From Deltaproteobacteria bacterium (GTDB lineage: Bacteria; Desulfobacterota; Desulfobulbia; Desulfobulbales; Desulfurivibrionaceae): DNA of 42,560 bases. This document shows, piece by piece, positions 1 through 42,560 of the stretch. The stretch spans positions 1-42,560 of the forward strand of contig JAJZRO010000020.1 in the NCBI GenBank assembly GCA_021802645.1. Reading direction: 5' to 3'. Numbering within the stretch: position 1 is the stretch's first letter; each line of letters starts with the position of its first letter. The notes under the pieces are model-generated. The model did not search any database and was not told the origin of the DNA. It saw only the letters and a program-made list of their open reading frames with translations. A program made the translations under genes and the position numbers.

Positions 1-195
1 CTGGTGAATCAAGTAGATTTTTCAATCCGATGCGGTGGCTCTCGCCTCTGCCGGCAACTCCCGCAGAACCGGATATCTCAAGGCAAGATCGACCTCGCCC
101 AGCTTGGCCCCATCCCCGCTCAGAGCAGGCCGCCCAACGGGCCGCCGTATCCTTAATTTTCTCGTTTTCTGAAAATCGCCGGGTAATCTTGCCCC

Positions 196-228
196 AACAA
201 CGGCAATCATCTCTTTTGCCGTTGTTTT
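196..228 (+). terminator. Possible Rho-independent terminator, 11-bp perfect stem
   Basis: Bases 196-206 (AACAACGGCAA) and 216-226 (TTGCCGTTGTT) are perfect reverse complements with a 9-nt loop, and TT follows on the plus strand. The T-tract is short and interrupted. It may end a plus-strand transcript entering from the left, or it may be a plain inverted repeat. The minus orientation lacks a U-tract. Confidence 0.4.
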
Positions 229-315
229 CCCCGGCGGCGTCAGATAGACTCTAGCAAACTGGTGGTGGAAATGGATGCGATATTGGCCAGCGAAATACAG
301 CAATTCACGAAAAGA

Positions 316-331
316 GGGGAAGGTCCCTAAT
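316..331 (-). repeat. Shortened reversed copy of the dispersed sequence
   Basis: On the minus strand this reads ATTAGGGACCTTCCCC, equal to the 2267 copy with the eight bases ACGCCCAT removed between ATTAGGGAC and CTTCCCC. It lies just upstream of the lipoprotein gene. Confidence 0.35.
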
Positions 332-356
332 AATAATCAAACAGGAGTAACAGCAA

Positions 357-734
357 ATGAAAAGAATCGTTTTTAGAAGTGCCCTGGTTTTGCTTCCACT
401 ACTTTTGATCCTCGGTGGCTGTGCCGGATTTATGCGACCAGAAGCATATAACCCTGTCACACGAAGCATCAGCGTGAAAGATAATTACGACACAGCATAT
501 AGTAAATCGATTCGGTCAATTGCATCACTTGGTTCCGAAATTATAAGTCAAGATAAAAACTCTGGCACCATCAGTGCTAAAGTTCACAATGCTGTGTTGT
601 TAAACGTAATTGTTTCCAAAAACGGTAACGGGGCCACTATTGACGCAACTGGTTCGGTTATGCCAGGGAAAATTGTTTTTGGATCATTCACAGAAGTTGA
701 TGATTTTATAACTACTTATCAATCGTTGAATTAA
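357..734 (+). CDS. Small predicted lipoprotein of unknown function
   Basis: This 125-aa protein begins with a positively charged N-terminus (MKRIVFRS), a leucine-rich hydrophobic stretch and a lipobox (LGGC, Cys22). It should therefore be exported and lipid-anchored at that cysteine. The mature part is a small polar domain of about 100 residues with alternating hydrophobic residues typical of beta structure; I do not recognise its family. An AGGAG-type Shine-Dalgarno lies about 10 nt before the ATG. Base composition is clearly more AT-rich than the downstream genes, which suggests recent acquisition or weak codon selection. The gene stands alone, with about 190 bp to the next gene. Confidence 0.75.
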   Translation: MKRIVFRSALVLLPLLLILGGCAGFMRPEAYNPVTRSISVKDNYDTAYSKSIRSIASLGSEIISQDKNSGTISAKVHNAVLLNVIVSKNGNGATIDATGSVMPGKIVFGSFTEVDDFITTYQSLN

Positions 735-922
735 GCGGCTTTTCTTTCAATAGAGATGGGGCTTTTGGTGTGTCCAAGAAAAATGGTGACAGGTTTATTT
801 TCCCAGGGAATCGCATACTATAAATAAATCGTCTCTTTTTTTAAAACTCCATCGGCGGCCACCGGAACGCCAGAAATCGTCTGGGAATATTCGGGATCAT
901 GCCCCAAGGGAGGATTTCGCCA

Positions 923-2233
923 ATGATGCTTTTTTCCGAGCAAGACAGGCTGGCCGCTGCTCGCAGACTCTTTGTGTATGTCGGAGAGTTGCTCGATGTC
1001 CGTTTTTCCGTGCGCCTGTGGGACGGCACGATGATACCGCTGGGCAGGAATGTCGATACCGATTTCTTTATCGCCATCAACGAGCCGGGCGTCATTGGGT
1101 CACTCCTGCGGCGGCCGACTCCCGAAAACCTCCTGCACCACTATGCCAGCGATCATCTGGAAATTCACGGCGACCTGATTGACTTCGTTGCCGTTGCCCG
1201 GGAAAAACGGCCCCGAGACAAACTGAAGAAGCTGAACCGGCTTTTTCTCTTCAGGTTGGCCCTGCCGCTTCTCCTGACCTTTGGCCGGAAGGCTGCGGTT
1301 GCCCATGAATACCGGCATGACGAGGTGGGTCGGCGGGAGTCGCGCCGGGACAACAAGGAATTCATCCAATTCCACTACGACATCAGCAACGAGTTCTACG
1401 GGCTCTTTCTCGGCGAGGAAATGCTCTATTCCTGCGGCTATTTCAGGCAGTCGGACAATTCCCTGGACCAGGCCCAACAGGATAAGCTGGAGATGATCTG
1501 CCGGAAACTGCGCCTGCAGGAAGGGGAAAAGCTGCTCGACATCGGCTGCGGCTGGGGCGGCCTCATCTGTTATGCCGCGAAAAACTATGGCGTCCGCGCG
1601 CATGGGATCACGCTCTCCCAAAAACAGCTGGAATATACCCAGGAAAAAATAAAGCGGCTCGGCCTTGCGGACCGGGTCACAGTCGAACTCCGGGATTACG
1701 CAACGGTTGAGGGCACCTATGACAAGATTGCCAGCATCGGCATGTTCGAGCACATCGGGATCGCCAACATGCCGAAGTATTTTGCAAAAATCAATTCCCT
1801 CCTGCGGGACCGGGGTATTCTCCTAAACCATGGCATCTCCCGCCGCGCCAAAGCGACCCGCCGCGCGGTCAAGAAGATCAGCCCCGAGCGCCGCCTGATC
1901 CTGAAATATATCTTCCCGGGAAGCGAGCTGGACAATGTGGGGCACACGGCCGAGGTGCTTGAAATCTGCGGCTTCGAGGTGCACGATGTCGAGGCCTGGC
2001 GCGAGCATTATGCCCTCACCGCCGCACATTGGTACCGCCGCCTCATGGCCAAAAAAGAGGAGGCGCTCGGTTTCGTGGGTGTGGAGAAACTTCGGATGTG
2101 GGCGCTCTATCTGGCCGGAGTCTCCATCGGCTTTGCGGATGGCTCGATAGGCATCTGCCAGGTGGTTGCCAGCAAGCATGCCGCCAGGGGCTCCTCCGGC
2201 CTGCCTCTTACCAGAGAAGACCTGTACCGATGA
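923..2233 (+). CDS. cfa: Cyclopropane-fatty-acyl-phospholipid synthase family methyltransferase
   Basis: This protein transfers a methylene group from S-adenosylmethionine to cis double bonds of membrane phospholipid acyl chains. The C-terminal two thirds carry the family signature: FHYDISNEFY, a SAM-binding loop LLDIGCGWGGL, then GITLSQKQ and GMFEHIG. The N-terminal part matches the usual lipid-binding region. At 436 aa it is close to the roughly 380-430 aa of the family. I start at ATG 923 because GGGAGGA lies 8 nt upstream; ATG 899 is in frame but has no good ribosome-binding site, and ATG 926 is also possible. No partner genes are adjacent. Related methyltransferases that act on other lipids cannot be excluded by motif alone. 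Confidence 0.92.
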   Translation: MMLFSEQDRLAAARRLFVYVGELLDVRFSVRLWDGTMIPLGRNVDTDFFIAINEPGVIGSLLRRPTPENLLHHYASDHLEIHGDLIDFVAVAREKRPRDKLKKLNRLFLFRLALPLLLTFGRKAAVAHEYRHDEVGRRESRRDNKEFIQFHYDISNEFYGLFLGEEMLYSCGYFRQSDNSLDQAQQDKLEMICRKLRLQEGEKLLDIGCGWGGLICYAAKNYGVRAHGITLSQKQLEYTQEKIKRLGLADRVTVELRDYATVEGTYDKIASIGMFEHIGIANMPKYFAKINSLLRDRGILLNHGISRRAKATRRAVKKISPERRLILKYIFPGSELDNVGHTAEVLEICGFEVHDVEAWREHYALTAAHWYRRLMAKKEEALGFVGVEKLRMWALYLAGVSIGFADGSIGICQVVASKHAARGSSGLPLTREDLYR

Positions 2234-2266
2234 CCGGCTTGACTCAATCCGCCGTCAGCCCGAAGC

Positions 2267-2289
2267 ATTAGGGACACGCCCATCTTCCC
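2267..2289 (+). repeat. Copy of a short dispersed sequence (ATTAGGGACAC...)
   Basis: ATTAGGGACACGCCCAT followed by CTTCCC lies 33 nt after the cfa stop. A second copy (ATTAGGGACACCCCCCAT) is at 13218-13235, and a shortened reversed form is at 316-331. All three are in intergenic DNA beside AT-rich accessory genes. Confidence 0.45.
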
Positions 2290-2351
2290 CAATTATCAAA
2301 AGCAAAATCGACGCCCGCACAGATTGCATTCTATGGCAGTGGGGAGAGAAC

Positions 2352-2621
2352 ATGAGAAAGGTTGCCCGGATATTCATGGTGGGCCTGTTGGGTCTCGCTG
2401 CTGCCTTAGGAACGAGCTCTGCCGCCACAAGCATTGACCATGAAGAACCGCAAAAGACCATCAACACTGAGCAAGCGCGCCCAGGACTGACCCAGCCAAA
2501 CGGCGAGACGGAAATGGAAAAGCGCGGCTGCTGTTCGCATCACGGCGGGGTCTGCGGCTGCAACAGCAGCGGCCGGGTGGAATGCTGCGATGGGACGTTG
2601 AGCCCGACGTGTACGTGTTGA
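2352..2621 (+). CDS. Small exported cysteine-rich protein
   Basis: This 89-aa protein has a signal peptide (about residues 1-25, ending near SSAA), a polar linker and a C-terminal cysteine cluster: CC at 60-61, then C68, C70, CC at 78-79, C87 and C89. The tail includes CCSHHGG and SPTCTC. Similar CCSHHGGV...SPTC tails occur at the ends of some bacterial exported nucleases and as stand-alone small proteins. The fold is probably stabilised by disulfides or a bound metal, as paired Cys and His suggest. Function is unknown. The start at 2352 is preceded by GGGGAGAG and fits the signal peptide. It lies 118 bp after cfa on the same strand and may be a separate unit. Confidence 0.65.
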   Translation: MRKVARIFMVGLLGLAAALGTSSAATSIDHEEPQKTINTEQARPGLTQPNGETEMEKRGCCSHHGGVCGCNSSGRVECCDGTLSPTCTC

Positions 2622-2632
2622 GGCAAAAGAAA

Positions 2633-2670
2633 GGGGCTATCCTGGATAAAAAAATCTCTAGGACAGCCCC
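2633..2670 (-). terminator. Second, downstream terminator of the glycolysis/tRNA-Leu unit
   Basis: GGGGCT(A)TCCT at 2633-2643 pairs with AGGA(C)AGCCCC at 2660-2670 around one mismatch. On the minus strand the stem is followed by TTTCTTTT, fitting a back-up Rho-independent terminator. It directly follows the first terminator (2672-2705). On the plus strand the hairpin could also protect the 3' end of the cysteine-rich gene, but there it is followed by A residues. Confidence 0.6.
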
Positions 2671-2671
2671 G

Positions 2672-2705
2672 AAAAAAACCCGCGATCCGTTTCCGGAGGC
2701 GGGTT
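2672..2705 (-). terminator. Rho-independent terminator after tRNA-Leu
   Basis: Read on the minus strand, AACCCGCCTCCG, a GAAA loop and CGGATCGCGGGT form a long stem with a small bulge, followed by seven T. It lies a few bases downstream of the tRNA-Leu 3' end, so it ends the gap-rimI-pgk-tpiA-secG-tRNA transcript. Confidence 0.8.
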
Positions 2706-2711
2706 CAAAAA

Positions 2712-2796
2712 TGGTGCCGAAGGTCGGAGTCGAACCGACACGGGTCTCCCCACAGACACCTCAAGCCTGCGCGTCTACCAATTCCACCACTTCGGC
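2712..2796 (-). tRNA. tRNA-Leu (anticodon GAG)
   Basis: The minus-strand sequence runs from GCCGAAG to an encoded CCA, 85 nt in all. It has the long variable arm of class II tRNAs, a T-loop GTTCGACTC, and the anticodon arm CAGGC-TTGAGGT-GTCTG with GAG at the centre. It begins 36 nt after the secG stop codon. The same order, secG followed by tRNA-Leu(GAG), is found in E. coli (secG-leuU), so the linkage looks ancient or repeatedly favoured. It is most likely processed from the secG mRNA, since no separate promoter is evident. Confidence 0.95.
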
Positions 2797-2832
2797 AATA
2801 CCAGTTTTTTCACAGAGCAAACAACAAAAATA

Positions 2833-3165
2833 CTACTTCGCTGGCGCTGGCGGCGGAGTGCCGCCAGCCGGTGGCAACGGAATCGCGGGCGCCGATTTCA
2901 CCGGCGCCTGGACATCCTGCATCACCGTTCCCTTGCCCACGCTCGAAGAAAGGTAGGCCAACAACACTGAGGTCACCATAAAGACAATGGCGGCGCCGGT
3001 GGTGATCTTGTTCAAAAGCGGCAGCGGCCCCTCGGTGCCGAACACGGTCTGGCTGGAGCCGCCGAAGGTGGCACCCATGTCCGCGCCCTTGCCGTGCTGC
3101 AACAGCACGATCACAATGAGGAACAGACACACCAACACATGGATGATGATCAAAAGGGTCTGCAT
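2833..3165 (-). CDS. secG: Preprotein translocase subunit SecG
   Basis: SecG is the small auxiliary subunit of the SecYEG channel in the inner membrane. The 110-aa product has two transmembrane segments (about residues 2-22 and 52-72) joined by a short loop with the family's LLQ.GKGADMGATFGG motif and FG.EGP. It ends in an Ala/Pro-rich tail of about 35 residues. I start at the ATG at 3165 (MQTLLIIIHV), with GGAAAG just before it. A longer frame would add a charged N-terminus that does not suit the family. The start lies about 40 nt after the tpiA stop, so it is probably in the same operon. Confidence 0.93.
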   Translation of the reverse strand: MQTLLIIIHVLVCLFLIVIVLLQHGKGADMGATFGGSSQTVFGTEGPLPLLNKITTGAAIVFMVTSVLLAYLSSSVGKGTVMQDVQAPVKSAPAIPLPPAGGTPPPAPAK

Positions 3166-3206
3166 CTTTCCAAGGTCCCAGAAAAAACAGCGCCTCGCCC
3201 ACCTTC

Positions 3207-3956
3207 TCACTGAAAGTGGATGATGCGCTCGAATGACTCCACCTTAAGGGCGGCGCCACCAACCAAGGCGCCGTCTACGTCCGCCTGGCGCATCAATTCG
3301 TCCACATTGGCCGGATTGACGCTGCCACCATACAATATTCTCATTTGACCAGCAATATTTTTCTCAAACAGGGCGGCAAGGGTCTGACGCAGATAGGCGT
3401 GGACCTCCTGGGCCTGGGCGGCGGTGGCGGTCCTGCCGGTACCGATGGCCCACACCGGCTCGTAGGCGACCACCAGCTGAGCGGCGGCCGTCAAGGTGAT
3501 GCCGGCCAACCCTTGCTTGAGTTGGGTCTCCAGCACGGCAAAGGTGGTGCCGGCCTCCCGTTCGGCCAGGGTCTCACCGATGCAGAGGATCGGAATCAGG
3601 CCGAATTTGAGGGCACCAGCCACCCGCCGGTTGATGAGGCTATTCGTCTCCCCAAAGAGCTGGCGCCGCTCGGAGTGGCCGACAATGGCCATGGTGCAAC
3701 CCAGTTCCTTGAGCATCCCCGGCGCAATCTCGCCGGTAAAGGCGCCCTGCTCTTCCCAGCAGACATTCTGGCCGGCGAGCAACAGCCGATTGCCGGCCGC
3801 CTCGCGAACCGCCGGAAGAGAGGTGAAGGGTGGGGCAATGAGGACATCCCGATCGGCGACATTCTCGGCCGCCTTGGCAACCGCCGCGGCCAACGCGCGC
3901 GCCGCCGGGATGGTCAGGTGCATCTTCCAGTTGCCGGCGATGAGCGGTCTGCGCAT
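3207..3956 (-). CDS. tpiA: Triosephosphate isomerase
   Basis: This enzyme interconverts dihydroxyacetone phosphate and glyceraldehyde 3-phosphate in glycolysis and gluconeogenesis. The 249-aa protein carries all active-site signatures: AGNWKM with the catalytic lysine, VGHSERR with the catalytic histidine, AYEPVWAIGTG with the catalytic glutamate, and the phosphate loop YGGSVNP. Length is standard. The start is supported by AGGGAGAC upstream. It lies 11 nt after pgk and belongs to the gap-rimI-pgk-tpiA-secG operon. Confidence 0.98.
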   Translation of the reverse strand: MRRPLIAGNWKMHLTIPAARALAAAVAKAAENVADRDVLIAPPFTSLPAVREAAGNRLLLAGQNVCWEEQGAFTGEIAPGMLKELGCTMAIVGHSERRQLFGETNSLINRRVAGALKFGLIPILCIGETLAEREAGTTFAVLETQLKQGLAGITLTAAAQLVVAYEPVWAIGTGRTATAAQAQEVHAYLRQTLAALFEKNIAGQMRILYGGSVNPANVDELMRQADVDGALVGGAALKVESFERIIHFQ

Positions 3957-3967
3957 GGGCGTCTCCC

Positions 3968-5148
<1,181 letters not shown>

Positions 5149-5152
<4 letters not shown>

Positions 5153-5610
5153 GAACCCTCCCCCCTGATAACGGTTTTCTCCATGAGCAGGGCATCCTCC
5201 GCTGGATTGCGGTAATAGTCCCTGCGTATGCCGGCCTGCCCGAAGCCGAATTTTTCGTACAGCTTTCGGGCCGGCTGGTTGCCGACCCGCAATTCGAGAA
5301 AGACCCGCCGCACCCCTTGGGCCGCTAGCCCGGCCAGGGCATGGGTCATGAGCTGCGCCGCTACTCCCTGCCGCCGCCAGGAACCGGCCACCGCCACCTT
5401 CAAGATCTCGGCTTCGTCGGCCACGGTGTAGCCGCAGAGATAGCCGATGATGGTGCCATCCTCATACCGGGCCACCGCGCCCCAGCCCCCTGGCCGTTCC
5501 AGTTCGGCGGCCAATTGCGCCGCGTTCCACGGCGCCGGCGTTGCCGCCTCGATGGCCGCCACTGCCGGGAGCGTCGCGGCCGAAAACGGCTCGATCCGAA
5601 CCGGGAGCAC
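5149..5610 (-). CDS. rimI: GNAT N-acetyltransferase, RimI-like
   Basis: This 153-aa protein is a GNAT-fold acetyltransferase. The acetyl-CoA loop is [15 protein letters not shown], followed by [21 protein letters not shown], the pattern of the RimI group that acetylates the N-terminal alanine of ribosomal protein S18. The start codon is GTG (5610), immediately after the gap stop and with a weak ribosome-binding site, so translation probably depends on coupling to gap. A protein-modifying enzyme inside a glycolytic operon is unusual. The exact substrate is inferred, and other GNAT targets are possible. Confidence 0.82.
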
Positions 5611-6816
5611 TTACACCATCTGCTCGGCGATGGAAACGGTGCGATCCCCGAGCATGTTGGTGTAGCTGCCCAGCTCGTTGTCGTACCAACCGTAGATCAC
5701 CGCCTGGGTCACCGGCACCTCCAGGCTGGAAGGCGTACCGGCACAGCCCATCTGGGAAAGATTGACATTGATGGTGGCGGTGCGGGTATGGGTCTCGGTG
5801 CCCTCGATGATCGCCGCGGCCGCCGGCATACCGATGATATCACAGGAGACGTTCTGCTCGTCCGAGTAATCAAGGTACGGGGAGTTCTTGGCGTAGTCGC
5901 GATAGATCGAGTTGATGCGATCGCGCTTGATCGGCTTTTCCAGTTCATCCTGAAGATTGAGCACCAGAATGATGAGCGAGCCGGTGGTGGTCGGGATCCG
6001 CACCGATTCGGCGATGAAGCCGATCTTTTTCATCTCGGGAATCACCAGCGGCAGGGCTTTGGCCGCGCCGGTGGAGGTGAGGATGATATTGTTCAGAATG
6101 CCGCGATTCTTGCGGAGATCGGTGGCGCCGGCGCCCGGCATCCGATCGAGCACCTGCTGGCTCGAAGTAGCCGCGTGCACTGTCACCATGGAGGCGCTCA
6201 GGAAACGGTCGGCGCCGAAGTACTCCAGGAGCGGCTTGATCATGAAGGAAAGGCAGGTGGTGGTGCAGGAGGCGGCGGAGACCACGGAGTGCTTGGCCGG
6301 GTTGTAGTCGCCGTCGTTGATGCCCATGACCGTGGTCACCGCATCCTCCGGCATGGCCATGCCTTTGGTCTTGATCTTGAAGGGGGCGGAAAGGAGCACC
6401 TTCTCGGCGCCGCCTTGGAGGTGGCCGCGCAACGACCCCTTGGCATCGCCCGCATCGGCAGTGGGATCGCGGAAGGCGCCGGTGGAATCGACCACCAGCC
6501 GGACGCCGTTCTCCTTCCACTTGATGTCCTTGGGGTTGCGCGCCTCGCGCAGAATCTTCACCGGCACGCCGTTCACCACCATGGTACCGGCGGCCTCATC
6601 GAGGTTCTCGATCACCTGGCCGCTCTTGCAGCCGTTGAGGTACATGCCGAGGCGGCCGTAGGTGCTGTCCCGATCGATGCAGGAAGCGATGTCGTGTAGC
6701 CCGCCGCCGATCTGACGGCCCACGTTGACCACGATCTCGGAGAAATGCTTGCGGGAAACGTGGTGCCAGAGGGAGAGCTTGCCGATCCGGCCGAGGCCAT
6801 TGATACCTAACTTCAT
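5611..6816 (-). CDS. gap: Glyceraldehyde-3-phosphate dehydrogenase, long divergent form
   Basis: This enzyme oxidises glyceraldehyde 3-phosphate to 1,3-bisphosphoglycerate. The NAD-binding start KLGINGLGRIGKL, the catalytic motif SAASCTTTCL (Cys184), His214 thirty residues later (the usual spacing) and WYDNELGSYTNM near the C-terminus are all present. At 401 aa it is about 65 residues longer than typical GapA. Extra sequence lies before the cysteine and in the second half, and the usual HAYTxxQ motif reads HAATSSQ. It is the first gene of the operon. AAGGAG lies about 8 nt before the ATG. The core residues indicate an active enzyme; cofactor preference cannot be read safely. Confidence 0.9.
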   Translation of the reverse strand: MKLGINGLGRIGKLSLWHHVSRKHFSEIVVNVGRQIGGGLHDIASCIDRDSTYGRLGMYLNGCKSGQVIENLDEAAGTMVVNGVPVKILREARNPKDIKWKENGVRLVVDSTGAFRDPTADAGDAKGSLRGHLQGGAEKVLLSAPFKIKTKGMAMPEDAVTTVMGINDGDYNPAKHSVVSAASCTTTCLSFMIKPLLEYFGADRFLSASMVTVHAATSSQQVLDRMPGAGATDLRKNRGILNNIILTSTGAAKALPLVIPEMKKIGFIAESVRIPTTTGSLIILVLNLQDELEKPIKRDRINSIYRDYAKNSPYLDYSDEQNVSCDIIGMPAAAAIIEGTETHTRTATINVNLSQMGCAGTPSSLEVPVTQAVIYGWYDNELGSYTNMLGDRTVSIAEQMV

Positions 6817-6918
6817 GCTGCGGTTCTCCTTGCCTGGTGAGTAATAAAACGAGGCGAATCCCCTCCATCGTCAGTTGATTTCGTGGAATTCGTGCAGCCT
6901 GCTGTAAAGGCGAAATAA

Positions 6919-6945
6919 TAAAAAAGAGGCCGGCATCCGGCAAGG
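6919..6945 (-). terminator. Probable terminator of rmuC
   Basis: On the minus strand a short GC hairpin (GCCGG-ATG-CCGGC) is followed by CTCTTTTTTATT, about 45 nt past the rmuC stop codon. The stem is only five pairs, so efficiency is uncertain. Confidence 0.55.
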
Positions 6946-6989
6946 GCAAAGTTGTAAAATTGAACAAAAAGCCAGTATTGCGGCTTGGC

Positions 6990-8444
6990 TTATTCGTCGG
7001 CGCGACCAGAGGCTTCGCTCGCCGCGCCGAGAGGTTCGCCTTCAACGAGCCGGGGGCCGGCCGCCAGCATCTCCAGGGGTTCGATCTCCTTGCCGATCGA
7101 CGAATCAAGCTCCCGGAACTTGCGGGCGCTCACCAGGACCCGGGTCTCAAAGGAACGCATCGCCTTGTCGTAGGAGACGACCGCCTTATCCAGCCCGCCG
7201 CGCATGGCCTGGAAGTGCGCCACCATGGTATACAGCCGATCGTAAAGCTGACGGCCGAGGTCGCCGATCTTATGGGCATGCTCGGCGATCTGCTCCTGGC
7301 GCCAGCCGTAGGAGACCGCCCGCAGGAGCGCGATGAGCGTGGTGGGGGTGGCCAGGATCACCCGTTGGCTCACGCCGTATTCGATGAGGGACGGGTCCTG
7401 CTCCAGGGCGGCGCTGAAAAAATTCTCGCCGGGCAGGAAGAGCACCACCAACTCCGGGGTCGGCTGGAACTGTTCCCAGTATGCCTTGCTGGCGAGCTGG
7501 CTCAAGTGGGTGCGGATTTGGCGGGCATGGTCCTTGAGCCGCGCCTGGCGGGTCTCTTCATCCGGCGCCTCCACCGCTTCCAGATAGGCGGCAAGCGCGG
7601 CCTTGGAATCGACCACGATATTCTTGCCGCCCGGCATCTTGACGATGAGGTCGGGCCGCAACCGGCCGCCACCCTCGGTGGTGACCGACTCCTGCTCCAC
7701 GAAATCGCAGTGCTTCATCATGCCGGCCATCTCCACCACCCGCCGGAGCTGGATCTCGCCCCAACGGCCGCGCACATTGGGGGTGCGCAGGGCCTTGACC
7801 AGGTTGGCGGTTTCGCCGTGGAGCTTGGCCTGGGAGGTGGCCAGCGCCTTGACCTGCTCGGTGAGGCCGGAGTAGGCCTCGATCCGGTCCTTTTCCACCT
7901 GGCGGAGCTGGGTGTCCACCCGCTGGAGCGATTCCCGCAGGGGCTGCACCATCTCGTGGATGGATTGCTTGCGCTGTTCGAGTTCGCCCTTGGCGCCTTC
8001 GTGGAATTTACCGAAGGTCTCCTTGGCCAGTTCCAGAAAGGAACGGCTGTTCTGCTGGAAGATATCCGAGGAAAGGGCCTTGAAGGCATCGGCCAATTCC
8101 TGGCGCGCCTCCAGCAGCAAGGTCTGTTTCTCCGCGCTGTTGCGCTGTTCGTTACCGAGGCTCGCCTCCAACTCCGCCACTTTGGCCTGAAGCCCCCGGC
8201 TCTCGACCAGCATCACCCCATATTGCTCCTGAAGCCGGTCGAGCTGCTCGCTTGCCAGCCGGTACTGTTCTTCCTTGGCATGGAGGCGCTCCTGCCAGAC
8301 CGCCTCCTCGGATTGCCGTTGCACCTCGGCCAGGGCCAGCTGCTGGCCGGAGCGCGAGCGCATGACGAGCCAAACCACCGCAGCGCCCGCGACGAGACCG
8401 AAAATCATCCAGAATATTCCCCCTCCCGTCATCATCGAAACCAT
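6990..8444 (-). CDS. rmuC: DNA recombination protein RmuC family
   Basis: RmuC proteins limit recombination between inverted repeats and contain a nuclease-like fold. This 484-aa protein has one N-terminal transmembrane segment (about residues 9-27), a long coiled coil (about 30-200) and the conserved C-terminal domain. That domain shows VRGRWGEIQLRRVVE, RLRPDLIVKMPGGK, VVDSKAAL and FLPGENFFSAAL. Length is typical. The start at 8444 is preceded by GGGGCGGGGA. It appears monocistronic, with a terminator candidate downstream and gap beginning 173 bp further on. Confidence 0.95.
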   Translation of the reverse strand: MVSMMTGGGIFWMIFGLVAGAAVVWLVMRSRSGQQLALAEVQRQSEEAVWQERLHAKEEQYRLASEQLDRLQEQYGVMLVESRGLQAKVAELEASLGNEQRNSAEKQTLLLEARQELADAFKALSSDIFQQNSRSFLELAKETFGKFHEGAKGELEQRKQSIHEMVQPLRESLQRVDTQLRQVEKDRIEAYSGLTEQVKALATSQAKLHGETANLVKALRTPNVRGRWGEIQLRRVVEMAGMMKHCDFVEQESVTTEGGGRLRPDLIVKMPGGKNIVVDSKAALAAYLEAVEAPDEETRQARLKDHARQIRTHLSQLASKAYWEQFQPTPELVVLFLPGENFFSAALEQDPSLIEYGVSQRVILATPTTLIALLRAVSYGWRQEQIAEHAHKIGDLGRQLYDRLYTMVAHFQAMRGGLDKAVVSYDKAMRSFETRVLVSARKFRELDSSIGKEIEPLEMLAAGPRLVEGEPLGAASEASGRADE

Positions 8445-8562
8445 TCCCCGCCCCCAAACTTTTCATCATTCACGGCCACACGCCATGCCGCCTTTGCTGC
8501 CCACTATACCATCCGGCTCCGCTTCTGCGCCTTTTTTTCCTGCGGAACGCACCGCCCGCCGG

Positions 8563-8577
8563 TTGACTTTTGGTCAA
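8563..8577. promoter_or_regulatory. Inverted repeat TTGAC-N5-GTCAA, possible operator
   Basis: TTGAC (8563-8567) and GTCAA (8573-8577) are perfect reverse complements separated by 5 nt. CRP/FNR-family sites normally have TTGA-N6-TCAA spacing; here the half-sites are one base further apart. It lies about 55 nt upstream of a correctly spaced site (8618-8631) in the same rmuC/siroheme-protein divergent region and may be a weaker second site. Confidence 0.35.
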
Positions 8578-8617
8578 AAAATCGTAACGTGAAGGCGCAG
8601 CGTTTTTCCCAAAGCGT

Positions 8618-8665
8618 TTGACTTGCATCAAGGCCCGGCGTTGGCGCCCGGCTATGGTAGGCGCC
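8618..8665 (+). promoter_or_regulatory. FNR/HcpR-type site in a class II promoter arrangement
   Basis: TTGACTTGCATCAA (8618-8631) fits TTGA-N6-TCAA, the core of CRP/FNR-family sites such as FNR (TTGAT-N4-ATCAA) and the HcpR regulator of sulfate reducers. A -10-like TATGGT sits at 8653-8658, placing transcription start near 8665. The palindrome centre (8624.5) is then about 41 bp upstream, the classic class II activator position. There is no separate -35 hexamer, as expected for an activator-dependent promoter. It drives the siroheme protein at 8731. Confidence 0.55.
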
Positions 8666-8730
8666 CCAGAGACGCGTCACCCAACAACGTCCAACCTTAC
8701 CCTTTCAATATTGCATCGATGGAGGAAACC

Positions 8731-9390
8731 ATGCTGGAAGACGGAGAAAAAGGCGCGGTACTGCAACGGGACAAGGAGACCTATGCCATCGTCCCCCACC
8801 TGCCACTCGGACTCATCACCCCGGCGCAGCTGCGCAAGATCGCCGACGTGGCGGAAAAATACCAGAGCGCGGCCCTCAAGGTGACCAGCGCCGCCCGCAT
8901 CGCCATTGTCGGCCTCAAGGAGGGCGACATCGACCAGGCATGGAAGGATCTCGACATGCCGCCCGGCGCGGCGGTGGGGCTCTGCGTGCGCAGTGTCAAA
9001 TCCTGCCCCGGCAACACCCTCTGCCGGCTGGGCCAGCAGAACTCCATTGAACTCGGCATGGAACTCGACAAGCGCTACCATGGCATGGAACTGCCCGGCA
9101 AGCTCAAGATGGGCGTCTCCGGTTGCCCGAACCAGTGCGGCGAAAGCTCGGTGAAGGACATCGGCTTCATCGGCAAGGCCAAGGGGTGGACGGTGGTGGT
9201 GGGCGGCAACGCCGCTTCCCGGCCCCGCATCGCGGAAGTGTTGGCCGAAGGGCTCACCACCGCCCAGGCCCTCCAGGTGACCGACAACATCCTCACCTAC
9301 TTCAAGGCACACGGCAAAAAAGGCGAGCGGATCGGCCGCTTCATGGACCGGATCGGCTTTGCCACTTTCCAGCAGGCGGTGCTGCCGTAA
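8731..9390 (+). CDS. Small siroheme sulfite/nitrite reductase-like protein
   Basis: This 219-aa protein is a single-module member of the nitrite/sulfite reductase family, as in the low-molecular-weight assimilatory-type sulfite reductase of Desulfovibrio. The ligands of the siroheme-[4Fe-4S] centre are visible: C92-x5-C98 (SCPGNTLC) and C132-x3-C136 (GCPNQC). The ferredoxin-like half-domain precedes them (PHLPLGLITPAQLRKIADVA). Full-size sulfite reductases have a duplicated module and about 400-570 aa. The start at 8731 is set by GGAGG at 8721-8725; an in-frame ATG at 8719 overlaps that site. It is monocistronic, with an FNR/HcpR-type promoter upstream and a strong terminator downstream. A physiological role in sulfite reduction is inferred. 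Confidence 0.88.
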   Translation: MLEDGEKGAVLQRDKETYAIVPHLPLGLITPAQLRKIADVAEKYQSAALKVTSAARIAIVGLKEGDIDQAWKDLDMPPGAAVGLCVRSVKSCPGNTLCRLGQQNSIELGMELDKRYHGMELPGKLKMGVSGCPNQCGESSVKDIGFIGKAKGWTVVVGGNAASRPRIAEVLAEGLTTAQALQVTDNILTYFKAHGKKGERIGRFMDRIGFATFQQAVLP

Positions 9391-9422
9391 AGGGCAGTCC
9401 GCCCCCCCCCGCGACCATTGCC

Positions 9423-9456
9423 AAAGGCCCAGGCCCCTCTGCCTGGGCCTTTTGTT
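9423..9456 (+). terminator. Strong Rho-independent terminator of the siroheme protein gene
   Basis: AAGGCCCAGGC and GCCTGGGCCTT form a perfect 11-bp stem with a 6-nt loop, followed by TTGTTTT. It starts about 30 nt after the stop codon at 9390. Confidence 0.9.
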
Positions 9457-9524
9457 TTGGGCCACCGCCAGCCGATGGATTCGCTTTTTCCGCCAGATAT
9501 CACCGGGATGGCACCATGAGGCAG

Positions 9525-9552
9525 TTGACAAAAAGGAAATATCGGCTAAGAT
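9525..9552 (+). promoter_or_regulatory. Sigma-70-type promoter of the CAT tRNA
   Basis: A perfect -35 TTGACA (9525-9530) and -10 TAAGAT (9547-9552) are separated by 16 nt. Initiation would be near 9559, about 17 nt before the mature tRNA 5' end. Confidence 0.75.
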
Positions 9553-9575
9553 AACGCGATTTCCTATTGTACAAT

Positions 9576-9651
9576 GGGCCTATAGCTCAGTTGGTAGAGC
9601 CACCGGCTCATAACCGGTCGGTCCCTGGTTCGAGTCCAGGTGGGCCCACCA
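9576..9651 (+). tRNA. tRNA with CAT anticodon (elongator Met or Ile2)
   Basis: This 76-nt cloverleaf has an encoded CCA, acceptor stem GGGCCTA/TGGGCCC, anticodon arm ACCGG-CTCATAA-CCGGT and a TTCGAGT T-loop. It is not an initiator tRNA: position 1 pairs with 72 (G1-C72), and the three G-C pairs before the anticodon loop are absent. Elongator Met and the lysidine-modified Ile tRNA share this anticodon. The acceptor pairs C4-G69 and C5-G68 are among the features that favour TilS recognition in E. coli, so Ile2 is a real possibility. Confidence 0.95.
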
Positions 9652-9748
9652 AAAAATCCAGACACCAAATGCATCGGGAAACAGCCAGGCATTTCATCTC
9701 ACCACGTACTGCTGCATGTCAGAGGGGAGAAGACCCTCGCCGACCTCA

Positions 9749-9786
9749 AGGTGCACCCCGATCCGGGCTGCACCTTTTTGTTTTTT
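9749..9786 (+). terminator. Strong terminator/attenuator just before the nif3-family gene
   Basis: AGGTGCA (9749-9755) pairs with TGCACCT (9769-9775) and encloses a smaller CCCG-ATC-CGGG stem. The run TTTTTGTTTTTT follows. The T-tract ends only 10 nt before the ATG at 9797, so any ordinary transcript of the downstream gene must cross this hairpin. Confidence 0.85.
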
Positions 9787-9796
9787 CGGGGGGGCC

Positions 9797-10645
9797 ATGG
9801 GAGTGAGGCTCACCACCCGCGACCTGCTCGCCGCCCTTGACCGCCTGGCCCCCTTTGCCCTGGCCGAGAGCTGGGACAATGTCGGCCTGATGGTTGGCGC
9901 CCCGGACCACGTGGTAACCGGCATCCTGGTCGGGCTCGACCCGACCGAATCCCTGCTCGACGAGGCCCTCTCCCTCGGCGCCAATACCATCGTCACCCAC
10001 CACCCCCTGCTCTTCAAACCAGCCAAAACCATCCGCACCGACCAGCCTCTGGGCCGCACCATCGCCAAGGCCCTGGGCAGCGGCCTCAACCTCATCGCCT
10101 GCCACACCAACCTCGATGTGATTGCCGATGGGGTGAGCGATCTGTTGGCCCAACGCTTGGGCCTCACCGACTGCCAACCGCTGGAAACCACCGGCGCGGC
10201 CACCGACCTGGGTTTTGGTCGCATCGGTACCCTGAACCAGCCCATGGCCGGCGATCGGCTCCTGGCCACCCTCTGCGCGGTGCTGCATTGCCCGGCGCTG
10301 CTGGTGGCCGGCCCACTACCGCCAACCGTTGCGCGGGTAGCGGTCTGCGGCGGCAGCGGTTCCGAGCTGGCCGAAAAGGCGCGTGATCTGGGGGCGCAGA
10401 TTTACATCAGCGCCGAGATCAAGCACAGCACCGCCCGCTGGGCCGAGATGGCCGGCTTTTGCCTGGTCGACGCCGGCCACTTTGCCACCGAAAATTGCAT
10501 CACCGAAGCGTTCGCGCACCGCATCGCCGCAACGCTTGGCGCCACCGGCCACTCGGTGCCGGTAACAGCCACCACCGCCCTGCAACCGCCTTTTACCGTT
10601 CATTGCCCGGCCGGCGGCTGCCAGTTCCTTCCGAAACTCACTTAA
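9797..10645 (+). CDS. Nif3-like dinuclear metal center protein (GTP cyclohydrolase I type 2 homolog family)
   Basis: This 282-aa protein belongs to the NIF3/YbgI family. The N-terminal part shows ESWDNVGLMVG and the metal-binding VTHHPLLF; the middle has ACHTNLD; the C-terminal part has ISAEIKH, DAGHFATE and a final glutamate-type ligand in NCITEAF. These His/Asp/Glu residues form the two-metal site. Biochemical function of the family is unsettled. I start at ATG 9797 (MGVRLTTRDLL) with a G-run ribosome-binding site; a frame open from 9716 would run through a terminator hairpin. It lies 21 nt before the zinc-ribbon protein gene, a common pairing in this phylum. Confidence 0.93.
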   Translation: MGVRLTTRDLLAALDRLAPFALAESWDNVGLMVGAPDHVVTGILVGLDPTESLLDEALSLGANTIVTHHPLLFKPAKTIRTDQPLGRTIAKALGSGLNLIACHTNLDVIADGVSDLLAQRLGLTDCQPLETTGAATDLGFGRIGTLNQPMAGDRLLATLCAVLHCPALLVAGPLPPTVARVAVCGGSGSELAEKARDLGAQIYISAEIKHSTARWAEMAGFCLVDAGHFATENCITEAFAHRIAATLGATGHSVPVTATTALQPPFTVHCPAGGCQFLPKLT

Positions 10646-10666
10646 CCTTAACGATAGAGGCAGACT

Positions 10667-11389
10667 TTGAAAGAAAATCTCGCGCACCTCAAGGAACTCC
10701 AGACCATTGACCTCCAGATCGGCCAGCTCGAGGCGCAGATGGCCGCCGCCGCAGCGGGGCTGGCCAAACGCCAGGCCCAGATCGCCGACCATGCGGCCAA
10801 GGCCCAGGCACTGGCGGAGAAGATCGAATCCCTCGAACAGCGTCGCCGTGATCTGGAGGGCGAGGTGGAGAACGACGTCAGCCGCATCCGCGACCGCCAG
10901 GGCAAGCTCATGAACGTCCAGACCAACCGCGAGTACCAGAGCCTGCTCAAGGAAACCGACGACGCCAAAAAGGCCAACAAGCAGCGCGAAGAAGAAATCA
11001 TCCAGCTCATGGAGCAGATCGAGGCGTGCAAGACCAAGGCCGAAGAGGAGAACAACCTGCGCACGGCCGAGGAGTCCCTGCTCGCCGAGGAAACCGCCCA
11101 GTCCGAACAGCAGACCACGGAACTCTCGGCGACCAAGGAAAAGATCATGAAGCAGCGCGCCACCAAGGCCAAGGCCGTGGCCGCGGCCATGCTCAAGAAA
11201 TACGACATGCTGCGGGAGCGGCGCAACGGCATCGCCGTGGTCGAGGTGGTGCAGGGCGTCTGCCGCGGCTGCCACATGAACATCCCGCCGCAGTTGTTCA
11301 ACGAACTGCGCAAAGAGAACGCCCTTCTCTCCTGCCCGACCTGCAACCGCATCATGTTCTATCAGGCCGACGCCGAGCAGCAGGCCTAG
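10667..11389 (+). CDS. Coiled-coil protein with C4 zinc ribbon (DUF164/CdsZ-like)
   Basis: The 240-aa product has a long N-terminal coiled coil (about residues 1-180, rich in Glu/Lys/Gln heptads). A C-terminal zinc ribbon follows, with knuckles CRGCH and CPTC in the order VCRGCHMNIPPQLFN...LSCPTCNRIMFY. This is the DUF164 family, frequently next to nif3-family genes. It starts with TTG at 10667, supported by GAGG 6 nt upstream and by the fit to the family start MKENL. Proposed roles include RNA or nucleic-acid binding; none can be confirmed here. Confidence 0.9.
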   Translation: MKENLAHLKELQTIDLQIGQLEAQMAAAAAGLAKRQAQIADHAAKAQALAEKIESLEQRRRDLEGEVENDVSRIRDRQGKLMNVQTNREYQSLLKETDDAKKANKQREEEIIQLMEQIEACKTKAEEENNLRTAEESLLAEETAQSEQQTTELSATKEKIMKQRATKAKAVAAAMLKKYDMLRERRNGIAVVEVVQGVCRGCHMNIPPQLFNELRKENALLSCPTCNRIMFYQADAEQQA

Positions 11390-11396
11390 CCCACCC

Positions 11397-12011
11397 ATGC
11401 GCACCACGACCTTGCCGGCCACGGCGCCCCGTTCCGTGGTCGAACGGCTGGCCGCCGGGTTGAGCGACGCGATATTGACCGAACTCTTTCCGCAGCAAGA
11501 GCCGGCCGCCATCCGCGCCCTGCTCCACCAGGCGGCGGCGCACCTTCCGGCACTTCCGCCCCTTTTTCCCCAGGAAGCGAAGGCGCCGGCCAAAGCGCAA
11601 GCCAGCCCCACCATCACCCTCTATTGCGACGGCGCCTCCCGCGGCAATCCCGGCGAGGCCGCCGCCGGCTTCGTGATTCTCGACGCCCACGGCACGGAAC
11701 TGGTGGCCAGGGGGGTCTATCTCGGCCAATGCACCAATAACATGGCGGAGTACCAGGCGCTGATCCTTGGCCTCCACGAGGCGCACCAACTCAAGGTGGA
11801 GCAGCTCACCATCCGACTCGATTCCGAGCTGGTGGCCCGCCAGATCGAAGGCCGCTATCAGGTCAAGGATGCCAAGCTCAAGCCGCTCTACACCAAGGCC
11901 ATGAGCCTGCTGCGGGGTTTCAGGAGCCACACCATCAGCCATGTGCCGCGCCGCGAAAACCAGCGGGCCGACGAACTCGCCAACCAGGCACTCGACGCGC
12001 GGCAGCGCTGA
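11397..12011 (+). CDS. Ribonuclease HI-like protein with N-terminal extension
   Basis: The C-terminal RNase HI domain (about residues 70-200) keeps the four catalytic acids: Asp in LYCDGASRGNPG, Glu in NNMAEYQAL, Asp in IRLDSELV and Asp in NQRADELANQA. It should cleave the RNA strand of RNA/DNA hybrids. The first 70 residues are a poorly conserved Ala/Pro-rich extension. The basic handle region of E. coli RnhA is missing, placing it with the shorter RnhA-like group of many bacteria. Total length is 204 aa. It begins 8 nt after the zinc-ribbon gene and probably shares its transcript. Confidence 0.9.
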   Translation: MRTTTLPATAPRSVVERLAAGLSDAILTELFPQQEPAAIRALLHQAAAHLPALPPLFPQEAKAPAKAQASPTITLYCDGASRGNPGEAAAGFVILDAHGTELVARGVYLGQCTNNMAEYQALILGLHEAHQLKVEQLTIRLDSELVARQIEGRYQVKDAKLKPLYTKAMSLLRGFRSHTISHVPRRENQRADELANQALDARQR

Positions 12012-12289
12012 AGCGCAGGCTGACCGCGCCTCCGGCAAACCTGTCATCGCTTGCGACACGCTCTCTTTTGCCAAACCAACAAAACTTCGTCCGCTGAGGC
12101 ACGCCGTGCGACTTGGGCAAGATCACATCTGAGTTAGCACGCCCAAACGGTTGCTTCTGTGGTTGAATTTATCAATGGCCCCTGCTATCCTGCCAAAGAG
12201 TTATGGCAAAAACGGCCGCCGCAGCGGACAGCCAAGCCCTTACCGCTGCCACAATACACAGAAAGCAGGAAGGTCATACAACGGATTCC
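12012..12289. other. Intergenic stretch before the AT-rich cassette-like gene
   Basis: No gene is visible between the RNase HI stop codon and the cassette-like gene at 12348. Reading frames here are short and lack ribosome-binding sites. GC content falls from left to right. I see no clear terminator for the upstream operon. Confidence 0.5.
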
Positions 12290-12333
12290 GTATAACACCG
12301 TATTGGCCCATTCTGTCTAACACAATGTTATGC
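12290..12333 (+). repeat. Left attC-like site
   Basis: Outer boxes GTATAAC and GTTATGC are complementary apart from one wobble, and ATTG/CAAT adds inner pairing. The 44-nt length is shorter than the usual attC range of roughly 57-140 nt, so it may be truncated. Confidence 0.35.
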
Positions 12334-12347
12334 CTGAATAGCAAGAC

Positions 12348-13151
12348 ATGGACATCGATGAACTTGAATCCATAGCTGAAAATGTAGCTGAGCAGCTTGA
12401 TGACCATATTGGCAAGTTGGGTAAATTTGCTCTTAATATAAGAAATACTAAATTCCCCTCAACGAATTTAGCTTTATTTAGTTTTATCCCCAAAGTTGAA
12501 AGTATAAGATCTGGAATATTTGAACTGGCTAGAGCCGGAGAAGTTTATTCTGAAAAAATATTATTCAGGTCTATCTGTGAACACTTCTTGAAATTTAAAT
12601 ATATTGTTACTCGTTTCACCGAGGATAAAAATGATGATATAGGGAAAGAGTACTTTATTTTCTGTGGTGCTCAGGAAGAACTGAACTTTGCGAAGTCATT
12701 AAAAAAAAGAGCAAGTGTGTTAGGGGAAAAAATAGACATTGACCCTCTTGAAATATTAAAAAAATATCAACCAATTTTAAAAAATGAGTCAAACAGATCC
12801 ATAAACAAAATCGCTGACCAGTTCAAACATAAAAATATGGTTGAATACGTAACGAAAATTTTAGACAGCGAAAAAGAAACACCAAATCCTTTTCTTCCTA
12901 ATATAATTCCGGCATACTCAGAATTGTCCTCGTTTGTCCACGGTGGCCCAAGTACTCAAAGAGATTCTGACATATGCGCGGACCAACGCTTAGCTGAAAA
13001 AACATTAATAAAAGATGCCATGGTGGCGTTACAAATGTCACTTTCAGTTCGTTCTTTCGCTTTTTTACTCTTCTCTCTCGAAGACAAAGATATGCTCTCA
13101 TTGTTTAAGGTTATTGACAAAAACTTAAAATCGTTACCTAGATTAAAATGA
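12348..13151 (+). CDS. AT-rich hypothetical protein, possibly DUF5677-like
   Basis: This 267-aa protein is predicted to be mostly alpha-helical and soluble, with no signal peptide. I recognise no catalytic motif with confidence. The pattern YSELSSFVHGGP near residue 200 resembles the conserved Y..LS..VHG segment of DUF5677-type proteins, which are common in defence-related and integron contexts. That resemblance is tentative. Codon use is strongly AT-biased (many AAA, ATA and TTA codons), unlike the flanking operons. A good ribosome-binding site is not obvious; AGCAAG lies about 5 nt before the ATG. The flanking attC-like boxes suggest it arrived as a cassette. Confidence 0.7.
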   Translation: MDIDELESIAENVAEQLDDHIGKLGKFALNIRNTKFPSTNLALFSFIPKVESIRSGIFELARAGEVYSEKILFRSICEHFLKFKYIVTRFTEDKNDDIGKEYFIFCGAQEELNFAKSLKKRASVLGEKIDIDPLEILKKYQPILKNESNRSINKIADQFKHKNMVEYVTKILDSEKETPNPFLPNIIPAYSELSSFVHGGPSTQRDSDICADQRLAEKTLIKDAMVALQMSLSVRSFAFLLFSLEDKDMLSLFKVIDKNLKSLPRLK

Positions 13152-13154
13152 TAG

Positions 13155-13224
13155 GTATAACAAAATGCTTCAGCGCAAAATCCGGCCTCCGGCCAGTTTT
13201 CCGTTGAGCTCCAAGGAATTAGGG
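13155..13224 (+). repeat. Right attC-like site
   Basis: GTATAAC (13155-13161) is followed by a hairpin in which GCT(T)CAGCG pairs with CGTTGAGC and AAAAT...GGCC pairs with GGCC...GTTTT around a TCC loop. It carries a looped-out T and other unpaired bases, as attC sites do. It ends near GTTGAGC (13203-13209) or ATTAGGG (13218-13224). Confidence 0.35.
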
Positions 13225-13242
13225 ACACCCCCCATATTTTCC
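13218..13242 (+). repeat. Second copy of the dispersed ATTAGGGACAC sequence
   Basis: ATTAGGGACACCCCCCAT continues with ATTTTCC and aligns with the copy at 2267-2289 with one small insertion. It lies at the right edge of the cassette-like unit, upstream of rnpB. Confidence 0.45.
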
Positions 13243-13327
13243 TTGCCATGCAGGTCAACCACGGCTGACGCCAGACAATCTCTTTGCTCGCTACCTCGCC
13301 CATGCCCCGCGCTTCCCCTGCACCCCC

Positions 13328-13356
13328 TTTTCATTTCTGCCCAAATCCGGTACATT
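13328..13356 (+). promoter_or_regulatory. Probable rnpB promoter
   Basis: TTTTCA (13328-13333) and TACATT (13351-13356) are spaced by 17 nt. The predicted start, 7 nt later, coincides with the first base of helix P1 at 13363. Confidence 0.6.
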
Positions 13357-13362
13357 GTGGGC

Positions 13363-13706
13363 GGAGTGGGCGCATGATCGCTGGCGGTTTCGGCTGCCAG
13401 AGGAAAGTCCGAACTCCGCAGGGCAAGGAGGTTCGTAACGCGAACCAGGGGCGACCCTGGGAAAGTGCCACAGAAACATACCGCCGGGCAACCGGTAAGG
13501 GTGAAATGGCGAGGTAAGAGCTCACCGCTCCCGTGGCGACACGGGAGGCAGGGCAAACCCCTCCTGGAGCAAGACCAAATAGGGAAACGTTTGAGGGCGG
13601 CCCGTCCGAAGTTTCCGGGTAGGTTGCATGAGGTGCCGGGCGACCGGCATCCGAGAGAAATGATCATGGCCCGTCAGGGTACAGAATTCGGCTTACAGCC
13701 CACTCC
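13363..13706 (+). ncRNA. rnpB: RNase P RNA (class A)
   Basis: This is the catalytic RNA that removes tRNA 5' leaders. The conserved cores are visible: GAGGAAAGTCCGAACTCC near 13400, GGTAAGGGTGAAATGGCGAG followed by GTAAGAGCTCACCG near 13500, and ACAGAATTCGGCTTACAG at 13681-13698. Helix P1 is formed by GGAGTGGGC (13363-13371) and GCCCACTCC (13698-13706), which are exact reverse complements. The P4-type pairing is kept by paired changes (CCGAA with TTCGG, where many species have CCGGG with CCCGG). A run of eight T (13709-13716) follows and probably ends transcription. ispDF begins 12 nt later. Confidence 0.97.
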
Positions 13707-13727
13707 ATTTTTTTTCTTCCGCCGGCC

Positions 13728-14897
13728 ATGCTGGTAACGGCGGTCATCCCGGCCGGCGGCAGCGGCCAACGCATGGGCCTCGCGGAGCCCAAACAATTCG
13801 TCACCCTCGCCGGCCTGCCGCTCCTGATCCACACCCTGCGCGCCTTTGACGCCACGCCGGCGATTGCCGCCATCGTGGTGGCCGTTCCCGCCGCCGAGAT
13901 TGCCCGCACCGAAAAGCTCCTCCGCCAGCACGGCATTACCAAAATCCACGCGGTGGTAGCCGGCGGCCCTACCCGGCAGGAGTCGGTGCAACGCGGCCTC
14001 GCCGCGGTGCCAGCGGAGACGGAACTGGTGGCCGTCCACGATGCTGCCCGCCCCCTGGTGACGCCGGCGCTGATCGAGGCGTGTATCGCCGCCGCCGAGG
14101 AACACGGCGCCGCCATTGCCGCGGTGCCGGTCAAGGACACCCTCAAGCGCGAGGCCTCTGGCCAGATGATCGCGGCCACCGTGGACCGCGCCGGTCTCTG
14201 GCAGGCGCAGACCCCGCAGGTGGCGCGGCGCGACCTGCTTGTGGCCGCCTACGCGACAGCGGAGCGCGACCACTTTGTCGGCACCGACGAGGCCTCGCTG
14301 CTGGAACACCACGGCTGCCCGGTGGCGTTGGTGGCCGGCAGCGAGACCAATCTCAAAATCACCCGCCCCGAAGATTTCACCATTGCCGAGGCCCTGCTCA
14401 TGCAGACTACTCCCGCAACTTCTCTCCGCATCGGCCACGGCTACGACGCCCACCGCCTGGTGGAGGGCCGCGCCCTGATTTTGGGCGGGGTGACCATCCC
14501 CCACCGCCTGGGGCTCCTCGGCCACTCCGACGCCGATGTCCTCACCCACGCCCTCTGCGACGCCATCCTGGGCGCCTTGGGCGCAGGCGACATCGGCCGC
14601 CACTTCCCCGACTCCGACCCGCAGTACCGCGGCATTTCGAGCCTCATCCTGCTGGAACACGTGGTTGGCCTCATGCACGATCAAGGGTTTGGCCTGGCCA
14701 ACGCCGATGTCACGGTGATCGCCCAGCAGCCGAAGCTCGCCCCACACATCGCGACCATGCGCACCAACCTGGCCAAAGCCTGCCGGGTAAGCGAAGAGGC
14801 GGTCAACCTCAAAGCCACCACCACCGAGGGCATGGGCTTTGCCGGCCGCGAGGAAGGGATCGCCGCCCACGCCGTGGTGTTGCTCAGCCGTTTATAG
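13728..14897 (+). CDS. ispDF: Bifunctional IspD/IspF enzyme
   Basis: This fusion catalyses two non-adjacent steps of the MEP isoprenoid pathway: transfer of CMP to methylerythritol phosphate (IspD) and formation of the 2,4-cyclodiphosphate (IspF). Residues 1 to about 228 are IspD, with the nucleotide loop [26 protein letters not shown] and TPQ. Residues about 232-389 are IspF, with metal ligands in GHGYDAHRL and [19 protein letters not shown], and TTTEGMGF at the end. The fused form is typical of Epsilon-, Delta- and some Alphaproteobacteria. The ribosome-binding site is weak and the start lies directly behind the rnpB 3' end. The 3' end overlaps convergent thpR by 6 nt. Confidence 0.96.
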
Positions 14898-15440
14898 GGC
14901 GACCATCTCCAGGGGATAGGACGCCTCGATGGTGTGGATGGCGCCCTTGGGGGTCAGCACGCTGGAATAGAGATGGAACTCGCTCACCGTGAAGGTTGGC
15001 GAGGCATAGAGCGAGTTGCCGGCGAGGAATTGGGTGACCTTGCTGACTGGGGTGCCATCCAGCCGCGCCAGGGTGATATGCGGCGAGAACTTGCGGGGTT
15101 CCGGCTCCAGCCCCAGGCGGATCAGGGTCTTTTCCACCCGGTTGCGCAGCACCGTCACTTCATCGCTCGGCTCCACCCCCGCCCACAAAACCCGCGGCTC
15201 CTTGCGCGGCGGAAAGTAGCCGAACCCCTTGACCCGCAGGTCGAAGGCGCCGCCATCCACGGCGTTCAGCGCCTCGCGGATCTCACGAAAGAGGCCGCCA
15301 TCCACCTCGCCGACAAAGCGCAGGGTGAGGTGGAGTTGCTCCGACGCCACCCAACGGGCGCCCGGCACCCCGCAACAGAACACCGCCAGTTCGGCCATCA
15401 CCGCCTGGGGCAGGTCCATGGCGACAAAGAGACGCGGCAT
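14892..15440 (-). CDS. thpR: RNA 2',3'-cyclic phosphodiesterase (2H family)
   Basis: This 182-aa protein belongs to the LigT/ThpR 2H phosphoesterases, which hydrolyse RNA 2',3'-cyclic phosphates. The two catalytic HxTx motifs are HLTL (about residue 43) and HITL (about residue 126). The start RLFVAMDLP is characteristic, and [14 protein letters not shown] is the usual C-terminal signature. I start at ATG 15440, which has GAGGGGGAA just upstream; upstream in-frame sequence lacks family resemblance. It is divergent from aroD and convergent with ispDF. Confidence 0.93.
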
Positions 15441-15481
15441 GCTTCCCCCTCGCATTGCCGTCGCCAACGCCCGCGAGATGG

Positions 15482-15511
15482 TTGACAAGGGGGCGACGGA
15501 TGGAATAGGTT
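15482..15511 (+). promoter_or_regulatory. Candidate aroDEA promoter
   Basis: A perfect -35 TTGACA (15482-15487) is followed after 18 nt by TAGGTT (15506-15511), a weak -10. It lies in the thpR/aroD divergent gap, about 60 nt before the aroD start. Confidence 0.35.
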
Positions 15512-15569
15512 GAGTGACCTGTGCTCCCGCCAAGGGAGCCTATTCGAACGGTAGCGGGTTTGTAAACGG

Positions 15570-16274
15570 ATGACAACGGAAATAGCAACGCATACGCCGG
15601 CGGGCCTGATCTGCGTCTCGGTGGCGCAGCCGAAGGTTGCACTGGCCCTGGCGGCGGCCGAACGGCTGCAAGGCCAGGCCGACGTGATCGAGATTCGGCT
15701 CGACGCCCTGGCCGATGCTGCGGTGGCGCCGTTCCTGAGCCAGCTCCGCACGCCGCTGCTCTTCACCAACCGGCCGCAGTGGGAAGGCGGCATGTTCCAA
15801 GGCAACGAGGCCCAGCGCGGGGCCTTGCTGCTGGAAGCGGCGCGAGCAGGCTGCGCCTACGTGGACCTCGAGCTCAAGGCCGACCTTGGCCTGCGTCGCG
15901 AACTGCTGGCCGCGGCGACCAAGAGCCGCGTCATCCTCTCCTGGCACAACTTCGAGCAAACCCCCGATAATGCAGCCCTGGACGACATCCTTGCCCAGCA
16001 GATGGCAAGCGGGGCGCACATCGGCAAACTGGTCACCATGGCCCATTCCTGGCAGGATGTCCTGCGGGTGCTCCAGCTCCAGCTGACCGCGGCCGCCCGC
16101 AACTTCCCGCTCATCGCCTTCTGCATGGGAGCGCCCGGCGTCATCAGCCGGCTTGCCACCCTGGAACTGGGCGGCTACATGACCTACGCCGCGCCGGATG
16201 AAAACGGTGCCACCGCCCCCGGCCAGCTGCCCATCGCCACCCTCCAGCGGCTCCGCGCCGCCCTCCGGCCATGA
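15570..16274 (+). CDS. aroD: 3-dehydroquinate dehydratase, type I
   Basis: This enzyme dehydrates 3-dehydroquinate to 3-dehydroshikimate in the shikimate pathway. The 234-aa protein shows the type I features: EIRLDAL near the start, the catalytic histidine in SWHNF and the Schiff-base lysine in IGKLV. Type I enzymes are usually about 220-250 aa. The ribosome-binding site is weak. The last four bases overlap the aroE start (ATGA), making aroD-aroE-aroA a tightly coupled operon. Confidence 0.94.
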   Translation: MTTEIATHTPAGLICVSVAQPKVALALAAAERLQGQADVIEIRLDALADAAVAPFLSQLRTPLLFTNRPQWEGGMFQGNEAQRGALLLEAARAGCAYVDLELKADLGLRRELLAAATKSRVILSWHNFEQTPDNAALDDILAQQMASGAHIGKLVTMAHSWQDVLRVLQLQLTAAARNFPLIAFCMGAPGVISRLATLELGGYMTYAAPDENGATAPGQLPIATLQRLRAALRP

Positions 16275-17089
16275 CCATCGACGCCAAGACCGAACTCTAC
16301 GGGATCATCGGCAACCCGGTGGCGCACTCCCTGAGCCCGCTCATGCACAATGCCGCCTTTGCGGCCCTGGGCCTCAACAAGGCCTACGTCGCCTTTCCGG
16401 TGACCGATGTGGCGGCAGCCCTCGCCGGCCTCAAGGCCCTCGGCATCCGCGGGGTGAGCGTCACCATCCCGCACAAGCAGGCGGTGCTCCCCTACCTTGA
16501 CACCATCGATCCGGTGGCGGCCAAGATCGGGGCGGTGAACACCCTGGTGGTGCGCGACAACGCCCTGCACGGCTACAACACCGACTGGCTCGGCGCCAAC
16601 CGCGCCTTGAGCGAGGCCATGGAGCTCAAGGGCAGCCATGTCCTGCTCATCGGTGCCGGCGGTTCGGCCAAGGCCATCGGCTTCGGCCTGCTCGAAGCCG
16701 GCGCCAAAATCACGGTGACCAACCGCACCAGCGACAAGGCCGCCGCCCTCGCCGCCGCCCTCGGCTGCGCTTGGGTCCCGCTGGCAGAAGCGGCCGCCCT
16801 CAGGGCCGATGCTCTCATCAACGCCACTGCGGTGGGCATGGGACCGCTGGCCCACGAAATGGTGCTGCCGGCCGTTGCGCTGGCCAACTTCCCGGTGGTG
16901 ATGGACATCGTCTATGCCCCGCTCGAAACCAGGCTGCTGGCCGCTGCCCGCGCCACCGGCTGCACCGTGGTGGATGGCCTGGCCATGCTCCTTTACCAGG
17001 GCGCGGCCCAGTTCGAACTCTGGACCGGCATGACCGCGCCACTCGAGGTCATGCGCCAAACCTTGCTTGCCCATCTGCCGAGACCATGA
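16271..17089 (+). CDS. aroE: Shikimate dehydrogenase
   Basis: This enzyme reduces 3-dehydroshikimate to shikimate with NADPH. Substrate-binding motifs NPVAHSLSPLMHNAAF and VTIPHK (catalytic lysine) lie in the N-terminal half, together with the catalytic aspartate in YNTDW. The Rossmann loop is GAGGSAKAIG, and the C-terminus ends with MLLYQGAAQFELWTG. Length (272 aa) is typical. It overlaps aroD and aroA through ATGA junctions. Confidence 0.96.
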   Translation: MTIDAKTELYGIIGNPVAHSLSPLMHNAAFAALGLNKAYVAFPVTDVAAALAGLKALGIRGVSVTIPHKQAVLPYLDTIDPVAAKIGAVNTLVVRDNALHGYNTDWLGANRALSEAMELKGSHVLLIGAGGSAKAIGFGLLEAGAKITVTNRTSDKAAALAAALGCAWVPLAEAAALRADALINATAVGMGPLAHEMVLPAVALANFPVVMDIVYAPLETRLLAAARATGCTVVDGLAMLLYQGAAQFELWTGMTAPLEVMRQTLLAHLPRP

Positions 17090-18360
17090 AAGAAATCGTT
17101 CCCCATCGTGCCATCCAGACTACCGTCGAGGTGCCGGGCTCGAAAAGCCTCACCCAGCGCGCACTCATCGCCGCGGCCCTGGCCGACGGCGACTCCATCC
17201 TCATTGGCCCGCTCACCAGCGAAGACACCGAATATACCTCCGCGGCCCTGCGCGCCATGGGCATCGGCGTCGAGCACCACGGCAACCGCTGGCTGGTGCA
17301 CGGCCAGGGTGGCCGCATCGCCACGCCGGCGGCCCCGATCTATCTCGGCAACAACGGCACTGCCACCCGTTTCCTCACCTCGGTGGCCGCCTTGGGCCAC
17401 GGCACCTTTGTCATCACCGGCGACCAGCGCATGGCCGAGCGTCCCATCGCCCCGCTGATGCAGGCGTTGACTGGCTGGGGAGTGGCCATCCGCAGTATCC
17501 ACGACACCGGCTGTCCGCCCATCGAGATTATGGCCAAGGGGCTCACCGGCGGCGCGACCGTGCTGCCCGAAGGCAAGAGCAGCCAGTATCTCTCCTCGCT
17601 GCTCCTCGTGGCACCCTATGCCGCAAACCCGGCCACTTTGACCGTGCAAGGGGAGGTGCTCTCCAAACCCTACGTCCACATGACCCTCGCGGTGATGCGT
17701 GACTTCGGGGCTACCGCAACCGCCAACGGGGCGCTCAACCGCTTCACCATCCCCCCGGGCCGCTACCGGGCGCAGGAATACCACGTGGAAGGGGACGCCT
17801 CCAGCGCCTCCTATTTCTGGGCCGCCGCCGCAGTGACCGGCGGTTCGGTCGCCGTCGCCAATGTCCCTTCTCCCTCATTGCAGGGCGATGCGGTGCTGGC
17901 GGAGATCCTGGGCCGCATGGGCTGCCGGGTCGAAACCACGGCCCACGGCATCACGGTGAGCGGCACGAAAGAGCTTGCAGGCATCGAGGTGGACATGGGC
18001 GACTGCCCGGATGTGGTGCCGACCCTGGCGGTGGTGGCGAGCTTTGCCACCGGCCGCACGGTAATCAGAAACATCGCCCATCTGCGGATCAAGGAGTGCG
18101 ACCGGCTGCACGTCATGGCCAGCGAACTGGCCAAACTCGGAGTCCGCACCGAGGAAGGCGCCGACACCCTGACCATCGAAGGTCAGGGTCGCTCTGCCCC
18201 CTACCACGGCGCCACCATCAATACCTACAATGACCACCGCATCGCCATGAGCTTCGCGGTGGCAGGGTTGATGGTGCCGGGGGTGCGGATCGAAGGGGAA
18301 GGGTGCGTGGTCAAGTCGTTCCCGGATTTCTGGGAACGCTTCCAACTTCTATACCGTTAA
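17086..18360 (+). CDS. aroA: 3-phosphoshikimate 1-carboxyvinyltransferase (EPSP synthase)
   Basis: This enzyme joins phosphoenolpyruvate to shikimate 3-phosphate. The 424-aa protein has GSKSLTQRALIAAAL at the N-terminus, NNGTATRFL, DQRMAERPI, LPEGKSSQYLSSLL and KECDRLHVM with DHRIAMSFAVAGL at the end. I start at ATG 17086, which overlaps the aroE stop codon as ATGA; the frame stays open further upstream inside aroE but that is a shadow. NNGTATR and RPI replace the common NAGTAMR and RPM, so inhibitor sensitivity may differ from the E. coli type. Confidence 0.96.
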   Translation: MKEIVPHRAIQTTVEVPGSKSLTQRALIAAALADGDSILIGPLTSEDTEYTSAALRAMGIGVEHHGNRWLVHGQGGRIATPAAPIYLGNNGTATRFLTSVAALGHGTFVITGDQRMAERPIAPLMQALTGWGVAIRSIHDTGCPPIEIMAKGLTGGATVLPEGKSSQYLSSLLLVAPYAANPATLTVQGEVLSKPYVHMTLAVMRDFGATATANGALNRFTIPPGRYRAQEYHVEGDASSASYFWAAAAVTGGSVAVANVPSPSLQGDAVLAEILGRMGCRVETTAHGITVSGTKELAGIEVDMGDCPDVVPTLAVVASFATGRTVIRNIAHLRIKECDRLHVMASELAKLGVRTEEGADTLTIEGQGRSAPYHGATINTYNDHRIAMSFAVAGLMVPGVRIEGEGCVVKSFPDFWERFQLLYR

Positions 18361-18380
18361 CTCCTTACGCGACAACCGCC

Positions 18381-21300
18381 TCAGGCTTCGTCGAAGGGCA
18401 GAAGGATCTGGCCCGACTCGGCGCAACGCGGCAACTCCAGCCGCCGGTCGGCGCCAAGCATGGCAAGCAGTTCCTCGTGCGAGACCGGCGGGCTGAAGAG
18501 ATAGCCCTGCATCTGCTCGCAGCCCCGTTCCTGCAGGAAGGCAAGCTGCCGCGTTTCCTCCACCCCCTCCGCCACCACCTTGAGCTTCAGACTCTTGGCC
18601 AGAGAAATGATGGCCGCGGTGATGGCGCAGTCGTCCTCGTCGCCGGGCAGATCCTGAATGAAGCGGCGGTCGATTTTCAGCTCGTCGATCGGCAGATGCT
18701 TCAGGTAGTAGAGCGAGGAATAACCAGTGCCGAAATCGTCCACCGACAGGGTGATGCCCATTTCCCGCATCCGCCCCAGCACGGACAAGGCCTTCTGCTC
18801 GTTGTCCATGACCGTGCTTTCCGTGATCTCAAAGGCAAGGCACTCGGTGGCAAGCCCGGTCTTGTTGAGGATCGCGGCGACGACCTCCAGCAGATTATCC
18901 TGGCGGAACTGGCGGGGTGAGAGGTTGATCGAGACCTGCACCGGGAAGCCCTGATCGCACCACAACTTGGCGTCGCGGCAGGCCTGTTCCATCACCCATT
19001 CGCCGATCCCCACCACCAGCCCGGTATCCTCGGCCAGAGGGATGAACTCCCGGGGCGAAACCAGCTCCCCCGCCGCGTTTTTCCAACGCACCAGGGCCTC
19101 GGCCCCGACAATCCTGCCGCTCACCAAATCGACCTTGGGCTGGTAGTGGATGACGAATTCCCGGCGTTCCAGGGCCTTGCGCAGGCTGTTTTCCACCGCC
19201 AGCCAGTCGCTGACCCGGGCGGACATCGAGGGGGTGAAGACCTGGAAGGTGTTGCGCCCCTCCTCCTTGGCCCGATACATGGCGGTGTCGGCGTTGCGGA
19301 TCAGGGTTTCGTGGTCGAGGCCATCCTCGGGGTAATGGGCGATGCCGATGCTGGCGGAGAGATAGAGTTCCTGATCCTGAAACACAAAGGCAGGCTCGAT
19401 GGCCTGAGTAATACGACGGGCCGCAAAGACCGCGTCGTCTGTATGCTCCACCCCCTCCAGCAGCACGATAAATTCGTCGCCGCCATGGCGGGCCACAGTA
19501 TCCTTCTCGCGCACGCAGTGCTTGAGCCGCACCGCCACCTCCTTGAGCAGCCGGTCGCCCACGCTGTGGCCAAGCGAATCGTTGATGCGCTTGAAGTTGT
19601 CGAGGTCGAGGAAGAGCAGCGCCAGCTTCTTTTCGTGGCGCTGGGCGTAGCCCATGGCCAGCGCCAGCCGCTCGCGGAACAGCACCCGGTTGGGCAAGGT
19701 GGTGAGGGCATCGTGGTGCGCCTGGTAGCGCAACCGCTCCTCATGCACCTTGATGGCGGTCATGTCGTGGAAGACCCCGACGTAGTGGGTCAGACGATGT
19801 TGGTCATCGCGGATGGCGGTAATGGTGAGCCATTCGGGATAGATTTCGCCGCTCTTGCGACGGTTCCAGATCTCCCCCTGCCACTTCCCTTCCTGCTGCA
19901 AGGCTTGCCACATCGCCGTGAAAAAATCGCGGTCGTGCCGCTCGGACTTGAGCAGCCGCGGATTCTGCCCCAGCGCCTCCTCCTCGCTGTAGCCGGTAAT
20001 CTCGGTGAAGGCGCGATTCACCTTCTCGATGGTGCCATTGGGGTCGGTGATGATGATGCCCTCGATGCTGCTTTCAAAAACGTTGGCCGCCAGATGCAGT
20101 TCCTCCGTGGCCTTGTGGCTTTCGGTGACATCCTGCACCGTGCCGAACATCCGCAAGGGCCGCCCCTGGGCGTCGCGGGTCAATTCCGCCTCGGAATGCA
20201 CATAGCGAATCCGGTCGTCGGGTCGCACGATCCGGAACTCGGCCTGGAAGGCGGTACCATCCCGCAACACCGCATCCAATGCCTTCCGCAGCGGCGTCAC
20301 GTCATCCGGATGCACAAAACGAAGAATCCCTTCCAGGGTATGGGTGAGCTCCTCCGTCGGCACCCCGAAGATGCGGCGCGCCTGGTCGGAATAGATCATG
20401 GCATTCTGGGGCACCATCCATTCCCAGTGGCCGAGGCGGGCGACCTGCTGCGCCTTGGCCAGACTGTTCTGGCTGCGCCGCAGGTCCGTTTCGACCCGCT
20501 CCTTCTCGGCGATCTGCAGGAGCAGATCCTCGTTGGTCCGGGCCAGGTCGACGGTACGCTTGACAATGACATCTTCCAGCTGGTGGCGGTAGGTCTCCAA
20601 CTCGGCGTAATTCGTGCTCGCCTCATTGGCCTTCTGCCGCAGCGAGGCGTTGAGCTCGACCAGCTCCTGGTTCAGCTTGGTAAAGGCGGTATGAAGCACC
20701 AGGAAGGCCACCAGCACGACCAGGGCGGTGATCACCGCCCCCATGACGAGAAAACGATAAAACCCGTGCACATAATCGGTAATGTCGGCGGCAAAGAGCA
20801 CCCGCGCCACCGGTTTGCCCTGATAGTCGGCGAGCACGGTCTGGGAGTTCAACTGATACCAGTGCCCCTTGTGCTGGAACCGCTCCGGGCCGTGGAAGAA
20901 GGAAAAATTGGGGGGCAATGCATCAAAGAGGTTTTCCTGACACTTGAGCAGGAGTGCGTCGCTGAAATAGAGCAGATGCTGGTCGGTGCCGATCCTTTCG
21001 CCGGTGGCCGGCATCAGCGCCGGATCGATGAGCAGGGCAACGCTCACCCCCGGCTCCTCACCGAGCAGTCGCAGCAGATGCTGGACCTTGACCCCCACCT
21101 CCACGGTGCCCACAGGCGCTCCGTGATAACTCACTGGCTGGACCACCCGATAAAAAAGCCCCTGCGTACACAACTCGAAGCCGGCCTGCTGCTGTCTGGT
21201 CCGATTGGCCGCCACCACCATGGGGCGGGTGGCGGTGAGGTCATCGCCAAAGCAGTCGGGCTGATGCAGCCGCAGGAAGGAATGGTTATCCGGCGTTTGG

Positions 21301-21635
21301 AACTGGAATCTCACGACATCGGGGTCTTCCCGGCGGAACTCATGCAGATAAATGGCGGTGGCCAGACGATACAGCCGTTCCCGGTCCCGCTGGGCAAAGG
21401 CTGCCATCATTTCCGGTTGGGCCATCACCTCTCCGGCAAGCCGGGAACGATAGGGCTCGTAGGTATAGCGGACTGCCAGGGCGAGATGATTCTGGATTTC
21501 CTCGGCCTGCTGGGTCAGGAGGTGGTTCAGCTCCGCCTTCCGGTGACTGATTTCCCAGACAAGAAAGCTGACGGCCATGGCAAGGATGGTCGCCAGCACG
21601 ATAAGAGTAGCCTTCCATTTGATGCTTTCGGACAT
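18381..21635 (-). CDS. Membrane sensor diguanylate cyclase/phosphodiesterase (dCache-PAS-PAS-GGDEF-EAL)
   Basis: This 1,084-aa protein should make and/or degrade cyclic di-GMP in response to a periplasmic ligand. In order it has TM1 (9-27), a periplasmic dCache_3-like sensor (about 30-290; LRLHQPDCFGDDL, GFELCTQGLFYRVVQPVSY), TM2 (293-316), a coiled coil (318-395), PAS domains (about 396-505 and 515-630), GGDEF (635-800) and EAL (815-1060). GGDEF (718-722) and an I-site RxxD (709-712) are intact. EAL (846-848), NLSPRQF, EITES, DDFGTGYSSL and AEGVE are also intact, so both activities look possible. The start at 21635 is my choice; the frame continues into pgi but without sense there. It lies 34 nt after pgi and may be co-transcribed. 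Confidence 0.93.
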   Translation of the reverse strand: MSESIKWKATLIVLATILAMAVSFLVWEISHRKAELNHLLTQQAEEIQNHLALAVRYTYEPYRSRLAGEVMAQPEMMAAFAQRDRERLYRLATAIYLHEFRREDPDVVRFQFQTPDNHSFLRLHQPDCFGDDLTATRPMVVAANRTRQQQAGFELCTQGLFYRVVQPVSYHGAPVGTVEVGVKVQHLLRLLGEEPGVSVALLIDPALMPATGERIGTDQHLLYFSDALLLKCQENLFDALPPNFSFFHGPERFQHKGHWYQLNSQTVLADYQGKPVARVLFAADITDYVHGFYRFLVMGAVITALVVLVAFLVLHTAFTKLNQELVELNASLRQKANEASTNYAELETYRHQLEDVIVKRTVDLARTNEDLLLQIAEKERVETDLRRSQNSLAKAQQVARLGHWEWMVPQNAMIYSDQARRIFGVPTEELTHTLEGILRFVHPDDVTPLRKALDAVLRDGTAFQAEFRIVRPDDRIRYVHSEAELTRDAQGRPLRMFGTVQDVTESHKATEELHLAANVFESSIEGIIITDPNGTIEKVNRAFTEITGYSEEEALGQNPRLLKSERHDRDFFTAMWQALQQEGKWQGEIWNRRKSGEIYPEWLTITAIRDDQHRLTHYVGVFHDMTAIKVHEERLRYQAHHDALTTLPNRVLFRERLALAMGYAQRHEKKLALLFLDLDNFKRINDSLGHSVGDRLLKEVAVRLKHCVREKDTVARHGGDEFIVLLEGVEHTDDAVFAARRITQAIEPAFVFQDQELYLSASIGIAHYPEDGLDHETLIRNADTAMYRAKEEGRNTFQVFTPSMSARVSDWLAVENSLRKALERREFVIHYQPKVDLVSGRIVGAEALVRWKNAAGELVSPREFIPLAEDTGLVVGIGEWVMEQACRDAKLWCDQGFPVQVSINLSPRQFRQDNLLEVVAAILNKTGLATECLAFEITESTVMDNEQKALSVLGRMREMGITLSVDDFGTGYSSLYYLKHLPIDELKIDRRFIQDLPGDEDDCAITAAIISLAKSLKLKVVAEGVEETRQLAFLQERGCEQMQGYLFSPPVSHEELLAMLGADRRLELPRCAESGQILLPFDEA

Positions 21636-21669
21636 CAGCCCAACAATTCCCCCTGGCCCCGCATTTTGT

Positions 21670-23316
21670 CTAAACGTGCTCGTCCAACAGACCGGCGGCC
21701 TTGAGCAGCGCCCAGCCACGCGGATCGGCTTCGGAGCCATTATAGAGGAAATTCTGCCGGTGGGCAGAAAAATGTGCAAGAAGCCCATTGGCCAGTTTCT
21801 TGCCGAGCTGCACCCCTTCCTGATCAAAGGAATTGATATTCCAGAGGAAGCCCTGGAAGACCACCTTGGCCTCATAGAGCGCCAGCAGGGCCCCCATGGC
21901 ATAGGGGGTGAGCCGGTCGGCGATGAGCAGCGCACTGGGGCGATTGCCGGCAAAGCGCTGGTTGGGATTCTCATGGGGCTGGCCGGTGGCCAGGGCCAGG
22001 ATCTGGGCCAACAGGTTGGCCACCAGCTTTTCCTGGGAGGTGGTGCCTTGGAGCAGCAGATCCTTATCCAGCTGATTCTGACGGAAGCCGATGAATTCCG
22101 TCGGCACGATGGTGGTGCCCTGGTGGAGGAGTTGGTAAAAGGCATGCTGGCCATTGGTGCCCGGCTCGCCCCAAAGCACCGGCCCGCTCTGCCAGGCAAG
22201 CTCGCGACCGCCCCGGCTGACCGATTTGCCGTTGCTCTCCATGTCGAGCTGCTGGAGATGGGCGGCAAAACGCACCAGCGCCTGACTGTAAGGCAACACC
22301 GCCACAGTGTCGCAGCCCAGGAAGTTGCGGTTCCAGATACCGAGAAGGGCCAGCAGCAGGGCCGGATTGTGGCGGATCGCCGGCTCGGCCGCCGCGAGGT
22401 CCATGGCATGGGCGCCGCGCAGGATCTCGACCACCTGCTCGTCGCCCAGGGCGAAACCGAGCATCACGGCGCCCACCATGGAGGTGGCGCTGTAGCGGCC
22501 GCCGATATAGTCGAACATATAAAAGGAACGGAGATAGCGGGCCGGATTGTCCATCGGGCTGCCCTGCCCGGTCACTGCCAGGAAATGGCGCTCGGGCGCC
22601 AGTCCGGCCGCCACAAAGGCCTGGCGCACCAGCTCCTCGTTGGTCAAGGTTTCCAGGGTGGTGCCGCTTTTCGAGACCACGTTGACCAGGGTGCGGGAGA
22701 GATCAAGCCCCGCAAGCACGGCGGCCGCGTCGTCGGGATCGACGTTGCTGATGAAATGGACCCGGCGGCCGGGCGTGGCAAAGGCGGCCAGGGCCAGATA
22801 GAGCGCCCGCGGCCCGAGGTCGGAGCCGCCGATGCCGACGTGGACCAGCTCGGTAAACGGCGCGCCGGCGGCGTTCACGAGCTGGCCGTTGTCCAGTTCC
22901 GCCAGAAAGGTGCGCAGCTTGGCGAGTTCGGCCCGAGCCTGGGCCGTGGCCGCTGGGGCCAGCGGCGCCTCGGCGAAAAGATCGCGGCAGGCAGTATGGA
23001 GCACCTGACGGTTTTCGCTGGCGAAGCCCTCGATGCGGTTCAGCACCGCCCCCTGCCGCATGAGGAAAAACTGCTCCACCACCCGGCTCTCGTCGGCCAG
23101 GGACTGCAAGGCATCAAGGGTTGCCTCGTCGATCCGCTGCGTGGCGTAGAGAAGGTCGAGGCCGGCGGCAGAAGAGCGATAACGGCTGATCCGCTCGGGT
23201 GTCAGCGCCGCCGGCGCCGTCAGATCGAAAGGGTGTTCGGCCAGCCTTTGCAACACGCCGGTGGCGGCGAGTCGGTCAAAATCCCGACAAAGCCCCACTG
23301 GTACTGTATCCGTCAT
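21670..23316 (-). CDS. pgi: Glucose-6-phosphate isomerase
   Basis: This enzyme interconverts glucose 6-phosphate and fructose 6-phosphate. The 548-aa product shows VGIGGSDLGPRAL, the phosphate loop SKSGTTLET, GGRYSATSMVG and the C-terminal signature NINSFDQEGVQLGK. I start at ATG 23316 (MTDTVPV), where GGGGAGCGGGGA provides a ribosome-binding site; seven extra residues upstream would be in frame but look non-genic. It is divergent from the J-domain gene and is followed by the GGDEF-EAL gene. Confidence 0.96.
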   Translation of the reverse strand: MTDTVPVGLCRDFDRLAATGVLQRLAEHPFDLTAPAALTPERISRYRSSAAGLDLLYATQRIDEATLDALQSLADESRVVEQFFLMRQGAVLNRIEGFASENRQVLHTACRDLFAEAPLAPAATAQARAELAKLRTFLAELDNGQLVNAAGAPFTELVHVGIGGSDLGPRALYLALAAFATPGRRVHFISNVDPDDAAAVLAGLDLSRTLVNVVSKSGTTLETLTNEELVRQAFVAAGLAPERHFLAVTGQGSPMDNPARYLRSFYMFDYIGGRYSATSMVGAVMLGFALGDEQVVEILRGAHAMDLAAAEPAIRHNPALLLALLGIWNRNFLGCDTVAVLPYSQALVRFAAHLQQLDMESNGKSVSRGGRELAWQSGPVLWGEPGTNGQHAFYQLLHQGTTIVPTEFIGFRQNQLDKDLLLQGTTSQEKLVANLLAQILALATGQPHENPNQRFAGNRPSALLIADRLTPYAMGALLALYEAKVVFQGFLWNINSFDQEGVQLGKKLANGLLAHFSAHRQNFLYNGSEADPRGWALLKAAGLLDEHV

Positions 23317-23585
23317 TCCCCGCTCCCCACCACCCAACGTGGTGTGTCATGCGTTTCACGGCAGAAAAAACCACACCCCCTAAAAAAAGTATTAAAAATG
23401 AGCCTGTTATGTGCTAGTCTTGGATAAACCTTTGGGATTTCCAAGGAGATTGCGTGCAGCCAACCGCCCAAGCCCCGCGCCAAGCCCTTTACGCCATTAT
23501 AGCGCAACGCCGTCCGGCAAATCCAACCATTTCTGCGGCCGCCATTCCCGATGGCCGCCGGCAACACTGACCGCCACCGGCTGCC

Positions 23586-24464
23586 ATGTCCTTCATCACC
23601 ACCGAACATGAACTCCACCGCGCCTGCGAGGTCATCTTCGGCCCGGAACTCGTCGTCACCCGCGAGTTTCTCGAATACCTGCAACCCTCCGGCGTCAAGA
23701 GTGCCTACCGCAAACGGGCGATGGAGACCCATCCCGACCGTTTCACCGCCACCGAGCTTGCCCTCCAGCAACAGAACAACGAACTCTTTTACGCGGTGCA
23801 AAGCTCTTACGAACACCTGCTCCAGTATCTGAAGGCGCGGGAGCAGGGATTCCACCTGCCGCCCCAACCGGCTCCCCGGACCGCTCCCCGGCCAGCAGCC
23901 CGGCCGACCGGTCGGGCCAGCGGCGCTGCCCACCGGCCAACCTCCAACCACAAATCCACGGCCAGCGGCGGCTTCCGTGCCCATACCGACACGTCGCGCC
24001 AGGGCAGGCCGGACCGGCCGACCTTCACCGACTGGAACGTCGAACAACGCTACCGCGGCCCCCTGCCCCATCGCCGCCTGCTGCTCGGTCACTTCCTCTA
24101 TTACTCCGGCATCGCTTCCTGGCGCATGGTGGTGCAGGCCCTGATCTGGCAGCGGACGCAACGGCCGCGACTCGGCGAATTGGGCCAGCGCTTCGGCCTG
24201 CTGGCGGAGGAGGAAATCACCCAGATCCTCCGCAGCAAGACCCTGCTCGAACCCTTCGGCGCCTCGGCCGTCGCCTTGGGCTATCTCACCGAAACCCAGC
24301 TCCAGGTGCTGGTCCACCACCAAAAACGGCTGCAGCGGAAATTCGGCGAATACTTCCTCGAAAAAAGGATCCTGCGGCCGGAACAGTTCGCCTTGCTGCT
24401 CCATCAATACCATGCACACAATGCCCGGCTCAGCGAGGAGCTCGGGGTCCGCTTCCGCTTCTAG
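23586..24464 (+). CDS. J-domain protein with repeated helical C-terminal domain
   Basis: This 292-aa protein begins with a J-domain-like region (about residues 22-85) carrying the essential HPD motif (49-51, AMETHPDRF), which normally stimulates the ATPase of Hsp70/DnaK. A Pro/Arg/Ala-rich linker (about 90-150) follows. The C-terminal part (about 155-285) holds two or three helical repeats with LGELGQRFGLLAEEEI, ALGYLTETQL and FGEYFLEKRILRPEQF. These resemble the T2SSE/MshEN-type 'LG..L...G.L...QL' repeat, known in other proteins for nucleotide or c-di-GMP binding. That C-terminal assignment is tentative. No good ribosome-binding site is visible. An M48 protease gene follows after 24 nt, so a joint protein-quality-control role is plausible. 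Confidence 0.75.
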   Translation: MSFITTEHELHRACEVIFGPELVVTREFLEYLQPSGVKSAYRKRAMETHPDRFTATELALQQQNNELFYAVQSSYEHLLQYLKAREQGFHLPPQPAPRTAPRPAARPTGRASGAAHRPTSNHKSTASGGFRAHTDTSRQGRPDRPTFTDWNVEQRYRGPLPHRRLLLGHFLYYSGIASWRMVVQALIWQRTQRPRLGELGQRFGLLAEEEITQILRSKTLLEPFGASAVALGYLTETQLQVLVHHQKRLQRKFGEYFLEKRILRPEQFALLLHQYHAHNARLSEELGVRFRF

Positions 24465-24488
24465 CCCCTGGGGCTGGGAGCTGCCCCC

Positions 24489-26318
24489 ATGATCTACAAC
24501 AACCTCATCTATATTCTGGTTGTCCTCTTCATCCTCTCGACCAGAGCGGTGCCGGCCGAGCCCCAGCTGCCGGCGGTGGCGGCTCTCCTGTTCTTCCTGC
24601 TCAAGGCCGCCGGTTATTTCCTCCTCGCCCGCCATCTCTTCCGTCGGAACCGCCAGGCCGGCGCGCCGGAATATTTTGCCACCGAGCAGAAGCTCTCCAT
24701 TCTCGCCATCCTTTCCTTCGGTCTCGACATCTATCTGCTCGATGCCGCCTACTACTTTGCCAAACTGCCGCTGGCCGCGGCCCTGCCGACCATCACGCAA
24801 TGGGGCGGCCTCGTTCTTTTTTTCGGCTACCTCTGCCTGATGTGGACGGCCGGCCGGCCCGTTTACGCGAATGTCTTTGGTCGCCGCCATGGCGTGAGCG
24901 CCTTTCTGGCCGCCAATCTCAAGATCAACCTCGCCCTGGTCCTCCCCTGGCTGCTCCTCTCCCTGCTCTTCGACCTGCTCCAGTTCGTCCCGCTGCCGGC
25001 GCTCCACGCACTGCTCGCCGCGCCATGGGGCGAACCGCTGCTCATTCTTCTCTTCTTCCTGCTGCTGCTCATCTTTTTCCCGGCGCTGATCATCCGGCTC
25101 TGGGGCTGCACGCCCATGCCGGCCGGCCCGCTGCGCCAGCAGATTGAGGCGTTCTGCCGGCGCCACCGCATCGGCTACGCCGACATCATGCTCTGGCCGC
25201 TCTTCGAAGGCCGATTGCTCACCGCCGGGGTGATGGGAATTGCCGGCCGCTTCCGCTATCTGCTCATCACCCCGGCCCTGCTCGAAACCATGACCCCGGA
25301 GGAGGTCGAGGCGGTCATGGCCCACGAAGTCGGCCACGTGAAGCGCTACCACCTCCAGCTCTACCTGCTTTTTTTCCTGGGCTTCGGCCTCCTGACCCAG
25401 CTCGCCACCTACCCCTTTCTGGCCTTCTTGCTCAATTCCAACCTCTTTTACCAAGCGGTGGTGCTGAGCGGCCGGTCGCCGGTCACCGCGCTGACCGTGG
25501 CCAGCAGCACCGCCCTGCTCCTCCTGATGATCCTCTATTTCCGCTACCTCTTCGGGTTTTTCATGCGCAACTTCGAACGCCAGGCCGATCTCTACGCCCT
25601 GAGCGCCATCGGCGAGGCAGCGCCGCTGATCCGGGTCTTTGAAAAAATCGCCTGGCTGGGCGGCAAGATCCGCGATCTGCCGAGCTGGCACCACTTCGGC
25701 ATCGGCCAGCGCATCGACTTTCTGCGGCAAAGCGAGGCCGACCCCCGTTGCATCGCGCGCCACCACCGCAAGGTCTATACCGCCCTCACCCTCTTCGTGG
25801 TGGCCATGGCGGCCGGCGCCTTCTTCCTGGCCCGGATGCCGGCCGAGCTGCTGGAGGGCGCCCCCAAAACCCGCTTCGCCGAAGCGCTCCTGCTCGAAAA
25901 AACCAAGGAAGAACCGACCAATCCCCTCTGGTATCACTACCTCGGCGACCTGCGCTTCACCCTGCGCGAATTCTCCGGCGCGCAAGCCGCCTACGAAGAG
26001 GCGCTGCGCCTCGATCCCGCCAATCCGGAGACCCTGAACAACCTGGCCTGGCTGCTGCTCGCCGCCGACGATCAGGCCCTGCTCGATCCGCCGCGCGCCC
26101 TGGCGCTGGCGCAAAAGGCGGCCCGCCGCGTGCCGGTTCCCGCCCATATCCTCGACACCCTCGCCACCGCTTACTGGGCCAATGGCGACCGCGCCAGGGC
26201 CATTACCCTCGAACGGCAAGCACTGGCATCGGCACCCGACAACCGGCCATATTACGAGGAACAGCTGCAACGGTTCCGCACCGCGACCTTTCCGGCGCCG
26301 CTGCCGACGCCGCGCTGA
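24489..26318 (+). CDS. Integral membrane M48-family metalloprotease with C-terminal TPR
   Basis: This 609-aa protein has about five transmembrane segments in the first 205 residues. An M48 peptidase domain follows, with the zinc motif HEVGH (279-283) and a probable third ligand Glu363 in NFERQADLYA, as in HtpX/Ste24-like proteases. More membrane segments flank the active site (about 288-310, 335-358), and another is at about 428-447. The C-terminus (about 475-600) holds TPR-like repeats (YHYLGDLRFTLREF, AYEEALRLDPANPETLNNLAWLLL), which usually bind proteins. It probably cleaves membrane or periplasmic proteins; the substrate is unknown. It follows the J-domain gene by 24 nt. Confidence 0.9.
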   Translation: MIYNNLIYILVVLFILSTRAVPAEPQLPAVAALLFFLLKAAGYFLLARHLFRRNRQAGAPEYFATEQKLSILAILSFGLDIYLLDAAYYFAKLPLAAALPTITQWGGLVLFFGYLCLMWTAGRPVYANVFGRRHGVSAFLAANLKINLALVLPWLLLSLLFDLLQFVPLPALHALLAAPWGEPLLILLFFLLLLIFFPALIIRLWGCTPMPAGPLRQQIEAFCRRHRIGYADIMLWPLFEGRLLTAGVMGIAGRFRYLLITPALLETMTPEEVEAVMAHEVGHVKRYHLQLYLLFFLGFGLLTQLATYPFLAFLLNSNLFYQAVVLSGRSPVTALTVASSTALLLLMILYFRYLFGFFMRNFERQADLYALSAIGEAAPLIRVFEKIAWLGGKIRDLPSWHHFGIGQRIDFLRQSEADPRCIARHHRKVYTALTLFVVAMAAGAFFLARMPAELLEGAPKTRFAEALLLEKTKEEPTNPLWYHYLGDLRFTLREFSGAQAAYEEALRLDPANPETLNNLAWLLLAADDQALLDPPRALALAQKAARRVPVPAHILDTLATAYWANGDRARAITLERQALASAPDNRPYYEEQLQRFRTATFPAPLPTPR

Positions 26319-26339
26319 ACCTTTGAGACGAGGAACCCC

Positions 26340-26861
26340 ATGACCACCGGGCTGACCATCATCTTCACCGGCAACGGCAAGGGCAAGACCACTGCCGCCC
26401 TTGGCCAGGCCCTCCGCGCCGCCGGCCACGGGAAGAAAATCGCCATCATCCAGTTCATCAAGGAACGCACCGATACCGGCGAGGCCTTGGCCTTGGCGGC
26501 CTTGGGCGACCGCATCGAGCTGCACGTCACCGGTTCCGGCTTCTCCTGGGCGCAGCGCGACCAGACCGCCTTTAAAGAGGTGGCGCAGGCGGGATGGCGG
26601 CTGGCGCAGGAAAAGATCGCCAGCGGAAACTACGACCTCATCGTCCTCGACGAACTCACCTACCTCATCCATTTCGAACTGGTGCCGGAGGCGGAAGTGC
26701 TCGCCGCCATTGCCGCGAAACCGCCGCGCCTCCACCTAGTCATCACCGGCCGCCACGCCGGACCGGGACTCATCGCCGCCGCCGACCTGGTGACCGAGAT
26801 GCGGGAGATCAAACACCCGTACCAGCGCGGCATCACCGCCCAGGCAGGGATCGAGTTTTAG
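26340..26861 (+). CDS. cobO: Corrinoid adenosyltransferase (CobA/CobO/BtuR type)
   Basis: This enzyme transfers the adenosyl group of ATP to the cobalt of corrinoids, making adenosylcobamides. The 173-aa protein has the P-loop FTGNGKGKTTAALG at the N-terminus, then IIQFIKE, the Walker B-like LIVLDELTYLI, and TGRHAGPGL followed by ADLVTEMREIKHPY. These are family signatures. GAGGAAC precedes the ATG. No other cobalamin genes are in the window. It overlaps the convergent flavodoxin-like gene by 4 nt. Confidence 0.94.
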   Translation: MTTGLTIIFTGNGKGKTTAALGQALRAAGHGKKIAIIQFIKERTDTGEALALAALGDRIELHVTGSGFSWAQRDQTAFKEVAQAGWRLAQEKIASGNYDLIVLDELTYLIHFELVPEAEVLAAIAAKPPRLHLVITGRHAGPGLIAAADLVTEMREIKHPYQRGITAQAGIEF

Positions 26862-27511
26862 CGGGGAGCGGCGGCCCAGAGTCGGGCAGCCAATTGCCGG
26901 CCCTCTTGCCAGGCCAACTCCAGTTGTTCCTTGGAGTGGCCGAACCGCCGATAGTAGCGGCCGACCAGCGGGCTCCGTTCCGGCACCAGGCCGGCGATCT
27001 TCAGGAAGACGCCGATGGTGCGCCACGGCTCGGGTTGCGGATGGTTGAAGACCAGGGGTTCCTGCACCACCGCGCCCAGGCGCCGCAGCAGGTGCCGCAG
27101 GCCATACCAGTGCAGTCGCCAGTAGCCGCGGCAGGAGATGAGCGGTAGGACGGTGCGGCCGGTGAGCAGCCTGCCGTCACGGTCGAGAAAGGACAACACC
27201 GGTCCGCTGGGATTGTAAGACCAGGTGGGGCCGGCGAGGATCACGAGATCGGACGGCTGCCGGCAGGAATCGCCGAGCGGCGCGATCGGCACGCGGAAGC
27301 GCAGGAAGGTGGTCAGCATCATCAGGAGGGTTTTCGCCACCGACCCGAGGGGAAAACGCAGCGGGACAACGGGCTGCAAGCGCTCCAGCGTCACCGCCAC
27401 CCCCTCTTCGCGGAGGCCATCCACTAGGCGGTGCAACAGGCCGCTGGTCTGCCCACTGTAGGAGAAATAGATCACCAATACCCGCGGCTGCTCGCTGCTT
27501 GCCTCGGTCAT
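26858..27511 (-). CDS. Flavodoxin-fold protein, possible NAD(P)H/FMN oxidoreductase
   Basis: The 217-aa product starts with a flavodoxin-like phosphate loop, VLVIYFSYSGQTSGL, consistent with FMN binding, and continues with LVILAGPTWSYNPSG, the usual second flavin loop. Similar proteins are sometimes annotated as flavodoxins or, by context only, as dialkylresorcinol condensing enzymes; I see no basis for the latter. I start at ATG 27511 (MTEASSEQP), with GAGG about 9 nt upstream; an in-frame ATG at 27526 is an alternative. It is divergent from the phosphoesterase gene. Confidence 0.75.
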   Translation of the reverse strand: MTEASSEQPRVLVIYFSYSGQTSGLLHRLVDGLREEGVAVTLERLQPVVPLRFPLGSVAKTLLMMLTTFLRFRVPIAPLGDSCRQPSDLVILAGPTWSYNPSGPVLSFLDRDGRLLTGRTVLPLISCRGYWRLHWYGLRHLLRRLGAVVQEPLVFNHPQPEPWRTIGVFLKIAGLVPERSPLVGRYYRRFGHSKEQLELAWQEGRQLAARLWAAAPR

Positions 27512-27657
27512 TCCCTGCTGCCTCATCCCGCTGCGTCCGGGCCGTGCCCAGCGCTCTGGTTGCCATTTTTTCGTGCCGACCCCGGCCGGGATCGGGTACA
27601 GTGATGTCATCATAGCACACCCGGCCCGGAATTGCCTGGGCTTTCACGGAGAAGAGG

Positions 27658-28323
27658 ATGCGATTCATCGCGGTGGGCGACATCCATATGGACTGGGCGA
27701 ACCTGGCCCGGATTCCCGAGATCGACACAGCCGATCTGCTGCTCGTCACCGGCGATCTCACCAACTTCGGCACCGCGACCGACGCCGCCACCGTGCTTGC
27801 GGCCATCCGGCAATATAACCCCAACCTCCTGGCCCTGGCCGGCAACCTCGACCAGCCCGAGGTGAACGACCTGCTCGCCGACCACGGCATCAGCCTGCAC
27901 GGCATCGGCCGCCGCTACGGCGAGATCGCCCTCTGCGGCGTTGGCGGCTCCAATCCCACGCCCTTTCACACCCCCAACGAATTCGCCGAGCCGGAACTCG
28001 CGGCCCTGCTTACCCAAGGCCACGGGCCGGTGCAAGGGAACACCCTGCTGCTGGTCACCCATGCCCCGCCGCGCCAGACCCTGACCGATCGGCTTCCCAA
28101 CGGCGTCCACGTCGGCAGCAGTGCGGTGCGCGATTTCATCGAGGCCCACCAGCCGGCGGTCGCCATCTGCGGCCATATCCACGAAGCCCGCGCCGTCGAC
28201 CGCCTAGGGCGCACCACCATCATCAATCCCGGCATGCTCAAGGACGGCGGCTACGTGGTGATCACCGCCGCAAACGGCCAACTCCACGCCTGCCTCGAAA
28301 CCCTGGACCAGCCAAAGCCATGA
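27658..28323 (+). CDS. Calcineurin-like metallophosphoesterase
   Basis: The 221-aa protein has the full set of metallophosphoesterase motifs: GDIHMD at the N-terminus, LLVTGDLTNFG, LAGNLDQ, VTHAPP and CGHIHEAR, with a terminal INPGML. These supply the Asp, Asn and His ligands of a two-metal centre. It resembles the YfcE/archaeal MJ0936 group; the substrate cannot be told from sequence. GGAGAAGAGG lies before the start. The stop overlaps the next start (ATGA), so it is coupled to the protoporphyrinogen oxidase gene. Confidence 0.9.
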   Translation: MRFIAVGDIHMDWANLARIPEIDTADLLLVTGDLTNFGTATDAATVLAAIRQYNPNLLALAGNLDQPEVNDLLADHGISLHGIGRRYGEIALCGVGGSNPTPFHTPNEFAEPELAALLTQGHGPVQGNTLLLVTHAPPRQTLTDRLPNGVHVGSSAVRDFIEAHQPAVAICGHIHEARAVDRLGRTTIINPGMLKDGGYVVITAANGQLHACLETLDQPKP

Positions 28324-29705
28324 CCCAATCCCACGACGTCGTCATCATCGGCGCCGGCCTCTCCGGGCTGGCCGTTGCCCACTTTCTCACCAAGGCCAAC
28401 CCCGGGCTTGATCTGCTCCTCCTGGAGCACGGCCACCGCGCCGGCGGCGCCGTCCGCTCCTGCCACGACCAGGGGTATCTCGCCGAATGGGGACCGCACG
28501 GCTTCCTCGACAACAATCCGGCCAGCCGGGAGCTGCTGGCCGACCTCGGCCTCGACCGCCTCGCGCAGAAGGCGCCGCTCACCAACTTCGTTCGCTATCT
28601 CTGCCATCGGGGCCGGCTGGTGGTTCTGCCGCAGCAGCCGCAGAAGCTGCTGGCCACTCCGCTGGTAAGCCTGGCCGGCAAAGTGCGAGTGCTGGGCGAC
28701 CTCTTCCGCAAGCCACTGCCGACCGAGCAGACCATCGCCGATTGGGTGGCCCGCCGCTTCGGTCCTGGCCTGTTGCCCTTGGCCGACGCCGCGGCGACCG
28801 GGACCTTTGCCGGCGATTACGAACGGTTGAGCATCGATGCGGTCATGCCCGGCGTCCGCCGGCTGGAAAAGGAACATGGCTCGGTGCTGCGCGGACTCCT
28901 CCATGCCATGCGCGAGAAGAAAAAGAAGGGAAGCGGGGAGAAACGGCAACTGCCGGCCATGACCAGCTTTCCCGGCGGCATGGAGCAACTTACCGAGATT
29001 CTGGCGGCCGGCAAACCGATCCGCTTTGACACCACGGTGACCAGCCTGCGTCGCGTTCAGCGCGGGTGGGAGGTGGGGTGCGAGGGCAGCGTCTCGTTCG
29101 TCTGCCGCAGGCTGATCGTGGCGCTGCCGGTCAATGCCGCGCTCACCCTGCTGCGCCCCTTCGGCCCGCCGGTCAACGCCATTCCCGAGGCGAAAATCGC
29201 CACCGTGGCCCTCGGCTTCGACGCGGCCACCGCCCAGATCCCTTACGGCTTCGGCTATCTGGCGCCGGAACGCGAACAGCGTTTCGCCCTCGGCGCCCTC
29301 TTTTCCACCCACATGTTTCCGGGCCGGGCGCCGCAGGGGCAGGTGCTGCTGGAGGCCCTGGTCGGTGGCCGTCGCCATCCGGAACGCCTCGACCTCGACG
29401 ACGCCACCCTGGTGGAGCGGGTCTATGCCGACCTGCGGCAGCTTCTCCACCTGCCGACGCCCCCCACCTACAGCCGGGTGCTGCGGTCAGGCAGCGGCAT
29501 CCCACAGTTGGAGCTCGGTCACCTGCGCCTCCAGCAGTGGCGCGCGGCACTCCAGGCAGCCCAACCAGGACTCTTTGTGTGCGGATTCGGATGGGAGGGA
29601 ATCGGGATGAACGACATGATGCAGATGGCCCAGGCCACAGCCATGGCCATCACGGCCGGGGCAACCGACGCCAGGGCCGCGGCGGTCAAACCGGTCTATT
29701 TCTGA
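28320..29705 (+). CDS. hemY: Protoporphyrinogen oxidase (HemY type)
   Basis: This FAD enzyme oxidises protoporphyrinogen IX to protoporphyrin IX, the penultimate step of haem synthesis. The 461-aa protein begins with a dinucleotide loop VVIIGAGLSGLAVAHFL and GHRAGGAVRS. The middle has GPGLLPLADAAATGTFAGDYERLS and FPGGMEQL. The C-terminal FAD site is LFVCGFGWEGIGMNDMM. The motif order and length (usual 440-480) fit HemY/PPOX. Typical HemY enzymes use oxygen; in an anaerobe a different acceptor may be used. The 3' end overlaps the small convergent zinc-finger gene by 10 nt. Confidence 0.9.
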   Translation: MTQSHDVVIIGAGLSGLAVAHFLTKANPGLDLLLLEHGHRAGGAVRSCHDQGYLAEWGPHGFLDNNPASRELLADLGLDRLAQKAPLTNFVRYLCHRGRLVVLPQQPQKLLATPLVSLAGKVRVLGDLFRKPLPTEQTIADWVARRFGPGLLPLADAAATGTFAGDYERLSIDAVMPGVRRLEKEHGSVLRGLLHAMREKKKKGSGEKRQLPAMTSFPGGMEQLTEILAAGKPIRFDTTVTSLRRVQRGWEVGCEGSVSFVCRRLIVALPVNAALTLLRPFGPPVNAIPEAKIATVALGFDAATAQIPYGFGYLAPEREQRFALGALFSTHMFPGRAPQGQVLLEALVGGRRHPERLDLDDATLVERVYADLRQLLHLPTPPTYSRVLRSGSGIPQLELGHLRLQQWRAALQAAQPGLFVCGFGWEGIGMNDMMQMAQATAMAITAGATDARAAAVKPVYF

Positions 29706-29890
29706 ACCGCGCGCCGCGGGGCCGGCACCGCAGGCCGGGGCAGGACAAGCTGATCCTCCAGGACGTGCATGGCCTTTTCGTAGCACTCCGGGCAGTACCC
29801 ATGGGAGAGCCGGCCGGCGATCATGCCGGCTACCCGTACCCAGCCATCTTCCCCCTTCACCCGGTGACAGACGCAGCAGACCGTTCGCAT
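29696..29890 (-). CDS. Small zinc-finger-like protein
   Basis: This 64-aa protein has two metal-binding pairs: C5-x2-C8 (CCVCHRVK) and C33-x2-C36 (HGYCPECYEK), separated by DGWV and LSHG. The pattern C..C..(I/V)...DGW...SHG.CPEC is common in a small domain found alone or at the end of bacterial signalling proteins. GGGAGGGG precedes the ATG at 29890. It lies 22 nt after dnaA on the same strand. Its function is unknown. Confidence 0.7.
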   Translation of the reverse strand: MRTVCCVCHRVKGEDGWVRVAGMIAGRLSHGYCPECYEKAMHVLEDQLVLPRPAVPAPRRAVQK

Positions 29891-29912
29891 CCCCTCCCTC
29901 CTTGGCCGGCCC

Positions 29913-31253
29913 CTACTGGTACTTCTTGATGATCCGTTCGGACAAGTGCTCGATCTGGCCGCGGATGCTGCCGTCCCGGGCAATGGCATCGGTGATGACC
30001 CGGATGGAATGCACCACCGTGGAATGATCGCGATTCAGGGTCTTGCCGATATCGGACAGCGCCTCGTCGGTGAGCTTGCGGGCGAGGAACATGGCCACCT
30101 GCCGCGGAAAGGCCACCGACTTCTTGCGCGACTTGGATTGCATCTCCGCCACCGGCACCTGGAACTGGCGGGCGACGAAATCACGGATCACCCCCGAGGA
30201 GAGCCGCAGGTGCTGGCCGACGATGGCCGCCACTACCTCCTTGACCATGTCGAGGGTGACCGGGGTCTTGAGCAGATTGGCCTTGGCCTTGAGCCCAATG
30301 ATGGCACTCTCCACCCGGCGGATGTCGCCCTTGACGTGTTCGGCCAGGTAGTCGACCAGCTCCTCGCTCAGGGCCAGGTTGTGGTAGCGGGCCTTGCGCA
30401 GGATGATCAGCCGCCGGGTACGCGGATCCGGCGGATTGATCGAGGTGATGAGGCCGGCACAGAGGCGCGAGCGCATGCCGCCATCCAGGTTGGGGATGTC
30501 CCGCGGCGCCACCGCGCCGGTGAAGATGATCCGCCGGCCCGCCTCCATCAGCACGTCCACCGCCTCGGCCAGTTCGGCCTGGGTCTTGACGCGGCCGGCC
30601 AGGGTATGCACATCCTCCATGAGGAGCACATCGCACTGCCGATGGTATTTCTCCTTGAAGTGCTCCATGGTGTTGTTCTTGATATGCCGAACCACCTCGG
30701 CCGTGAGCTGCTGGCTGGTCAAATAGTGCAGCCGCAGGTTAGGGGCGTGGTTGAGAAGATGGTGCGCCACGGCGTGGGTAAGATGGCTCTTGCCGAGGCC
30801 GGTGCCGCTGTGGATGAAAACACAGGGACCCATGGCGGTATCGCCGTTGGCAATGGCCTCGCAGGCCGAGAAGGCCAGGGCATTGGACTCGCCGACCATG
30901 AATTCATCGAAGGTATAACGGGGATGGAGGGTCCGCACATGGGAGCGGCCCTCCGGCATGGCCGGCAGCCGCAACTGCTCACCGGCGGCGGCAAGCGCCT
31001 GCCCGGCCCCATCGGCCACGGCGGGAGCCACGGCAAAGCGCACCGTCACCCCTTTATAGCCGGCCTCCACCAGGGCGGCCTCGATCTCCTGTTGGTAGTT
31101 GTCCGCCACCCAGGAACAGAAGAAGCAATCCGGTCCGGCCAACTCCAGCATCTGCCGATCCGCCACCCGGCACTGCAACGGCTCAACCCACAAAGCAAAG
31201 ACACTCTCGGGTAAAGAACGACGCAAGACCTCTTTGACATCCTGCCAGTACAT
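29913..31253 (-). CDS. dnaA: Chromosomal replication initiator DnaA (divergent)
   Basis: The 446-aa protein has the DnaA order: an N-terminal DnaA_N domain (1-75), a linker, the AAA+ module (about 105-325) and the DNA-binding domain (about 345-446). The Walker A is SGTGLGKSHLTHA (149-161). The Walker B reads LLMEDVH (210-216), where most DnaA have LLIDDIQ, and the following sensor region is FTGAVAPRDIPNL. The DNA-binding signature NRDHSTVVHSIRVI (407-420) is good. The nucleotide site therefore looks functional but atypical. GGGGGAG precedes the ATG. dnaN, recF and gyrB are not adjacent. It may be the main initiator or a second paralogue. Confidence 0.88.
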   Translation of the reverse strand: MYWQDVKEVLRRSLPESVFALWVEPLQCRVADRQMLELAGPDCFFCSWVADNYQQEIEAALVEAGYKGVTVRFAVAPAVADGAGQALAAAGEQLRLPAMPEGRSHVRTLHPRYTFDEFMVGESNALAFSACEAIANGDTAMGPCVFIHSGTGLGKSHLTHAVAHHLLNHAPNLRLHYLTSQQLTAEVVRHIKNNTMEHFKEKYHRQCDVLLMEDVHTLAGRVKTQAELAEAVDVLMEAGRRIIFTGAVAPRDIPNLDGGMRSRLCAGLITSINPPDPRTRRLIILRKARYHNLALSEELVDYLAEHVKGDIRRVESAIIGLKAKANLLKTPVTLDMVKEVVAAIVGQHLRLSSGVIRDFVARQFQVPVAEMQSKSRKKSVAFPRQVAMFLARKLTDEALSDIGKTLNRDHSTVVHSIRVITDAIARDGSIRGQIEHLSERIIKKYQ

Positions 31254-31978
31254 TGCTCCCCCTGCTTGGCTCTACAGAAAATGGCTCCCCCGGAAAACGA
31301 TAAGGGGGTTTTATTAGAAACGCCGGGGGGTGTCAAAAGCGGTTTTGGCAGATTTTGCCGGGGCCTTCCCCCAAGTTTTCAACAACGAAAGATGGGCTTT
31401 TTTTCAAAGAGATAAGAAGACAACCCCGCTAACGGCCTCAATTGGGGCCATTTTTTTCCTCACCATCTTTTTCGCTGAATTTCGAGGAATTAGCCATCCC
31501 ACCTCCGGGTAGCTCGCATTTTAATTAACCACTAAAATATCACTCTTTCTCTTCCAAGCTCTTCCATAATCATAAAATCTCCCTTTTTCTCCTTTGATTT
31601 TTTTTTTCATCGTGCTTCCGGCAAGATCAAAAAAATCGCCATTATTTTTTTTATTTCCTTGACAGGAAAAGGGATTTCATGCGACCGGCAGGCAACACCA
31701 TTGTTTCCGTCACGCCCGGAAATCCCCTCCACTCCCCACATCAGATTGCCTAATCCGACCCTTTGGGGTGATTTGAGCAAACACCTGTCGCCGCTGCCGC
31801 CTGCTTGCCGCCACCCCGCTCCGGCGGCCGTCTCCAGCCAAGCATTGGTCAGGCGCCCCTTTCGCAACACCCCATCATGAGAACGGCAAACGCTTTCCAT
31901 TTGACGGCCCGCCGCGGCTTGTGCCAAGATGATGGGGAACACTGCCAACCCCAGACCCCCGACACCAAGGAGGCCGCC
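31254..31978. other. Long non-coding gap between dnaA and the CydA-like operon
   Basis: No gene is evident. About 31380-31670 is AT-rich, with T-runs at 31391, 31451, 31599 and 31646, whereas 31740-31900 returns to high GC. A CCCCC/GGGGG hairpin followed by TTTTATT lies at 31287-31315, just upstream of dnaA. No perfect DnaA box (TTATNCACA) was found by eye; the nearest are two-mismatch sequences such as TTTTCAACA near 31376. A weak promoter pair, TTGACG (31901) and CAAGAT (31925), precedes the cytochrome operon. Confidence 0.55.
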
Positions 31979-33055
31979 ATGCACCCAGCCGCCCTTATTC
32001 CCACGCCGGACCCGCTCCAGGTCCCGTGGGGATGGTTCCAATTCCTGCTGCTCTTTACCTTTTTCCTCCACATGGTGGCGATGAACATCATGATCGGCTC
32101 TGGGGTCATCACCTTCGTAAAGCAACTGAGCAACCCGATGGCCAACGAGGCCCTCTGCCACGACCTCAGCAACCAACTCACCCATGCGATTGCCTTCACC
32201 GTCAACTTCGGGGTGGCCCCACTCCTCTTCCTCCAGGTGCTCTACGGCCAGTTCATCTACACCAGCTCGATCATCATGGGTGCCTATTGGCTGTCGGTGG
32301 TCTTCCTGCTCATCGCTGCCTACGGACTCGCCTATCTCCACAAGTTCCGTTTCACGGCCTGGAGCGCCGGCCAGCGCCGCTGGTTCCTCGGGGCGAGCCT
32401 CCTCTGCATGTTCACGGTCGGCTTCTTCTTCACCAACAACGTGACTCTCATGCAGACCCCGGCCGCCTGGCTCGCGTACTTCCGCCATCCGGGCGGCCTC
32501 TTCCTCAACCTCGCCGAGCCGACCCTCGTGGCCCGCTACCTTCATTTCCTCGTCGCGGCCGTCGCCACCGGCGGCCTCTTCCTTGCGGCGAGCGCCCACC
32601 TGCAGCAACGGCTGCCCGCCCAGGAACGCCAGGCACGAATCAAGAACGGCCTGACCTGGTTCACCTATGCCACCATGGTGGAGATCGGCATCGGCATCGT
32701 CTTCCTCCTCTCGCTGCCCAAACCGATCCTCCATCGCTTCGTGGGCGGTGACTGGCTCGCCACCTCGCTCTTCATCGGGGCGCTGATCGGTTCCTTCTAC
32801 TGCATCAAATTCGGCAACCGGGAGCGGCTCTGGCCCGCCACCGCCGCTCTGGCGACCACCATCCTGCTGATGGTCCTGGTGCGGGATCTGGCCCGCCAAG
32901 CCTATCTGGCGCCCTACTTCCATCCGGCCGAGCTGCCGGTGGCGCCCCAGTATTCGCCGATGCTGCTCTTCCTCCTGATCCTGATCCTCGGTCTCGGCAT
33001 CGTTGCTTACATGCTGCGACTCGGCTGGCAGAGCACCAAGGAGGTACAGCAATGA
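31979..33055 (+). CDS. CydA-like integral membrane protein (first subunit)
   Basis: This 358-aa protein has about nine transmembrane helices and resembles subunit I of cytochrome bd quinol oxidases (CydA). The segment around RYLHFLVAAVATGGLF (186-201) matches the CydA region carrying a haem-b histidine (KFVHTVASGYVTGAMF in E. coli), and FTNNVTLMQTPAAW corresponds to the CydA NGWMQNP stretch. His31 in helix 1 could be a second ligand. The long Q-loop of E. coli CydA is missing. The start at 31979 has GGAGG 5 nt upstream. It overlaps the next gene as ATGA. A quinol-handling, haem-b subunit is inferred; oxidase activity is not established. Confidence 0.78.
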   Translation: MHPAALIPTPDPLQVPWGWFQFLLLFTFFLHMVAMNIMIGSGVITFVKQLSNPMANEALCHDLSNQLTHAIAFTVNFGVAPLLFLQVLYGQFIYTSSIIMGAYWLSVVFLLIAAYGLAYLHKFRFTAWSAGQRRWFLGASLLCMFTVGFFFTNNVTLMQTPAAWLAYFRHPGGLFLNLAEPTLVARYLHFLVAAVATGGLFLAASAHLQQRLPAQERQARIKNGLTWFTYATMVEIGIGIVFLLSLPKPILHRFVGGDWLATSLFIGALIGSFYCIKFGNRERLWPATAALATTILLMVLVRDLARQAYLAPYFHPAELPVAPQYSPMLLFLLILILGLGIVAYMLRLGWQSTKEVQQ

Positions 33056-35700
33056 ACTATCCGGTCTGGCAGCTCACCTTCTTCGGCGGCGGGCTCACCA
33101 TCGCCCTGATGGCAGTCTTCCATGTCTTCATCGCCCAGTTCGCCGTCGGCGGCGGCCTTTTCCTGGTGTTGACCGAAATGGAGGGTTACCGGGAAAACTC
33201 CCCAGCCATCATCGACTACGTCAGAAAGCACACCAAGTTCTTCCTGCTCGTCACCATGGTGCTGGGCGGTATCACCGGGGTGGGCATCTGGTTTATCATC
33301 GCCCTGATCAATCCGTCCACCACCTCGATCCTCATCCACAACTTCGTCTTTGGCTGGGCCATCGAGTGGGTCTTTTTCGTGGGCGAGATCGTCTCCCTGC
33401 TCCTCTACTACTACACCTTCGGCCGCATGCAGCGGCGCCACCACCTCACCCTGGGCTGGCTCTACTTCGTCTTCGCCTGGCTCTCGCTCTTCACCATCAA
33501 CGGCATCATCGACTTCATGCTCACGCCGGGGAAGTGGCTCGCCACCGGCAGCTTCTGGGACGGCATCTTCAACCCCACCTTCTGGCCCTCCCTCTGGTTC
33601 CGGACTTTCCTCGCCCTGAGCTTTGCGGGGCTGTATGGTTTTCTCACCGCCACCGCCATCAAGGAGGACGCCCTGCGCCTCCGCATGGTGCGTTTCTGCG
33701 CCTCCTGGCTCATCTTCCCACTCCTGCTGCTGATGGGCGCCAGCTGGTGGTACCATCAGGCCCTGCCGCCGCCGATCCACGCCATGCTGACCGATGAACC
33801 GCCGGAACTGTTGCCCTTCATCGACATCTTTCTGCTCGGGGCGCCGGTGCTGATCCTGGGCGGACTGATCATGGCCATCAAACTGCCCCAGCTTGCCAAA
33901 CAAGGGCTGGCCGTCCTCCTTCTGCTGATCGGCCTCTGTTATTTCGGCGCCTTCGAATACATCCGCGAAGGCAGCCGCCGCCCCTACACCATCTATAATT
34001 ATCTCTACTCCTCCTCCGTGCTGAAAAAGGAGGTCCCGGCCGTGGCTCAGGCAGGGCTCCTGAAAAGCGCCCGTTGGGTGGAATACAAGGAAATCACCGA
34101 TCAGAACCGGCTGGCCGCCGGCCGCGAACTCTTCTACCTCGCCTGCGCCTCCTGCCATTCCATCGGTGGCCCGAGCCGCGACATCGTCAAACTCACCAAA
34201 GGCTACAACAGTATCGATGGCTTGGCCGCCCGCCTGAGCGGCCTGGGCGACCTGAACAGCCCGATGCCGCCCTTCCCCGGCACGTCCGCGGAGCAGACGG
34301 CGCTGGCTGCCTATATCTTCGAGGTGCTCCAGCAGCGCGAGGATGTGGCCGCCGCTGCGGCTACCATCACGCCGCGACAGCATGAGGTGCCGCCCTTTGA
34401 TCCGGCCACGGCGCAATACGTACTGCTCGGCTGGAACGACTACGGCATGCACACCATCAGCGACAGCGACGCCCAATTCAGCCTGCGCTCGCCGGGCAAC
34501 ACCATCCATGCCATGCTGATCAAACGCGGCCAGACACCGCAGGTGATCAGCGACGGCATCGATATCCACTACGCGGTGGAAGCCGGCTCCGCCAATCCGT
34601 CCGGCCAGGTGGACTTCTGGCAACAGGCGGCCAGCCTCACCGGCCAGAAGCTCGCGCCCAACACCGGCTCCACCGGCAACGGGGTCAGCGGCCTGATGCG
34701 GCTGGCGGCGGACGGCCGTACCTATGCCGCCACCGACGTGCCGCTGGTGCCTTATCAGGAAGACGGCAGCTATCTGCCCTATCCGCTGGTGACGCTGACC
34801 GCGGTCGACCGCGCCAGCAGCGCCATGCTCGCCACCACCACCATGGTGGCCCCGGTCTCCACCGAGTGGGGTTGCCGCAACTGTCACGGCGGCCCGTGGC
34901 GCAAGGCTTCGGCCGGCATCAGCCCGGAGACGGCCGCCGCCATTCTCACCGTCCACGACCGCCACACCAAGACCGATCTCGCCAAACAGGCCAAGGCCGG
35001 CAAGCCGCAGCGCTGCCAGAGCTGCCATCCGGACCCCCGCCAGAAGTCGGGCAATCCTGCGCTGCTGAGCCTGTCCGCCGCCATGCACGGCTTCCACGCC
35101 AACATCCTCAAAGGCCGTGGCGCCGATGCCTGCTTCTTCTGCCACCAGGATGGGGCGCCCCACGGGGCCACCCGCTTCTTCCGCGGGCTGCATAACGATC
35201 TGGGCTTCGACTGCACCACCTGCCACGGCGTCATCGAGGACCATGCCGCCAGCCTGCTGCTGGCCGAGCAGAAGGCCGGCAAGAAGGCGGCGGGAAAATG
35301 GCTCGCCCACCTGCAACCCAAGGGCGTGGCTACCTTGGCGGAACTCAAACCGCGCCAGGCCTGGATCAACGAACCGGACTGCCTGGGTTGTCACACGGAT
35401 TTCCAGGCACCCACCGGCCTCACGGCCTTCAACCAGTGGACGCCGAGCGAAGGGGAACTCTACCGCCAGCGGACCGACAACCTCGGCATCCCCTGCGCCG
35501 CCTGTCACAACAACCAGCATGCGATCTATCCGGCAACCAACCCGTACGACGCGGAACGCGACAACCTCCAGCCGCGCCAATACCAAGGCAACCCGTATCC
35601 GCTGGGCGCCAACAAGAACTGCGCCCTCTGCCATACCACGGAAATGAAGGACGAGATGCACCACCCCAACTCGCTGCGGATGATGGTCTTTACCCGTTAG
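33052..35700 (+). CDS. CydA-like membrane domain fused to an octahaem cytochrome c
   Basis: This 882-aa protein has three parts. Residues 1-310 form a second CydA-like membrane domain (about eight helices; His24 in AVFHVFIAQF, and FWDGIFNPTFWPSLWFRT). Residues about 350-430 form a class I cytochrome c domain with CASCH (365-369) and a likely methionine ligand in MPPFPG. From about 450 a domain starting GWNDYGMH leads into a multihaem region with CxxCH at 608, 655, 694, 721, 777, 815 and 857. That gives eight CxxCH motifs in all. The soluble part should face the periplasm. With the upstream CydA-like subunit it probably forms a quinol-to-cytochrome electron-transfer complex. A perfect inverted repeat lies after the stop codon. 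Confidence 0.85.
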   Translation: MNYPVWQLTFFGGGLTIALMAVFHVFIAQFAVGGGLFLVLTEMEGYRENSPAIIDYVRKHTKFFLLVTMVLGGITGVGIWFIIALINPSTTSILIHNFVFGWAIEWVFFVGEIVSLLLYYYTFGRMQRRHHLTLGWLYFVFAWLSLFTINGIIDFMLTPGKWLATGSFWDGIFNPTFWPSLWFRTFLALSFAGLYGFLTATAIKEDALRLRMVRFCASWLIFPLLLLMGASWWYHQALPPPIHAMLTDEPPELLPFIDIFLLGAPVLILGGLIMAIKLPQLAKQGLAVLLLLIGLCYFGAFEYIREGSRRPYTIYNYLYSSSVLKKEVPAVAQAGLLKSARWVEYKEITDQNRLAAGRELFYLACASCHSIGGPSRDIVKLTKGYNSIDGLAARLSGLGDLNSPMPPFPGTSAEQTALAAYIFEVLQQREDVAAAAATITPRQHEVPPFDPATAQYVLLGWNDYGMHTISDSDAQFSLRSPGNTIHAMLIKRGQTPQVISDGIDIHYAVEAGSANPSGQVDFWQQAASLTGQKLAPNTGSTGNGVSGLMRLAADGRTYAATDVPLVPYQEDGSYLPYPLVTLTAVDRASSAMLATTTMVAPVSTEWGCRNCHGGPWRKASAGISPETAAAILTVHDRHTKTDLAKQAKAGKPQRCQSCHPDPRQKSGNPALLSLSAAMHGFHANILKGRGADACFFCHQDGAPHGATRFFRGLHNDLGFDCTTCHGVIEDHAASLLLAEQKAGKKAAGKWLAHLQPKGVATLAELKPRQAWINEPDCLGCHTDFQAPTGLTAFNQWTPSEGELYRQRTDNLGIPCAACHNNQHAIYPATNPYDAERDNLQPRQYQGNPYPLGANKNCALCHTTEMKDEMHHPNSLRMMVFTR

Positions 35701-35736
35701 GGGGAAATGGGGACGCCCCGATACGCAGAGCACCAC

Positions 35737-35765
35737 ACGGCCGGTGGCGGTAGGCCACCGGCCGT
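35737..35765. terminator. Perfect 12-bp inverted repeat between convergent genes
   Basis: ACGGCCGGTGGC (35737-35748) and GCCACCGGCCGT (35754-35765) are exact complements with a 5-nt loop. It lies 37 nt after the cytochrome stop and touches the srkA stop codon. Neither strand has a U-tract, so it may act as a 3'-end stabiliser or Rho-assisted terminator for both transcripts. Confidence 0.5.
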
Positions 35766-36778
35766 CAGCTAAACGGAAAAATCTCCCCCGCGCCAGCCGC
35801 GCGGATCCGCGCAAGCTGGTCACGCAGGTCATCGATCTCCCGCCGCCAGTAGTCACGGGTGCCGAAGTCCGGCATCACCCGCGACAACCCTTCCTCGGCC
35901 ACCTGATAGCCGCACCACGCCGTGTAATGGATGAAACGCATGGCCCGGAGCGGCTCGATGAGCCGCAGTGTCCGCCGGTCGAAATCGCGAAAGGTCTCGT
36001 AGCCCTCCAGCAACAGATCGATCTCGACCAGGGTTTCGTCGCGGTACCCCGGCAGCAGCATCCAGAAATCCTGGACCGGCGGGCCGAGGGCCATGTCGTC
36101 GAAATCGATGAGATAGAAGGATTCCCCCGGCCGGTAGATAAGGTTCGAGAAGTGGCAATCGCCGTGGATGCGGATCATCTCGACCCCCTCGAAGAAGGGA
36201 GTGATTTCCTGGATGAGGGTTTCGGCCAGACCACCGAACTCGCCGGCCAGGTCCGGCGGGATGAACTCGCCGGACAGGAGATAGCGGACCTGCTCGCGGG
36301 TGGAGCGATCCGGCCGCATGACGATGCGCCCGCTCGGCGGCCGGGCGGCGCCGACCGCATGAACCCGGCCAAGCAGCCGCCCGATCTCCAGCCACTGCTC
36401 GTCGGTGTACTCGTCGAAACTGCGGCCGCCGCATTTGGGGAAGAGGGCGAAAGAGACCCCCTGGTGCTGGCCCAGGGTGGTATTGCCGGTGAGCACCAGG
36501 GGGGCGATCACCGGAATCTCGCGGCCGGCCAGTTCCAGCAGAAAATCGTGTTCGTCCTGCAAGGCCGCCAGGTTCCAGCGGCCCGGCCGGTAGAACTTCA
36601 CCACCAGGCCGCTGCCATCCTCCTGCTCCAGCTCATAGACCCGGTTGATGTAGCTGGCCAGCGGCCGGCAGAGGTTGGTGCACCGCACGCCGAGTGCCTC
36701 CTCGACCAAACGCAAGACGAGATCAGGGCTGAGGCGTTGGAAGGCGTCCCCACTGGCGGACTTGGCGGTACCCGGCAT
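35765..36778 (-). CDS. srkA: SrkA/YihE-family serine/threonine kinase
   Basis: This 337-aa protein has an aminoglycoside-phosphotransferase-like kinase fold of the stress-response kinase A group. The catalytic loop is RIHGDCHFSNL (Asp and Asn) and the metal-binding aspartate is in LIDFDDMALGPPVQDFWMLL. The family-specific GYETFRDFD, LIEPLRAMRFIHYTAWCG and DYWRREI follow. In E. coli SrkA phosphorylates proteins and counters envelope and oxidative stress death. Length (E. coli 328 aa) fits. It starts 17 nt after the cysteine desulfurase and is last in the yedF operon. Confidence 0.92.
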   Translation of the reverse strand: MPGTAKSASGDAFQRLSPDLVLRLVEEALGVRCTNLCRPLASYINRVYELEQEDGSGLVVKFYRPGRWNLAALQDEHDFLLELAGREIPVIAPLVLTGNTTLGQHQGVSFALFPKCGGRSFDEYTDEQWLEIGRLLGRVHAVGAARPPSGRIVMRPDRSTREQVRYLLSGEFIPPDLAGEFGGLAETLIQEITPFFEGVEMIRIHGDCHFSNLIYRPGESFYLIDFDDMALGPPVQDFWMLLPGYRDETLVEIDLLLEGYETFRDFDRRTLRLIEPLRAMRFIHYTAWCGYQVAEEGLSRVMPDFGTRDYWRREIDDLRDQLARIRAAGAGEIFPFS

Positions 36779-36795
36779 AGGCGATACCCTCTGCC

Positions 36796-37950
36796 TTAAG
36801 CCCCGGCGATGCGGGCCAGGGCATCGAGGCAGTATTCCACCTCGGCCATGGTATTGCAGAAGCCGAAGGAGGCCCGCACCGTGCCCTCGGGGAAGGTGCC
36901 GAGGCTGCGGTGGGCCGCTGGCGCGCAGTGGAGTCCGGCCCGCACCATGATGCCGAAATCACGGTCGAGCCGATAAGCCACCTCGTCCACCCCTTTGCCC
37001 GCGAGGCGGAAAGAGACCACGGCCCCACGCTGGCCACCGGCCGGCAGCCCATAGACCGTCACCCCATTGATCTGGCTTAGGCCGTCGAGAAAACGGTCGG
37101 CGAGCGCCAACTCATGCTGGCGGATGGTCGCCAGCCCGGTTTCCTGGATGAAGGCCACCCCGGCGGCCAGACCGGCGATCCCCAGGGTATTGGGGGTCCC
37201 GGCCTCGTAGCAGTCCGGCGCAAAGTCCGGCTGCAACTCGAATTCGGAAGCGCTGCCAGTACCGCCCATCTTGAAGGGCGGCAGCTCGACCCCTTGCCCC
37301 AGCACAAAACCGCCGGTGCCCGTTGGCCCCAGCAGCCCTTTATGACCGGTGAAGGCAAAAAAGTCGATGCCCAGCGCCGTCACATCGAGGTCGAAGACGC
37401 CGGCCGATTGGGCACCATCCACCACCAGCAGCGCGTCGCCCTTCAGGGCCGCCAGCTCGGCCAGCGGCGCCATCGTGCCGGTGACGTTGGAGACATGATT
37501 GATGACAATGAGGCGCGTGTCAGACCGCCTGGCCTTGGCCAGCTCGGCCGGATCGGTTTCGCCGGCCGGGGAGGCCGGCAGCAGCGACAGGGAGATATGG
37601 CCTTCCCGTTCGAGGTGGCGCAGCGGACGCATCACCGAGTTGTGCTCCAGGCTCGTGGCAATCACATGGCCGCCTTTCCGGAGCAAGCCGAAGAGCCCGA
37701 CGTTGAGCGCCTCGGTGACGTTGGCGGTAAAGATCAGCCGGCTCGAATCGGGGCAACCGAAAAAAGCGGCCAGCCGTTCGCGGGCGGCAAAGATCTCGCG
37801 GCTGGCGGCGAGCGAAAAGGCATGGGCCGCCCGGCCGGGACTCAGGGCGGTGGTGCGCAGCAGGCGATCCATGACCGTGGCCACCGCTTCCGGCTTGGGG
37901 AAAGAGGTGGCAGCGTTGTCGAGGTAGACCGGCGGATGAGGGGTCGGCAT
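36796..37950 (-). CDS. Cysteine desulfurase family protein (class V aminotransferase)
   Basis: This PLP enzyme should remove sulfur (or selenium) from cysteine or selenocysteine. The 384-aa protein has YLDNAATSFPKP at the N-terminus, SLEHNSVMRP, VDGAQSAG and the PLP lysine in FTGHKGLLGPTGTGGF. The active-site cysteine is in RAGLHCAP. This is the SufS-like group often found beside yedF. It begins 9 nt after the yedF stop. The neighbourhood points to sulfur or selenium transfer, not general Fe-S assembly, since no scaffold gene is adjacent. That role is inference. Confidence 0.9.
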   Translation of the reverse strand: MPTPHPPVYLDNAATSFPKPEAVATVMDRLLRTTALSPGRAAHAFSLAASREIFAARERLAAFFGCPDSSRLIFTANVTEALNVGLFGLLRKGGHVIATSLEHNSVMRPLRHLEREGHISLSLLPASPAGETDPAELAKARRSDTRLIVINHVSNVTGTMAPLAELAALKGDALLVVDGAQSAGVFDLDVTALGIDFFAFTGHKGLLGPTGTGGFVLGQGVELPPFKMGGTGSASEFELQPDFAPDCYEAGTPNTLGIAGLAAGVAFIQETGLATIRQHELALADRFLDGLSQINGVTVYGLPAGGQRGAVVSFRLAGKGVDEVAYRLDRDFGIMVRAGLHCAPAAHRSLGTFPEGTVRASFGFCNTMAEVEYCLDALARIAGA

Positions 37951-37959
37951 GGCCTTGGC

Positions 37960-38577
37960 CTAGCAGGGGCTCACGACCCTGGCGGCAGTGGCCATGGCCG
38001 TCATGATCTCGTACATGTTGGTCACCTTGCCCACCCGGAGCTGCTCCTTGAGGTTGAAAAAATCGAGGCAGGTGCCGCAGGAGAAGATGGCCACGCCTTG
38101 GGCCGCCAGCGCTTGGAGCGGAGGGATGCAATCGGAATCGGTGGCCGTGACCTTGACCCCGGTGTTGTAGAAGAAGATGGTGACCGGCTGCGGCTCCACG
38201 TCCTTGATGGTTTTGATGAAGGCCCGCAGCAGCACCCGGCCGAGGGTATCGTCGCCATGACCCATGGTGTCAGAGGGAATCACGTAAACCAGGCCGGCCG
38301 CCGCCGGGGTGGGACAGACGTAGGCCTCGGCGGAGGGGGCATCGGGTTGCGGCACCGCGTCGCCCCGCTTGGTGATCAGCAGGCGGAAGCGCCCCCCCTC
38401 GGCCTGGCTGGTCACCGCGCAGCCCTGGCTGATGGCAAAACGCTCCACGTTGCTGCGCGACGCCTCATTATCGACCACCACCGTGAGCACCCCCGCGGCC
38501 ATGGTGGCCAAGGCGTCCCGGGTGGCGAGGACCGGCTGCGGGCACACCATGCCCTGGCAATCCAAAATCTGCTCCAT
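37960..38577 (-). CDS. yedF: YedF-type sulfurtransferase-like protein (TusA + DsrE-like domains)
   Basis: The 205-aa protein combines a TusA-like domain (about 1-75) with a C-terminal DsrE-like domain (about 95-205). The TusA part has the CPxP motif in DCQGMVCPQPVLATRDAL. The C-terminal part has IFFYNTGVKVT and FSCGTCLDFFNLKEQLRVG followed by TNMYEIM. This architecture matches the 'sulfurtransferase-like selenium metabolism protein YedF' group. The ribosome-binding site GGGAGGT abuts the end of a strong terminator (38588-38624), so expression needs read-through or regulation. It heads an operon with a cysteine desulfurase and srkA. Confidence 0.9.
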   Translation of the reverse strand: MEQILDCQGMVCPQPVLATRDALATMAAGVLTVVVDNEASRSNVERFAISQGCAVTSQAEGGRFRLLITKRGDAVPQPDAPSAEAYVCPTPAAAGLVYVIPSDTMGHGDDTLGRVLLRAFIKTIKDVEPQPVTIFFYNTGVKVTATDSDCIPPLQALAAQGVAIFSCGTCLDFFNLKEQLRVGKVTNMYEIMTAMATAARVVSPC

Positions 38578-38587
38578 CGAACCTCCC

Positions 38588-38624
38588 TAAAAAAGACGGC
38601 GCCCCTTCCGGAGGAAGGCGCGCC
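38588..38624 (-). terminator. Strong terminator after pilZ, abutting the yedF start
   Basis: On the minus strand GGCGCGCCTTCC and GGAAGGGGCGCC form a 12-pair stem with one G-G mismatch and a TCC loop, then GTCTTTTTT. The T-run ends 11-12 nt before the yedF ATG. Confidence 0.88.
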
Positions 38625-38647
38625 GCTTCTCGCTTTCCTGCGTGCAA

Positions 38648-38998
38648 TCAGTCGTTGAAGCCGAACTGCCGCACCAAATCGGCCACGATCTCCTTGGCGC
38701 CCGCCTCCAACCCGGCAACGGCAAAGCCGGTGTCATAAAAATCAGGGTTCACGTCGTTGGAACTCCAGAGGCTTTTCGCCTCGAAGCGCAAGGTTTTTCC
38801 CGCGAAATAATCCTCCGGCAACTGCATGCGCAGGCGGAACACCTTGCCCTTTTCGATGGGCGCCTTGCTCACCAGCTTGATGCCTTCGGTGGTGATGTCG
38901 ACCAGGTGCCCCAGCAAGCTGCCGGTGGTGTCGTCATGGACTTCGAGATAATAGATGAGGTGACGCCGCGGCAGCGCCCGCGACTCTCTTCCCGCCAT
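38648..38998 (-). CDS. PilZ-domain c-di-GMP receptor
   Basis: This 116-aa protein is a single PilZ domain. The c-di-GMP-binding arginines are in RALPRRHLIYYL (RxxxR, residues 7-11), and the second motif is DITTEGIKL, where the usual D/NxSxxG has Thr for Ser. Both elements suggest ligand binding. GAGGAGG precedes the ATG. It lies 30 nt after cmk on the same strand and is the last gene before a strong terminator. Its effector target is unknown. The large GGDEF-EAL protein in this window could supply the ligand. Confidence 0.88.
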   Translation of the reverse strand: MAGRESRALPRRHLIYYLEVHDDTTGSLLGHLVDITTEGIKLVSKAPIEKGKVFRLRMQLPEDYFAGKTLRFEAKSLWSSNDVNPDFYDTGFAVAGLEAGAKEIVADLVRQFGFND

Positions 38999-39028
38999 AC
39001 CGTCCTCCTCGTGTCAGACGTGCAGGGC

Positions 39029-39703
39029 TTACGCCTTGCCCATATGCCGCAGCATGAACGCCACCACCGCCTCCGGGTCCATGGCCGACGAGTCGATGAT
39101 TACCGCGTCGGCGGCCGGTTTCAGTGGGGCGAGCGCCCGCTTACTGTCATCATAGTCACGTTTGACGATCTGGTCCAGAATTTCCTGATAATCGGCTTCC
39201 TGCCCCTTCTGCCGCAGTTGTTCGCAGCGGCGACGGGCCCGCTCCGCGGGCGAGGCGTCGAGGTAGAACTTGTAGGGGGCGGCCGGGAAGACCACGGTGC
39301 CCATGTCGCGGCCCTCGGCCACGATGCCGCCGTGCTGGCCGATGGCCCGTTGCAGTTCGGTGAGCTTTTCCCGCACCAGGGGATTGGCCGAGACCCGGGA
39401 GGCGACCATAGCCATGGCCGGGGTGCGGATGGCGGCGGAAACGTCCTCGCCGTTCAGGAACACCCGCACGTCGTCATGCGCGTTAGGCAGGAGTTCGAGG
39501 CGAATGGCATCAAGACAGCCCTTGAGGGCCGCGCTGTCGGCCAGGTCGATGGAGTGTCGCTCCACCGCCAGCCCCACGGCCCGATACATGGCGCCGGTAT
39601 CGAGATAAGTGAAATGGAGCCGGGCCGCCATCATCCGGCTGATGGTGCTTTTGCCGGCGCCGGAGGGGCCGTCGATGGTGACGATGGGCTCTTCAGCGGC
39701 CAT
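39029..39703 (-). CDS. cmk: Cytidylate kinase
   Basis: This enzyme phosphorylates CMP and dCMP. The 224-aa protein has the P-loop VTIDGPSGAGKST, the NMP-binding YLDTGAMYRAVGL, VAEGRDMGTVVFP and a late KRDYDDSKRALAPLKPAADA, all typical of Cmk. It overlaps hisC by 11 nt. In many bacteria cmk follows an aromatic or histidine aminotransferase gene, as here. Confidence 0.96.
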   Translation of the reverse strand: MAAEEPIVTIDGPSGAGKSTISRMMAARLHFTYLDTGAMYRAVGLAVERHSIDLADSAALKGCLDAIRLELLPNAHDDVRVFLNGEDVSAAIRTPAMAMVASRVSANPLVREKLTELQRAIGQHGGIVAEGRDMGTVVFPAAPYKFYLDASPAERARRRCEQLRQKGQEADYQEILDQIVKRDYDDSKRALAPLKPAADAVIIDSSAMDPEAVVAFMLRHMGKA

Positions 39704-40799
39704 AGCCCAGTTCCGCCAGCGACTCGGCCAGACTCTGCACGAAGCGGACGTTTTCTTCGGTCAGCCCCACGGTGATCCGGATGTAGGTAGGATAGCCATA
39801 GGCCTGCATCGGCCGGACAATGACCCCCTTCCTGAGCATCCGCTCGTAGAGGGCCTTGCCATCCCCCTTGACGTCGATGAGGAAAAAGTTGGTCTGGCTG
39901 GAAAAAGCGGTACAGCCAAGCTTTTCCACCTCACAGGCAAGCCAGGCCATGCCTTCGCGGGTCAGCCGCAGGGTCTTGGCGTAGTGATCGTCATCCTCCA
40001 GGGCCGCCAGCGCCGCCACCTGGGCCAGCTGGTTGACGTTGAAGGGCTGGCGCACCCGATGGAGATAATCGGCGATCTCGCGGTGCATGATGCCGTAGCC
40101 GACCCTGAGTCCGGCCAGGCCGTACGCCTTGGAAAAGGTGCGCAAGGCCACCACCGGCGTCCGGTGATGGAGGTACTTCCGGGCATCGAGCTGGAGGGTC
40201 GGCTCGACGAAATCGACATAGGCCTCGTCCAGCGCCACGATCACCCCCTCCGGCACCTGATCGAGAAAGGCCTCGAACTCGGCGGCGGTGAAGACGGTGC
40301 CAGTGGGGTTGTTGGGATTGTCGAGGAAGATGAGGCGGGTCTTGGCCGTCACTGCCGCCAGAATCCCGGCCAGGTCGTGACGCATGTCGCGGAGCGGCAC
40401 CACCCGGTTGATCCCGCCCTGGGCCTGCACCATCTTCTGGTAGACGAGAAAGGTGGGGTGGCTGGTCACCACCTCCTGGCCCGGGGCCAGGAAAGCGGCG
40501 ATGAGGAGGCCGATGATCTCGTTGGAGCCGTTGCCGAAGACCAGCTCCGCCGGCTCCACCCCGAGCTTTTTCGCCAGCGCCTGCGCCAGGTAGTAGCAGC
40601 TGCCGTCCGGATAGCGGTGCAGCTTGTCGAGGCTCGCGCGGATCGCCGCCACCGCCTTGGGCGAGGGGCCCAGCGGGTTTTCGTTGGAGGCGAGCTTGAT
40701 CGAGCCGGTAATGCCATATTCCCGCTCCAGCTCTTCCAGCGGCTTGCCGGGCGGGTAAGGGATCAGGGTGGCGATGTTGTCGGCGACGTGCAGTTTCAT
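39693..40799 (-). CDS. hisC: Histidinol-phosphate aminotransferase
   Basis: This PLP enzyme converts imidazole acetol phosphate to histidinol phosphate and may also act on aromatic substrates. The 368-aa protein shows IKLASNENPLGPS, FGNGSNEIIGLL, DNPNNPTGT and the PLP lysine in RTFSKAYGLAGLRVGYG. I start at ATG 40799 (MKLHVADNI); there is no strong ribosome-binding site, but the gatA stop lies 7 nt upstream, so coupling is likely. It overlaps cmk. The other his genes are not in the window. Confidence 0.93.
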   Translation of the reverse strand: MKLHVADNIATLIPYPPGKPLEELEREYGITGSIKLASNENPLGPSPKAVAAIRASLDKLHRYPDGSCYYLAQALAKKLGVEPAELVFGNGSNEIIGLLIAAFLAPGQEVVTSHPTFLVYQKMVQAQGGINRVVPLRDMRHDLAGILAAVTAKTRLIFLDNPNNPTGTVFTAAEFEAFLDQVPEGVIVALDEAYVDFVEPTLQLDARKYLHHRTPVVALRTFSKAYGLAGLRVGYGIMHREIADYLHRVRQPFNVNQLAQVAALAALEDDDHYAKTLRLTREGMAWLACEVEKLGCTAFSSQTNFFLIDVKGDGKALYERMLRKGVIVRPMQAYGYPTYIRITVGLTEENVRFVQSLAESLAELGYGR

Positions 40800-40806
40800 A
40801 AGCGGC

Positions 40807-42267
40807 TCAGGCCAGGGCGGGTTTCTTGCCGACCAGGTCCAGCCGCTGCTCCAGGTTGAAGGCAAGGCGCAGCAGCTTTTCCTCGGCAAAGGGAGCGGCC
40901 TGGAGCTGCACGCCGATGGGCAGGCCGGCAGTGCTCAGACCGCAGGGGACCGAGATGCCCGGCAGCCCGGCCAGGTTGGTCGGGATGGTCAGGGCGTCGG
41001 AAAGATACATGGCCAGGGGGTCGCTGGCCTTCTCGCCGAGCCGCCAGGCCGGGGTCGGCGCCACCGGCGAAAGCAGGGCGTCGCACTGGGCCAGGGCCTT
41101 GGTGAAATCCTCGACGATCAGGGTGCGCACCTGGGAGGCCTTCTTGTAGTAGGCGTCGTAGTAGCCGGAGGAGAGGGCGTAGGTGCCGATGATGATGCGG
41201 CGCTTCACCTCGGGGCCAAAGCCCTGGGAACGGCTCTGACAGAACATGTCGTGCAGGGTGTCGGCGGCAAGATCGCGATAGCCGAAGCGCACCCCGTCGT
41301 AGCGGGCCAGGTTGGAACTGGCCTCGGCCGGGGCGATGATGTAATAGGCCGCCACCCCGTATTCGGTATGGGGCAACGACACCTCGACCGCCTCCGCCCC
41401 GGCCGCTTCGAGCTGACGGATGGCGTTCCGCACCGCCGCCTCCACCTCCGGGTCGAGGCCGGCGCCGAAATATTCCTTGGGGATGCCGATCTTCATGCCG
41501 GCCACCCCCTCGACCAGGGCGGCGGTGTAGTCGGGCACCGGCGCATTGATCGAGGTGGAATCCCGCTGGTCATGGCCGCTGATGGCCTGAAGCATGATGG
41601 CGGCATCGCGCACGTCCTTGGTGAGCGGGCCGACCTGATCGAGCGAGGAGGCATAGGCCAAGAGGCCGTAGCGGGAGACCCGGCCATAGGTGGGCTTGAT
41701 GCCCACCACCCCGCAGTGCGAGGCGGGCTGGCGGATGGAGCCGCCGGTGTCGGAGCCCAGCGCGGCGATGCACTCATCCGCAGCCACCGCCGCGGCGGAA
41801 CCGCCGCTGGAGCCACCGCAGATGGCGTCAAGCCGCCAGGGGTTGCGCGGCACCGTGTAGGCGCAATTCTCGTTGGAGGAACCCATGGCGAACTCGTCCA
41901 TGCTCGCCTTGCCCACCAGCACCGCGCCAGCGGCCTTGAATTTTTCGATCACGGCCGCATCGTAGGGCGGCAGGAAATTCTCGAGAATCTTCGAGCCGCA
42001 GGTGGTGCGCAACCCTTTGGTGCAGAGCACGTCCTTGATCGCGAGCGGAATCCCGCACAGGGGATTGGTTTCGCCGGCGGCCAGCCGCTGGTCGGCGGCT
42101 TCGGCCTGGGCCAGGGCGCCCTCGCGGTCGAGGGTGATGTAGGCCTGCACGCGCCCCTCCACCGCGGCGATGCGGGCGAGCACCGATTCGGTGAGCTGCC
42201 GGGCAGTAATCTCCCGGCGGACGAGCAGGGCATGCAGCTCATGTATGGTCAGGCTGGCAAGTTCCAT
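40807..42267 (-). CDS. gatA: Asp-tRNA(Asn)/Glu-tRNA(Gln) amidotransferase subunit A
   Basis: GatA is the amidase subunit of GatCAB, releasing ammonia from glutamine to convert mischarged Glu-tRNA(Gln) and/or Asp-tRNA(Asn). The 486-aa protein has the Ser-Ser-Lys triad in the usual places: lysine in [12 protein letters not shown] and serines in [12 protein letters not shown] and [13 protein letters not shown] start at ATG 42267, with GAGG 6 nt upstream. Length is typical. It follows gatC by 83 nt. Confidence 0.97.
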
Positions 42268-42350
42268 GATATCCTCGACAACCGGCACGCGACGACGAAC
42301 CGCAGGTCGTTCCTTGCCCTACGCGCCTCCGGCGTGCCAAACGGTTGGGG

Positions 42351-42560
42351 TTAAATGACCTTGGGGACCACAAAGGCTTCGCCGTTCACCCGCGGCCCGT
42401 TGGCCAGCGCCTCCTGCTGGGAGAGCGACGGCTGGACCACATCGTCGCGGAAGGCGTTGGTCACGTCCAGGGCGTGGGTGGTGGGCGTCACCCCGGCGGT
42501 GTCGAGAACATTGAGTTTCTCGACATAGGCGAGGATGCGGCCCAACTGCTCGGTGGTCGG
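42351..42560 (-). CDS. gatC: Asp-tRNA(Asn)/Glu-tRNA(Gln) amidotransferase subunit C (5' end outside window)
   Basis: Only the last 69 residues are present; the start lies beyond the right edge. The fragment LGRILAYVEKLNVLDTAGV, then RDDVV and GEAFVVPKVI, is the conserved C-terminal half of GatC, which wraps around GatA and stabilises the complex. It is the first gene of the visible gatC-gatA-hisC-cmk-pilZ series. Confidence 0.93.
   Translation of the reverse strand, partial: PTTEQLGRILAYVEKLNVLDTAGVTPTTHALDVTNAFRDDVVQPSLSQQEALANGPRVNGEAFVVPKVI

Follow-up and report, generated by a model that had tools for sequence, protein, structure and literature searches.

How did a single AT-rich gene come to lie between the RNase HI gene and rnpB in a core region of this deltaproteobacterial chromosome? 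From the 42,560-nucleotide stretch analysed here (the window), the original prediction had proposed a stray integron cassette, i.e., a gene of foreign composition with attC-like boxes on both sides and no integrase nearby. Our analysis retains the cassette and reinterprets its left side, and the locus is very likely the remnant of a small integron with one fixed cassette. The features on which this reading is based are the following:

11397-12011, plus strand: RNase HI gene, left host flank (orthologue in the sister species G001, 77% identity)
12012-13305, plus strand: whole insertion relative to G001 (right edge accurate to within about 10-15 bases)
12163-12191, plus strand: putative cassette promoter Pc, TTGAAT-17-TATCCT (arrangement conserved among copies)
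12262-12329, plus strand: attI site as identified by homologous copies, some beside intI; crossover between G12327 and T12328
12290-12296, plus strand: GTATAAC box within attI, as opposed to the R'' of an attC (position variable among copies)
12327-12333, plus strand: cassette boundary GTTATGC, i.e., R' in the circular form of the cassette (attI copies diverge after TGTT)
12348-13151, plus strand: cassette gene, 267 aa, divergent DUF5677 protein (PF18928 profile match)
13155-13224, plus strand: attC site with a conserved core at 13155-13211 and without its R' box (covariance model, 59.1 bits)
13217-13257, plus strand: dispersed repeat AATTAGGGACACCCCCCATATTTTCC in place of the R' half of attC (copies in relatives)
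13362-13711, plus strand: rnpB, right host flank (RF00010, 310 bits)

The insertion and its truncated attC site

The cassette gene has a GC content of 0.34 as opposed to about 0.61-0.72 in the surrounding region, in agreement with the foreign composition first noted, and the RNase HI gene and rnpB do lie on either side of it. The comparison with an empty site is based on one close relative, the sister species G001, in which about 50 bases separate the RNase HI stop codon from rnpB and the 1.3-kb insertion is absent: the alignment of G001 to the window extends up to 12011/12012 and resumes from about 13310-13323. The gene is thus not common to all relatives at this locus, and the empty site, together with the attC model described below, supports a single cassette inserted in a core region.

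The right-hand site was searched with an attC covariance model built from nine sites of relatives, the window being left out. Positions 13155-13224 score 59.1 bits (E 3.8e-18) in the 42.6-kb window, where the next plus-strand match reaches 8.9 bits only, and the same model also detects attC sites in the intI-bearing arrays of relatives. The stretch 13158-13211 recurs with 83-92% identity in six related genomes (G064, G018 (twice), G004, G043, G015 and G003), mostly with an R' box at the expected place after the conserved stretch. In the window, R'', L'', the apical stem and L' are matched, while R' (GTTRRRY) is missing or replaced: the site stops after GAGCTC and continues with CAAGG and a dispersed repeat where relatives have GGTCGTT, so that GAGCTCGGTCGTT in the attC sites of relatives corresponds to GAGCTCCAAGGAATTAGGG here. 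As the repeat starts precisely where the R' box is due, the window attC appears to have lost its R' half. Similar copies of the repeat (AATTAGGGACACCCC) are found in G013, G021, G022, G024, G025, G026 and G048, mostly with the same starting base, and this common start recurs at many unrelated loci. Many genomes of the order contain scattered copies of the repeat, AATTAGGGACAC(T/C)CCCCA..TTTTTCC, one of which comes after an attC in G007 (L074).

The imperfect hairpin with a looped-out T, previously described on the right side, is present, and its stability does not exceed chance (z -0.27 and -1.43); the attC call therefore rests on homology, and hairpin energy was dropped as proof of attC. An alignment of 47 attC matches contains palindromic reverse-strand copies and is consequently unfit for a general attC model.

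An attI site on the left side and a missing integrase

Identical GTATAAC boxes do flank the gene, at 12290 and 13155 (three occurrences in the window vs 0.52 expected from shuffling). What did not survive is the claim that both belong to attC-like sites. An integron attI is normally viewed as one fixed site beside intI. The element at 12262-12329 recurs on contigs C1, C11 and C28 of the host genome (G000) and, elsewhere in the order, in ten further genomes; in all, 15 copies reach E<=1e-4, and these come from 11 genomes out of 258. An HMM trained solely on copies without a neighbouring integrase produced matches at the intI loci of G056 (E 8.9e-16), G018 (E 2.5e-12), and G081 and G040 (E about 4e-6 for both). 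The IntI start codon of G056 lies 143 bases from the attI crossover, with the gene pointing away, and in G238 and G018 intI is likewise directly upstream of attI. Because a model made from integrase-less copies finds the element beside the integrases of relatives, 12262-12329 is identified by homology as the attI of an integron type present in this order. The left site was accordingly ruled out as an attC, since it recurs beside intI as attI; other attI copies carry GTGTAAC, GCATGGT, GTAGCGC or GCATAGC at the GTATAAC position, and this comparison of copies proves the box at 12290 to be incidental.

By contrast with these boxes, the GTTATGC that had been read as a cassette boundary is well placed. 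Nearly all attI copies are conserved up to TGTT and then become unrelated, mostly with purines next, and in the window the attI copy gives way to the cassette exactly at the G^TT crossover. GTTATGC differs by one letter from the G^TTRRRY-type consensus and is followed by a start codon in the same direction at 12348. Upstream of the crossover, about 170-180 bases align with the integron of G018 (68% identity). This leader includes a TKG-N3-N17-TATCCT/TAATCT arrangement, located between -170 and -123 relative to the crossover and shared by three copies of the host (the window copy, C1 and C11) and two intI-bearing copies (G056 and G018), and its TTGAAT-17-TATCCT is the probable Pc; the putative promoter is a weak match, with 8 of 12 consensus letters, and is absent from the output of the promoter scan.

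Of the components of a complete integron, the window thus has attI and lacks the intI gene. As first noted, no integrase is present, and this extends to the whole host genome: its assembly (38 contigs and 99.4% complete, so that an intI may still have been missed) yields no TIGR02249 match over the cut-off, XerD and XerC accounting for the two weak ones. Matches over the cut-off were obtained in 55 of the 97 genomes searched, the host not being among them. No intI remnant was found within 3 kb upstream of the window attI.

The cassette gene product

The 267-aa product reaches 35 bits against PF18928 (DUF5677; curated cut-off 27.1, E 1.8e-8), confirming the family suspected at the outset, but as a divergent member: direct searches found no relative in 58 related genomes, plasmids, phages and viral contigs. 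An R-x3-E motif and later Y and H columns are common to the window protein and to cassette-borne DUF5677 relatives, and the retention of these positions suggests that the window gene is not dead. Other DUF5677 genes of the order are often located between or beside attC-like sites (e.g., in G009, G254, G200, G095, G081 and G257), on one or both sides, part of which are also found by the covariance model; this frequent association indicates that the family is a regular cassette cargo. No anti-phage match was obtained for the window protein in PADLOC, and a defence or toxin-like role may be proposed by analogy, from the company that it keeps.

The window protein is probably all alpha-helical. Its own single-sequence structure prediction is too poor for use (pLDDT 38), while a cassette-borne DUF5677 relative gives an all-helical predicted model (pLDDT 73, pTM 0.70). 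Foldseek with the latter returned no match at E<=0.001, and VIA-align gave Z up to 9.5 with generic helical bundles and seven-helix proteins. A function based on fold was dropped, these Z values being within the chance range for helical bundles.

Orphan attI units and the origin of the insertion

The three further attI copies of the host are also orphans, with different and partly phage-defence-like cargo. On C1 (L056), attI (3349-3418, minus strand) is followed by a TIR gene, a canonical attC, a Rap1a-like gene and a second attC-like site, the two genes being at 2534-3325 and 2058-2438. The first encodes a CAP12/Pycsar TIR-domain protein (PF10137, E 2e-30) and is matched by the PDC-S35 and TIR effector models of PADLOC, where PDC-S35 is a candidate defence family. 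On C11 (L057), attI precedes a HEPN-like gene that is below Pfam's cut-off. An orphan attI followed by the same HEPN-like gene is found in the sister species as well (G001:C40, L071); as judged from these sequences, the unit is either older than the split of G000 and G001 or has moved between them. On C28 (L058), a DUF4236 gene accompanies an attI (4373-4440) whose crossover is degraded (ATATT), and no clear attC comes after the attI. This attI is located directly behind a probable pgpA gene. The flanks of the C1 and C28 units are on separate contigs or at a contig end in G001. Overall, 13 of the 16 attI copies examined, L058 among them, have no adjoining integron integrase; the copy at L131 has a distant recombinase (32% identity) on its downstream side.

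Under the favoured reading, an IntI-type recombinase would have inserted the DUF5677 cassette by attC x attI recombination, leaving the G^TTATGC junction. The intI gene would then have been lost, either in place or after copying, and what remains is a leader of about 170 bases, a probable Pc, attI, one cassette and a truncated attC. No intI trace is left upstream, which counts against this reading in so far as it assumes a loss in situ. As the attC is without its R' box and the genome without IntI, the cassette is in effect fixed and probably locked in. Such an immobile cassette would behave like a normal accessory gene, with transcription probably driven by the leader promoter, and its product may protect the host.

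That the locus is no integron at all, i.e., an AT-rich islet whose GTATAAC boxes and hairpin arose by chance, has a negligible probability: the hairpin, whose stability alone is not significant, would fit, but the attC covariance match, the attI HMM matches at intI loci and the 15 attI copies refute it. Very improbable as well is the insertion of a cassette circle by IntI at a chromosomal attG site that was never an integron platform. Loot et al. in 2024 (cited in PMC12690207) reportedly described cassettes integrated at attG sites, and the window resembles these in having a lone cassette in the chromosome, far from an integron. A lone attC without integrase is the reported outcome of such an event, intI is absent, and the host does hold a cassette array without an attI of this type (at C37:66737; the region C37:64000-69500, L169 and L171, comprises two AT-rich cassette-like genes with attC sites and no integrase). 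An attG site would, however, be host sequence, whereas the left of the crossover consists of a full attI and about 100 bases of leader common to intI-bearing integrons; the identification of attI thus largely refutes insertion at attG.

A less remote, although still rather unlikely, alternative is that leader, attI and cassette were copied as a unit to several places, either through IntI-mediated recombination of attI with a second site or through some other element. The four orphan attI of a single genome and the many copies lacking intI would be consistent with this, as would the fact that no convincing intI remnant is found upstream of any orphan attI. In the furthest-extending pairs, homology between orphan and intI-bearing copies ends near the intI start codon (-150 to -185), a border predicted by copying and by independent loss alike. 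Against copying, the left borders of the units differ within the host, where the crossover is separated from the neighbouring host gene by 124, about 204 and 318 bases, the copies are only 82-85% alike, and a search for a second recombination site or a target duplication gave nothing. The differing borders and the divergence of the copies favour independent loss of intI. A broader and rather doubtful extension is that chromosomes of this order carry scattered leader-attI modules devoid of intI, which serve as fixed expression slots for one cassette each, in part a defence-related one; if true, the attI platform itself could multiply or persist apart from its integrase.

Loss of the integrase has precedents. 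Single or clustered attC sites lacking an integron-integrase are known as SALIN and CALIN (PMC12690207, PMC9024848), the latter being described as degraded integrons (PMC9024848). With one strong attC match and no integrase, the window element, an attC-bearing cassette without an integrase nearby, is a SALIN, yet one that has kept its attI and leader, has a truncated attC of its own, and is accompanied by several such units in a host genome without any intI. In Xanthomonas integrons, intI was inactivated or deleted at one conserved locus, ilvD (PMC12444791); there too, the platform remains after intI loss and the cassettes are frozen in the chromosome, but the orphan attI of our host occupy four different loci of one genome. 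The Delta-attI-type cassettes of class 1 and 2 integrons, in which a partial attI replaces attC at the 3' side of the cassette (PMC12901181), likewise have attI sequence in an unusual place, while in the window a whole attI with its leader precedes the cassette on the 5' side, intI being no longer present.

A literature search for orphan attI sites without integrase found nothing. The unusual part of the present case is the multiplicity and dispersal of integrase-less attI, the SALIN kind being already known. Four orphan attI and no integrase in one genome show how cassettes can become permanent chromosomal genes, and the series from intI-bearing through intI-less units to a truncated attC is traceable and can be used for testing integron decay or spread. 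Searching for attI also recovers lone cassettes that attC-cluster searches at default thresholds would miss. Finally, many integron integrases of the order (L081, L119 and others) are open frames of 430-570 aa, and those of G056 and G018 (467 and 472 aa) have about 150 additional N-terminal residues ahead of the TIGR02249 region.
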